Positions 1 to 64,000 of a DNA stretch of 64,000 nt are shown here, one piece after another (positions within the stretch are counted from its first letter, which is position 1; each line of letters starts with the position of its first letter). A model generated the notes under the pieces. The model was given only the letters and a program-made list of their open reading frames with translations. It searched no databases and was not told the DNA's origin. The DNA is taken from NCBI GenBank assembly GCA_902560625.1, contig CACEMD010000005.1, positions 1 to 64,000 of the forward strand, read 5' to 3'. The position numbers and the translations under genes are program-made. Source of the DNA: an uncultured Pelagibacteraceae bacterium (lineage in GTDB: Bacteria > Pseudomonadota > Alphaproteobacteria > Pelagibacterales > Pelagibacteraceae).

Positions 1-299
1 CCTTTACCGCAATACTCTATATTAGTACCTTTTACAGATACTGATAAACTCATATTGCTTTTTTCAATTTCTACGTTGTTCTCTTTTAAAAATTTAACAA
101 AGTTTGGATAAGTCTGAAAATTAAATACAATAAAACCAATATCTATTGGCAAATTAATTTTTTCATGTGAAATATCTAAAGTATACGAATGGCCTCCAAA
201 TTGATCTTCTTTTTCAAAAAGATCAACTTTATATTTTTTTGATAAATAATGAGCTGCACTTAAACCAGATATTCCTGATCCGATAACTGCAATTTTCAT
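1..299 (-). CDS. FAD/NAD(P)-binding oxidoreductase (amine-oxidase-like), partial, runs off window start
   Basis: Reverse-strand translation from ATG at 299: MKIAVIGSGISGLSAAHYLSKKYKVDLFEKEDQFGGHSYTLDIS..., an N-terminal Rossmann GxGxxG dinucleotide-binding motif; open to the window edge. Confidence 0.8.
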   Translation of the reverse strand, partial: MKIAVIGSGISGLSAAHYLSKKYKVDLFEKEDQFGGHSYTLDISHEKINLPIDIGFIVFNFQTYPNFVKFLKENNVEIEKSNMSLSVSVKGTNIEYCGK

Positions 300-304
300 T
301 AATT

Positions 305-3169
305 TTAGGCTGCGTCTTCTTTAAATTCATCCATTGATGGACAAGTACAAAAAAGATTTTTATCTCCGTAAACATTATCAACTCTTGCGACTGGTGGCCA
401 AAATTTATTTGATTTAAGAAAACTTGATGGATACGCCGCTTCTTCTCTAGAATATTTATGTTCCCATTTATCAGATGCTAATTCTAAATCTGTATGAGGT
501 GCGTTCTTTATAGGGTTATCTAATTTATCAAATTTACCCTCCTTGATTTTATTTATCTCTTTTTTTATTTTTATAAGACAATCACAAAATCTGTCTAATT
601 CTCTCAGACTTTCACTCTCTGTTGGCTCTATCATCATTGTACCTGGTACAGGCCATGACATAGTAGGAGCATGAAATCCAAAATCTATTAACCTTTTTGC
701 AATATCCTCCTCTGTAATTCCTGTTTCAGATTTTATTGATCTTATATCGATTATACATTCATGAGCTACGTTTCCATTTTTTCCTTTATATAATATCGGA
801 AAATGATCTTTTAACTTGTTAGCAACATAATTAGCATTTAAAATTGCAATTTGAGTTGCCAATTTTAAACCCTCAGAACCCATCATCTTAATATACATCC
901 AAGATATCGACAAAATACTTGAACTTCCCCATGGTGCTGCAGATATAGCACCTATACCAGTTGCTGGTCCACAATCTTTGATAACAGGATGCGACGGTAA
1001 ATATATTTCTAAATGTTTTTTACATGCAATGGGCCCCATACCTGGTCCTCCTCCACCATGAGGTATACAAAAGGTTTTATGTAAATTTATATGACAAACA
1101 TCTGGTCCAAAATTCCCTGGCTTTGCAATTCCTACAAGAGCATTTAAGTTTGCCCCATCCATATAAACTTGACCACCATGTTTATGAATTAATTCACATA
1201 TATCTGAAATTTTTTCTTCAAATACACCGTGTGTTGAAGGATAAGTAACCATCAATGCACCTAGATTTTCTGAATAGGTTTCAGCTTTTTTCTTTAAATC
1301 GTCATAATCTACATTTCCTTGTTTATCGCAATTTACAACAACGACTTTCATTCCAACCATTTGTGCACTAGCGGGGTTAGTTCCATGAGCAGAGCTTGGT
1401 ATTAAGCAAACATTTCTATTAGATTCACCTCTCTCAATGTGATATTTCCTAATTACCATTAACCCAGCATATTCCCCTTGTGCACCTGCATTGGGTTGCA
1501 AAGATACTCCTGAAAAACCAGTTATCGACCTTAACCAGTTTTTTAAATCTGTAAAAAGAGTTCTAAATCCATCCATTTGTTCAATTGGAACAAAAGGGTG
1601 TGGCTCAGAAAATTCTCTCCATGATATTGGTATCATTTCTGCAACTGCATTAAGTTTCATGGTACAAGAACCAAGTGCAATCATTGATCTATTTAATGCA
1701 ATATCTTTTTCTTCTAATCTTTTCAAATATCTAAGCATTTCTGTTTCGGAGTGATAACTATTGAATACCTGATGATCTAAATAACTTGAAGTTCTTAAAA
1801 GATGTTTAGGTAAATTTGGTAAACTTTCAGTTGGAATTTCTTTTATAGATTCAGCGCAATTAAAGATTTTTAATAATTGGTTAGCACGATAAACATTTTT
1901 CTTTTCATCGAATGATACTGAAAGCATTTCTGAATTAACTTTTCTAATATTTACCTCTTGGGCTAATGCATTATTATATATTTGATCAGTTTTTTCTTTT
2001 GTGATGATTGTAACAGTATCAAAAAAATAATCGGAGTATAAATTATAACCAGATTGTTTTAATTTATCAGCAAAATTTTTGGCTAATTGAGACACTCTTT
2101 CAGAAATTGTTCTTATTCCTTTTGGACCATGATAAATTGCATAAGCGGCAGAAACTATGGCAAGAAGTGCTTGAGCTGTGCAAATATTGCTTGTAGCTTT
2201 ATCTCTTCTAATATGTTGTTCTCTAGTTTGCAGAGCAAGTCTGTATGCTTTGTTTCCATGTCGATCAACAGAAACACCTACAATTCTTCCTGGCATAGAT
2301 CTTTTAAATTCATCTTTTGTCGCAAAAAATGCAGCGTGAGGACCGCCGTAACCTAAAGGAATTCCAAACCTTTGGGAGCTACCAACTGCTATATCTGCTC
2401 CTAATTCAGCTGGTGTTTTTAGTTTAGCTAAAGATAATAGATCACATACAAGTATTGCTTTACCGTTCTTCTTTTTAATCTTACTGATATTTTCACTAGG
2501 ATCCTTTATGTCACCTAATGTTCCAGGATATTGTAGAATTCCACAAATAATATCTTCAGATAAATTTGATAATTCATTATCATTGCCAATAATTACTTTA
2601 AGACCTAGAGGCTCTGCGCGTGTTTTAATCACTTCTATTGTTTGTGGATGACAATCTACTGATATAAACACAATTTTTTTATCCATTTTGTCTAATCTAT
2701 TACATAAACCCATCGCTTCAGCTGCGGCCGTTCCCTCATCTAACAAAGATGCGTTAGCAATATCCATACCTGTAAAGTCAATTATCATTTGTTGAAAATT
2801 TAGTAACATTTCAAGTCTTCCTTGGGCTACTTCTGGTTGGTATGGTGTATAAGAAGTATACCAACCTGGATTTTCCAAAATATTTCTAACAATTACATTG
2901 GGGGTATATGTACCGTAATATCCCATTCCAATAAAATTTGAATAAATTTGATTTTTTTTTGAAATTGCCTTTAATTTTCTTAATCCCTCATACTCTGAAT
3001 TAGGTTCGCCAATACTTAACATATCTTTCAACAAAATTTTATTAGGAACTGTATTTTTAATTAAATCATCTAAAGATTTATATCCTAATTTAGATAGCAT
3101 ATTTTTTTCATCTGCCTTGGACAATCCAATATGTCTTTTAATAAAATCTTTTTCTGAATTATGAAGCAT
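305..3169 (-). CDS. gcvP: Glycine dehydrogenase (decarboxylating), P protein
   Basis: 954 aa; recognisable GcvP sequence including the PLP-lysine region HINLHKTFCIPHGGGGPGMGPI; adjacent to gcvH and gcvT. Confidence 0.97.
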   Translation of the reverse strand: MLHNSEKDFIKRHIGLSKADEKNMLSKLGYKSLDDLIKNTVPNKILLKDMLSIGEPNSEYEGLRKLKAISKKNQIYSNFIGMGYYGTYTPNVIVRNILENPGWYTSYTPYQPEVAQGRLEMLLNFQQMIIDFTGMDIANASLLDEGTAAAEAMGLCNRLDKMDKKIVFISVDCHPQTIEVIKTRAEPLGLKVIIGNDNELSNLSEDIICGILQYPGTLGDIKDPSENISKIKKKNGKAILVCDLLSLAKLKTPAELGADIAVGSSQRFGIPLGYGGPHAAFFATKDEFKRSMPGRIVGVSVDRHGNKAYRLALQTREQHIRRDKATSNICTAQALLAIVSAAYAIYHGPKGIRTISERVSQLAKNFADKLKQSGYNLYSDYFFDTVTIITKEKTDQIYNNALAQEVNIRKVNSEMLSVSFDEKKNVYRANQLLKIFNCAESIKEIPTESLPNLPKHLLRTSSYLDHQVFNSYHSETEMLRYLKRLEEKDIALNRSMIALGSCTMKLNAVAEMIPISWREFSEPHPFVPIEQMDGFRTLFTDLKNWLRSITGFSGVSLQPNAGAQGEYAGLMVIRKYHIERGESNRNVCLIPSSAHGTNPASAQMVGMKVVVVNCDKQGNVDYDDLKKKAETYSENLGALMVTYPSTHGVFEEKISDICELIHKHGGQVYMDGANLNALVGIAKPGNFGPDVCHINLHKTFCIPHGGGGPGMGPIACKKHLEIYLPSHPVIKDCGPATGIGAISAAPWGSSSILSISWMYIKMMGSEGLKLATQIAILNANYVANKLKDHFPILYKGKNGNVAHECIIDIRSIKSETGITEEDIAKRLIDFGFHAPTMSWPVPGTMMIEPTESESLRELDRFCDCLIKIKKEINKIKEGKFDKLDNPIKNAPHTDLELASDKWEHKYSREEAAYPSSFLKSNKFWPPVARVDNVYGDKNLFCTCPSMDEFKEDAA

Positions 3170-3549
3170 TAACTTGGAGTCTCCTTAGCAAATTTTTCAT
3201 ACTCATCTCTACTCATAAGAGTATTCATTTCATTAGCATCTTTTACTTTTAATTTAAAAAACCATCCCTCACCCTCAGGGTCTGAGTTTATTTTAGAAGG
3301 ATCATCTACAATTGATTGATTTGTATCTACAACCTCTCCACTTATTGGAGTGTAGACATCGCTTGCGGCTTTAGTTGACTCTACTACACCTGCAGTACCA
3401 TCTTTAGTTACATTAGATCCTTTTTCAGGTAGCTCAGCAAAAACAATATCTCCCAAAAGTTCTGTTGCGTGCTGTGTAATACCAATTGTAGCAACATTAT
3501 CTTTAACAATTACCCACTCGTGTTCTTTAGAAAATTTAATTTCTGACAT
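3169..3549 (-). CDS. gcvH: Glycine cleavage system H protein
   Basis: [25 protein letters not shown]...[15 protein letters not shown] lipoyl motif; start moved to the internal Met at 3549 from the longer ORF 3169..3609, which runs into gcvT. Confidence 0.95.
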
Positions 3550-4648
3550 TAATCTCTCCTTTATAATGGTTTTTTTTATAGAATGGTAACTTACAAATAT
3601 TTGCCACAACTTTTTTTCCTCTAATTTCTAAAAATATTTTTGTATTCTCTTTTGAATATGTATTATCTACGTATCCCATTGCAATGGGGCTTTTTACACT
3701 TGGGCCGAAAGATCCACTTGTTATTTTGCCAATTTGGTTATCGTTTTCATCGAAAATTTTCGTTGATTCTCTCGCTATAATTTTTCCTTCTGGTTTGATT
3801 CCTACTCTTAGTTTCTTTACCCCATCAATAATTTGACTTTGAATTTTTTTAGAACCTGGAAAGTTTTCTTTAATTCTATTTTTTGAGATTGCCCATTTCA
3901 GATTAGCTTCTAAAGGACTAGTATTTTCATCTATATCATTTCCGTACAAACACAAACCTGCTTCTAATCTTAATGTATCTCTTGCCCCTAAACCAATTAA
4001 ATTTGAACCATTCTTAATAAGTAATTCTGTAAATTTTAACGCATCTTTGTTATTAATTGATATTTCAAAACCATCTTCTCCTGTGTATCCAGATCTAGTT
4101 ACATAAATAAAATCAGATTGATATTTAAATTCATTTCCACTCATAAATTTTAAATTACTAACACCAGGTACTATTTGCTCAAGCACATCTTTCGAATCAG
4201 GTCCTTGAATTGCAATTAATGACAAATCTTCTCTTAATATCATTGAAAAAGTATTGTCTAATTTTGATTTGATAATTTTAAAATCTTTTTCCTTACATGC
4301 TGCATTTAAAATTATCATATAACCATCTTTGATTTTTGTTATTATTAAATCGTCGTATATCCCACCATTTTCATTCATTAAGAAAGAATATTTGCTATGA
4401 TTTGTCGGTAGATTTTCTAAGTCTGTAGGAAAAATATTTTGCAATTTATTAGTTAAAGTTTTATCTCCTTTAATAAAAAGTTGACCCATATGAGATACGT
4501 CGAAAATACCTGATTTTTGTCTGGTTATATTATGCTCAGAAATAATTCCATTTTTATATTGAATTGGCATTTCGTAACCTGCAAACTGAACAAACTTTGC
4601 GTTAAATTTTTTATGTAAATCGTATAATGCTGTTTTTTTTAATTCCAT
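3536..4648 (-). CDS. gcvT: Aminomethyltransferase, glycine cleavage T protein
   Basis: 370 aa GcvT-family sequence ([40 protein letters not shown]). Confidence 0.96.
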
Positions 4649-4659
4649 ATATTAACTCA

Positions 4660-4802
4660 CTACCCCCTCTGTCTATGAGCCTGAGAGATTTACTCCTTCG
4701 GCGAGAAAGTTCTTTCCAGAGTTAATATATACGGTCCTTTTGCCTGAGAGTTTCCGGGGTGGTTGCTCCTTCGGCGCTACATTTAGTAGTCTCTCCCGTT
4801 TC
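4660..4802 (-). ncRNA. Tandem glycine riboswitch (two aptamers) in the gcvT 5' leader
   Basis: Reverse strand reads GGGAGAGACTACTAAATGTAGCGCCGAAGGAGCAACC...GGAAACTCTCAGGCAAAAGGACCG then AACTCTGGAAAGAA...TCGCCGAAGGAGTAAATCTCTCAGGCTCATAGACAGAGGGG; two copies of the glycine aptamer core (GCCGAAGGAG...CTCTCAGGC), immediately upstream of gcvT. Confidence 0.95.
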
Positions 4803-4821
4803 AATACCTTATCACAAATAA

Positions 4822-5697
4822 TTATTTAGAATAGAATTTTTTTAGGTCAATAGAGCTTAAAAATTGTAATAAAACAGCAATAATCACTACTGACCCTCCA
4901 ATTAATACAATAAAAGGAGGATTTTCGTTTATAAAAAACCAGGCCCATAAAGGACCTAAAACAGCCTCTGTCAACATTATGATTCCAACAAAAGCTGCTG
5001 GTGTACTTCTTGCTCCAATAGTTATTAAAATAAATCCAAAGCCAAGTTGAATAAATCCAGCAAGAAATCCTAAAAATATATCATATGAGGAAATATCTAT
5101 TTTTGAGGACATAAAAAAACCTACAATCATTGCAATTGATCCAGCTATTAATTGCAAAGGCACCATATCTACTTCGGGATATTTTCTAACTATTAAGATT
5201 AAAAATGCAAAAGAAATTGGCATTATAAATGCAATTAAATTACCTGACAATTGCCCTGGAGATAAAGAGCTTCCAACCATTAAAATTATTCCTATAAATG
5301 CAATTATAATTGAAAGTAATGTTATTTTAGAAATTTTCTCTTTTAAAAAAACATAGCCAAATATAGCAAGAAAGATGGTTTGGGTTTGAATTATAAAGTT
5401 GGTATTTGCAACAGTAGTATTATACATGGCAAAAACATAACTACAAAAACCAGCCGCTAAAACAATTCCACCTAATATTCCAGGAAATCCAGATTTGTAA
5501 AATGCTCTAAATATTTTTTTTTTATAAGAAAAAAGTAAAAATAACGTAACTACAATAATAAAAAAAAATTGTCGCCAGAATAATATTTGCCACAATGTAG
5601 CTCCCTCAAATGATTTAACTAATATCCCTCCAAAACTTAAGGTACATGCTCCTAAAAATACTAAAATTGGACCAGGAACTTTTGATATTATATTCAT
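4822..5697 (-). CDS. EamA/DMT-family transporter
   Basis: 291 aa, multiple hydrophobic helices, DMT-like duplicated EamA pattern. Confidence 0.85.
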   Translation of the reverse strand: MNIISKVPGPILVFLGACTLSFGGILVKSFEGATLWQILFWRQFFFIIVVTLFLLFSYKKKIFRAFYKSGFPGILGGIVLAAGFCSYVFAMYNTTVANTNFIIQTQTIFLAIFGYVFLKEKISKITLLSIIIAFIGIILMVGSSLSPGQLSGNLIAFIMPISFAFLILIVRKYPEVDMVPLQLIAGSIAMIVGFFMSSKIDISSYDIFLGFLAGFIQLGFGFILITIGARSTPAAFVGIIMLTEAVLGPLWAWFFINENPPFIVLIGGSVVIIAVLLQFLSSIDLKKFYSK

Positions 5698-6659
5698 AAA
5701 ATTTGCGAAATTATATTTTTTGTTTCTAGTAAATATAATTGAAATAATCTTTCAGCTTCTTTAAGACTAACTTCTTTGAACTTTATTAATGATCCAGGTG
5801 TCAATTGTGCAACCTTATCAAAATCGGCACTTATTACATTTGCAATTTTAGGATATCCGCCAATTGTTCCATGGTCTGCTAACATTATAATTGGATTCCC
5901 ATCACTTGGTACTTGTACTACTCCTTTTATTAATCCCTCAGATTTGATGTTTGAACTTACAATATTTTCTAAATTATTACCTTCTAATCTCATACCCATT
6001 CTATCTGTTAATTTTGTAACCTTAAATCCTCTATTAAAAAAAATATCTTTTGACTTTTTTGAAAAGTAATCAAAATTTGTTGCTTTAATAACTCTAATAT
6101 TCTCAATTTTAGAATTAATAAAATTTAACTTTGTTAAAGATACATTTTTGTTTGTGTGATCAATATATATCTGTTGATCATTATTTAATTTTTCACCATT
6201 ATTAGATCCTATTTTGGCTTTCGTATTAGTTGATATACTCCCCCATGATTCATTAAGAATGAAAGTTTCGCTTATAGACAAATATCCATAGACAGTTTTA
6301 TTAGTAGACTGAATGTCAATTTGATCATGATTCTGAACTAAAAATACTTTGTAAGGTTCTCCCTCAATTATTTTATTATTATTCTTTATTATCTGGAATT
6401 TTACGTTACCGGTAATTACTGCAAATATTTTATCCCCATAATATTTTAGTAATGGACCTTGATATGCAAACTCTATGACTGCTGAATTTAAATTTTTTTT
6501 TAATAGCGCATTTGATAGAATATAATTTCTAATATCCATGGCCCCACTGGTTGGGATTCCAATATGACTTAGATTTTTTCTCCCACCATCTTGAAAAGTT
6601 GTATTGATTCCTCCTCTTTCAATTTTAAAAAAGTTATTTTTTGATATTGTCATATTCAT
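5694..6659 (-). CDS. pxpC: Biotin-dependent carboxyltransferase family / 5-oxoprolinase subunit C (KipA-like)
   Basis: GGINTTFQDGGRKNLSHIGIPTSGAMD N-terminus, PSDGNPIIMLADHGTIGGYPKIANVISAD; neighbours pxpB and pxpA. Confidence 0.88.
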   Translation of the reverse strand: MNMTISKNNFFKIERGGINTTFQDGGRKNLSHIGIPTSGAMDIRNYILSNALLKKNLNSAVIEFAYQGPLLKYYGDKIFAVITGNVKFQIIKNNNKIIEGEPYKVFLVQNHDQIDIQSTNKTVYGYLSISETFILNESWGSISTNTKAKIGSNNGEKLNNDQQIYIDHTNKNVSLTKLNFINSKIENIRVIKATNFDYFSKKSKDIFFNRGFKVTKLTDRMGMRLEGNNLENIVSSNIKSEGLIKGVVQVPSDGNPIIMLADHGTIGGYPKIANVISADFDKVAQLTPGSLIKFKEVSLKEAERLFQLYLLETKNIISQIL

Positions 6660-7309
6660 CTTGGTTTATTCTGTTAAATTTCACCTTATCTCCTGGATTT
6701 ATTAACATTGGTCGAGTTTGATTGTCTTTATCAAAAACATCTAAGGGAGTATTTCCAATAATATTCCAGCCGCCTGGACTCTCATAAGTATAAATATTAC
6801 AAAACTGTTCAGTCAATCCTATAGAACCTTTTGGAACTTTAACTCTTGGAGTTACTAATCTTTTTATTCTTAGTTTTTTATTTAAATCTCCCAGGAATGG
6901 CATTCCAGCAATAAAACCAGTCATATAACAAAAGTATTCTTTATTAAAAAAAATCTCTAATAATTTTTCGAATTTAATATTTAAAGTTTCTTCAAGTCTT
7001 TTTGCGTCAAGATTAAAATTATTTTCACAACATACAGGTATCTCTACAATCTTAGAGTCTTTTTCTTTTTTTTTCTTTAATTTCTAATTTTTCAATAAGT
7101 TTCTTAACTTTAGAATAATTAGTTAAACTTAGGTCGTAAGATACTATTAATTTATTATACGAAGGAGCAAGATTAGTTATTCCCTTTAAATTTCTGTCTC
7201 TAATATTTTCAAAATATTTAATAACATTAGAATTGATTTCCTTACTAACCTCTTCTCCAAAGTCGCAATAAACTGCCGCATCTCCAAGATTTGATATATT
7301 TTTTATCAT
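6634..7309 (-). pseudogene. pxpB: 5-oxoprolinase subunit B (KipI-like), reading frame split at a poly-A run
   Basis: N-terminal ORF 7052..7309 (MIKNISNLGDAAVYCDFGEE...) and C-terminal ORF 6634..6924 (MTGFIAGMPFLGDL...PGGWNIIGNTPLDVF) are two parts of one protein; removing one A from the A9 run (plus-strand T9 at 7066..7074) joins them through ...EKDSKIVEIPVCCENNFNLDAKRLEETLNIKFEKLLEIFFNKEYFCYMTGFIAGMPFLG. Confidence 0.85.
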
Positions 7310-7338
7310 CCCAATGTTATAGTTAATTTTTTAAATTT

Positions 7339-8112
7339 ATGGAAATTAATATCAATTGTGATTTAGGAGAAAAATCAAAGCTCCACAATAATAAAAATGA
7401 TCCATACCTTTTGGAAATTGTAAATTCAGCGAATGTTGCATGTGGATATCACGCTGGAGATGAAGAAACAATGGAACAAGTAATTCGAATATCTAAAGAA
7501 AATAATGTAAGTATTGGTGCTCATCCATCATTTAACGATCCAGAAAATTTTGGAAGGCAAAGATTAAATTTATCCACATCAGAAGTAAGAAGACTAATAA
7601 TTGATCAATATGAAATACTACAAAAAATTGCATTAAATCAATCTGAGAATGTAACTCACATTAAACCTCACGGTGCGTTAAATAATATGGCCTGTGAGGA
7701 TTTAGATCTAGCAATGACTATAGCTAAAGCAATTAATGAAATTGATAAATCAATGATCTATTTAGTGCCAACAGGATCCAAAATGGAAATTGCTGCAAAG
7801 AAGCTTAATATGAAAATAGCATGTGAAATTTTTGCTGACAGAAACTATGAGGATGATGGTAACCTGGTATCAAGATCAAAACCTAATGCATTGATAACAA
7901 ACCCTGAAAAAGCAAAAAAACATGTTTTAAACATGGTCCAAAACCAAGCGTTAAATTGTCTCTCAGGTAAGCAAATACCTTGCGAAATTGACTCTGTATG
8001 CATACATGGAGATAATAAATTATCTTTAGATGCAGCTAAGATTATAAAAGAAAACTTAATAAAAAATGGACTTATACTTAAACCATTGAATAAAATGAAA
8101 AAATTTAATTAA
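7339..8112 (+). CDS. pxpA: 5-oxoprolinase subunit A (LamB/YcsF family)
   Basis: MEININCDLGEKSKLHNN...SANVACGYHAGDEETM...HIKPHGALNNMA typical LamB/YcsF motifs. Confidence 0.93.
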   Translation: MEININCDLGEKSKLHNNKNDPYLLEIVNSANVACGYHAGDEETMEQVIRISKENNVSIGAHPSFNDPENFGRQRLNLSTSEVRRLIIDQYEILQKIALNQSENVTHIKPHGALNNMACEDLDLAMTIAKAINEIDKSMIYLVPTGSKMEIAAKKLNMKIACEIFADRNYEDDGNLVSRSKPNALITNPEKAKKHVLNMVQNQALNCLSGKQIPCEIDSVCIHGDNKLSLDAAKIIKENLIKNGLILKPLNKMKKFN

Positions 8113-8613
8113 ATGAAAAAATTAATACCTTTGTTAATACTATTATTTTTTATAAATAATAATTCTTTTGCCGCTGGATCTGGGGGTGATGATGGATCTG
8201 GAAAACTTATTGGAAAATTAAATGAATATCAAAGAGCCATCAAATTAGTAAAATCTGCAAAAAAATTAGAAAAAAAAGGTAAATTAGAAAAAGCAAAAAA
8301 AAAATACCAAAAAGCAAACGACTATTTGCATGAAGCAAATAAAAAAGATCCCTTAAAACCAGATATCTTAAATTATTTAGGTTTTACAACAAGAAAATTG
8401 GGAGATAATGAAAACGCAGAAATATATTATCTTTTAGGTTTAAAACAAAACCCAAATCATAATGGAATTAACGAATATTTAGGCGAGTTATATTTAGCAA
8501 CAGATAGACCAGAAAAGGCAAAAGAAAGACTACTGGTACTAAAAAATTGTAACTGTGAGGAATATAATGAGCTCAAAGCTTTAATTGAGGGTACAAAAAA
8601 ATCTAAATATTAA
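8113..8613 (+). CDS. TPR-repeat protein with signal peptide
   Basis: Signal-like N-terminus MKKLIPLLILLFFINNNSFAAG and TPR-like repeats (NYLGFTTRKLGDNENAEIYYLLGLKQNPNHNGINEYLGELYLATDRPEKAKERL). Confidence 0.75.
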   Translation: MKKLIPLLILLFFINNNSFAAGSGGDDGSGKLIGKLNEYQRAIKLVKSAKKLEKKGKLEKAKKKYQKANDYLHEANKKDPLKPDILNYLGFTTRKLGDNENAEIYYLLGLKQNPNHNGINEYLGELYLATDRPEKAKERLLVLKNCNCEEYNELKALIEGTKKSKY

Positions 8614-8667
8614 ATTTTTTTTGTTTAATTTGAAATCATTTAAATTTTTTAATATAATTTTACTACT

Positions 8668-9282
8668 TTGATTGAAGAAGCTTTAATTTTATCCCAGATA
8701 ATTTTTATAGACATTATCCTAGCTGCCGATAATGCAATTATTATTGGTTTAATCGCGGCTAACTTTGTGCCAAAAAATCGAAAACAAATTATATTTTGGG
8801 GTGTAGTAGGAGCCTTAATTTTTAAAGTAATTTTTGCTATTTTTGCAACTTATCTATTCAAGTTTTATTGGATTAAAGTTTTAGGAGGTTTGTTGTTAAT
8901 TTGGATAGTAAATGATCTAAGAAAAGATTTATTTGAAATAAAAAAAATAAAATCAACTACTAAAGTATCAAAAGAACCATCGTTTGTGAAAAGTATTTAT
9001 AAGGTCTTATTTGCTGACATCACTATTAGTTTTGACAATGTTATTGGAGTTGTAGGGGCTTCAAAAGGAAATTTTGGATTCATGATGTTTGGATTGATTT
9101 TATCTGTAGTATTAACAGGTGCCCTTGCAACCTATCTGGCTAACTATATACAAAAGCATTTATGGATTGCATATATTGGGTTAGGTTTCATTTTACTTGT
9201 AGCCCTTCAGCTTATAATTGGTGGACTAGCTGATTTTGGAATGATTAATATAAACGAAAATTTTTTAAAATACTTTCAATAG
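8668..9282 (+). CDS. TerC/YjbE-family integral membrane protein
   Basis: IIFIDIILAADNAIIIGLIAANF and ADITISFDNVIGVVGA, the TerC-family acidic TM motifs; TTG start. Confidence 0.85.
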   Translation: MIEEALILSQIIFIDIILAADNAIIIGLIAANFVPKNRKQIIFWGVVGALIFKVIFAIFATYLFKFYWIKVLGGLLLIWIVNDLRKDLFEIKKIKSTTKVSKEPSFVKSIYKVLFADITISFDNVIGVVGASKGNFGFMMFGLILSVVLTGALATYLANYIQKHLWIAYIGLGFILLVALQLIIGGLADFGMININENFLKYFQ

Positions 9283-10052
9283 GAAAACTTTTTTGATGGG
9301 TATTTTTTAAATCTAACTTCTCGCTTAAATTTGTGGACTGCTGAATTAATTGTTTTTCTGATATTTGCATATTTTTTTACAAACTTTGCTTTTGAATTAG
9401 TTAAACCTAAAATATCATCTGTTACTAAAACTTGACCATCACAGTTTACAGAAGCACCAATTCCTATGGTAGGAATTTTAATCAAATTAGAGATTTTTTT
9501 TGAAACGTCGCTATAAATGCACTCTAAGACTATGCCAAATGCTCCTGCCTCTTCTAAAACTTGAGCATCACGTATTAATTTTCTCTTGTCTTTTTCAGTT
9601 TTGCCTTTTGATTTAAACTTTCCTTTAACAGTTTGGGGGGTAATTCCTATGTGTCCAAGAACAGGTATTTTATTTTTTACTAAGTGAGAAACTATATTGC
9701 TCACTCTGACTCCTCCTTCGATTTTAACTGCATCACATCTGGTTTCTTTCAACGCTTTCTTTGAGTTCTTAAGCGCCTCAGATTTATTTCTGTAAGTATT
9801 GTATGGAAGATCAATAGCTAAAAGACTTTTTTTTGTACCCATCCTTACACTTTTAGTGTGTTCTATCATCATTTTAAGATCAACTTTTCTTGTTGTGTTA
9901 TAATTATAAACAACAGATCCTACGGAATCACCAACTAGTATTATGTCAGTATGATTGTCAATTATTTCGGCAATATTTTTTGAATATGCTGTTAAGCAAA
10001 CAATTTTATTTTTATTTTTTTTATCAATAATTTTTTTAATCTTACTGTTCAT
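9276..10052 (-). CDS. panB: 3-methyl-2-oxobutanoate hydroxymethyltransferase
   Basis: ILVGDSVGSVVYNYNTT, KIEGG, PVLGHIGITPQTV, IPTIGIGASVNCDGQVLVTDDILGL. Confidence 0.95.
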   Translation of the reverse strand: MNSKIKKIIDKKNKNKIVCLTAYSKNIAEIIDNHTDIILVGDSVGSVVYNYNTTRKVDLKMMIEHTKSVRMGTKKSLLAIDLPYNTYRNKSEALKNSKKALKETRCDAVKIEGGVRVSNIVSHLVKNKIPVLGHIGITPQTVKGKFKSKGKTEKDKRKLIRDAQVLEEAGAFGIVLECIYSDVSKKISNLIKIPTIGIGASVNCDGQVLVTDDILGLTNSKAKFVKKYANIRKTINSAVHKFKREVRFKKYPSKKFSY

Positions 10053-11626
10053 TATTCTAATTCTATTGTGCTTGGTGGCTTAGATGTTATATCGAAAACT
10101 ACCCTATTAATACCTTTTATATTATTCACAATTTTATTTGATACTAGCTGCATAAATTCTCTGGAAAAATAATAAAAATCAGCAGTCATACCATCTTCAG
10201 AAGTAATTGCTCTAAGAGAACACATATATTCGTAAGTTCTATTATCGCCCATAACTCCTACAGTTTTAACGGGAAGTAAAGCTGCATATGCCTGCCATAT
10301 TTTTTTATATAAATTGTGTTTAATTAATAAGCTTATGAAAATATGGTCAGCTTCTTGTAAAATCTTAATTTTACTTTCTGATATTTCACCAGGCATCCTT
10401 ATTGCTAAACCTGGTCCAGGAAACGGATGTCTTAACACTATATCTTTTGATAATTTAAGCTCTAATCCTAATTTTCTTACCTCATCTTTAAATAATAACC
10501 TTAAAGGCTCAACTAATTTTAACTTCATTTTTTTTGGTAAACCACCAACATTATGATGAGATTTTATTTTTGATGTTTGGCTTCCAGTTACAGATTTACT
10601 TTCAATTAAATCTGGATAAAGAGTACCTTGAGCTAAAAATTTAACATTTTTTATTTTTTTAGAATGTTTTTCGAAAATTTTAATAAATAAATTTCCAATT
10701 ATTTTTCTTTTTCTCTCAGGATCTGTTATTTTCTTTAGCTTATTAATAAATAATTTTTTTGCATCGACATAAATCAAATTAATTTTGAATTTTCTTCTAA
10801 ATGTTTTTACAACCTGTATTTCTTCATTTTTTCTTAATAAACCTGTATTAACAAAAATACAGGTTAATTGTTTACCAATTGCATTATGAATTAGTTTAGC
10901 GACAACACTACTGTCAACCCCACCAGAAAGTGCACAAATTACTTTTGAATTTCCTACATTTTTTTTAATTTCTTGAATTAAAATCTTCTTTTGATTTTTT
11001 GATGACCAATTACGTTTAATTTTACAAATAGAGAAAATAAAATTTTTTAATATAATATTTCCTCTTTCTGTATGTGTTACTTCGGGATGGAATTGAATTC
11101 CGTAAAACTTTTTGGATAAATTTTCTACTATTGAATACTTAGAGGTTTCAGTTTTTGCAATTACTTTAAATCCATTTGCTAGCTTAGTAACCTCATCGGC
11201 ATGACTCATCCATACATTGTTAGATGAGTTTTTTTTAAAAAATTTTTTCGTCAAATCACTATTTTTTAATTTTTTAAGTGTTGCTAATCCAAATTCTCTA
11301 CTTTTTGCTTGTTTAACCCTTCCACCAAGTTGCTTTGATATTACCTGATGCCCAAAACAAATTCCAAGAATTGGTATGCCCCATTTAAGAATTACATTAT
11401 TGAATTTAACTTTTTTTGATTGGTAAACATTTAAAGGTCCCCCAGATAAAATAATTCCCTTAATTGATTTTTTATCTATTTTAGATTTTAATTTTTTATG
11501 ACTTATAATTTCTGAATATACACCTAACTCTCTAATTCTTCTTGCTATAAGCTGCGTAAATTGAGATCCAAAATCAACTATTAAAATTTTGGACAGACCA
11601 TATTTAAGACTCATCTTTTGTATCAA
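10052..11626 (-). CDS. guaA: GMP synthase (glutamine-hydrolysing)
   Basis: [50 protein letters not shown], ending [11 protein letters not shown]. Confidence 0.97.
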
Positions 11627-12035
11627 AATTTTTTAATTTTTCATCTATTGAGGAAATTTTTGGACACAAATTGGAACAAATCATTTCAAACTTTTTTTTT
11701 AATTCTTTTACTTTTGCAAAGTTTGATCTTTCAATTTCAATATCCATTAATAGATATATTGCTTCTTCATTTTTTGGATCAAGCAATATTGCTGTATTAA
11801 GATTTTTTTCTTCCTCTTTAAGATTTTTTTCGATTTTAAAAATTTTTGCTAAAAATAGGTATGATTTTGCTTTTTTTGGATTAAATACAATATCTCTTTG
11901 AAATAAGAATTTTGATTCTTCGTATTTCTTATTGTCAAATAATTTTTTTGCATCCGCAAAGAAATTTTCTTTTGAATATGAATAATTTATTATAAATAAA
12001 CTTATTACTAAAGTTATAAAAGTTCTTTTTATCAT
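11604..12035 (-). CDS. Secreted TPR-repeat protein
   Basis: 143 aa with signal-like N-terminus and TPR-like helices; lies between guaB and guaA. Confidence 0.6.
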
Positions 12036-12036
12036 T

Positions 12037-13101
12037 TTATCTAATTACCTTATCAATATTATGTACCATACTTTCGTAAAAACCTGCTTTGGTTATTTTA
12101 ACAAATTTAGGATTATTTTTTAAATTTTTAATTTGTTTAGCGCCTAAATAGCCCATTGATGACCTTAGTCCACCTACAAGTTTATAAACTATTTTATTAA
12201 CTGTGCCTTTGTATTTAATCAAACCCTCTACTCCTTCAGGTACATATTTTGAAATATCACTTTGTTTTTTTTGAAAATATCTGTCAGCAGATCCTTTGTT
12301 CATTGCGCCTAAAGATCCCATTCCTCTGAAACTTTTAAACAGTTTTCCATTTTTTCTTATTTTTCTACCAGGAGCTTCGTCTGTTCCTGCAAATAAAGAT
12401 CCTATCATTACAGCATCTGCTCCTGCAGATAAAGCTTTTGCAATGTCGCCTGAAAATTTAATTCCACCATCGGCTATGATTGAGGTTTTTCTTTTTCCTA
12501 ATCCATTTCTTACATTTATTATCGCACTTAATTGTGGAACTCCTATTCCTGCAACTAGCCTTGTAGTACAAATTGATCCTGGTCCAATACCGACTTTTAT
12601 AATATCAACACCCAATTTTATTAAAAATTTAGCAGCTTCTGTTGTTGCAACATTTCCCGCACATAGAGCAGTTTTTTTTGGTTTAATTTTTTTAATTTTT
12701 TTTATTATATCTGCAACCTTTTTAGTATGACCGTGGGCTGTATCAACAACAATTAAATCAATATTTTCTTTTAAAATATTTTTAGCTCTATTAAACTCAT
12801 TAATCCCCGCTCCAACAGCTGCACCTACTAACAATTTTTTTTTTTTTACTTTTTTGATTTCGGCTACTTGATTTTTAATGTTTAAATTTCTATGAATTAC
12901 ACCAATTCCTCCCGCCTCTGCTATTGCGATACACATTTTTGACTCCGTTACTGTATCCATCGCAGATGATAGTAGTGGAACTTTAAGTTTTATATTACTT
13001 GTTAACTTTATACTTGTATCTACATCAGACGGTAATATTTCAGAGTATTTTGGTGCTAATGTTACGTCATCAAACGTTAGTGCTTCTTTAATGAGATCCA
13101 T
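12037..13101 (-). CDS. guaB: IMP dehydrogenase, short form lacking CBS domains
   Basis: ALTFDDVTLAPKYSEILPSDVD, catalytic loop GPGSICTTRLVAGIGVPQ, flap GMGSLGAMNKGSADRYFQ, KYVPEGVEG; 354 aa with no sequence between GVIHRNLNIKNQVAEIKKVK and LLVGAAVGAG. Confidence 0.94.
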   Translation of the reverse strand: MDLIKEALTFDDVTLAPKYSEILPSDVDTSIKLTSNIKLKVPLLSSAMDTVTESKMCIAIAEAGGIGVIHRNLNIKNQVAEIKKVKKKKLLVGAAVGAGINEFNRAKNILKENIDLIVVDTAHGHTKKVADIIKKIKKIKPKKTALCAGNVATTEAAKFLIKLGVDIIKVGIGPGSICTTRLVAGIGVPQLSAIINVRNGLGKRKTSIIADGGIKFSGDIAKALSAGADAVMIGSLFAGTDEAPGRKIRKNGKLFKSFRGMGSLGAMNKGSADRYFQKKQSDISKYVPEGVEGLIKYKGTVNKIVYKLVGGLRSSMGYLGAKQIKNLKNNPKFVKITKAGFYESMVHNIDKVIR

Positions 13102-13140
13102 GTCCTTATATATATGATTCTTTTAAAAAATAAAGTGAAA

Positions 13141-13752
13141 CTATCGTAATTTTTTGCAAATCAAAAAATTTTCCTTTGAATCTTTTCTGCTCGCTAAGGG
13201 TTTAAATATTCTCACATCTTTAAATGCTTTCTTGGCATATGCGACAATTTCATTGAAACTTGATCCCATAAATATTTTTGAAATAAATCTTCCATTTCCA
13301 TTTAAAAAATCTATTGAAAATCTCATTGCTTCTAAGCAAAGTTCACCTGTAACTATTGAGTCCAAATTTTTATTTCCAGTCGTATTTACAGCCATATCTG
13401 AGATTACTAAATCAATTTTTTTTTTAAAATAGCTTTTTATCATTAGTTGAACATCATTGTTTGTGAAGTCACCAATAATTTGCGTTGTATTTCTTATTGA
13501 TTCAAATTTTAATAAATCTATTGAAACAATTTTTCCGTTTTTAATTTTTTGTGAAAGGTACTGCGACCAGCTGCCAGGCGCAGCTCCCAGATCAATAACA
13601 TTGCTTACATTGTTTAATATTTTAAATTTTTCATCAATTTCCTTAAATTTATATACAGCCCTAGATCTGTATCCTTCGATTTTAGATTTACGCACATATA
13701 AATCTCTTCTTTGTTTGTTTATCCAATTTTTTGAGATTTTATTTTTTTTCAA
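13141..13752 (-). CDS. rlmE: 23S rRNA (uridine-2'-O-)-methyltransferase
   Basis: RSRAVYKFKEIDEKFKIL, VIDLGAAPGSWSQYL, LVISDMAVNTTGN, KIFMG; FtsJ/RrmJ family. Confidence 0.93.
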   Translation of the reverse strand: MKKNKISKNWINKQRRDLYVRKSKIEGYRSRAVYKFKEIDEKFKILNNVSNVIDLGAAPGSWSQYLSQKIKNGKIVSIDLLKFESIRNTTQIIGDFTNNDVQLMIKSYFKKKIDLVISDMAVNTTGNKNLDSIVTGELCLEAMRFSIDFLNGNGRFISKIFMGSSFNEIVAYAKKAFKDVRIFKPLASRKDSKENFLICKKLR

Positions 13753-14664
13753 TTAATGACCAAATCGTAAACTTTTATTCAATAGTCCATTTTCTAAAGT
13801 TTTTATCTCAATCTTTATACTTTTATTCAATCTCATATCTTTATTATCTTTCCATATGCCAGCCGCTAAATGCATAATTCCAATTTTATTATTTGGTAAA
13901 AATGGCTCAACAAAAGTTTGATTTTTTTCATCGTATTTTGGAAGTAGATTACTTGCAATCCAATTGCAGTTTAATGGTAAAAATTCTGTATTAACTTCAT
14001 CAATATAAACACTTATATTTATTGCTAAACCTTCTGATCCAAAAATATTTCCTGCACTTAAAGTTTTGCGCAAATTTTTTTGCCATATTTCCCAGCATTT
14101 AGAATTTTTTTCCAAAGAAAAAGTTCCTATATTAATATGAGGTGCAAATGCAAGTTTTCTTGCATTATTAATATCTATTTTAGAGGCTATTGCATGTTTA
14201 AAGTTCTGAGATTTAATTATAGCTAATTTACCATAAATCCATTTGACTTTGGACATCACTCTATAACCAGGTCCAATTGTTTGCGTAATACCAAGTTTTC
14301 CATCATTACAAGCTTTAAAGTAAAGATCTATTGAATTCCAATCGTTTACCCATGCATCACAATCTATCCAAAGATACTTTTCATAATTTGGAAAATATTT
14401 TGGCAAATATGCTCTTGAAACTTGACTTTTGAGCCATTCTTTTCCTTTTACTTTGTAATTTGGAACTTCAATATCCCATTCCGCTTTTTTTATTTCATCC
14501 ACTTTTTTTTTGAGTTCATTGTGTTGCTCCTCGGTCAAACCTGAGTCTAATACACAAATTGATACATTTTTACTTTGTTCAAATCTCTTAATGGAGTCTA
14601 TAAGCTCATTTAAAAGTTCAAAATAATTTGAGTCTGCAAGTGAAACTATAGCTTTATTTTTCAT
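13753..14664 (-). CDS. Glycosyltransferase (GT-A fold, GT8-like)
   Basis: 303 aa; YLWIDCDAWVNDWNSID DxD-type motif and GIMHLAAGIWKD near the C-terminus. Confidence 0.6.
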   Translation of the reverse strand: MKNKAIVSLADSNYFELLNELIDSIKRFEQSKNVSICVLDSGLTEEQHNELKKKVDEIKKAEWDIEVPNYKVKGKEWLKSQVSRAYLPKYFPNYEKYLWIDCDAWVNDWNSIDLYFKACNDGKLGITQTIGPGYRVMSKVKWIYGKLAIIKSQNFKHAIASKIDINNARKLAFAPHINIGTFSLEKNSKCWEIWQKNLRKTLSAGNIFGSEGLAINISVYIDEVNTEFLPLNCNWIASNLLPKYDEKNQTFVEPFLPNNKIGIMHLAAGIWKDNKDMRLNKSIKIEIKTLENGLLNKSLRFGH

Positions 14665-15459
14665 TTATAGTATATCTTCATGATCATCATTATCACTCAA
14701 TTGTGTCCTAAATTTACCTTCAGTTTTAAAATAATGAATTGAGCTTATTGGTATCATAAAGAGATATATAACTGCAGAAATTATTATTGTATTAAATGTA
14801 TATACTAATAATAGTCCAAAAAAGAATATAATTCCGAATAATAGAAATATACTCATTCTTCTAGGAACAATTATTTTTTTGAAAGAATAAGTTGGTACTT
14901 TGCTAATCAATAGGATCGAAATTATTATAAATAAAATTGGAACAAAAAGATTATTATTAATTACTGAAAAATTAAATTCACTTAAGTTTAAGATTAGTGG
15001 CATTAAAACTAAAACACCCCCTGCAGGTGAAGGGATTCCTTCAAAAAAGTTATCTCTCCACGATGGTTCTTCACTTGAATTTACATTAAATCTTGCAAGT
15101 CTTAATGCAACTGAAACAATATAAATTAAGCATATAAACCAGCCAATTCTTCCAAGTTCATTTAATTTCCAGAAATACATAACAAATGCCGGGGCTACTC
15201 CAAAGCTTATAACATCTGTCAAGGAATCTAATTCTTTACCTACTTTGGATGTACCCTTAATTAATCTAGCTATACGACCATCAAGTCCATCGATAATAGC
15301 AGCAACTAGAATCGCTAAAATTGAAATTTCATATCTTGCGTCTAACGCAAATTTAATTGAACTCAAACCTATACAAACTCCAACGAGAGTAAAAATATTA
15401 GGTAATATAATTCTTGTTTTCTTAGATGATACTAATTTAAAATTTTTTTTTGGTTCCAT
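14665..15459 (-). CDS. pssA: CDP-diacylglycerol--serine O-phosphatidyltransferase
   Basis: DGLDGRIARLIKGTSKVGKELDSLTDVISFGVAPA, the CDP-alcohol phosphatidyltransferase motif; next to psd. Confidence 0.95.
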   Translation of the reverse strand: MEPKKNFKLVSSKKTRIILPNIFTLVGVCIGLSSIKFALDARYEISILAILVAAIIDGLDGRIARLIKGTSKVGKELDSLTDVISFGVAPAFVMYFWKLNELGRIGWFICLIYIVSVALRLARFNVNSSEEPSWRDNFFEGIPSPAGGVLVLMPLILNLSEFNFSVINNNLFVPILFIIISILLISKVPTYSFKKIIVPRRMSIFLLFGIIFFFGLLLVYTFNTIIISAVIYLFMIPISSIHYFKTEGKFRTQLSDNDDHEDIL

Positions 15460-15461
15460 TT

Positions 15462-16109
15462 TTATTTTTTCGCAATAAGTGTTTCACCAGCAATAGTTTT
15501 TTGATTTACTTTCACAAGAGGTTCATAATTTTCGAAATAGATATCAGCCCTACTACCAAACCTTATCATTCCAATTCTCGACCCTTGATCTAATTTAGTG
15601 TCTTTAGAAGCCTCCACTACAATTCTTCTTGCTATTAAACCTGCAATTTGTACTACAATAATATTTTCACCTGAGTTATTTTTGATACTATAATAGTTTC
15701 GTTCATTATCTTCACTTGCTTTATCAAATGATGCATTTATAAATTTTCCTGGTTTATACAAAATCTCTTCTACAATTCCTTCGCATGGAGATCGATTTAC
15801 ATGACAGTCAAAAACATTCATAAAAATGCTAATTTTTTTAAATTTTTTTTCTTCTAAACCAAGCTCTTTCGGACCATTAGTCTCTGTTACTTGTAAAACC
15901 AATCCATCCGCAGGACTTGTTAGAAAATTGTCATCATTTATTGAAATTCTTTCAGGGTCTCTAAAAAAATAATAACACCATACAGAAAGCACTAATCCAA
16001 TAAAACCTAAAAAACCATTTATGAAATATAGAATTAAAGTTATAAATACAAAAATAATTATAAATTTATAACCTTCTTTGTGTATTTTTGGAAAAACTGT
16101 ATCAAGCAT
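15462..16109 (-). CDS. psd: Phosphatidylserine decarboxylase
   Basis: YYFFRDPER, VFDCHVNRSPCEG, RFGSRADIYF; next to pssA. Confidence 0.95.
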   Translation of the reverse strand: MLDTVFPKIHKEGYKFIIIFVFITLILYFINGFLGFIGLVLSVWCYYFFRDPERISINDDNFLTSPADGLVLQVTETNGPKELGLEEKKFKKISIFMNVFDCHVNRSPCEGIVEEILYKPGKFINASFDKASEDNERNYYSIKNNSGENIIVVQIAGLIARRIVVEASKDTKLDQGSRIGMIRFGSRADIYFENYEPLVKVNQKTIAGETLIAKK

Positions 16110-16184
16110 AAACCTTTAATTGGTAATTTTAGAGTAATATGTATATAAAATGCAGAAATTCAATTAATAAGATACGGTCATAAT

Positions 16185-17399
16185 ATGAGTAAAATTAAGG
16201 TAAAAAACCCAGTTGTTGAGCTAGATGGCGACGAAATGACTAGAGTTATTTGGGATTTCATTAAGAATAAATTAATACTTCCTTACATCGACTTAGATAT
16301 AAAATATTACGACTTAGGCATTAAAAGTAGAGATAAAACTTCTGATCAAATAACAATTGACAGTGCTCATGCTATAAAAAAATATGGTGTAGGAATTAAA
16401 TGTGCAACTATCACACCTGACGAAACTAGAGTAAAAGAGTTTAGTTTAAATAAAATGTGGAGATCACCTAACGGAACAATTAGAAATATATTAGGTGGTA
16501 CAGTTTTTAGAGAACCAATTCTGTGTAAAAATATTCCAAAGCTGGTACCAAGTTGGACTAACCCAATTTGTATTGGCAGACACGCATTTGGAGATCAATA
16601 TCGGGCAACAGATTTTAAAGTGCCTGGTAAAGGAAAATTAGAAATGAGATGGATTTCTGAGGATGGCAAGGAAAAGAAAGAATTTGAAGTTTACAACTTT
16701 CCTGGCCCGGGGGTTGCTTTGTCAATGTATAATTTAGATCAATCGATTAGAGACTTTGCAAGAGCTTGTATGAACTATGGACTAAACAGAAGATGGCCAG
16801 TTTATTTGTCTACAAAAAATACAATTTTAAAAAAATATGATGGAAGATTCAAAGATTTATTTCAAGAAATATACGAAAAAGAGTTTAAAGATAAATTCAT
16901 GGAAAGAAAGATTACATATGAGCATAGACTTATAGATGATATGGTGGCTTGTGCAATGAAATGGAATGGAAACTATATTTGGGCATGTAAAAATTATGAT
17001 GGTGATGTACAATCGGATACCATTGCTCAAGGGTTTGGGTCTTTAGGGCTAATGACAAGTGTTTTATTAACACCTGATGGAAAAACTATAGAAGCAGAGG
17101 CTGCTCATGGGACTGTAACTAGACATTATAGACAACACCAGCAAGGCAAAGAAACTTCTACAAACCCAATTGCCTCTATATTCGCATGGGCGAGAGGATT
17201 ATATCATAGAGCAAAACTAGACAATAATGAAGATTTAAAAAAGTTTATAAAAACTCTTGAAAAAGTTTGTATTCAAACAGTGGAAGCAGGCTCTATGACA
17301 AAAGATTTAGCTATTCTAATTAGTCCTACATCAAAATATCTAACTACCAATCAGTTTTTAGACATAATTGATAGCACTCTTAAACAAAAATTAAATTAA
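16185..17399 (+). CDS. icd: NADP-dependent isocitrate dehydrogenase
   Basis: [50 protein letters not shown]; 404-aa type. Confidence 0.96.
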
Positions 17400-20057
17400 A
17401 GATTTTAGTTTTTCAATAGCATCTTGAATTTTAGAAACATCGTCACCACCAGCTTGAGCAAAATCTGGTCGTCCACCCCCACCTTTTCCTCCAATAATCT
17501 CAGAACCTTTTTTCACAAAATTAACAGCATTATATTTTTTAATTAAACCATTAGTAACACCAACTGCTAAACCAATTTTACTATCTTTATTTGCAAAAAT
17601 AATTACAACCCCCTCTCCTAAATCTTTCTTTCCTTTATCGACTAATTTTCTCAATTCCTTAGGTGGTAGATCTTGTATGTTTTGAAATCTAACTTTAATA
17701 CCATTAATTTTTTGATCTGAAATAGTATTTTTTGTTTTGTCCTGAAGTATTGATCCAACTGATAATTGGTCTAATTGTTTTGTTAACTCTCTAATGATTT
17801 CATTTGAATTTTTTTTATCTAAGTTTGGTTTACCTCCTAGTTTAATTATTTTTTCAGAAACATCTCTTATAATTTCTTCATTTTTTTGAGCTGAAAGATC
17901 AGATAATTTCTCTTTATTTTTTAAGTAATTATCTAATTGTTTTTCTCTTAAAGCCTCAACTCTTCTAACTCCTGCTGCAATTGATGATTGGCTAACAATT
18001 TTAAATTTACCAATATCTGCTGTATTTCTTACATGAGTTCCTCCACATAACTCTGTAGAAAAATATTTATTTTTTTCGTCCCCCATCGATAAAACTCTAA
18101 CTTCTTCACCATATTTCTCGCCAAATAATGCTAATGCTCCATTATCAACAGCTTCCTTTGGTGTCATAAGTCTAGTTTTAACACTCGATTTAGTTTCAAC
18201 CATCGAATTAACAAAACTCTCAATTTTATCTATTTCTTCAGGCGTTATTGGTTTCATGTGACTAAAATCAAACCTTAGTCTATCTGCCTCAACTAAAGAT
18301 CCTTTCTGAGTAACATGCGTGCCTAAAACTCTTCTTAAAGATTCATGTAAAAGATGTGTTGCTGAATGATATGCTCTTATATTTTCCCTTCTTTCGACAT
18401 CTATTTTTAATTCAACACTATCGTTAATTTTTATTTCTCCTGAAATAACTTTTCCATAATGTACAAAAAGCTCGCCTAATTTTTTCTGTACATCAGAAAC
18501 TTTGAATTGAAAATTATTTGATATTATTTCTCCGATATCTCCAACTTGACCTCCTGATTCACCATAAAAAGGCGTTTGATTTAATATTATCATACCTTCA
18601 TCTCCGGTTTTTAAAGAATCTACTTGCTGATTATTTTTTAAAAGGGATTTAACAACTCCTTCTGCTTGATCAGTTTCATATCCAAGAAATTCAGTTGCAC
18701 CTAATTTATCTCTTATTGCAAACCATATATCATCTACAGCACTGTCTCCTGAACCTTTCCAATTTTTTTTTGCAAGCTCTCTACTTTTCTTCATAAGATC
18801 ATCAAATTTTTTGCTATCTATTTGAAGAGATTTATTTTTAAGGATGTCTTGAGTTAAATCTAACGGAAAGCCATAAGTATCATAAAGTTTAAAAGCAACT
18901 TCTCCTGGAAGAACTTTGTCTATCTTGGTTATTTCTTCATCTAAAATTTTCATACCTCGTTCAAGTAGAACTAAGAATTTTTCCTCTTCCATCTTAAGTG
19001 TTTCTTTAATTAAAGCTTCAGCTCTTTTTAATTCTGAGTAGTTTCCAGACATTTCTTCCATTAATGTTTTAAAGATATTATAAAAAATTGGTTCTTTCGA
19101 TCCAAGTAAATGAGAATGTCTCATTCCTCTTCTCATTATTCTTCTTAAAACATATCCTCTTCCTTCGTTTGAGGGTAATACTCCTTCGGCAATTAAAAAT
19201 GAACTAGCCCTCAAGTGATCTGCTATAACTCTAAAACTAGATAAATTATTTTCATTCGGTTTTACTTTAACTGCTTCCGATGTTGAAGAAATAATCTTTT
19301 TGAAATGATCTGTCTCATAATTATCATAAGTGCCTTGTAACAAAGCTGCTACTCTCTCGAGTCCCATTCCAGTATCTACAGATGGCTTTGGTAAATTAAT
19401 TCTCTTGTCTTTTGAAATCTGTTCAAACTGCATAAATACAAGGTTCCATATTTCAATATATCTATCACCATCCTGTTCTTTCGTTCCTGGCAATCCACCT
19501 TGTAGCTTATCACCATGATCAAAAAATATTTCTGAACATGGTCCACAAGGACCAGTTTCTCCCATTGACCAAAAGTTATCTGACGTTGCTATTCTAATTA
19601 TTCTATCTTCGCTTAGACCTGCAATTTTTTTCCAAAAATTGAATGCCTCATCATCTTCGCTAAAAACCGTCACATATAGTCGTTTTTTATCGATACCAAA
19701 ATCCTTGGTAACTAAATTCCAAGCTAGCTCTATAGCTTTATCTTTGAAGTAATCTCCAAAAGAAAAATTTCCTAACATTTCGAAAAACGTATGATGTCTT
19801 GGGGTATAACCTACGTTTTCTAAATCATTATGTTTTCCACCAGCTCTTACACATTTTTGTGAGGTGGTTGCTCTTTTATAATCTCTTTTTTCTAAACCAG
19901 TAAATACATTTTTAAACTGAACCATTCCAGAGTTAGCAAACATAAGTGTTGGATCGTTATTTGGAACTAAGTTACTTGACTCAACAATTTTATGATCATT
20001 TTTCTCAAAATATTTAAGAAACGAATTTCGTATTTGATTTAGTGTTTTGTCAGCCAT
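17391..20057 (-). CDS. alaS: Alanyl-tRNA synthetase
   Basis: 888 aa; NTIRNSFL-type start, [42 protein letters not shown]. Confidence 0.97.
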
Positions 20058-20105
20058 ATGTTTTAAAATACAGCTTTTTTATTTGATGTCTAGATGACAG
20101 TAGGG

Positions 20106-20135
20106 AAAAAAGGCGCTTTATTTAAGCGCCTTTTT
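20106..20135 (-). terminator. Intrinsic (possibly bidirectional) terminator downstream of recA
   Basis: AAAAAAGGCGCTTTATTTAAGCGCCTTTTT: 7-bp GC-rich stem (GGCGCTT/AAGCGCC) with 5-nt loop, A-run on one side and T-run on the other. Confidence 0.85.
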
Positions 20136-20148
20136 AGATAACTAAAAG

Positions 20149-21267
20149 TTAATTCTTTTTAGGAAGTGTTTCTTCATCCGTTGACTTAGTTTTTTCCTGG
20201 TCTATTGGATTTCCTTCAATTTTCTTTGATATTAAGCCTGCTTTTTCTCTGATTGCCATTTCAATTTCTGCAGCTGCTTTTGGATTTTGTTCTAAGAAAA
20301 GTTTTGCATTTTCTTTTCCTTGACCAATTTTTTCTCCCTTATATGCATACCAAGCACCAGATTTTTCTACTATCTCTGCTTTAGCACCCAAGTCAATAAG
20401 CTCTCCTGTCTTACTAATACCTTTTCCATACATAAGGTCAAATTCAACTACTTTAAATGGTGGTGCTACTTTATTCTTAACTACTTTTACCCTGGTAGTA
20501 TTTCCAATAATTTGCTCTTTATCTTTTATTGCACCAATTCTTCTTATATCCATTCTTACAGATGAATAGAATTTAAGTGAATTACCACCTGATGTAGTTT
20601 CTGGACTTCCAAACATTACACCAATTTTCATTCTAATTTGGTTTATAAAAATAACCATTGTATTAGTTCTTGAAATTGAGCCTGTTAATTTTCTGAGAGC
20701 TTGAGACATTAACCTTGCTTGTAAACCAACATGATGATCGCCCATATCACCTTCAATTTCAGCTCTAGGGGTTAATGCAGCAACTGAATCAACAACTAAA
20801 ACTGATAATGATCCAGATTTAATTAAAGTGTCAGTAATTTCTAATGCTTGTTCACCTGTGTCTGGTTGTGAAATTAGTAATGAATCTGTATCTACACCTA
20901 ATTTTTTAGCATAAACTGGATCTAGTGCATGTTCTGCATCTATGAATGCACAAGTTCCACCAGCTTTCTGCGCTTCAGCCAAAACTTGCAAAGCCAATGT
21001 CGTCTTACCAGAGGACTCCGGTCCATAAATCTCAACAATTCTCCCTTTTGGTAACCCACCAATTCCGAGAGCAAGATCTAAACTTAATGAGCCAGTTGAG
21101 ATTGACTCAACGTCCATAGCTTTTTGTTGACCAAGCTTCATAACTGAACCTTTTCCAAAAGTATCTGTTATTTGGCTTATCGCAGCGTCTAACGCTTTAT
21201 TTTTTTCTTTATTTTCCAATTCTTTATCTTTTGTGGATTTAACCACTTTTAAGTTATTTTTAGTCAT
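20149..21267 (-). CDS. recA: Recombinase A
   Basis: [57 protein letters not shown]. Confidence 0.98.
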
Positions 21268-21318
21268 TTAATGCCTCTTTTTTTGTGTTTTTTAAAATTC
21301 GAATCATATTATTATTCT

Positions 21319-21333
21319 GTACTACTTTTGTTC
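21319..21333 (-). promoter_or_regulatory. Candidate LexA-like box upstream of recA (one mismatch)
   Basis: Plus strand GTAC-TACTTTT-GTTC at 21319..21333, one base from the alphaproteobacterial GTTC-N7-GTTC direct-repeat LexA motif, about 52 bp upstream of the recA start. Confidence 0.4.
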
Positions 21334-21376
21334 TCTTTTGCAATAAAAATATTTTAAAATTTTAAAAAAGCTTAAT

Positions 21377-22669
21377 TTACTTGATATTTAGAAAGGAACT
21401 GTTGAGAAGACCTACAGATTTAAGAAAATTATACTGAGATAAAACGTAATTTCTCTCAGAGTTAGCTAAAGATATTTTGGCATTTAATAAAAGTGTACTG
21501 GATTGAATAACATCTAGCGTTGATCTAGATCCTCTATCATATTCAGCTGAAATTCCTTCATTTGCAATTTCTGCTGCTCTTACTTGTGATTTAACAGATG
21601 ATAACAGGCTTTTTGAAGATTGTAGATTTGACCATGCACTTGCAACATTAGTTTCATTAGTTTTGATGGCATTGTCTAATAATAGTTTTTTTCTATCTAA
21701 AAGGCTTTGATTTTTATTTATAGTTGCTATTTTTTTTCCGCCAGAATAAAAAGGCCAACTTAGTGTAGCTTTGATAGTATCCTTTTCTTTTTCATCGATT
21801 GTTGTGCTTAAATCCTCAGTATAAGATCTTTCAAGAGATAAGGTTGCGGTTGGCGCAAGATCGGACTTGGCGATTTTAAGGTCTTTTTTTGATTGTTCTA
21901 ATTCAAATTTTGCAATTTTGATATTTGGATTATTTTTTTTCGATAATTCAATAGCCTCGGTCAAACTTTTTGGAATTTCTAAAATAATTTCTAAAGGTTT
22001 TTGTAAATTTTCATTATTAGAAATTTTTCCAATAACATTTTCGTAATTTAATTTTTTTGTCACAACATCGTTTTCAGCTTGAATATATTGTGCTTGAGCA
22101 CCAGCTAAAGATGATTCTGATTGAGATAAGTCAGATATTGTAATTTGTCCTCTTTCTAATCTTACTTGGTCTGTTTCTACTTGTCTTTCAAGTAATTTAA
22201 AATTATTAAGATTATTATTTAAATTTTCATTAGCAAGTATCAAATCTGTAAATGCCTCTACTGCTTTATATAAAATTTCCTGCTCTTTTTTGAGAAGCCT
22301 AGCCTCAGCCAAAATAATTCCTATTTTACTTTTGTCATACTCAGCACCTCTTCCAAAATCAATTAATGTTTGTTCTAGCTTAATTGACTTTGTTAGTGGG
22401 TTAACATCCTCAATTATAGTATCCTTCCCATCTCTGTCGGTAATCTCATTTGTATTTTCTTGGCTTTTAGATCCAGTAATTGTTGCAGATGGAAGATATT
22501 CACTTCTTGAGATTTTTAATTCTTCCTTTGAGACTTTGATATTTTCTCTCTCAGCATTTAACTCTTTGTTGTTACTGTATGCTTGTATCAAAGCTTCATT
22601 TAAACCTATGCCAAATGATTTGGTTATACTTAATGAGAAAATGAATAGAATTAATATTATTTTTTTCAT
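21377..22669 (-). CDS. tolC: TolC-family outer membrane efflux protein
   Basis: 430 aa, signal peptide, coiled-coil/OEP repeats (NKELNAERENIKVSKEELKISRSEYLPS; YDRGSRSTLDVIQSSTLLLNAKISLANSERNYVLSQYNFL). Confidence 0.9.
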   Translation of the reverse strand: MKKIILILFIFSLSITKSFGIGLNEALIQAYSNNKELNAERENIKVSKEELKISRSEYLPSATITGSKSQENTNEITDRDGKDTIIEDVNPLTKSIKLEQTLIDFGRGAEYDKSKIGIILAEARLLKKEQEILYKAVEAFTDLILANENLNNNLNNFKLLERQVETDQVRLERGQITISDLSQSESSLAGAQAQYIQAENDVVTKKLNYENVIGKISNNENLQKPLEIILEIPKSLTEAIELSKKNNPNIKIAKFELEQSKKDLKIAKSDLAPTATLSLERSYTEDLSTTIDEKEKDTIKATLSWPFYSGGKKIATINKNQSLLDRKKLLLDNAIKTNETNVASAWSNLQSSKSLLSSVKSQVRAAEIANEGISAEYDRGSRSTLDVIQSSTLLLNAKISLANSERNYVLSQYNFLKSVGLLNSSFLNIK

Positions 22670-23592
22670 TTTTTTTTATAAATTACTGAATTGATTTGAT
22701 GATTGCTATTTAAATTCAAAATAATTGATGAGTATTTTGGCGCATGTTTAAACATATTTTGAGTAATTCTTTGATAAGTTTGCATAAAATTGATTACATC
22801 AGCTTTATTCATAATTTTTGAATTCTTTTTTTGCTTTGATTTAATTAAAAGTTTTTTTTCTTGTTTAAATCTCCATTGTTGTAAAAGTTTAAAGTTTTTT
22901 GCTTTTAAATAAATTAAGCAATTAAGTCTACTAAATATATTTTTATAACTTCTTTTTAAATTATTATTTACAAATTTTCTCCAAATCATATTTTGATCAC
23001 TCGTTTTTTCTAGAGAGTTAACTGTTTTTATTAGTGATTTATTATTTTCTGATCTTGCTCCGACACACCAACCTTCAAGAATTATTACATCAGGCCTTTT
23101 ATTAATTATAAACCAATTTTTTTTTGATTTTCTATCATCAATAGATTTATCAAATGTGGGAAGTTTAATTTTTTTAAATTTTTTTTTTTTTAGATTTTGA
23201 AAAAATTTTATCATTATATTAATGTCATGAGTGCCTGGGACACCTCTTGTTAATAGCATTGGATGTATTTTTTTTGATAGATGTAATCTATCTTTTCTAG
23301 TTTTATAGAAGTCATCTATTGAGATTTTAAAAACGTTCAGTTTAAAATATTTTGTTAATATAATTCTTAGAATTGAAGAAATTGTAGTTTTGCCAGTGCC
23401 TTGCCCGCCAGCAAGTCCAATAAAATAAGGGGTTGTTTTACATTTTTTAGAAATCCAAAAAGAAACTGGAATTAAATATTTTTTAATCATCCTTTCTTTG
23501 TTTTTGAATTTCTCATTTCTTGTCTCTTGAGATTTAATGAATTTTAAACAATCTTTTTTTACTGCCTTGTAGCAATAATCGTGTAATTTCAT
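22666..23592 (-). CDS. P-loop kinase of the D-glycerate 3-kinase-like family
   Basis: IGLAGGQGTGKTTISSILRIIL Walker A, KISIDDFYKTRKDRL, RGVPGTHD, VIILEGWCVGAR. Confidence 0.82.
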   Translation of the reverse strand: MKLHDYCYKAVKKDCLKFIKSQETRNEKFKNKERMIKKYLIPVSFWISKKCKTTPYFIGLAGGQGTGKTTISSILRIILTKYFKLNVFKISIDDFYKTRKDRLHLSKKIHPMLLTRGVPGTHDINIMIKFFQNLKKKKFKKIKLPTFDKSIDDRKSKKNWFIINKRPDVIILEGWCVGARSENNKSLIKTVNSLEKTSDQNMIWRKFVNNNLKRSYKNIFSRLNCLIYLKAKNFKLLQQWRFKQEKKLLIKSKQKKNSKIMNKADVINFMQTYQRITQNMFKHAPKYSSIILNLNSNHQINSVIYKKK

Positions 23593-23594
23593 TT

Positions 23595-23965
23595 TTATTT
23601 TTTCTGATCAAGAGGATGGTTTTCTCCATCACTGATTGGTACATTTTTGATTTCAAATGGTCTAACACCTTCTATGCATGCTATATTCACTCCATAAATT
23701 CTTGGATCAATTCTTGGTCGGTTGTGAGTGTGGATTCCACATATAGAACAAAAATAATGTTTAGCAGTTTTCGTATTAAACTGATAAAGTTTTAAAAATT
23801 CTTCTCCTTTAATAAGTTTAAAGTCATTAGGTCCAAGAACACCAATTATATAACCTTTTTTTTACAAATAGAACAGTTGCAACGCAAAACTTTCTCAATT
23901 CCTTTTTCTGGAACTTCAACTTCTGCTTCGATAGATCCACAATGACAATTTAATTTTTTTTTCAT
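23595..23965 (-). pseudogene. GFA-domain (glutathione-dependent formaldehyde-activating-like) protein, frameshifted
   Basis: Reverse strand MKKKLNCHCGSIEAEVEVPEKGIEKVLRCNCSICKKK then frameshift at A8 (plus-strand T8 at 23856..23863); adding one A restores GYIIGVLGPNDFKLIKGEEFLKLYQFNTKTAKHYFCSICGIHTHNRPRIDPRIYGVNIACIEGVRPFEIKNVPISDGENHPLDQKK; tandem paralog of 23962..24333. Confidence 0.85.
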
Positions 23966-24333
23966 TTTTTTTGTCTATCTAATATATGGTTGTTTCCATC
24001 ATTGTTCACTACGTCTAATTTAAAATATTCATAAGGATCAATTTCATCTATACATCCAACATTAACAGCGTATTCATTTGGATTGCTTCTTCTTTGGTGA
24101 TGAGTATATATTCCACAAATTTTACAAAAATAATGCTTAGCCACTTTTGTATTAAATTGGTAAATAGATAAATTTTCCTCGCCCTCTATGATCTTTAGAT
24201 TTTGTAAATCTACTGCTGCCATTATTGATCCCTTTTTTCTACAAATTGAGCAATTACAACGTTGAAGTTTTCCAAGATCATTTACATTGATTTGTAATTT
24301 AACTTTTTTGCAGTGACACGATACTTTCTTCAT
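23962..24333 (-). CDS. GFA-domain family protein (zinc-binding CENP-V/GFA fold)
   Basis: MKKVSCHCKKVKLQINV...LQRCNCSICRKKGSIMAAV...HYFCKICGIYTHHQRRSNPNEYAVNVGCID. Confidence 0.88.
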   Translation of the reverse strand: MKKVSCHCKKVKLQINVNDLGKLQRCNCSICRKKGSIMAAVDLQNLKIIEGEENLSIYQFNTKVAKHYFCKICGIYTHHQRRSNPNEYAVNVGCIDEIDPYEYFKLDVVNNDGNNHILDRQKK

Positions 24334-24509
24334 CTAGATTTTTTATATTAATTTTTATTTTTAATAAGATTTATAAACTACCTTTGGTTAAAGTTATCCA
24401 CAAGCACACTAAATCTTGTTTAAATGTTCTCGTTTTGATTCACTTTTGATTCAGTTACAGACTCAAAATACAACCTATTGACTACATTGTATAACTGTTA
24501 TATTAATGA

Positions 24510-24524
24510 GAACAAAATAAGAAC
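24510..24524 (+). promoter_or_regulatory. Candidate LexA box upstream of umuDC
   Basis: GAAC-AAAATAA-GAAC, the exact reverse complement of the GTTC-N7-GTTC alphaproteobacterial LexA consensus; 5 bp upstream of the likely umuD ATG at 24529. Confidence 0.65.
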
Positions 24525-24528
24525 ATTT

Positions 24529-24924
24529 ATGAAGCTAACTATACCTTATTATTTACACAAAGCAGGAGCTGGATTTCCATCTCCGGCAACAGATTATATA
24601 GAGGAAGATATAGATCTAAACGTCCACCTAATTAAGAATGTTCCAGCAACTTTTGTAATTAGAGTTCAGGGTAAATCGATGACAGATGTTGGTATTAATG
24701 ATGGTGATATACTGGTTGTCGACAAAAGTTTAACACCTAAAAATTTCTCGACAGTAATTGCAAATGTTCACGACGAATTAGTTGTCAAAAGCTTTGTTCA
24801 AGAAAGAGATAAAAAATTTTTAACTTCGGGCTCTAAAAACTTTGAAGATAGAATTTTAATTAATGAAGAAGAAGATATTTTTATTTGGGGAGTTGTAACA
24901 TATGTCATCCATTCAGTATACTAG
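24529..24924 (+). CDS. umuD: UmuD-like S24 peptidase (translesion polymerase V accessory protein)
   Basis: Start at the internal Met (MKLTIPYYLHKAGAGFPSPATDY); Ala-Gly cleavage site, Ser in QGKSMTD, Lys in ELVVKSF; followed by umuC. Confidence 0.9.
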   Translation: MKLTIPYYLHKAGAGFPSPATDYIEEDIDLNVHLIKNVPATFVIRVQGKSMTDVGINDGDILVVDKSLTPKNFSTVIANVHDELVVKSFVQERDKKFLTSGSKNFEDRILINEEEDIFIWGVVTYVIHSVY

Positions 24925-26179
24925 AAAGATAGCTCTAGTTGATTGCAATTCTTTTTATGTTTCTTGTGAAAGATTATTTAATCCAAAAATAAGAAAAAAA
25001 CCAGTTGTAGTTTTATCTAATAATGACGGCTGTATAATTTCAAGATCTAATGAAGCAAAAGCTTTAGGTATAAAAATGGGAGAACCTTATTTCAAGGCGA
25101 AAGATATTATTATTAAAAACAATGTCCAAGTATTTTCTTCAAATTACTCATTGTATGGTGATTTATCAAGAAGGGTTATGAGAACACTAAAAAGATTTAA
25201 CTCTGATATAGAAATTTATTCAATTGATGAAGCATTCATGGACTTATCAAATTTTTCTGATGCTGAAGTTGAAGAAGTTGGGAAAGAAATTAGAAATACA
25301 GTTTTACAATGGACAGGAATACCAACAAGTATTGGGATAGCAAAAACTAAAACTTTAAGTAAAGTTGCAAATCACATTGCAAAGAAAAAACAATCTGGTG
25401 TTACAAGTTTAATAGGTGTTGAAAATATTGATCCAATTTTAGAAAAAATAGTAATCAATGACATTTGGGGGGTTGGAAAGCAACTTACTAAGTTTTACCA
25501 AAAAAATGGAATTTATAACGCTAAGCAACTAAAAAATAAATCAAATACATGGATCAAAAAATGCTCAAATGTTTTAAGCTCAAGAACAGCAATGGAACTT
25601 AGAGGTATTCCTTGCATAGAACTTGAGAAAACCTCATCCAAGAGAAAAAGCTGTGTAGTTTCTCGTTCTTTTGGAAGAAGAGTTGAAAAGTTTCAAGAAT
25701 TAAAAGAAGCAGTTGCAAATTATTGTTTGAATGCATCAGAGAAAATAAGGTCGGAGTCTTTGGTTGCAAAAGCAATAACAGTTTTTGTTAGAACAAGTCC
25801 ATTTCAAAGAAGCTTTGGCTACTACTCAAATTCAAAAACTATTGATTTTCCAATTGCAACAAATAACAGCATTGAAACTGTTAAAGCTGCTATTTCTATA
25901 TTAGAAAGTATTTTTAAAAATGGTTACAGATATCAAAAAGCTGGTGTAATGTTAACAGGACTATCGAATGAAAGTATGAAGAAAAACTTATTCTCATCAG
26001 AAAAAGATGAAAAAATAAAAAAATTAATGAGATCAATAGATAATACTAATTATCGCTATGGAAGATCTACATTAAGCGTTGCAAGTGCAGGTGTTTATAA
26101 AAAATGGAATATGAGAAGAGAGCATTCGTCTAAAATCGATACTGCTGATTTCTATTGTTTACCAACAATAAAAGCCTGA
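24902..26179 (+). CDS. umuC: Y-family DNA polymerase UmuC
   Basis: IALVDCNSFYVSCERLFNPKIRKKPVVVLSNNDGCIISRSNEAKALGIKMGEPYFK, YSIDEAFMDLS, IPTSIGIAKTKTLSKVANHIAKK. Confidence 0.96.
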   Translation: MSSIQYTRKIALVDCNSFYVSCERLFNPKIRKKPVVVLSNNDGCIISRSNEAKALGIKMGEPYFKAKDIIIKNNVQVFSSNYSLYGDLSRRVMRTLKRFNSDIEIYSIDEAFMDLSNFSDAEVEEVGKEIRNTVLQWTGIPTSIGIAKTKTLSKVANHIAKKKQSGVTSLIGVENIDPILEKIVINDIWGVGKQLTKFYQKNGIYNAKQLKNKSNTWIKKCSNVLSSRTAMELRGIPCIELEKTSSKRKSCVVSRSFGRRVEKFQELKEAVANYCLNASEKIRSESLVAKAITVFVRTSPFQRSFGYYSNSKTIDFPIATNNSIETVKAAISILESIFKNGYRYQKAGVMLTGLSNESMKKNLFSSEKDEKIKKLMRSIDNTNYRYGRSTLSVASAGVYKKWNMRREHSSKIDTADFYCLPTIKA

Positions 26180-26185
26180 GTATTG

Positions 26186-28312
26186 TTATTTACCTATAAC
26201 AACTATAGTTAAATCATCACTTAATTTTTCAATTTTAGAAGATGATGTTATTTCTTTGGTAATATTATTAAGCTCGTCATTAATATTTTTGTTAAAATTA
26301 TTATTAATTATCTTTTTTGAGCCATCAATACCGATTTCTTGATTATCTTTATCTAAACTTTCAGATAGCCCATCCGTAAATGCATATAATCTATTGCTAT
26401 TTAAATTAATTTTATTAACAAAATAATTCGATTTTGTTTTTTGTATAATCACGCCTAGCGGAGGGGATTTGCTCTCAAATTCCTCGAAATTTCCATTTAT
26501 ATCTCTTACTAAAGCTGGTTGATGACCAGCATTTACCCAAGCTACTTCACCAGTAGATATGTTATAATTCCCAATGATTGAAGTTACAAACATTCCGCTT
26601 GTTTTAGTTAAAAACAGATCATTATTCATGTGAAATGCAATTTCATCTACATCAACTTTATCTCTGGACATTATTTCAAATAAAGTTGAAGCTTTAGCCA
26701 TAACCATTCCTGCGTGTATCCCTTTGCCAGCTACATCTGCAATTATAAAATAAACATTATCGTTATGAGGATAGAAACTAAAAAAATCTCCAGAAACTTC
26801 TCTTGCTGCTATATTTATACCTTGCACAGGATAATTTTTTAAATTTCTTTTTGGTAAAAAGTTTTCTTGGACTTTTACTGCTAACTTAACTTCTTTTGAT
26901 ATTCTTTCACGCCACTTATTTTTTTCTTCTTCGCTGGTCTCTAGCTTACTCATTAATTTATTATAATAAAGACCAATCACACCACCTGCAGTAAATGGAT
27001 CCTGGGGACCTCTAATTTTAAGATCGCCTGACTCAGACTGTTTATCTAAAACTGAAATTAGATCATGCTCAACTGAAACTGCATTGTGCTCAGCAATGTT
27101 TAATCCTAACTCCTCTTGAACAGGACTTACTCTCAAAGGATAAAATTTATTGACTATGCTCAAGCCAATGTAAGAAGAAACAAAAGTAAATAAACCGATT
27201 GATGTAATACCAATTAATTGAATTTTGATTTGTGAAAATCTATCTAAACCAGTATCTAAAATTGTTAAATCTGAAAATAGGCCAACAGCTAAAGTTCCCC
27301 AAATTCCTGCAGCTAAATGGACAGGGACCGCACCAACTACATCATCAATTTCAAAATTATTTAAAGTTTCATTTACAATAATTGCAATTATTGCGCCTAT
27401 TATTCCAACAAAAATTGAAATAACTGACGACATCGAATTACACCCAGCTGTGATTGCAACTAATCCTGCTAGTGGGCCTAGAATAATATAAAAAGGATCG
27501 GGCTTTTTATACTTGAAGTAAGAAATAGCTAAGCCTGTTAATAGACCAAATGCAGCTGCTAAAAATGTATTGATTAGAATTAATGGAACTGCTTCATCCA
27601 TTGCGCCATTACTTCCTCCATTAAAACCAAACCAACCAAACCATAGAATAAGAGTACCTAAAACTGCTAAAGGGAAACTAGATCCAGTAAACTTTCCTTT
27701 GTTTGCCTCTGAATATTTGCCTATTCTTGGTCCCAAAATAATAACTGCAGCTAAAGCAATCCATCCTCCTACAGAATGTACAATTGTGCTCCCAGCAAAA
27801 TCTACGAATCCTAATTCTGATAGCCAACCTATAGATTTTACTGAGCCGGTAAGATAGCTTGAAGACCATGCCCAATGACCAACTATAGGATAAATTATTC
27901 CAGTCGCTAAAACTGTCATAATCAAATAACCATTAAATTTCATTCTTTCTGCAACAGCACCAGAAATTATTGTTGCAGCAGTTGCAACAAACATTGCTTG
28001 GAAAACAAAGTAAGTCATATAATCAGCTTTTTCTGTTTTAAAGAAAAATAAATCAGTACCAAAGAAACCGTTATAAGAAGTACCGAACATAATACCAAAT
28101 CCAAAAATCCAAAAAATAACTACAGAAACACCAAAGTCTGCCGCATTTTTAAGTGCAACATTAATACTATTTTTATATCTAGATAAACCAGTTTCCATAC
28201 ACATAAAACCTGCTTGCATTATGAAAACTAAAATTGCACAATCAATCACCCACAATGTATCGATATTGTTAGTGAGAGTATCTATTACTTGTTTTGCCAT
28301 ATCATTATTCAT
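26186..28312 (-). CDS. Ammonium transporter (Amt) fused to a C-terminal SpoIIE/RsbU-type PP2C phosphatase domain
   Basis: 708 aa; N-terminal Amt (MQAGFMCMETGLSRYKNSINVALKN, FGWFGFNGGS, DDVVGAVPVHLAAGIWGTLAVGLF); C-terminal phosphatase motifs EVSGDFFSFY, IIADVAGKGIHAGMVMA, WVNAGHQPALV, PPLGV, YAFTDGLSES, LSDDLTIVVI. Confidence 0.93.
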   Translation of the reverse strand: MNNDMAKQVIDTLTNNIDTLWVIDCAILVFIMQAGFMCMETGLSRYKNSINVALKNAADFGVSVVIFWIFGFGIMFGTSYNGFFGTDLFFFKTEKADYMTYFVFQAMFVATAATIISGAVAERMKFNGYLIMTVLATGIIYPIVGHWAWSSSYLTGSVKSIGWLSELGFVDFAGSTIVHSVGGWIALAAVIILGPRIGKYSEANKGKFTGSSFPLAVLGTLILWFGWFGFNGGSNGAMDEAVPLILINTFLAAAFGLLTGLAISYFKYKKPDPFYIILGPLAGLVAITAGCNSMSSVISIFVGIIGAIIAIIVNETLNNFEIDDVVGAVPVHLAAGIWGTLAVGLFSDLTILDTGLDRFSQIKIQLIGITSIGLFTFVSSYIGLSIVNKFYPLRVSPVQEELGLNIAEHNAVSVEHDLISVLDKQSESGDLKIRGPQDPFTAGGVIGLYYNKLMSKLETSEEEKNKWRERISKEVKLAVKVQENFLPKRNLKNYPVQGINIAAREVSGDFFSFYPHNDNVYFIIADVAGKGIHAGMVMAKASTLFEIMSRDKVDVDEIAFHMNNDLFLTKTSGMFVTSIIGNYNISTGEVAWVNAGHQPALVRDINGNFEEFESKSPPLGVIIQKTKSNYFVNKINLNSNRLYAFTDGLSESLDKDNQEIGIDGSKKIINNNFNKNINDELNNITKEITSSSKIEKLSDDLTIVVIGK

Positions 28313-28315
28313 AAT

Positions 28316-29182
28316 TTAAAATTTTTGAACATTTTTAATATTTTCTAAAGATTTTTCATATTCATTATAATTTTCACGATTTGATATCTTGATTACAAAT
28401 ACATTGAATAAAATAGTTAAAAATAATGGTATCAGGGTAATAATCGACAAAAAAGGAAAAATAATAAATAAATAAATAATTAAAAATAGAATTGATCTAA
28501 CTAAAACATTTACTTTAAAAACTCCAATAATAGAAAAAGAATGTATTATTAAATTTTTAAAACTCATCTGAGAAGGTCCTGAATATCTTGCTCCTCTTAT
28601 TGATGGAACTATTGCTCTATCTTTTTCGATTTTGGCGAGAGATCCAGAAAAACTGCTCCAGGTTGCTTTATCATTGATCATTTTTTGAACTGTTGATTTT
28701 GGTAAGCATGTATAATTTCCAAATTTTATAGACTTACCGGTAAATGTGAATGTGAGTAATTTATGTATTAAATAACAAGTTTTAAAAAAGATACCTTCAG
28801 ATCTTTTAATTCTTTCTCCAACTATAGGTTTGTCTTTATAATAGTTTAAATTTTCAATAAATTGTTTTATTTCTTCTGGTCTATCCTCGCCATCACCATC
28901 CATAGGTATAACATAATCAAAATCCTCATTTTCATAAATATATTTTAAACCTGCAGCATTGCATCTTGCATGACCTCTGTTTTCCTTCATCGTGATTATT
29001 TTGATTGATAATATATTCTTAAAATCAACTTTTATTTCTGGTTTTGGATCAATTGATGCATCATCAATAAGTATCACTGAGAAATTATATTGTAGATTAG
29101 CAACGTTACTATCAATATTTTTTAATAGCTCAATTGCTGACTGCCAATCATTGTAAATTGGTATCAAGATTTTTATTTTCAT
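28316..29182 (-). CDS. Glycosyltransferase family 2 with C-terminal TM helices
   Basis: KILIPIYNDWQSAIELLKNI, VILIDDAS, GHARCNAAGLKYI, PMDGDGEDRPEEI; hydrophobic C-terminus. Confidence 0.88.
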   Translation of the reverse strand: MKIKILIPIYNDWQSAIELLKNIDSNVANLQYNFSVILIDDASIDPKPEIKVDFKNILSIKIITMKENRGHARCNAAGLKYIYENEDFDYVIPMDGDGEDRPEEIKQFIENLNYYKDKPIVGERIKRSEGIFFKTCYLIHKLLTFTFTGKSIKFGNYTCLPKSTVQKMINDKATWSSFSGSLAKIEKDRAIVPSIRGARYSGPSQMSFKNLIIHSFSIIGVFKVNVLVRSILFLIIYLFIIFPFLSIITLIPLFLTILFNVFVIKISNRENYNEYEKSLENIKNVQKF

Positions 29183-29184
29183 TT

Positions 29185-29310
29185 TTAGTTTACTGAGCCT
29201 AGAAACCTAAAAAGTGATGCAAATATTCCATGCCCCGAAAGTTCAATAGCAACAATTATTATAATAATTAATGCAATTTTTTTCGTTTTTGCATTCAAAA
29301 ATTTATCCAT
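29185..29310 (-). CDS. Small single-pass membrane protein (41 aa), hypothetical
   Basis: Reverse-strand ORF MDKFLNAKTKKIALIIIIIVAIELSGHGIFASLFRFLGSVN*, filling the gap between the flanking glycosyltransferase genes with 2- and 20-nt spacing. Confidence 0.55.
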   Translation of the reverse strand: MDKFLNAKTKKIALIIIIIVAIELSGHGIFASLFRFLGSVN

Positions 29311-29330
29311 GTGATTAACCTAACACAAAT

Positions 29331-30659
29331 TTATTCGTATTTCACACATTCTAACTTTTCATTACATAAGTAAATATGCTCTTTATCATAAATCCATTTG
29401 GGTCTTTCTTTTAAATGATAGGATAAGTTGCCAGCAATCCATTCATCGCCTTTTATAAATTCTATTTTGCCCTCAACTTTTCTCTGACTTTCATAAAAAC
29501 TTTTTACTAAGTTTGCGACTTCTTTTCCAGGGTAATCAGTTCTTTTGTTGGTTTGTGAAATTGATATATAAGAATAAATTACAGGTGATAAAAAAAATAA
29601 AAATAAAAATCCATATAAAAACGAGTTAATCTTATTTGGGTTAATCTGAGATTGAAATAAATAAACAAAAAATACTCCAAAAAATAAAAAAAAGGGTGTC
29701 ATCCACATTGTCCGAATTTTTGATCCAGTGACAACAGATGTCATAAACACTAAAAAGATAGGTAAAATATTTATAAATAATAAAAAAAGTAATTTTTTAT
29801 CTTTTAAATTAATCTTAAATTTATATTTTTTAACTAATAACCAAATCAAAAAGAAAAATGGAATAAGTATTCCAATTTGCTTAAGTAAAAAAATAAGTGG
29901 GAATTGCAGGTGATTTAAAATACTTGCTTGCTCTAAACCTGCTCTTTTTAATCCATATAAAACTGTAACAAACTCATTATTTAAAAGCCAAATAAAATGA
30001 GGAATCAATAAAACTAAAAAAACTTCAATAGTAATTAAATATTTAAAATCAAACTTTTTATTTTTTTTAAAGAAAATGAGGTAAATAAATAAAATATCTA
30101 TAGATACTAATAAATAAATGAATAAATATTTTGATAAAAAGCCTATTGCAGCAAATAAACCAACCAAAATACAATCAAAAAATCTTATATCTTTGTTGTC
30201 ATATATCCTCCAAGAATAATAAACTACCAATGACCAAAAGGGTAATTGACTTACATTCACATTGAATTCTGGTGTAGTAAAATTATAAAAATATATACTT
30301 TCTAGTAATAATACCGAGATAAGACTTAATTTTAAATTTCCAAAAATTTCTAAAGCAAACTTAAATACATAATAAAAAGCAATCACAACAAATATTGAAC
30401 TCAATAGATAAAAAGCCCAATCTTGAGCTCCAAATATTTGAAAAAAAATCTCTACAAAAAAGGCACTTGCCGGTGGATGTTTATTAAATCCCCAATCTAA
30501 GTTACTGCCCCATGCGAGTGCTTCTATAGTATCTAATGGTAAATTGTTATTTGTAAATGATGGAATCGATGTCCATATAATTATGTGAGATATAACAAAT
30601 AGGTAAAAAAAATATTTTAAATTTTTTTTATTTAAGGCCATTTTTATAAGAATATACAA
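29331..30659 (-). CDS. ArnT/GT39-type polyprenyl-phosphate sugar transferase, multi-pass membrane protein
   Basis: 442 aa, many TM helices; N-terminal EALAWGSNLDWGFNKHPPASAFFVEIFFQIFG resembles the PMT/ArnT first periplasmic loop. Confidence 0.78.
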   Translation of the reverse strand: MYILIKMALNKKNLKYFFYLFVISHIIIWTSIPSFTNNNLPLDTIEALAWGSNLDWGFNKHPPASAFFVEIFFQIFGAQDWAFYLLSSIFVVIAFYYVFKFALEIFGNLKLSLISVLLLESIYFYNFTTPEFNVNVSQLPFWSLVVYYSWRIYDNKDIRFFDCILVGLFAAIGFLSKYLFIYLLVSIDILFIYLIFFKKNKKFDFKYLITIEVFLVLLIPHFIWLLNNEFVTVLYGLKRAGLEQASILNHLQFPLIFLLKQIGILIPFFFLIWLLVKKYKFKINLKDKKLLFLLFINILPIFLVFMTSVVTGSKIRTMWMTPFFLFFGVFFVYLFQSQINPNKINSFLYGFLFLFFLSPVIYSYISISQTNKRTDYPGKEVANLVKSFYESQRKVEGKIEFIKGDEWIAGNLSYHLKERPKWIYDKEHIYLCNEKLECVKYE

Positions 30660-30720
30660 ATAATCCTATCTTGACACCTATTTATTGATGAATATATTCT
30701 CCCAATTCGAAAAATTGAGT

Positions 30721-31137
30721 ATGGTTAAAATCTCTAAAACTTATGTCCCAAAAGCTAGCGAGAAATATATGTGCGCTAAACATTTGGTTTTTTTTAAAAA
30801 AAAATTATTAGATTGGAAAATAGACCTTAAAAGAACAAGTAATGATGCATTGTTCAATAGTTCTTTAGATGATAACAGCACATCTGCAGATATAGTTGAT
30901 CAGGCAAGTTCATATACTGAAAAGAATGTTGAAATGAGAGCAATTAACAGACAAATAAAATTGATCTCTAAAATTGACTCTGCATTAAAAAGAATTCAGG
31001 AAGGAACTTATGGATTTTGTGAAGAAACAGGTGAGCCTATTGGACTTAAAAGATTAATGGCAAGACCGGTCGCAACTTTATCAATTGCTGCTCAAGAAAA
31101 GCATGAAAAAGAGGAAAAAGTTTACGCTGACCACTAA
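30721..31137 (+). CDS. dksA: DksA-family transcription factor (alphaproteobacterial Cys-poor type)
   Basis: IDSALKRIQEGTYGFCEETGEPIGLKRLMARPVATLSIAAQEKHE; DksA coiled-coil with DNALFNSSLDDNSTSADIVDQAS. Start is uncertain (30688 ATG or 30721 ATG). Confidence 0.88.
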   Translation: MVKISKTYVPKASEKYMCAKHLVFFKKKLLDWKIDLKRTSNDALFNSSLDDNSTSADIVDQASSYTEKNVEMRAINRQIKLISKIDSALKRIQEGTYGFCEETGEPIGLKRLMARPVATLSIAAQEKHEKEEKVYADH

Positions 31138-31760
31138 GGTTTTGGAATTTTTTGTCCTTTACTCATAAAATCATAAGCTTTAATTACTGCTGGTCTAGAT
31201 GCAATATTTTCGTACCAACTAGATAAATTTTTATAATTTTTTAAACCAAATTCGTGCCATTCATGTCTAGCTATCCAGGGCCAGGTAGCAATATCAGCAA
31301 TAGTATAATTTTCACATGCTAAGTATTTGGTTTCACTTAATCTTTTATCTAAATTCATATAAATTTTTTCTGAAATTTCAGCATACCTCTTTTCACTATA
31401 ATCACTTTTTCCAGAATTAAAGTGATGATAATGATGATATTGTCCAATTAAAGGACCTACTAAACCCATTTGCGCCATTAGCCATTGATCAATTTTAATT
31501 TTATGTTTCTTATCGTAAAATTTTCCACTCTTCTCAGCCAAGTAAATTAGTATTGCACCAGATCCAAATATAGTTTCATTATTTTCAGTATCGATAATTA
31601 CCGGAATTTTACTAAATGGACTTATTTTTATAAAATCATCTTTAAATTGGTCGCCTTTTCCGAGACTGACATATTTTATTTTATACTCATAATTAATTTC
31701 TTGTAACATTATTGCAATTTTTCTTCCATTTGGAGTTTCGGAAGTAAATAATTCAATCAC
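31134..31760 (-). CDS. Glutathione S-transferase family protein
   Basis: IELFTSETPNGRKIAIMLQEI, SPFSKIPVIID, FGSGAILIYLAEKSGKF, YTIADIATWPWIARH. Confidence 0.9.
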   Translation of the reverse strand: MIELFTSETPNGRKIAIMLQEINYEYKIKYVSLGKGDQFKDDFIKISPFSKIPVIIDTENNETIFGSGAILIYLAEKSGKFYDKKHKIKIDQWLMAQMGLVGPLIGQYHHYHHFNSGKSDYSEKRYAEISEKIYMNLDKRLSETKYLACENYTIADIATWPWIARHEWHEFGLKNYKNLSSWYENIASRPAVIKAYDFMSKGQKIPKP

Positions 31761-32772
31761 TATTTTACACCTAGTCGGTCTTTGATCGCTTTTGATGAAG
31801 TTGTAAATTCAAATCTATATTTTTCGTTAGGTCTTGCTAATTTAAAACATGCTCTAGCAGCTAAAGCTCCTTCATGAAATCCTGACAAAATTAACTTTAA
31901 TTTCCCAGGATAATTGCAAATATCACCAACAGCATAAATTCCTTTTTGATTAGTTTCAAACTTTTCAGTATCAACATTTATTGTTTTTTTATCGAAATTT
32001 AAACCCCAATTAGCTATAGGACCAAGTTGCATAATTAAACCAAAAAAACCTAACACAAAATCAGTTTTTATACTCTTAACTTCTTTATTATCATGTTCTA
32101 TATCAACACTTTCAATTGTCTCATTTCCCTTGACACTTTTTAACTGATATTTGGTAAATAAATTAATATTACCTAATTTTGATAATTCTTTTACTTTTTC
32201 AACACTCGATAAAGCTCCTTTAAATTCATCTCTTCTATGAATTAAATTAATCTTTGAATTTTTTGATAATTCAATTGCCCAATCTAAAGCACTATCTCCA
32301 CCACCAAAAATTGTAACTTTTTTCTTTTCAAAAATTTTTTTATCCTTAATTGCATAAAATAGGTATTTATTTTCATATTTTTCACACTCTTTAGGTGCGA
32401 ATTTTCTAGGTTCAAAAGATCCTACCCCTCCAGCAATTATTATATTTGGCGTAATAAAATTTGTTCCCTTATTTGTTTTAACATGCCAACTACCACTATT
32501 GTTTTTAACCTCGTCGACTCTTTCATTTAAATGAAATTTAATATTAAAAGGCTTTAATTGTTGAATTAGTTTTTTTGTTAATTCTTCACCTGTGCACTCA
32601 GGTATTGCAGGAATGTCATAAATAGGTTTATCTGGATAAAGTTCAATACATTGACCTCCAATTTTATCTAGATTATCAACGATCTCACAATTTAATCCTA
32701 TCAGCTTTAATTGGTGAGCTGTGAATAAACCGGTTGGTCCTGCGCCTATAACTAACGCATCAGTTTTGATCA

Positions 32773-32773
<1 letters not shown>
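31760..32773 (-). CDS. TrxR-like ferredoxin--NADP+ reductase
   Basis: DALVIGAGPTGLFTAHQLKLIGLNCEIVD, VTIFGGGDSALDWAIEL, GIYAVGDICNYPGKLKLILSGFHEGALAA. Confidence 0.9.
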
Positions 32774-33156
<383 letters not shown>

Positions 33157-33172
33157 TTACTCTGTGGAGGTA

Positions 33173-33943
33173 TTATGCTCTTCTTCCACCTGAGTTTGCA
33201 ACAGCGCAAGACCAAATAATAACACCGAAAGCGATCTTATTAACAAAGTCTGCTAAGTTGTAAATAACGTTAAGTGCATTAGCATCTATTCCACCTGTTA
33301 GGTAACCAAAGATGTAACCTAATGGATAGATAGCCCAACCGACTGTAACGATCATTCTTAAAGCACCGAATGCTGTAACAAGTGATTTATTTCCAGATTT
33401 TGCAACAACTTTTCCTGCTTCACCTGAAAAGATTTCATAAAGGATGTAAACCCATCCAGCCATACCGATTATAAAACCTAGTGTAGCATTAATGAATCCT
33501 GCTTCTCCTAAATATCCACCTATTAACATTACTAAAGAACCAATTAAGATTCTCCAGAAGATGCCGCTATCAACTTTCTTAACTGCTGATAGAATTAAGT
33601 AAAATTCTACAAGCTGTAAAGGTACAGTAATTAACCAATCAATATATCTGTAAACAGTTGGAGTATCTCCTGTCTCAACCCAAACTGCTCTCATGTACAT
33701 GTAATGGATAAATGCAATACCAGTTACTAATCCAGCTACGTTTACTGATTTTCTCCACTGAGTAGACACATTTGCCTGCTCCATAAAGAAAAACGCTGTA
33801 GCTGCCAACATACCCATTGAAATTAACCAGAACGAAATACCTACAAAATCATCCGTAGCTAAAAAGGTTGTTGCCGCATTAGCTGCTGTAGTTACTCCTA
33901 CTAGAGCAAATAAAGCTAAAGCTAACGTTTTTAATGTCTTCAT
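33173..33943 (-). CDS. Proteorhodopsin (light-driven proton pump)
   Basis: YRYIDWLITVPLQLVEFYLIL helix C (proton acceptor D, donor E) and NLADFVNKIAFGVIIW retinal-binding Lys; signal peptide; start set to Met at 33943 because a GAGGGAG RBS lies just upstream. Confidence 0.97.
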   Translation of the reverse strand: MKTLKTLALALFALVGVTTAANAATTFLATDDFVGISFWLISMGMLAATAFFFMEQANVSTQWRKSVNVAGLVTGIAFIHYMYMRAVWVETGDTPTVYRYIDWLITVPLQLVEFYLILSAVKKVDSGIFWRILIGSLVMLIGGYLGEAGFINATLGFIIGMAGWVYILYEIFSGEAGKVVAKSGNKSLVTAFGALRMIVTVGWAIYPLGYIFGYLTGGIDANALNVIYNLADFVNKIAFGVIIWSCAVANSGGRRA

Positions 33944-34084
33944 AAAAACTCCCTCATTAGTTAGTTTTTTTAGTTTATATAAACTACACAATAATAACTT
34001 ACTGCGAAGTTAGGTGCTTAATTACCAAAAATAGATAGTTTATTGAAGGCTTTTTTGCAGTTAATAAGTATTGATTTTACTGTG

Positions 34085-34118
34085 TTTTTGAAATTTAATA
34101 CAACCTATATTTCAAAAA
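34085..34118. repeat. Perfect 10-bp inverted repeat between divergent proteorhodopsin and prpE genes
   Basis: TTTTTGAAAT-(14 nt)-ATTTCAAAAA. Confidence 0.5.
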
Positions 34119-34141
34119 ACTAACAAATTCGAGTCACTAGA

Positions 34142-36037
34142 ATGAGCGGAAATTATAAGAAAATCTATGAAAAATCGATCAATAATCCTGAGGAATTTTG
34201 GAAGGATATTTCAAACGATATCTTTTGGTTTAAAAAACCTACGCAAATATTAAAAAAAAATAATCATCCGTTCTACAAATGGTTCACTGACGGCGTTACA
34301 AACACCTGTTACAATGCTCTTGACCTCCACATCGATCAAGGAAGGGGCGATAAAATTGCTTTAATTTATGATAGCCCAATAACTGGCAACAAAAAAAAAT
34401 TTTCTTTCAACGAATTAAAAGAAAAAGTTTCCAAATTTTCTGGTGCTCTAAAAAATCAAGGTATTAATAAGGGAGATAGAGTGATAATTTATATGCCCAT
34501 GATACCTGAAGCAGTTATAGCAATGCTTGCTTGTGGGAGAATTGGTGCTGTTCACTCAGTTGTATTTGGTGGTTTTGCCTCAAATGAACTTTCTAGCAGG
34601 ATCGATGACAGCAAAGCAAAATTGTTAGTAACAGCATCGTGTGGGTTTGAGCCCGGAAGAACTGTTGAATACAAACCATTAGTAGATAAAGCACTTAAGC
34701 TATCATCTCACAAAATTAAAAAAGTTATTTTTTACCAAAGACAAGGTAACGAGGTAAAACTAGATGCACCTAGAGATATCGATTGGAACGAAGCACTTGT
34801 AAATGCCCAAGATACAGACTGTGTTGAAATGAATTCAAATGATTATGCATACATTTTGTATACTTCGGGTACCACAGGAATTCCCAAAGGAATTGTAAGA
34901 GACATAGGTGGCCATATTGTTGCTCTTAAGTGGACCATGAAAAATATTTATAATATAGACCTTGATGATGTATGGTGGTCTGCTAGTGACATAGGTTGGA
35001 TAGTTGGTCACTCATATATTGTTTATGCTCCTTTATTTAAAGGATGCACAACCGTTTTGTTTGAGGGTAAACCGGTAGGGACTCCTGACGCGGGTGCTTT
35101 TTGGAAAATTATTTCAGACTACAAAGTAAAATCATTATTTACTGCTCCGACTGCATTTAGAGCAATCAAAAAAGAAGATCCTGATGGAAAATTTTTTTCT
35201 AAATATGATTTAAGTTCTTTTGAATCTTTATTTTTAGCTGGCGAAAGAGCAGACCCAGATACAATAAAATGGGCTGAGAAACTTCTTAAAGTTCCTGTTA
35301 TAGATCATTGGTGGCAAACAGAAACAAGTTGGGCAATTAGTTCAAACTGTACAGGTATTGAAATGCAAGAAACTAAATATGGATCGGCTTGTCGTGCTGT
35401 ACCTGGATATGATGTTAAAGTTTTAAAGAGCGACAGCTCAGTTGCTAAACCAAACGAGATGGGTGATATTGTAGTAAAACTTCCACTACCTCCAGGAACT
35501 TTTCCAACTTTATGGAATGCTGATGAAAGGTATAAAAAAACATACATGTCTAATTATGAAGGCTACTACCAAACCTATGATGCTGGCCACATAGATGATG
35601 ATGGATATATATGGATCATGTCTAGAACTGACGACATTATAAATGTTGCAGGTCATAGATTATCCACGGGAGCTATAGAGGAAGTACTATCAGAACATCA
35701 ATCAGTAGCTGAATGTGCGGTGCTTGGAATTGCAGATAAATTAAAAGGACAGTTACCGATTGGCCTTGTAGTTCTTAAAGCAGGTGTAACGAAAGATAAT
35801 GATACAATATCCAAAGAATGTATTCAAATGGTAAGAGATAAGATTGGTCCTGTTGCAGCATTTAAAGTTGCAATTGTAATAAAAAGATTGCCTAAAACAA
35901 GATCGGGAAAGATTTTAAGAGGCACAATAAGAAAAATTGCAGATAAAGAGGAATTTAAAATGCCTGCTACTATTGATGATCCTGTAATACTTGATGAAAT
36001 TAAAGAAGATTTAAAAAATCATAATATTTTGAAATAA
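34142..36037 (+). CDS. prpE: Propionyl-CoA synthetase / acetyl-CoA synthetase-like AMP-forming ligase
   Basis: 631 aa; YILYTSGTTGIPKGIVRDIGGH, WWSASDIGWIVGHSYIVYAPL, DHWWQTETSWAI, RTRSGKILRGTIRKIA-type C-terminus. Confidence 0.85.
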   Translation: MSGNYKKIYEKSINNPEEFWKDISNDIFWFKKPTQILKKNNHPFYKWFTDGVTNTCYNALDLHIDQGRGDKIALIYDSPITGNKKKFSFNELKEKVSKFSGALKNQGINKGDRVIIYMPMIPEAVIAMLACGRIGAVHSVVFGGFASNELSSRIDDSKAKLLVTASCGFEPGRTVEYKPLVDKALKLSSHKIKKVIFYQRQGNEVKLDAPRDIDWNEALVNAQDTDCVEMNSNDYAYILYTSGTTGIPKGIVRDIGGHIVALKWTMKNIYNIDLDDVWWSASDIGWIVGHSYIVYAPLFKGCTTVLFEGKPVGTPDAGAFWKIISDYKVKSLFTAPTAFRAIKKEDPDGKFFSKYDLSSFESLFLAGERADPDTIKWAEKLLKVPVIDHWWQTETSWAISSNCTGIEMQETKYGSACRAVPGYDVKVLKSDSSVAKPNEMGDIVVKLPLPPGTFPTLWNADERYKKTYMSNYEGYYQTYDAGHIDDDGYIWIMSRTDDIINVAGHRLSTGAIEEVLSEHQSVAECAVLGIADKLKGQLPIGLVVLKAGVTKDNDTISKECIQMVRDKIGPVAAFKVAIVIKRLPKTRSGKILRGTIRKIADKEEFKMPATIDDPVILDEIKEDLKNHNILK

Positions 36038-36042
36038 TAGAT

Positions 36043-37350
36043 TTAATCAAAAATTAAAGGTAATCCTTGAGGCTCACCTATTATTTTTCCATTATTAAAT
36101 TTAATATCTCCGTTAACTATTGTGTAAACAGGGGTTCCTTTAAAATCAAATCCATCAAATGGTGACCATCCACATTTGCTTTCTATATTCTCATTTTTAA
36201 TAGTAATTTTTTTATTCATATCAACAATTGTAAAATCTGCATCATAACCTTCTTTAATGTATCCTTTATTTTTTATTCCAAAAATTTTAATTGGATTTTC
36301 ACATACTAAGTTAATTAATTGATTAAGAGATAATCTTTTTTCATTTACGTGATTTAACATTACTGGCATTAAAGTCTGAACCCCAGGCATACCTGAAGGT
36401 GAATTTGGATAATCTTTATCTTTATTAACTTTTAAATGAGGTGCATGATCTGAACCAATAGTATCATTTATATTATTTTTAACTCCATACCATAGTCTAT
36501 CATAATGAGACTTATCTCTTAATGGTGGATTCATCTGAGCATAAGTTCCGAGTTTATCGTAACAATCAGGTGCATAAATTGTCAAATGCTGGGGAGTAAT
36601 CTCAAAAGTAATATTGCCTTTGTGCTGTGATAAGAAATCAACTTCTTGTTTTGTAGTAACATGAAGAATATGTGCTTTTTTTTTGTATAATTCAGCAATT
36701 CTAACAATTCTTCTTGTTGAAGAAATTGCACATTCTTCGCTTCTCCAAACTGGATGTGAGTGAACATCGTCTTTTTTAATTAATTTTTTGTTTTTATTTA
36801 AAATTTCTTCATCCTCTGAATGAACTGCTACAACTTTTGAACTGTTTTGAAATACTTTTTCAATATCTTTTTCTTTTGCAACTAAAAGATTACCAGTAGA
36901 GGAACCTGCAAAAAGTTTAATACCACAACAACCTTCTAGTTTTTTTAAATCTGCCAATTGATTTGAATTATCAGCTGTAGCACCAAAATAAAAAGCATAA
37001 TTACAATACATTCTATTTTTTGCGAGATCTAATTTTTTTTTAAATTCAACTTTATTTGATGTTGGAGGATTAGTGTTTGGCATTTCAAATACAGCTGTAA
37101 TCCCTCCTGCAACTGCTGCTCTACTTCCAGAGTGAAGATCCTCTGTGTCTGTTGATCCCGGCTCTCTAAAATGAGTTTGAGTATCTATACACCCTGGTAA
37201 AACTATTAGACCCTTTGCATCTATAGTTTCTTTTGCTTTTTCTGAGATTTGACCAATTTTTTCTATTTTGCCTTTTTTTATACCAACATCAGTGTCTTTA
37301 AGGGTTCCATCTATATAACATTGTCCATTTTTTAATAAAAGATCTAACAT
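36043..37350 (-). CDS. pyrC: Dihydroorotase (class I amidohydrolase)
   Basis: GLIVLPGCIDTQTHFREPGSTDTEDLHSGSRAAVAGGITAVFEMPNTNPPT, GSDHAPH. Confidence 0.88.
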   Translation of the reverse strand: MLDLLLKNGQCYIDGTLKDTDVGIKKGKIEKIGQISEKAKETIDAKGLIVLPGCIDTQTHFREPGSTDTEDLHSGSRAAVAGGITAVFEMPNTNPPTSNKVEFKKKLDLAKNRMYCNYAFYFGATADNSNQLADLKKLEGCCGIKLFAGSSTGNLLVAKEKDIEKVFQNSSKVVAVHSEDEEILNKNKKLIKKDDVHSHPVWRSEECAISSTRRIVRIAELYKKKAHILHVTTKQEVDFLSQHKGNITFEITPQHLTIYAPDCYDKLGTYAQMNPPLRDKSHYDRLWYGVKNNINDTIGSDHAPHLKVNKDKDYPNSPSGMPGVQTLMPVMLNHVNEKRLSLNQLINLVCENPIKIFGIKNKGYIKEGYDADFTIVDMNKKITIKNENIESKCGWSPFDGFDFKGTPVYTIVNGDIKFNNGKIIGEPQGLPLIFD

Positions 37351-37393
37351 TTATAAAAAAAATAAATATATTATTAATTAATAATAATCAATT

Positions 37394-38278
37394 ATGAAAA
37401 AAAATAATGTTTATATTCTAGAAGATAGAGGAATACTTTACATTCATGGTGATGATTGTATAGATTATTTGCAAAATATTATTACTAACGATATAAAAAA
37501 AGTAACTGATAGTATGAGTTGCTTTGCTTCTTTGCTTACTCCTCAAGGAAAATATCTTTTTGATTTTATAATTGTAAAACATAAAAAAGGGTATTTTATT
37601 GATTGCGAAAAAAAACAGATAGATAAACTTTATAAGCAGTTTCAAATATATAAATTAAAATCAAAGGTTGAAATTTTAAACTTAAGCAATGAATTTGTGG
37701 TCGCTGCAATAAATAAAGATAGGTTTTTATCTTTTGAAAATAGTGAAGAAAAAGAAGGCTTTACTATTAAATATAGAGAAGATCCAATAGTTTTAGATCC
37801 AAGAAATAAAAAATTAGGAGGTAGATTAATAATTAATCTAGAAAAACTTTACCTCTCAATTAAAAAGTTAGATCTTAAGTCTTCAGAGTTAAGAGAATAT
37901 TATGATTTTAGTTTTAAATTAGGGATATCACAATTAAATACAGATAAGTTACAAAATAAACTTTTTGGAATTGAATGTAATTTTGAGGAATTAAATGGAT
38001 TAGATTTTAAAAAAGGATGTTATGTTGGGCAAGAAAATACTGCTCGAATTAAATTAAAAGATAAGTTATCAAAAAAATTATTACCTATAGAAGTCTTAGA
38101 TGGCTCTATTGTTATTGATGACAATATTGTTGATAATGAAAAAACAATCGGAAAAATTTTAATTGATGACAAATATCCATTTGGATTGCTTAAATTTAAG
38201 GACGAAAATTTTAATTTTAATAAAAAATTTACTTGTGGAAAAGCTTCAATAAAGGTTTTTAAACCAGATTGGTTTTAA
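37394..38278 (+). CDS. ygfZ: Folate-binding protein YgfZ family (Fe-S cluster biogenesis/repair)
   Basis: DGLDFKKGCYVGQENTARIK, the signature KGC-Y-G-QE motif. Confidence 0.9.
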   Translation: MKKNNVYILEDRGILYIHGDDCIDYLQNIITNDIKKVTDSMSCFASLLTPQGKYLFDFIIVKHKKGYFIDCEKKQIDKLYKQFQIYKLKSKVEILNLSNEFVVAAINKDRFLSFENSEEKEGFTIKYREDPIVLDPRNKKLGGRLIINLEKLYLSIKKLDLKSSELREYYDFSFKLGISQLNTDKLQNKLFGIECNFEELNGLDFKKGCYVGQENTARIKLKDKLSKKLLPIEVLDGSIVIDDNIVDNEKTIGKILIDDKYPFGLLKFKDENFNFNKKFTCGKASIKVFKPDWF

Positions 38279-38281
38279 GTA

Positions 38282-38368
38282 TGGTGCGGCCAGAGAGACT
38301 CGAACTCTCATGAGGAAACCCTCACTTGGCCCTCAACCAAGCCTGTCTACCAGTTTCAGCATGGCCGC
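38282..38368 (-). tRNA. tRNA-Leu (anticodon GAG)
   Basis: Reverse strand GCGGCCATGCTGAAACTGGTAGACAGGCTTGGTTGAGGGCCAAGTGAGGGTTTCCTCATGAGAGTTCGAGTCTCTCTGGCCGCACCA; anticodon stem CTTGG-TTGAGGG-CCAAG, long variable arm, encoded CCA. Confidence 0.96.
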
Positions 38369-38384
38369 TTATGCGTCAGATTAA

Positions 38385-38406
38385 TTGAATGACATTTATC
38401 ATTCAA
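38385..38406. repeat. Perfect 8-bp inverted repeat directly upstream of nadA
   Basis: TTGAATGA-CATTTA-TCATTCAA. Confidence 0.6.
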
Positions 38407-38422
38407 GTTGATAGATTTAAGT

Positions 38423-39412
38423 ATGGAATATACATCCGAAATAAGAAAAGCTACAGATCCAATATATAAAAAAATATCTAAGGCAATGCCAGAAATTGAG
38501 TGGTCTATTCACGCTCCATACATTTACAAAATTAACGAATTAAAAAAAAAAAAGAATGCGGTTATTCTAGCTCATAATTATCAAACCCCAGAAATCTATC
38601 ATGGAATTTCTGACTTTTCTGCAGACTCTTTAGCTCTAGCAATAGAGGCTTCAAAAACAAAAGCTGATTTGATCATAATGTGTGGAGTACATTTTATGGC
38701 TGAAACAGCTAAACTTATGAATCCTAACAAAAAAGTTTTACTTCCAGATATGAGAGCTGGTTGTTCTTTGTCATCCTCTATAACTGGCGAGGATGTTAGA
38801 AATTTAAAAAAAAAATATCCTAATGTGCCAGTCGTATCCTATGTAAATACATCTGCAGATGTAAAAGCTGAAACCGATATATGTTGTACATCGGCAAATG
38901 CCGTCAAAATAGTTAATTCCTTAGGTGTCAAAAAAGTAATTTTCTTACCAGATGATTATTTAGCAAAGTATGTTGCTTCTCAAACTAATGTAGAAATAAT
39001 TTCATGGAAGGGTACATGCGAAGTACATGAGAAGTTTACTGACGAAGAAATAAACGAAATTAGAAAAAATAATCCAGGATTAAAAGTGATTGCACATCCT
39101 GAATGTCCACCAGATGTTATCAAAGCAAGTGATTTTACTGGATCAACCAGTGGGATGATTAAATATGTCAAAGATAATCAGCCAGAAAAAGTTATGATGG
39201 TGACTGAATGTTCAATGAGCGACAATGTCCAAATAGATAATCCTGATGTAAAATTTATTAAACCATGTAATTTGTGTCCACATATGAAAAGAATTACACT
39301 TCCAAAAATTTTAGAATGTCTCGAAAATGAAACAAACGAAATTGTTATGAGTGATGAAGTAATTAAAAAAGCAAGAAAATCAGTCGAAAGAATGACAAAA
39401 ATAGGCAGATAA
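38423..39412 (+). CDS. nadA: Quinolinate synthase
   Basis: AVILAHNYQTPEIYHGISDFSADSLALA, MCGVHFMAETAKLMNPNKKVLLPDMRAGCSLS; ATG at 38423 preferred over TTG at 38408. Confidence 0.95.
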   Translation: MEYTSEIRKATDPIYKKISKAMPEIEWSIHAPYIYKINELKKKKNAVILAHNYQTPEIYHGISDFSADSLALAIEASKTKADLIIMCGVHFMAETAKLMNPNKKVLLPDMRAGCSLSSSITGEDVRNLKKKYPNVPVVSYVNTSADVKAETDICCTSANAVKIVNSLGVKKVIFLPDDYLAKYVASQTNVEIISWKGTCEVHEKFTDEEINEIRKNNPGLKVIAHPECPPDVIKASDFTGSTSGMIKYVKDNQPEKVMMVTECSMSDNVQIDNPDVKFIKPCNLCPHMKRITLPKILECLENETNEIVMSDEVIKKARKSVERMTKIGR

Positions 39413-39417
39413 CTTCT

Positions 39418-40254
39418 GTGTCTAAAATTAAACTTAGTAAAGGTTTTATAAGAAGCAAGTGTAAGCAAGCCCTTAAAGAAGATCTCTTTCCATCAGGAGA
39501 TATAACTTCTGAACTTTTAGAAAATAACCAAATCAAAAAGATTAAAATGATTAGTTCTGATAATGGTGTTATTGGTGGCTTAGAATTTGCTAAAGAAACA
39601 TTTAAATTGATAGATAAAAAAATAAAATTTAAGATTAAAAAAAAAGAAGGTTCAAAAATTAAAAAAGGATCAATAATTGCTTGTATTGAAGGAAATTATA
39701 AAAACATCTTAATGGGGGAAAGAGTTGTTTTAAACTTTGTTTCACATATATCTGGGATAGCAACAAAAACAAACAAATTTGTGAAAAAAGTTCGTGGTAA
39801 ATCAAAAATTTGTTGTACGAGAAAAACAATTCCTTCATTAAGAATGATACAAAAGTATGGTGTAAATTTAGGTGGTGGAACTAACCACAGATATAATTTA
39901 AGTGATGAATATCTAATTAAAGATAATCATATAGCCTCTTTCAAAAACTTTGAAGAACTTATTAAAAAAGCAATTAAATTAAAAAAAAAAAGAAAGATTA
40001 CTGTTGAAGTAGATAATATAAAACAATTTAAAAAAATAAATCATCTAAAGTTTGATAGGATTTTATTTGACAATATGAATACAAAAAATCTTAAAGTAGC
40101 AGTGAAACTAGCCAAAAAATTTTATGAAACAGAAGCCTCAGGTGGGATAAATTTGAAAAATATAAATAAAATAGCCTCAACAAAAGTCGATAGAATATCA
40201 GTAGGAGAATTAACACATAGTGTTAACTCATTAAATTTAAAATTAGAAGTCTAG
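39418..40254 (+). CDS. nadC: Nicotinate-nucleotide pyrophosphorylase (carboxylating)
   Basis: LKEDLFPSGDITSELL, GERVVLNFVSHISGIATKT, CTRKTIPSLRMIQKYGVNLGGGTNHRYNLSDEYLIKDNHI. Confidence 0.95.
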   Translation: MSKIKLSKGFIRSKCKQALKEDLFPSGDITSELLENNQIKKIKMISSDNGVIGGLEFAKETFKLIDKKIKFKIKKKEGSKIKKGSIIACIEGNYKNILMGERVVLNFVSHISGIATKTNKFVKKVRGKSKICCTRKTIPSLRMIQKYGVNLGGGTNHRYNLSDEYLIKDNHIASFKNFEELIKKAIKLKKKRKITVEVDNIKQFKKINHLKFDRILFDNMNTKNLKVAVKLAKKFYETEASGGINLKNINKIASTKVDRISVGELTHSVNSLNLKLEV

Positions 40255-40264
40255 CTTTTAGGAA

Positions 40265-42922
40265 CTACTTTTTTAATTGTGCTTGAGCAGCTGCTAAACG
40301 AGCAACAGGCACTCGGTAGGGTGAACATGAAACATAGTCCAAGCCTATTTTAGAACATAAACCTATACTTTCAGGATCCCCTCCATGTTCACCACATATA
40401 CCAAGTTTAATTTTTTTATTTTGTTTTTTCCCATTTATGGCAGCAATTTTTATTAAATCTGCCACCCCTTCATCAATTGATACAAAAGGGTCAACATCAA
40501 ATATTTTATTTTCTATATAATCATTTAAAAATTTTCCACTATCGTCTCTACTAATGCCAAAAGTTGTTTGGGTTAAATCATTTGTTCCAAAGCTAAAAAA
40601 TTCAGCATGTTTTGCTATATCTTTTGCTTTTAAAGCTGCTCTTGGTAACTCTATCATTGTTCCAACTAAAAAATCTAATTTAACTTTTTTTTCAGACTCT
40701 ATTTTTTTAGCAACATTTATTACAAGATCTTTCAATATTTTAATCTCTGCTTCGGTAGAAACAAGAGGAATCATAATTTCAGGTATAATAGATTTAATTT
40801 TTTTGTTTTTGCAATCTATTAGGGCTTCAAAAATTGCTCTACATTGCATCTCATAAATCTCTGGAAAAGAAATACCAAGTCTACATCCTCTGTGGCCAAG
40901 CATAGGATTTTGTTCATGAAGTTCACTAATTCTAGTTTCTACTTCTTTAAAGGATAGCTCTAAAGATTTCGCTACCTCATTAATTTCATTTTCAGTTTTT
41001 GGCAAAAATTCATGTAAAGGTGGATCTAGCAGTCTAACTGTTACAGGTAAACTATTCATGATTTTAAATATCTCTATAAAATCATTTTTTTGATAAGGTA
41101 ATAATTTTGAAAGTGCTTTTTTTCTATCACTTTTTGATTTTGATAAAATCATTTGTCTTACAAAGAGTATTCTCTCTTCATCAAAAAACATATGTTCTGT
41201 TCTGCACAGACCTATGCCTTCAGCTCCAAATTCTCTTGCTGTTTTTGTATCTATCAAAGTTTCTGAGTTAGTTCTTATTTTAAGTCTTCTAAAATTATCT
41301 GACCATTTCATTATTTTAGAAAATTCCTTTGACATTTCAGGCTTAATTGTTTTCACTTCACCCAATATAATTCTACCTGTTGATCCATCAATAGTAATTA
41401 CATCACCTTCTCTAATTTCAAAATTTTTTATTTTGAAAATTTTTTTAGTATAATCAATTTCAATTTCACTACATCCTGATACACAAGGTCTTCCCATACC
41501 TCTTGCTACAACCGCTGCATGACTTGTCATACCGCCTCTGGAGGTTAAAATTCCTTTTGCAGCATGCATGCCATTAATATCTTCTGGCGAAGTTTCTGAT
41601 CTTACTAGTATTGTGTTTTGCATCATAGCGTTCAACCTTTCAGCTTCCTCAGATGAAAATGACACTTTTCCACTTGCTGCTCCTGGAGATGCAGGTAAAC
41701 CTTTGCCAATCACATTTATTTTACTTTTTTCGTCTAAAGTGGGATGTAACAGCGTATCTAAAGAGTTAGGATTTAATCTTAATACAGCCTCTTTTTTTGA
41801 AATTAATTTTTCTTTTACCATATCTACAGCTATTTTTACAGCTGATTTGGCAGTTCTTTTTCCTGAACGAGTTTGTAAGATCCAAAGTTTTTTATTTTCT
41901 ATTGTAAACTCAACATCTTGCATATCTTTATAATGTTTTTCTAACTTTGTAAGAATTTTTTTTAATTGCTTAAATATTTTTGGCATAGATTCTTCCATTG
42001 AACTTTCAGACATCTCAGAACCTATCCTGGCTTTTTTAGTTATATACTGAGGTGTTCTTGTGCCAGCTACAACATCTTCTCCTTGAGCATTAAGCAAATA
42101 TTCTCCATAGATTTCTTTCTTTCCGTCGGCTGGATTTCTTGTAAATACTACTCCAGTAGCACAATCTTTTCCCATATTTCCAAATACCATAGATTGCACA
42201 TTTACAGCTGTACCCCAATTTGATGGTATTTGATTTATTTTTCTATAGACTTTTGCTCTGTTACTTTCCCATGACAAAAAAACTGCAGAGATGGCTCCAA
42301 ATAATTGTTCATATACATCTTGGGGAAATTCTTTTTTCGTTTTTTCTTTTACTACATTTTTAAAATCTTTTATTAAACGATCCCAATCATCTGCATCTAA
42401 GTCGGTATCTAACAAAACTCCTTTGGAAAGTTTATAATTCTCAATTAAATCCTCAAAATTAAAACTTTCTATACCCATCACTACGTTACCATACATTTGA
42501 ATAAATCTTCTATAGCTGTCCTTTGCAAATCTTTTATTTAAAGTATTTTGTGCAAGAGCATCTGTTGTTCTGTCATTTAAACCTAGATTAAGTATTGTAT
42601 CCATCATCCCTGGCATAGAGACTCTTGCTCCCGATCTTACTGATAATAAGAGTGGATTTTTAAAATTTCCAAATTTTTTTCCAGATAGATTTTCAATATT
42701 TTTTATTTCTTTTCTAATTATGTTTAATATTTTTGATCCAAGTTTTTTTTTATTGTTATAAAAAATATCACAAACATCAGTTGAAATAATAAATCCTGAT
42801 GGCACAGGGAATCCAAGCCTTCCCATCTCTGCAAGATTCGCCCCTTTGCCACCTAAAACATTTTTAGGATTTTTAATTTTTTTTATATCTATTGACTTGA
42901 AATTAAAAATAAACTTTCTCAT
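40265..42922 (-). CDS. ppdK: Pyruvate, phosphate dikinase
   Basis: 885 aa; VLGGKGANLAEMGRLGFPVPSGF, LTSRGGMTSHAAVVARGMGRPCVSG, GICGEHGGDPESI. Confidence 0.97.
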   Translation of the reverse strand: MRKFIFNFKSIDIKKIKNPKNVLGGKGANLAEMGRLGFPVPSGFIISTDVCDIFYNNKKKLGSKILNIIRKEIKNIENLSGKKFGNFKNPLLLSVRSGARVSMPGMMDTILNLGLNDRTTDALAQNTLNKRFAKDSYRRFIQMYGNVVMGIESFNFEDLIENYKLSKGVLLDTDLDADDWDRLIKDFKNVVKEKTKKEFPQDVYEQLFGAISAVFLSWESNRAKVYRKINQIPSNWGTAVNVQSMVFGNMGKDCATGVVFTRNPADGKKEIYGEYLLNAQGEDVVAGTRTPQYITKKARIGSEMSESSMEESMPKIFKQLKKILTKLEKHYKDMQDVEFTIENKKLWILQTRSGKRTAKSAVKIAVDMVKEKLISKKEAVLRLNPNSLDTLLHPTLDEKSKINVIGKGLPASPGAASGKVSFSSEEAERLNAMMQNTILVRSETSPEDINGMHAAKGILTSRGGMTSHAAVVARGMGRPCVSGCSEIEIDYTKKIFKIKNFEIREGDVITIDGSTGRIILGEVKTIKPEMSKEFSKIMKWSDNFRRLKIRTNSETLIDTKTAREFGAEGIGLCRTEHMFFDEERILFVRQMILSKSKSDRKKALSKLLPYQKNDFIEIFKIMNSLPVTVRLLDPPLHEFLPKTENEINEVAKSLELSFKEVETRISELHEQNPMLGHRGCRLGISFPEIYEMQCRAIFEALIDCKNKKIKSIIPEIMIPLVSTEAEIKILKDLVINVAKKIESEKKVKLDFLVGTMIELPRAALKAKDIAKHAEFFSFGTNDLTQTTFGISRDDSGKFLNDYIENKIFDVDPFVSIDEGVADLIKIAAINGKKQNKKIKLGICGEHGGDPESIGLCSKIGLDYVSCSPYRVPVARLAAAQAQLKK

Positions 42923-44991
42923 TATATACTTTCTACTTTTGAAAAATTAAAATATTTATCAAAGGTATTGCATAACATTTTCAAAAGTTCTAGCCTATTT
43001 TTTTTTAAAACCTCATCTTTATCATTTACAATTACATTATCAAAAAAACTGCTTACTTCTTCTTTAGCTGATGCAAGCGATTCGAGTAAAACTTCGTAAT
43101 CATTTTCTTTGCTTACACTGGTGAAATCTTTTCTTATATCATGAATTTTTTTATATAAGTTTTTCTCATAATTGCTTTTGAACAAACCTGGGTCAGATGA
43201 TCCCAAAATTTCCATATTTATATTTTTTTTTTCGCTTATCAAAATATTTGATGCACGTTTATAACTAAACATTACATTTGAACCAACTTGTTTTAAAATT
43301 AATTTATTAAATATTAGCGCTTTATCGTAGACTGTTAATAAGTTATCAATATTATAATTATCAGTTGAGCTTTCAATAATATCCTGCCTTATACCTTTTT
43401 CTCTCATGTAATTTTTGAATCTTTCATGAAAAAAATCTATCAATTCCTTTTGCACTCTTTTTATATCAAATTCAATTGATTGCTCAGCATATAATTCGCA
43501 CGAATAATTTATTAGATTTTTTAAATGAATTTTTTTTTTGCTTTCCAGGATCATTTTTATTAATCCTATTGCCAACCTTCTAAGAGCATAAGGATCTTTT
43601 GAACTTGTAGGTTTTAAGTTTATTCCAAAAAAACCAACTAGCGAGTCTATTTTATCACTCAAAGATAGGGCGACGCTATAAGGTTTTCTTGGTACAGCAC
43701 TATCTAAACCTATTGGTAGATAATGTTCACTTACAGCTGTACAAATATCTTTTTCAAATCCTTGGGAGTTTGCAAAATATCCTCCAATTGTACCCTGAAG
43801 TTCTGGAAATTCTCCTACTAGATCTGACAATAAATCAACTTTACATATAGATGACGCAATTTCTATTTTTTCTTTACTTATTAAAAATTCATCTGAAACT
43901 AGTGCACTTAATTTTCTAATTCTTTGCACTTTATCAAAATAAGTCCCTAGACTCTTAAAGTAATTAACTTTTTTAAGCTTAGATACTTGTTTTATCATAT
44001 TTTGTGATTTATTTTTTTTCCAAAAAAATTCTGCATCACTCAATCTTGCCTCTATCACCCTTTCATTTCCAAGTTTAATCAATCCTTTAGTATCAACTGA
44101 ATCTGCTACAACAAAGAAATAATTAGATAAATTCCCCTTATTATCATAACTAGGAAAATATTTTTGATGTTGCTGCATAGTTATAATTATTATTTCTTTT
44201 GGTATATTTAAAAACTTTCTGTCAAAACTACACATGAGAATTTTAGGTTTTTCAACAATTCCAACTACTTCATCTAATAATTTTTGATTAATATTAATTT
44301 TTAAATTTTTTCGAGCTGATTGAATAATTAATTCTTTTTCTATATATTTTTTTCTTAAATCATTATCAATTATAATTTTATTTTTTTTAAAATATGAAAA
44401 ATACGAATTAAAATTATTAAAAGACTTTGTTTTTTCCTCAAAATCCTTGTTTATAAAAGTTTTATCTGATGACGTTAAATGATGAAATTTGAAATTTAAG
44501 GATTTTGCGTCATATACAGCTAAAATTGACTTTAGGGGTCGTCCCCAGTAAAGGTCGAATTCACCCCATTTCATTGATTTTTTCCAATTTAACTTTTCTA
44601 AAATCACAGGAATATTTTTATTTAAAATATCTTTAGTTCTTACTTTTTTTGCTGGATTTTTGAAAAAATAAAATTCACCTTTTTCAGTTTTTTTCTTATA
44701 AAGGTTTCCGACTGATGTATTGTTAGATTTTGAAAACCCTATAATTGCCCTTTCTTGTGCTGATGTGCTGGGACCTCTTATTTCTTCTGGTTTAATTAAA
44801 ATTTCTTTTTTCAAACTTTTAAAATAGATTACTAATCTATTTGGAGTAGAAATTGTTTTTATATTTTTATTATATTCAATATTTTGCTCATCAAAAAATA
44901 ATTTAAAATTTTTACTTAAATCTTCTCTTGCTGAAGATTGTAATTTTGATGGAATTTCTTCTGTAAAAAGTTCTAGAAAAAAACTTGACAT
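42922..44991 (-). CDS. glyS: Glycyl-tRNA synthetase beta subunit
   Basis: FFLELFTEEIPSKLQSSAREDL and adjacent to glyQ; RLSDAEFFWKKN. Confidence 0.95.
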   Translation of the reverse strand: MSSFFLELFTEEIPSKLQSSAREDLSKNFKLFFDEQNIEYNKNIKTISTPNRLVIYFKSLKKEILIKPEEIRGPSTSAQERAIIGFSKSNNTSVGNLYKKKTEKGEFYFFKNPAKKVRTKDILNKNIPVILEKLNWKKSMKWGEFDLYWGRPLKSILAVYDAKSLNFKFHHLTSSDKTFINKDFEEKTKSFNNFNSYFSYFKKNKIIIDNDLRKKYIEKELIIQSARKNLKININQKLLDEVVGIVEKPKILMCSFDRKFLNIPKEIIIITMQQHQKYFPSYDNKGNLSNYFFVVADSVDTKGLIKLGNERVIEARLSDAEFFWKKNKSQNMIKQVSKLKKVNYFKSLGTYFDKVQRIRKLSALVSDEFLISKEKIEIASSICKVDLLSDLVGEFPELQGTIGGYFANSQGFEKDICTAVSEHYLPIGLDSAVPRKPYSVALSLSDKIDSLVGFFGINLKPTSSKDPYALRRLAIGLIKMILESKKKIHLKNLINYSCELYAEQSIEFDIKRVQKELIDFFHERFKNYMREKGIRQDIIESSTDNYNIDNLLTVYDKALIFNKLILKQVGSNVMFSYKRASNILISEKKNINMEILGSSDPGLFKSNYEKNLYKKIHDIRKDFTSVSKENDYEVLLESLASAKEEVSSFFDNVIVNDKDEVLKKNRLELLKMLCNTFDKYFNFSKVESI

Positions 44992-45873
44992 TTATTTATT
45001 ATTTTCGAGCCAAACTTTGCCTGTTGCTTTGACTGTATCTCTAATTCTAGAAATGTATTCTGCCCTTTGAGCAACACTAATAACACCTCTTGCATCAAGT
45101 ATATTAAAAATATGGCTTGCTTTTAAACATTGATCATATGCAGGCAGTGCTAGTTTGTTCTCAATCAAAGATTTTGCTTCTGACTCAACCATATCAAAGT
45201 TTTTAAATAGGTTGTCAGTATTTGCTAATTCAAAATTATATTTAGAAAATTCTTTTTCTGACTGGAGAAAAACATCCCTATAAAAAATTCCATCATTGTT
45301 CCAAACTAAATCAAATACATTTTTCTTATGCTGAGTAAACATACACAATCGTTCAAGTCCATATGTCAATTCTACAGACACAGGGTTACATTCTGATCCA
45401 GCCATTTGTTGGAAGTAAGTAAATTGAGTAATTTCCATTCCATCGCACCATACTTCCCAACCTAATCCTGCAGCACCTAAAGTTGGGCTTTCCCAATCAT
45501 CCTCAACAAATCTGATATCATGATCTAGATGATTAATTCCAATTGAAGAAAGGCTATTTAAGTAAAGTCGCTTAATATTGCTTGGAGAGGGTTTTATAAT
45601 AACTTGAAATTGATAATAATGTTGAAGTCGGTTTGGGTTTTCTCCATAACGTCCATCCGTGGGTCTTCGTGATGGTTGAACATATGCAGCTTTCCATGGT
45701 TTAGGTCCTAAAGATCTTAGAGTAGTTGCTGGATGAAACGTTCCTGCGCCAACCTCTATATCATAGGGCTGTAATATTACACAACCATGCTTGCTCCAAT
45801 ATTTTTGTAAATTTAATATTGTATCTTGAAATGAATGAAATTTAATTTTTTTCTTTTTTGTTTTAGAAACCAT
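44992..45873 (-). CDS. glyQ: Glycyl-tRNA synthetase alpha subunit
   Basis: [43 protein letters not shown]. Confidence 0.97.
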
Positions 45874-46672
45874 ATCTTTGCCAGATAGATCTTTCCTCTA
45901 AAATGTTTATAGTTTGCTCGATATGATTATCTGTAGATGACAATTTTTTTGCTAACCATCCTTTTGGTTTTTCAAATTTTTTGATTACTACGTCTTCCCC
46001 AAATTTTTCTTTTAGTATCTGATCTGATGTTCCAATGCCATCTATTAATCCTAGTTCTTTTGCTTTTCTACCAGACCAAAATTCGCCAGAAAATAATTCA
46101 ATACCACTATCTTTTTTTAATTTACTTTTTCTGCTGTTTTCCACAACTTCAATAAAATCTTTATGTAAGTCTAACTGAATATTTTTTAATCTTTCAATGT
46201 CTTCTTTTTTTTCCTCCATAAAAGGGTCGAGGGTACTTTTATTTTTACCTGCTGTATAGACTCTTCTCTGGACTCCTATTTTTTGGATTAAATCTTTAAA
46301 ACCAAATGAAGAGTATATTACACCTATTGATCCAACAATAGAACTTTGGTTTGCATAGATTTCGTCTCCTGCACATGCAATTAAGTAACCTCCGGATGCT
46401 GCAACATCCTCAGCGAAAATTATTACCTTTTTTTTATTTTTTTTTGCCTGACTTCTAATAAAGTCATGTATTAAATGAGATTGAACGGGAGAACCTCCCG
46501 GAGAATTAATTGTTATAGCAATAGCTAATGATTTTTTAATTGCGAAAGCTTTTTTTATAATTTCCTCTTGGCCTGCAAAATCTATTCCTTGTTTAAACCT
46601 TCCAACATTACCTATAACACCGCTTAATTTAATATGAGGAACTATCTTTTTTTTTTTAAAAAATGAAAGCAT
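45863..46672 (-). CDS. S49-family signal peptide peptidase (SppA-like)
   Basis: [55 protein letters not shown]. Confidence 0.92.
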
Positions 46673-46781
46673 AAGTTAATTATAAAATTTTTTAATTTAA
46701 TATAAAGTCTACTTATAGTTGAAGTTTTAGGTGCGTCAATTGATAAGTATTATATTGTTTTAATTATACTACTTTAAAGTT

Positions 46782-47795
46782 ATGGGAACAGTTGTTCAAT
46801 TAAAAAATAGAGTCGATGATACTTATTCAGATCTTAAAAGTTTTTTAGAGGACAAGCTCATTTTAGTTGAGGAAAAAATCAAGTCAAGATTGTCAAGTAA
46901 AGTACAATTAGTAGATGAAATGACTAAATATCACCTTGAAACAGGTGGCAAAAGATTAAGAGCGCTGTTAACACTTGGCTCATCTAAACTCTGCGGATAT
47001 GCGAAAGGAAATAGAGATGTAAATCTTGCAGCATGTGTTGAGTTAATACATGCAGCAACATTAATGCATGATGACGTGATTGATAATAGCAATTTAAGAA
47101 GAGGCAAAAAAACTTTAAATGATATTTGGGGGAATCAATCATCGATATTGGTTGGAGATTATTTATTAAGTAGATGTTTTGAAATGATGGTTGAAGATGG
47201 AGATCAAGAAGTTTTAAAACTATTATCATCAACATCTGCTGAAATTTCTCAAGGTGAGGTTTTGCAGTTACAACATAAGGGTGAAATTGATATGTTAGAA
47301 GAAACATACTTAAAAATAATTTCCTCAAAAACAGCTTCTTTGTTTGCTGCAGCAACTAAAGTTGGTGCAATATTATCGAATAAAGAAAGTAAAATTAAAG
47401 ATGCCTTAGAGTTTTATGGAAAAAATCTTGGTCTTACATTTCAAATTGCTGACGATGCATTAGATTATAACTCAGAATTAAAATTATTTGGAAAAGAGAT
47501 AGGTAATGATTTCTATGAAGGAAAAATTACTTTACCTATAATATTACTATACCAAAAAGCGTCCACAGATGAAAAAAAAAATGTTAAAGAATATTTCGCA
47601 AAACAAAACAGATCTGAAAATAATTTTAAAGATATTTTAAAACTAATTAAAAAATATAGTATAATAAATCATTGTTATGCAAAAGCCGAATATTTTATTA
47701 ATTTATCATCTAATTCACTAAGTATCTTTCCAGAATGTAAAGAAAAGCAAATCTTAAAAAAATTAACTACCTTTAGTTTAGATAGAAATTTTTAA
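46782..47795 (+). CDS. ispB: Polyprenyl (octaprenyl-type) diphosphate synthase
   Basis: GGKRLRALLTL, LMHDDVIDNSNLRRGKKTLN, FQIADDALDY. Confidence 0.92.
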   Translation: MGTVVQLKNRVDDTYSDLKSFLEDKLILVEEKIKSRLSSKVQLVDEMTKYHLETGGKRLRALLTLGSSKLCGYAKGNRDVNLAACVELIHAATLMHDDVIDNSNLRRGKKTLNDIWGNQSSILVGDYLLSRCFEMMVEDGDQEVLKLLSSTSAEISQGEVLQLQHKGEIDMLEETYLKIISSKTASLFAAATKVGAILSNKESKIKDALEFYGKNLGLTFQIADDALDYNSELKLFGKEIGNDFYEGKITLPIILLYQKASTDEKKNVKEYFAKQNRSENNFKDILKLIKKYSIINHCYAKAEYFINLSSNSLSIFPECKEKQILKKLTTFSLDRNF

Positions 47796-48418
47796 GGACT
47801 GAGTAAAATTTTTTTCCAATTATTATTTTTTAACTTTATATATTTTAATCTTTGATGAATTCGATTTTCTCCATCTAACCAGAATTCAATTTCGTCAGGT
47901 GTTAAATTCCATCCCGACCAATATTCTGGTCTCGGAACATTATTTTCATCAGGGTATTTTTCTTTAAAACTATTTATTGCTTGGTAAAGCTGATCTCTAT
48001 TATTTAAAATTTCACTTTGATTTGAGGCCCATGCACCAATGCGACTTCCATAACCTCTACTTCTATAATACTCATCAGCCTCTTTATTTGAAACTGATTT
48101 TATTTTTCCTACTATTCTTATTTGCCTCAATAAGCTTTTCCAATGAAAACACATTGAAGCTTGAGGATTACTTTTTATATCTTCGCTTTTTTTACTATTT
48201 AAATTTGTATAAAATACAAAACCTTTTTCACTAAAATCTTTAAGCAAAACCATTCTTACTGAAGGGATCCCTTCTTTATTTGATGTGGCTAGAGCAAGTG
48301 CATTTGGATCATTTAATTCTGACTTTTTTGCTTCTCCAAACCATTCTTCGAACAATTTAAAAGGATTTTCCAATTCCCCAAAGCATTTATCTAATTCTAA
48401 AGAGTTTTTTTGATTCAT
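47792..48418 (-). CDS. pdxH: Pyridoxamine 5'-phosphate oxidase
   Basis: [55 protein letters not shown]-terminal [22 protein letters not shown]. Confidence 0.95.
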
Positions 48419-48451
48419 AATTTAAACAAAATAATCTATATAGTATGTTTA

Positions 48452-49537
48452 ATGTCATTTAATACATTTGGAAAGATATTTCGTTTCACTACTTGGGGTG
48501 AGTCACATGGTCCTGCCATAGGTTGTGTAGTAGATGGTTGCCCACCAAATATAAGCATTAATGAAACTGACATACAAAAAGAATTAAATAAAAGAAAACC
48601 AGGACAATCAAAGTTTACAACACAAAGAAAGGAAGATGACAAGGTAACTATACTTTCAGGTATTTTTGAGGGCAAAACAACTGGAACTCCAATTTCTATG
48701 ATTATATACAATAGAGATATGAGATCTAGAGATTATGAAACTATTAAAAATAAATTTAGACCAGGCCATGCAGATTTTACTTATTTTAAAAAATATGGAA
48801 TTCGAGATTATAGAGGTGGTGGTAGACAATCTGCAAGAGAAACTGCGTCAAGAGTTGCCGCGGGTGCAATTGCAAAAAAAGTTTTAGAAAAAAAAATAGG
48901 GAGTAAATATAATGTAAAAGGTGCAGTTACACAGTTAGGTATACTTGGATGTGATACAAAAAAGTGGAATGACAAATTTATATCAAAAAATCCTTTTTTC
49001 TGTCCAGATAAAACAATATTAAAGTTGTGGGAAAAATATTTGTTGAGCATTAGAAAAGCTGGATCTTCTTGTGGTGCAATCATTGAAATTAGAGCAAGAG
49101 GTGTCCCTGTTGGTTTAGGAGCCCCAATTTATTCAAAATTAGATATGGATCTTGCTTCTGCAATGATGAGTATTAATGCAGTCAAAGGAGTAAATATTGG
49201 TTCTGGTATGAACTCAGCTCAATTAACCGGTGAACAAAACTCAGATGAGATTACAAAAAAAGGAATGAAAACAAAATTCAAATCTAATAATGCTGGAGGT
49301 ATTTTAGGAGGTATATCATCAGGACAGGAAATTATAGTTTCTTTTGCTGTTAAACCTACATCATCAATTTTAATCACAAGAAAAACTATAGATAGATATG
49401 GAAAAAATACTTCAATATCAGTTAAGGGTAGACATGACCCTTGTGTTGGTATTAGAGCTGTTCCAATTGGTGAAGCAATGATGCACTGTGTTATTCTAGA
49501 TCATTTTTTAATGAATGAAGCCCAATGTAACAGTTAA
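48452..49537 (+). CDS. aroC: Chorismate synthase
   Basis: [64 protein letters not shown]; start placed at MSFNTFGK. Confidence 0.96.
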
Positions 49538-51447
49538 TTACTTTTCTTAACTATAACTTTTGAATTAATAGTGTCTAATATCTTATTTTCAATATTTAAG
49601 GCGTCCATTCCAGCATTTTTATACATCATTTCTGGCTTATCATGATCAATAAACCTATCTGGTAAAAACATAGATCTAAATTTCAAATTATTATCTAATA
49701 AATTTTTTTCATTAAGAAATTGAGATACATGAGAGCCAAAACCGCCAATAGACCCTTCTTCTATGGTAATCACTGCTTCATGATCGTTGGCTATTTGCCA
49801 GATTAGATTTACATCCAGAGGCTTTGCAAATCTAGCATCTACTATTGTTATATTAATTCCTTTTTTTGACAAATTTTCACTTGCCATTAAACACTCGGTG
49901 AGTCTTGTTCCAAAATTAATTACAGCTATATTTTTACCTTCTTTAATTACTCTTCCCTTTCCAATTTCTAACTTTTCGCTAATACTTGGTAGCTGAACTC
50001 CGACTCCGTTGCCTCTTGGATATCTAAATGCGGAAGGTCTATCATTAATATCAACTGAGGTGTTTATCATTCTTACTAATTCAGATTCGTCACTTGCTGC
50101 CATTACAATAAAGTTAGGCAGAGTTGCTAAAAATGTTATGTCAAAGGATCCTGCGTGAGTTGGTCCGTCTGCTCCAACTAATCCTGCTCTATCTATTGCA
50201 AATCTGACAGGCAAACTTTGAATTGCAATATCATGGACCACTTGATCATATGCTCTTTGCAGAAATGTAGAGTAAATTGCAGCATATGGTTTATATCCCT
50301 CAGTAGCTAAACCGGCAGCAAAAGTTACTGCGTGCTGCTCAGCAATCCCAACGTCAAACATTCTAGAAGAAAACTTCTTACCAAATATGTCCATTCCTGT
50401 TCCAGAAGGCATTGCTGCTGTAATTCCAACAATTTTACTATCTTTCTCTGCATGCTTAATAAGTGTTTCCGCAAAAACCTTAGTATAAGATGGTGCTATT
50501 GATTTAGATTTTTCTTGAACTCCTGTATCAACGTTAAATTTACTCACACCATGATATTTATCCTCAGAATTTTCAGCAAATTTATATCCTTTACCTTTTT
50601 CTGTTTTTATATGTATCATAATAGGACCATTAAAATTTATTTCTTTTGCATTTTTAAGAACAGAAGTTAGAGAATCCATATCATGTCCATCTATTGGTCC
50701 AATGTAATAAAAACCTAAAGAATTAAATAATGTTCCACCAGTTACTGCAGATCTCAAAAAATCTTCAGCTTTACCTGCTTTTTTACTAAATCTTTTTGAA
50801 AATGCAGATATAATTAACTTTATTGTTTCCCTAAAACTAAAATATATTTTACCAGACAAAATTCTAGCCAAGTAAGATCTCATTGCTCCAACTGGTTTTG
50901 CAATTGACATATCGTTATCATTTAAAATCACAATCATTTTTGTTTTACTGGCACCTGCATTATTCATGGCTTCATAAGCCATACCCGCACTCATTGCGCC
51001 GTCTCCAATTACTGCTATTACATTGTCTGATTTATTAGAAAGTTTATGAGCAACTGCTATTCCTAAAGCAGATGAAATCGAGGTAGAGCTATGTGCTGCC
51101 CCAAAAGGATCGTATTCACTTTCAGATCTTTTGGTAAAACCTGACAATCCATTTCCCTTCCTTAAAGTTCTAATTCTATCTTTTCTCCCAGTTAAGATTT
51201 TATGAGGATATGTTTGATGGCCAACATCCCAGATCAATTTATCATTTGGGGTATTAAATATATGATGTAATGCAACAGTAAGTTCAACAACTCCAAGTCC
51301 TGCACCCAAGTGCCCTCCAGTCATAGACACAGCATCAATCATCTCAGATCTTACTTCTTCAGCTAATATTTTTAGCTGTGACGATGAAAATTTTTTTAAG
51401 TCTGATGGAAAATTTACATTATCTAAATATTTGTTTTTTTTTGTCAA
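49534..51447 (-). CDS. dxs: 1-deoxy-D-xylulose-5-phosphate synthase
   Basis: [83 protein letters not shown]. Confidence 0.97.
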
Positions 51448-52313
51448 TTTTCTCTTTCTATTATGTAGTTAATTGTAGTTTTCAATTCATTACTTTTGTC
51501 TTTGAATATATTTAATTTTTTAAATATATCTAATTTTAAATTATCACTATATTTAATAGTATTTTTATATCCAAGTAAATTAATTAAAGTTGCTTTACCT
51601 TTTTTTAAATCTTTTTTTGTTTTTTTTCCAACTTTTTTTGAATTACCACTATAATCAATTAAATCGTCAGCTATTTGAAATAATAAACCAATATTTAATC
51701 CTAGGTTTTCAAATCTTTTTATATAAGTATATTTCTTGGCTATTATCAAAGGCGCAACACAACAGAAGCCGAAAAGTTTTCCAGTTTTTTTTACCTGCAT
51801 CTCAATAATTTTTCTTATAGAAACCTTCTTTTTTTCAAAGCTTAAATCCAAAAACTGACCTCCCGCTATTCCAGAATGTCCAGAACATTTTGCCAACAAA
51901 TTTATTAACATTATTTTAGTCTTATTTTCTACGTTGAAATTAATATCGCTCAAAATTTCAAAAGCCGATGTAAGTAAAGAATTTCCAGCAAGTATTGCTG
52001 TAGCTTCGCCAAATTTTTTGTGTGTAGACAGTTTTCCCCTTCTTAAATTATCATTGTCCATACAAGGTAGATCATCGTGGATTAATGAATACGAATGAAT
52101 ACACTCTACTGCAGCACTTAATCTTATGAGATCATAATATTTTATTTTAAAAATTTTTCCTATATCAACAATTAATTTTGCTCTTATTTTTTTTCCACCC
52201 GGAAAAAGACCGTAGTTGATAGGTTTAATCAAATCAGTTTTTTTTTGCTTTGATAAAAATTTCTTTAAAAAATAATTTGTATCTTTTGCAATTTTATTAA
52301 GTTTTTTTTTCAT
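51444..52313 (-). CDS. ispA: Farnesyl/geranyl diphosphate synthase
   Basis: [63 protein letters not shown]; between dxs and xseB. Confidence 0.93.
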
Positions 52314-52584
52314 TTTTTTTCAAAATTTTTAAAATTTTTTCTTTCGTTGTATCTGATATTTCCTTTGATGTGCTTTTAAATTTCTTTTCAATTAAAATAT
52401 TTAATTTTATTAATTTTTGATATTCATCAATAGATTTTTCAAGATCTTTTTCACTCTCAAGATTTTCTGTTATACCGGTTGCCAATTCAGTCAATTCATT
52501 TAAAGATTTGTCTTTAATATCATCTGGCAAATTTTTAAGTTTCATATAAAAGCTTTTAATAATACATGAAAAACGATCTTTCAA
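52297..52584 (-). CDS. xseB: Exodeoxyribonuclease VII small subunit
   Basis: DKSLNELTELATGITENLESEKDLEKSIDEYQKLIKLNILIEKKFKS; conserved position beside ispA/dxs. Confidence 0.75.
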   Translation of the reverse strand: MKDRFSCIIKSFYMKLKNLPDDIKDKSLNELTELATGITENLESEKDLEKSIDEYQKLIKLNILIEKKFKSTSKEISDTTKEKILKILKKNEKKT

Positions 52585-53498
52585 ATATTAAAAAAGCTAA
52601 GTACTACTTAGATAAAAAAGAGTGTATAGGAATTCCAACTGAAACTGTATATGGTTTAGCGGCTAACGCATATTCAAATTTAGCAACATCTAAGATATTT
52701 AAATTAAAAAGAAGACCGAAGTATAATCCTCTTATTGTTCATTATAGCAACTTAAATGATTTAAAAAAAGATTGTGAGATCAATCAAAACTTTATGAAAC
52801 TTTACAAAGAGTTTTGTCCAGGTCCATTAACATTTGTTCTTAAATTAAAAAAAAATAGTAAAATTTCAAAATATGTTACAAATAACAAATCTACTCTAGC
52901 AGTTAGATTTCCTATGCATCCGTTAACAAAAAGTTTGCTTAAAATTTTATCATATCCACTAGCTGCTCCAAGTGCAAATATAACTACAAAAATAAGTCCA
53001 GTATCTAAAGATGATGTTAAAGAAGAATTTGGAAAAAAAATAAAATTTATTTTAGATGGCGGTAGATCTAAAGTAGGATTAGAATCAACTATTATAAGTT
53101 TAATAAATAAACCAAAAATAATGAGATTAGGTGGAACTGAAATAGAAAAAATAAATAAAATTTTTAAAAGAGAAATTAAATTAGATAATAAAAATAAAAA
53201 AAAAATTACACCAGGACAAGGAAAACTGCATTATTCACCAGGAATTCCAATTAGATTAAATAAAAATAAATCTGCACCAGATGAGGCATTTATATTAATT
53301 AAAAAAAGAAAATTATCTGATAAAAATTATTTTTATTTAAGCAAAAGCCAAAACCTTAATGAAGCAGCAAGAAATTTATATAAAATTCTAAGAATGATTA
53401 AAAAAAAAAAATATAAAAAAATAGTTGTAGAAAAAATTCCTAATAAAGGATTAGGTAAAACTATTAATGACAGACTGGTTAGAGCCTCAAAAAAATGA
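52566..53498 (+). CDS. L-threonylcarbamoyladenylate synthase, Sua5 type
   Basis: IGIPTETVYGLAANAYSN, RPKYNPLIVHY, PSANITTKISPV, Sua5 linker motif PGQGKLHYSP. Confidence 0.93.
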   Translation: MKNDLSNIKKAKYYLDKKECIGIPTETVYGLAANAYSNLATSKIFKLKRRPKYNPLIVHYSNLNDLKKDCEINQNFMKLYKEFCPGPLTFVLKLKKNSKISKYVTNNKSTLAVRFPMHPLTKSLLKILSYPLAAPSANITTKISPVSKDDVKEEFGKKIKFILDGGRSKVGLESTIISLINKPKIMRLGGTEIEKINKIFKREIKLDNKNKKKITPGQGKLHYSPGIPIRLNKNKSAPDEAFILIKKRKLSDKNYFYLSKSQNLNEAARNLYKILRMIKKKKYKKIVVEKIPNKGLGKTINDRLVRASKK

Positions 53499-54217
53499 CG
53501 ATTAAAATTAATAATTTAAGTAAAGAATATAATAAAACATTAGCCGTTAAAAATATAAATTTTGAAATTAAAAAAGGATCAATAATTGGACTACTAGGAC
53601 CAAATGGTTGTGGAAAGACTACAACAATTGGAATGATTTTAGGATTAATAAAACCATCATCTGGTAGTGTCATTATTAATGGGATAGATATCGAGAATGA
53701 AAAAAATAGAACAAATATTCTTGAAAAAGTTAATTTTATCTCTCCTTATGTAGAGCTTCCAAAAAAGTTAACTGTTGAAGAAAACTTAAAAGTTTATGGA
53801 AGATTATATGGAGTTAAAAATCTTAAAGAAAAAATTCCAAAATTAATGGATGATTTGAATTTAATAGAATTCAGAAACAGTAAAACAGGCGAACTTTCCT
53901 CGGGTCAAAAAAATAGGGTTTCGCTAGCTAAAGCTCTAATTAATGAACCAGAAATTTTGCTTTTAGATGAGCCGACCGCTAGCTTAGATCCTGACATAGG
54001 AGACTACATAAGAACATATTTAGAAAATTTTGCATCAAGAAAAAAAACAACCATTCTACTAGCTTCTCATAACATGAACGAAGTGGAAAGACTTTGTAGC
54101 GAGGTTATGATGATGAAAAAGGGTGAAATCATAGACAAAGGTACTTGTGTGAGCCTTGTCAAAAAACATGGTAGAGAAAATCTTGAGGAAACTTTTTTAA
54201 AAATAGTTAGGGAATAA
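53495..54217 (+). CDS. ABC transporter ATP-binding protein
   Basis: GLLGPNGCGKTTTIGMILGL Walker A, LSSGQKNRVSLAKAL signature, LLLDEPTASLDPD Walker B. Confidence 0.93.
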   Translation: MTIKINNLSKEYNKTLAVKNINFEIKKGSIIGLLGPNGCGKTTTIGMILGLIKPSSGSVIINGIDIENEKNRTNILEKVNFISPYVELPKKLTVEENLKVYGRLYGVKNLKEKIPKLMDDLNLIEFRNSKTGELSSGQKNRVSLAKALINEPEILLLDEPTASLDPDIGDYIRTYLENFASRKKTTILLASHNMNEVERLCSEVMMMKKGEIIDKGTCVSLVKKHGRENLEETFLKIVRE

Positions 54218-54218
54218 T

Positions 54219-55010
54219 ATGAAATTTTATAGAATGTTTGCTTTATCACTCCGTCATCTATACTTAATAAAAGGGTCTTTTCCGAGAATTTTAGATTTAA
54301 TTTATTGGCCTACTATTCAAATAATTCTCTGGGGATTCATCTCAAAATTTTTTACAATGTATAGTGACTATTATAATAATACTATTGGGGTAATTTTAAG
54401 CTGTGCTATCCTTTACGATTTCTTATTTAGATCAAGTATTAGTTTTAATATGTTATTTTTAGAAGAAATTTGGAGTAGAAACTTTACTAATCTTTTTGTT
54501 GCCCCCATTAGAGTAAACGAAATTATAATTGCTCTCACATCAACAGCCTTAATTAGAACAATGATAGGTATAGTTCCAGCAATAATTTTGATGAGCCCAC
54601 TATTTGGTGTTTCTTTGTTTAAAATGGGTCCAAGTCTTTTTCTACTTTTTTTAAGTTTATATTTATTTGGGACAACATTAGGATTGTTAGTTACCTCTGG
54701 TCTTTTAAGATTTGGACCTGCTTTTGAAAACACCGCCTGGTCATCACTTTTTCTTTTAGCTCCTCTTGGTTGTGTTTATTATCCAATAACAATACTACCT
54801 GAATGGTTGCAAATTTTAGCAAAATGTTTACCTCTTGTTTATATCTTTGAGGAAACAAGATCTATTTTAGTGAACAATGTGGTTAATTATAAAAATATAA
54901 TTGCTGCTCTAAGTCTTAATTTATTTTATTTTATTGGATCAATTATAGTTTTTTATTTATCTTTTCATGGCGCTCGTAAGAAAGGAACTTTAGTTAATAT
55001 GGGTGAATAA
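54219..55010 (+). CDS. ABC-2 type transporter permease
   Basis: 263 aa multi-TM protein immediately following its ATPase. Confidence 0.88.
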   Translation: MKFYRMFALSLRHLYLIKGSFPRILDLIYWPTIQIILWGFISKFFTMYSDYYNNTIGVILSCAILYDFLFRSSISFNMLFLEEIWSRNFTNLFVAPIRVNEIIIALTSTALIRTMIGIVPAIILMSPLFGVSLFKMGPSLFLLFLSLYLFGTTLGLLVTSGLLRFGPAFENTAWSSLFLLAPLGCVYYPITILPEWLQILAKCLPLVYIFEETRSILVNNVVNYKNIIAALSLNLFYFIGSIIVFYLSFHGARKKGTLVNMGE

Positions 55011-55012
55011 TT

Positions 55013-55089
55013 TGGTGCGCCCGCAAGGAGTCGAACCCTGAACCTCCAGAGCCGAAATCTGGCGCTCTATCCAGTTGAGCTACGAACGC
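55013..55089 (-). tRNA. tRNA-Arg (anticodon TCG)
   Basis: Reverse strand GCGTTCGTAGCTCAACTGGATAGAGCGCCAGATTTCGGCTCTGGAGGTTCAGGGTTCGACTCCTTGCGGGCGCACCA; anticodon stem CCAGA-TTTCGGC-TCTGG. Confidence 0.95.
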
Positions 55090-55112
55090 ATATAGTATTA
55101 ATATTATATATT

Positions 55113-56093
55113 ATGAAAAATATCATTAATTTAATAGTAACAGATAAAGAGAAAAATCAAAGAATTGACCAGTTTATTACAAATAAAAAAGTTCAGTTAA
55201 GTAGGACAAGAATTAAAAATTTGATACTTAAAAAAAAACTAAGAGTTAATGAAAAGATAATAGAGAGCCCATCAAAAAAAGTTAATCAGGGTGATAAAAT
55301 TTATTTGGAGATACCAAAGCCAAAAGAAGTATCTCTAAAACCTTATAAATATAAGTTAGATATATTTTATGAAGATAAAGATGTAATTGTTATTAATAAA
55401 AAAGCTGGGATTTCAATGCACCCGGGACCTGGAAATTACGACAACACTTTAGTAAATGCATTGATATATTACGATTATAAAAATTTGTCTAATATAGGAG
55501 ATGAATTAAGACCAGGAATAGTTCATAGAATTGATAAAGATACATCTGGCCTAGTTTTAATAGCTAAAAATAATTATTCACACGAAATTTTATCAAAACA
55601 ATTTAATCAACATTCAATTAATAGAGTTTACCAAGCTATGATTTGGGGCAAACTTAGACCACAAAATGGAAAAATAGAAACGTATATTACTAGAAGTTCA
55701 AAGAATCGACAATTGATGGAGGTTAGTAGTTCAAAAGGTAAATTAGCAATTACTAATTATAAAACTTTAGAAGTTTTTGAAAATAATAAAACTCCAACTT
55801 TAAGTTTTGTTGAATGTAAATTAGAGACGGGAAGAACTCATCAGATTAGAGTACACATGAGCTATAAAGGAAATAATATACTAGGTGATCAAAAATATAA
55901 AAAAAAATATAAAACATTAAAAAATATAGATCCAATTTTAGAAAAAAAATTATCCGATCTTAGTAGACAGTTTTTACATGCAAAGACAATTGGTTTTTTC
56001 CACCCAAGAACTAATAAGAAACTAGAATTTAGCTCAAATTTGCCAGTAGATTTAGAAAAAGTACTTAAAAAACTAAGAAATATCTGTAAATAA
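55113..56093 (+). CDS. rluD: RluA/RluD-family pseudouridine synthase
   Basis: S4-like N-terminus, GISMHPGPGNYDNTLVNALIYY, RPGIVHRIDKDTSGLVLIAKN, GRTHQIRVHMSY. Confidence 0.92.
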   Translation: MKNIINLIVTDKEKNQRIDQFITNKKVQLSRTRIKNLILKKKLRVNEKIIESPSKKVNQGDKIYLEIPKPKEVSLKPYKYKLDIFYEDKDVIVINKKAGISMHPGPGNYDNTLVNALIYYDYKNLSNIGDELRPGIVHRIDKDTSGLVLIAKNNYSHEILSKQFNQHSINRVYQAMIWGKLRPQNGKIETYITRSSKNRQLMEVSSSKGKLAITNYKTLEVFENNKTPTLSFVECKLETGRTHQIRVHMSYKGNNILGDQKYKKKYKTLKNIDPILEKKLSDLSRQFLHAKTIGFFHPRTNKKLEFSSNLPVDLEKVLKKLRNICK

Positions 56094-56135
56094 AGTATTG
56101 TAAATTTTAAAATCTTTATTAAATAAATATGCTCT

Positions 56136-59121
<2,986 letters not shown>

Positions 59122-59122
59122 T

Positions 59123-60454
59123 TTATTTAAGAGAATTTTTAATTAATTTAATACATTTTTTTAATAAAAATTTATTTTCTGATTCACCCATAATTCTTAT
59201 TTTAGGTTCAGTACCAGATTTACGGACTAAAATTCTACCTTGATTTTTCATTAATTTTGAAACTTTTGAAATTATCCTTTTACTTCTAATAGAATCTATA
59301 ATTGATTTATCTTTAACTGCAACATTCTCAAGTATTTGTGGTACAGGCTTAAAAATATCAAATAGCTGACTTGCTTTTATACCTTTCCTCATGGAAAATA
59401 AAATTTCTAATGCAACTAGAAGACCATCTCCTGTAGTTGCAAATTTCCCTAGTATTATATGTCCAGATTGCTCTCCTCCTAAATTAAATTTAAATTTTTG
59501 CATTTTTTCTTTAACATATCTGTCACCTACATTTGCACGAATAAAATTAATTTTATTTTTTTTAAAAAACTTTTGTAGTCCATAATTCGACATTAAGGTT
59601 CCTATAACTCCTCCTTTAAGAATTTTTTTCTTTTTCCACCTTTTAGCAAGCATTGCAATAATTTGATCACCATTAATTACTTTCGCATTTTCATCACATA
59701 TAATTATTCTATCAGCATCTCCATCTAAGGAGATTCCCAAATCCACTTTATGTTTTTTTACAAAATTTTTAATTTTATTTGGAAATGTAGAGCCACAGTT
59801 ATCGTTAATATTAAATCCATTTGGTGATATCCCAATTTCATGTACTTTTGCCCCTAAAGATTTTAAAAGCTTAGGACCTGATTTATAACCAGCACCGTTA
59901 GCACAATCTATTGCAATTTTAATGCCTCTTAAGGTAAAATTTTTAGGAAAATTTTTTTTTAGAATTTTTATATATTCTTCATTCGCGTTCTCTAATCTCT
60001 TTACTCTACCTAATTTTATATTTTCAGTAAGATTATTTTTAATGTTTGAGTCTATTAATTTTTCAATTTTTTTTTCAATTTTATCAGAAAGTTTAAGACC
60101 ATCTGGTCCAAATAATTTTAAACCATTATCGTAAAATAGATTGTGTGATGCGGTTATCATTATTCCCAAATTGGCTCTCATTTTTTTTGTTAACATTGCT
60201 AGACCATTAGTTGGCAACGGACCAAGAGTATAGACATGCATACCAGCAGACGCCAATCCTGAGACAAGGGCAGGTTCAAGTGTATATCCTGATAGTCTAG
60301 TATCTTTTGCAATTATTGCTATTTGTTTTGTCTTTTTTTGATTTTTAAAGTATGCACCAGCTGCTAAACCAAATTTAAAAAACATTTCTCCATTAATATT
60401 TTCTTCATTTACCTTTCCTCTAATTCCATCAGTCCCAAAATATTTTTTTATCAT
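59123..60454 (-). CDS. glmM: Phosphoglucosamine mutase
   Basis: KYFGTDGIRGKVN, GIMITASHNLFYDNGLKLFGPDG, SLDGDADRIIICDE, RKSGTEPKIRIM. Confidence 0.96.
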   Translation of the reverse strand: MIKKYFGTDGIRGKVNEENINGEMFFKFGLAAGAYFKNQKKTKQIAIIAKDTRLSGYTLEPALVSGLASAGMHVYTLGPLPTNGLAMLTKKMRANLGIMITASHNLFYDNGLKLFGPDGLKLSDKIEKKIEKLIDSNIKNNLTENIKLGRVKRLENANEEYIKILKKNFPKNFTLRGIKIAIDCANGAGYKSGPKLLKSLGAKVHEIGISPNGFNINDNCGSTFPNKIKNFVKKHKVDLGISLDGDADRIIICDENAKVINGDQIIAMLAKRWKKKKILKGGVIGTLMSNYGLQKFFKKNKINFIRANVGDRYVKEKMQKFKFNLGGEQSGHIILGKFATTGDGLLVALEILFSMRKGIKASQLFDIFKPVPQILENVAVKDKSIIDSIRSKRIISKVSKLMKNQGRILVRKSGTEPKIRIMGESENKFLLKKCIKLIKNSLK

Positions 60455-61506
60455 TATTTTAAATGTAAGGATTTAAAAACTTTTATACTTTGGTTTACTT
60501 CGTTGACATCATGAACTCTTAATATATGTACACCTTGCATCATAGCGTATAAACTTGAAGATATTGTTCCACCTATTCGATTTTTACTATCATTAATTCC
60601 AGAAAGTTCTTTTATAAATTTTTTTCTTGAAATACCCAACATTATCGGAAAACCAAGAGAATGAAAAATAGAAATACCCCTTAAGATGGTAAGATTATGT
60701 TTCAAATTTTTACCAAAGCCAATACCTGGGTCTAATATTATGTTGTTGTGATAAATGCCTTTTCTTCTTATTTCTGAAATTTTTTTTTCAAAAAAATCGT
60801 ATATATCTAATAAGACATTTTTATATTTTGGATTTTTTTGCATTGTTTCAGGATTACCTTTCATATGATGCAATATAAATGGTATCTGGGTTTTTTTTAA
60901 AATCATTATTGTTTTAGGATCATGTTTTAAGCCAGATACATCATTAATCAAATTTACGTTATTTAATATTCCTTTCTTCATTATTTCACTTTTTCTAGTA
61001 TCTAACGAAATAAAAGTTTTTGATTTATTTAGTTGATTTATAGTTTGTTTAATTCTCTCCCACTCTATTTTTTTTTCGACCTGCTTTGAACCTGGTCTTG
61101 TTGACTCACCACCAATATCTAGAATTTTACATCCACTCCTTATTAGCTCTTTCGCTCGACTTAAAGCTTTTTTTTTATCATTATACTTGCCTCCATCTGA
61201 GAAACTATCAGGTGTTAAGTTAAGCACACCCATGAGTAATGGAATATTTTTAAAGTTTAATTTGTCAAATTTTTTTAATCTTGTAATAAGTTTTAAATCA
61301 GTTTTAATTTTTTTTTGTAATTCTTTATTCTCTAAATGAATTTTATTAATATGTATTTTTCTTTTTTTTTGTCTGGAAATTATTTCAATTTTGTCAAAGG
61401 ATAAAAAATTATTTTTACCTATAGGTAGGGAAGATTTATGTTTTACTTTTATTTTTGATTTTTTCCCGTAAAAAAAATTACACGCTCTTGTGTAATATTT
61501 TACCAC
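60454..61506 (-). CDS. folP: Dihydropteroate synthase
   Basis: LMGVLNLTPDSFSDGGKY, ILDIGGESTRPGS, ILDPGIGFGKNLKHNL, GISRKKFI. Confidence 0.93.
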   Translation of the reverse strand: MVKYYTRACNFFYGKKSKIKVKHKSSLPIGKNNFLSFDKIEIISRQKKRKIHINKIHLENKELQKKIKTDLKLITRLKKFDKLNFKNIPLLMGVLNLTPDSFSDGGKYNDKKKALSRAKELIRSGCKILDIGGESTRPGSKQVEKKIEWERIKQTINQLNKSKTFISLDTRKSEIMKKGILNNVNLINDVSGLKHDPKTIMILKKTQIPFILHHMKGNPETMQKNPKYKNVLLDIYDFFEKKISEIRRKGIYHNNIILDPGIGFGKNLKHNLTILRGISIFHSLGFPIMLGISRKKFIKELSGINDSKNRIGGTISSSLYAMMQGVHILRVHDVNEVNQSIKVFKSLHLK

Positions 61507-61515
61507 TTTATTACC

Positions 61516-63420
61516 TTAATGAACTATCTTAGGTTTAAGTCCAATTGATCCAAGCGCTGAGCCCTGATCCTCTTCCTCTTCTTTTAAATTCTCTTTATTT
61601 GATGGATAAATATTTTTATTGATTAAATTCTTAATTTCTTCACCAGTCAAAGTTTCGTAAGTTAACAAGGCTTTAGCAATTTTATGTAGATCATCAATTT
61701 TACTTGAAAGTATTTTTTTTGCCTCGTTGTATCCTTCGTCAACAAGTTTTCTTATCTCTTTATCAATTTTTTGAGCTACTGCTTCTGAAACACTTTGTGT
61801 TTGGGTAACTGATCTTCCTAAGAAAACTTCCTCTTGATTTTCACCATATTCAACAGGTCCCAGCTCTTCACTCATACCATATTTTGTAACCATAGCTCTT
61901 GCTAGTTGTGTCGCTTGGTTAATATCTGATCCTGATCCTCCGCCGGCGCCTGTGGAAATATTATCTTTCCCAAAAATCAGTTCTTCTGCTACTCTACCAC
62001 CAAAACATACAGCTAGTCTTGCTTTTAAATATTTAATTGAATGACCATGCTTGTCTCTTTCAGGTAAATTCATTACCATACCAAGTGCTCTACCACGCGG
62101 AATAATAGTAGCTTTGTGTATAGGATCATAACTTGGCATATTAAATGATACTAATGCATGTCCCCCTTCATGGTATGCTGTTAATTTTTTTTCATCTTCA
62201 GTCATTACCATAGATCTTCTTTCGGCACCCATCATAACTTTATCTTTTGCTTCCTCAAATTCTTGATTTGTAACAACTCTTTTATTTTTTCTTGCAGCTA
62301 ATAATGCTGACTCATTTACTAAATTTGCCAAATCAGCACCAGAAAATCCTGGTGTACCTCTAGCAATAGTTCTTAAATTTATATCTTTAGCCATACTTAT
62401 TTTTTTTGCATGAACTTTTAGTATTTTCTCTCTTCCAAGTATGTCTGGATTTGAGACTACTACTTGTCTATCAAATCTCCCAGGTCTTAGTAATGCTGGG
62501 TCTAAAACATCTGGTCTATTAGTTGCTGCAATAATTATAACACCTTCATTAGTGTCAAAACCATCCATCTCTACTAAAAGTTGGTTTAAGGTTTGTTCTC
62601 TTTCGTCATTACCACCACCTAAACCTGCGCCTCTACTTCTCCCAACTGCATCTATTTCATCAATAAATATGATACAAGGGGAATGTTTCTTGCCTTGTTC
62701 GAACATATCTCTAACCCTGGAAGCTCCAACTCCTACAAACATTTCAACAAAATCTGAACCTGATATTGTAAAAAAAGGTACTCCTGCTTCCCCAGCAATA
62801 GCACGTGCTAATAAAGTTTTACCAGTTCCTGGAGGACCTACCAAAAGACACCCTCTTGGTATTTTGCCGCCAAGCCTACTAAACTTTCTTGGATCTCTTA
62901 AAAATTCTACAACTTCTTCAACTTCCTCTTTGGCTTCCTCTACTCCAGCAACATCATTAAATGTTACTTTCCCTTTAAGCTCATTCATCATTTTTGCTTT
63001 TGATCGACCAAAGCCCATGGCCCCACCTTTTCCTCCTTGCATTTGTCTCATAAAGAATATCCATACTGCAATCAATAGTAACATTGGAAACCAAGATAAA
63101 AGAACACCTAGTAAAGAAGGCATTTTTTCATCTATTGGGGCAGCAGAAATACTCACCCCAGTTTCTGAGAGCTTTTCTATAAGGTTAGGATAATTTGGTG
63201 AGTAAGTTGTAAACCGTTTTCCATCTGACATTAATCCATTTATATTATTTCCTTGAATGTTAACCTCCACAACTCTGCCATTTTCAACTTCTTTAAGAAA
63301 TTCAGAAAATATTAAGTTATCATTTTTCTTTTGAGAAGTTTGTGGGTTTTTAAACATGTTATAAAGCCCTATAGTTAAAAGGACTATAATTCCCCACATC
63401 GCTAGATTTTTTAAATTCAT
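61516..63420 (-). CDS. ftsH: ATP-dependent zinc metalloprotease FtsH
   Basis: [59 protein letters not shown] zinc site, [20 protein letters not shown]. Confidence 0.98.
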
Positions 63421-63473
63421 ATAGGTAAATTAAGAATTATTATAGAATTAACAAGTGTCATTTTGTGTCAAAA

Positions 63474-64000
63474 TTAACTTTTTTTAGTGTTTTCTCTAGA
63501 AATTAGAACAGAATTATTAAATTTTTCAATAATACAGCCCGACAAAGTGAATTTTAAATCTTTTTTTGATTTAATCATATACAATGATTTTAAAACGCTT
63601 CTACCTCTTGGGGTATAGTACCTTTTGCCTACTTTTTTTAGCATTAAGGAAAAAGATCTAAAAATAATCTCTTCAGGATAATCAAAAAAATTTTTACCAA
63701 TAATATACGAAGAATTATACTTATTTTTATGAATATTTTCTTTTAAATTTTTATTTACATAAAAATTGATAGCATTATTAGATGTTGTTAAATTACTTAA
63801 AGTTAAATTCAATTTACTTAGGTTTAAACCTTCTTTTTTTAAATTTAAAATTAATTTTCTTAGTCTATTCCTTTTAAATTCATTATTTTTATTAGAAGGA
63901 TCATCTATATAAAAATTAAAAATTTTTTTTGAAATGTATATTAGCTCTTCCTTTTTTATATTTAACAATGGCCTTATGATTTTAATTTTATCATTATAAC
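63474..64000 (-). CDS. tilS: tRNA(Ile)-lysidine synthase, C-terminal part, runs off window end
   Basis: Frame is open to the window edge: ...YNDKIKIIRPLLNIKKEELIYISKKIFNFYIDDPSNKNNEFKRNRLRKLIL..., matching the TilS IxRPLL...D(P/E)SN...F.RNRIR pattern; upstream of ftsH. Confidence 0.85.
   Translation of the reverse strand, partial: YNDKIKIIRPLLNIKKEELIYISKKIFNFYIDDPSNKNNEFKRNRLRKLILNLKKEGLNLSKLNLTLSNLTTSNNAINFYVNKNLKENIHKNKYNSSYIIGKNFFDYPEEIIFRSFSLMLKKVGKRYYTPRGRSVLKSLYMIKSKKDLKFTLSGCIIEKFNNSVLISRENTKKS

Follow-up and report, generated by a model that had tools for sequence, protein, structure and literature searches.

An ammonium transporter–PP2C fusion of SAR11 bacteria: a predicted ammonium switch and candidate protein phosphatase

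In the cases studied, SpoIIE-type phosphatases mainly target phospho-STAS proteins. The partner switches of RbaV, HmpV and BtrV act on motility or secretion, and none of them has a cognate sigma factor that is established (PMC8256260, PMC6495340). On the side of ammonium perception, Ks-Amt5 of Kuenenia stuttgartiensis is a sensor in which an Amt domain is joined to a histidine kinase (PMC5764959, PDB 6eu6). In the SAR11 strain HTCC1062, a phosphoproteome published in 2025 lists 1014 Ser/Thr/Tyr sites on 555 proteins; RsbW (SAR11_0057) is the sole Ser/Thr kinase reported, and no protein phosphatase is known (PMC13198564).

The window analysed here, a stretch of 64,000 nucleotides from an uncultured Pelagibacteraceae (SAR11) bacterium, encodes a protein in which an Amt domain is followed by a phosphatase domain of the SpoIIE type. 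The fusion is likely an ammonium receptor phosphatase that feeds a STAS/RsbW partner switch, most likely one directed at the pilus. It is probably an ammonium switch and one of the protein phosphatases that escaped the SAR11 phosphorylation study.

Architecture and conservation of the fusion

The fusion gene occupies positions 26186–28312 on the minus strand and is a single uninterrupted frame of 708 codons plus a stop. The ORF coordinates and every motif quoted in the preliminary description are correct, the strand having been left unstated there. A Pfam domain search recovered both domains within the one ORF: Ammonium_transp (PF00909) at residues 21–411 (E 8.8e-113) and SpoIIE (PF07228) at residues 518–706 (E 2.2e-31). 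The Amt domain, an ammonium channel or receptor fold, is encoded by 27080–28252, the linker (residues 412–495) by 26828–27079 and the SpoIIE/RsbU-type PP2C domain (residues 496–708) by 26189–26827, all on the minus strand. Homologs of the PP2C domain in the PDB include 3ke6, 3es2 and 3eq2. Structure prediction with AlphaFold2 places Amt, helix and PP2C in one chain with a mean pLDDT of 87.6. The model has a continuous signalling helix of 44 residues (442–485; 26858–26989, minus strand) that joins the Amt domain to the PP2C domain, with the pLDDT dropping to about 63 around residues 471–490.

The PF07228 domain carries four metal aspartates, D509, D526, D647 and D700, which correspond by motif to D610, D628, D746 and D795 of B. 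subtilis SpoIIE (PMC3517971). Their loss had been named beforehand as a result that would count against the reading; all four are present without exception in 56/56 type-A and 8/8 type-B homologs, 64/64 sequences in all. These two types are paralogs that often stand in tandem. The window's gene is type A, whose orthologs are about 76–95% identical to it, and type B is about 55% identical (for example L130:11213-13462 and L197:15012-17255). In type B the filter serine S234 is replaced by Ala or Thr in 8/8 copies examined, so its ammonium binding may differ from that of type A.

By protein search, 83 of 397 Pelagibacterales genomes carry the fusion. Three of them, G066, G067 and G068, are single-contig genomes, and all carriers belong to the window's genus except one, in the sister genus. 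This distribution rules out an assembly artefact and upholds the join as genuine; conservation across relatives, proposed earlier as a check, holds as well. The dN/dS ratios of the window's fusion against six orthologs run from 0.006 to 0.17 across the Amt, linker and PP2C parts, the linker being the most constrained of the three in most pairs compared. An inactive or decaying PP2C domain is ruled out by these ratios together with the invariant metal residues, and both halves of the fusion are under purifying selection. Outside SAR11, a survey of 399 Pseudomonadota genomes and of the 80 top-ranking loci from a GTDB pattern scan turned up no Amt-PP2C fusion.

Directly upstream lies a glycosyltransferase family 2 gene (28316–29182, minus strand). 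The fusion gene begins 3 bp past its stop codon, and the two are probably co-transcribed here. L136 and L141 preserve this adjacency, and the genes are also neighbours in L143. The 3' end of the fusion faces the 3' end of a UmuC-type Y-family polymerase gene (24902–26179). A LexA/UmuD-like S24 peptidase gene overlaps the polymerase gene, and the pair (24478–26179) is convergent with the fusion. A gene for a DksA/TraR-like zinc-finger protein also lies near the fusion, at 30685–31137.

Receptor ancestry of the Amt domain

The Amt part has the fold and pore motifs of the Amt/Mep/Rh family (Phe gate, Trp/Ser filter and twin His), and residues F108, W149, H179, F228, S234 and H332 are invariant in type A. 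A tree of 78 Amt domains places it inside a clade of 33 rows (support 98/87), every one an Amt extended at its C-terminus; the types read include GGDEF, histidine kinase, chemotaxis-receptor and PAS. The SAR11 assimilatory Amts fall elsewhere in this tree, and the Amt-PP2C proteins form a single monophyletic branch with support 100/100. Furthermore, the first part of the linker, to about residue 460–490, aligns with the linkers of Amt-GGDEF and Amt-histidine kinase proteins. With a signalling effector joined by a linker and a grouping among such fusions, the Amt part is, by its ancestry as read from the tree, a receptor-type Amt. The preliminary description had treated Amt proteins fused to histidine kinase, GGDEF or phosphatase domains as a known class of ammonium sensors. 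For histidine kinases that class is documented (PMC5764959); the fusions met in this analysis are Amt-GGDEF, Amt-HK, Amt-MCP and Amt-PAS. Phosphatase fusions could not be confirmed as an established part of it, and a literature search found no paper describing an Amt-PP2C fusion.

The best PDB matches found by Foldseek are Sd-Amt1, in its ON and OFF states, and Ks-Amt5. Sd-Amt1 of Shewanella denitrificans (PDB 8qj3, 8qj4, 8qpf) is the closest solved structure, with 47% identity and a TM-score of 0.93–0.95 by target length, and the aligned stretch reaches residue 473, within the linker. The intramembrane ammonium site of Ks-Amt5 is identical or conservatively replaced at 6/7 positions in the fusion: Q33, E40, N56, D59 and T114 are identical and T112 becomes S117, whereas T51 becomes F60. 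Two of the three pore plugs of Ks-Amt5, a protein that has lost transport, also differ (Y30 to M39 and F34 to L43), so the pore of the fusion may still conduct. E40 and N56 of this site are common among unfused Amts too. The site is therefore a subfamily trait and no proof of sensing, and it was set aside as such.

The STAS–RsbW pair and the pilus genes

The window's genome, 88% complete, is spread over 26 contigs that total 1,067,204 bases. The earlier statement that no STAS or RsbW gene lies within the 64,000-nt window is borne out, and a search of the remaining genome located both on another contig, C7, inside a type IV pilus cluster. The single STAS protein of the genome (C7, 4155–4454) carries the motif MDSSG, and its gene overlaps by one base that of the one RsbW-like kinase (C7, 4454–4867). 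The serine motif of the STAS protein and the N- and G-boxes of RsbW are intact; this genetically linked pair of a phospho-serine-motif STAS protein and an RsbW-type kinase has the make-up of an Rsb-type partner switch. In some relatives two adjacent STAS genes precede RsbW, one of them shorter at its C-terminus (L135:8821-9401, L140:3880-4460, L198 ~14487-15075).

The placement of the fusion gene and the STAS–RsbW pair on different contigs in the window's own genome counts against the switch reading. Four genomes (G000, which is the window's own, G016, G017 and G035) have the fusion at the LexA/UmuC–glycosyltransferase locus, and in G000 and G016 the STAS–RsbW pair lies with pilus genes, apart from the fusion. 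Across the order, RsbW is found in 79/83 fusion-bearing genomes versus 37/314 others. The Fisher p-value for this co-occurrence, 5.7e-49, ignores the shared ancestry of the genomes and so overstates the association; an RpoD tree of 28 genomes yields just four independent pairs, of which two to three agree with the association and none contradicts it, and so small a number cannot reach significance. The link is better supported by conserved gene order. Type-A copies share a contig with RsbW in 64 of 79 cases, 55 of these at a distance of 1.7–2.3 kb, and the distance to it is no more than 5 kb for 56/79 type-A and 21/23 type-B copies. In addition, among ten mostly single-contig genomes, SpoIIE-type PP2Cs occur in 8/8 with RsbW and 0/2 without. 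The STAS protein is a strong candidate for the predicted substrate of the fusion.

In the mechanism that we infer, the Amt domain would bind periplasmic ammonium, its presumed ligand. The resulting conformational change would travel through helix 442–485 to the PP2C domain and alter its predicted phosphatase activity, with a sign that is likewise a matter of prediction. The PP2C domain would then dephosphorylate the serine of the STAS protein (DSSG motif, S54/S55) that the RsbW-like kinase phosphorylates. The state of the STAS/RsbW pair would most likely govern how pili are assembled or pilins expressed, with no dedicated sigma factor involved. Two other phosphatases of the same genome would probably pass further signals on to this STAS protein: a GAF-PP2C (L124:15540-16823, on C7) and a CHASE2-PP2C (L125:59-2164, on C1), both SpoIIE-type.

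The pilus is suggested by the surroundings of the switch genes. The STAS–RsbW pair is flanked by prepilin genes and by genes of the PilC/PilB/PilQ/PilP/PilO/PilM cluster; its neighbours in the window's genome include, by Pfam, T2SSF (PilC), Secretin and PilM/PilN, and the contig also carries PilT- and PilY1-like genes some 16–25 kb away. Across 37 Pelagibacteraceae genomes, strong RsbW matches coincide with full-length PilB in 15 genomes and in G003, whose RsbW is cut off at a contig end; against the link, PilB occurs without RsbW in another family, f2. The GAF-PP2C gene stands beside a prepilin peptidase gene, and in G016 and G026 the island also contains the CHASE2-PP2C gene. Four SpoIIE-type PP2Cs are encoded in the single-contig genome G066. 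Two of them form the C-terminal part of ammonium transporters; the gene of the fourth has a globin gene on one side and a prepilin gene on the other, and a further prepilin gene lies on the far side of the globin. This globin-linked PP2C gene (L220:1240-2106, around C1:1165087) matches SAR11_1217/1218 of HVR4 in HTCC1062, and through its product oxygen or NO could possibly act on the STAS/RsbW switch as well.

Other outputs fit less well. G012 and eight further single-contig genomes, seven of these eight with RsbW, encode RpoD and RpoH and no third sigma factor, and a dedicated sigma factor was rejected as the output. One fusion-bearing genome, the sole case of its kind, has a weaker third match to sigma-70 region 2, in a 175-aa frame (G018:C4:10051-10230). 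A search of seven genomes found no GGDEF protein, and a c-di-GMP output of the SiaABCD or HsbRA-HsbD type was likewise rejected. A role in anti-phage defence was considered as well and gave no PADLOC match. The lack of a dedicated sigma factor and of GGDEF proteins in these genomes indicates an output that is neither SigB-like nor SiaD-like. Since such outputs do not fit and further PP2Cs lie among pilin genes, the type IV pilus is the best guess for the output, on circumstantial grounds; co-location with pilus genes falls short of proof. Much of the original interpretation survives, namely a fusion of the Amt-receptor type, an organism with little signalling and a partner switch as the likely target. 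A sigma-factor end of the switch is not supported, RpoD and RpoH being the only ones in the complete genomes checked.

The main rival keeps a sigma factor in play: ammonium-controlled RsbW would bind RpoD or RpoH and tune general transcription, as in Chlamydia, where a partner switch acts on the housekeeping sigma66 (PMC8256260). The complete RsbW-bearing genomes have RpoD and RpoH alone, which favours this alternative, and the rpoH-like gene of the window (56136–57023, plus strand), one of just two sigma factor genes that the genome yielded, would be a possible, if unsupported, target. RpoD and RpoH are, however, equally present in genomes without RsbW, and it is with the pilus cluster, not with sigma factor genes, that the switch genes are linked, leaving global transcription an unlikely output.

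The phosphatases of HTCC1062 and comparison with known systems

The gene order of G066 matches hypervariable regions of HTCC1062. One region holds autotransporters, a regulator, a sodium symporter, SAR11_0049/SAR11_0050 and pilins; a second holds a pilin, a globin, SAR11_1218 and a pilin (PMC2217521). In that source SAR11_0049 and SAR11_0050 are listed as 'ammonium transporter' and SAR11_1218 as 'phosphatase sigB regulator' (PMC2217521). G066 is apparently Candidatus Pelagibacter ubique HTCC1062. It carries both fusion paralogs, and by gene order these two Amt-PP2C fusions correspond to SAR11_0049 and SAR11_0050, a few kb from RsbW. Since the HTCC1062 study knew of no phosphatase, the fusions are candidates for phosphatases that it missed.

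The SpoIIE-type enzymes need not account for the bulk of the HTCC1062 phosphoproteome. A PP2C that broadly reverses many of its Ser/Thr phosphorylations, with the Amt domain tuning it by nitrogen supply, would suit the many sites, the one Ser/Thr kinase and the want of a known phosphatase (PMC13198564), as well as the four PP2Cs of G066. This is highly improbable given the preference of studied SpoIIE-type enzymes for phospho-STAS; moreover, G062 and G037 encode no SpoIIE PP2C at all, so a broad phosphatase is no general need of SAR11. Least probable is a self-regulated transporter whose attached phosphatase sets Amt activity with no signalling output, since its intact pore residues are set against the separate Amt and Rh-like proteins that SAR11 also encodes, the travel of the gene with STAS/RsbW and the grouping of its Amt part with signalling fusions instead of SAR11 transporters.

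The reading as a receptor phosphatase of a partner switch can be carried further, as a tentative proposal that falls a little short of an even chance. SAR11 type IV pili would be under a partner switch that uses neither a sigma factor nor c-di-GMP, the Amt-, GAF-, CHASE2- and globin-linked PP2Cs would together set the phosphorylation of one STAS protein, and these PP2Cs would be the protein phosphatases presumed absent from HTCC1062. The fusion is a candidate for this missing phosphatase that can be tested in a cultivable strain. It also offers a candidate route for ammonium sensing in SAR11 and for the role of RsbW in a cell without SigB.

The system set out here resembles the Bacillus RsbU/RsbP/SpoIIE phosphatases and their RsbV-RsbW-SigB switch in having a PP2C behind a sensor domain, a STAS protein with a conserved serine and an RsbW-type kinase. 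It differs in that the sensor is an Amt receptor and the complete SAR11 genomes checked have no SigB-like sigma factor. RbaV/RbaW of Rhodobacter capsulatus and HmpU/V/W of Nostoc punctiforme are likewise partner switches, with effects on motility or pili and no established cognate sigma factor (PMC8256260, PMC6495340), and differ in that no ammonium receptor is described for them. On the receptor side, Sd-Amt1 is a 644-residue chain with another C-terminal part, in which the search gave no PP2C match. Ks-Amt5 shares with the fusion an Amt domain with retained pore motifs and a C-terminal effector on a cytoplasmic linker, but its effector is a histidine kinase where the fusion has a PP2C domain. 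The fusion adds a phosphatase to the effectors known behind Amt receptors.
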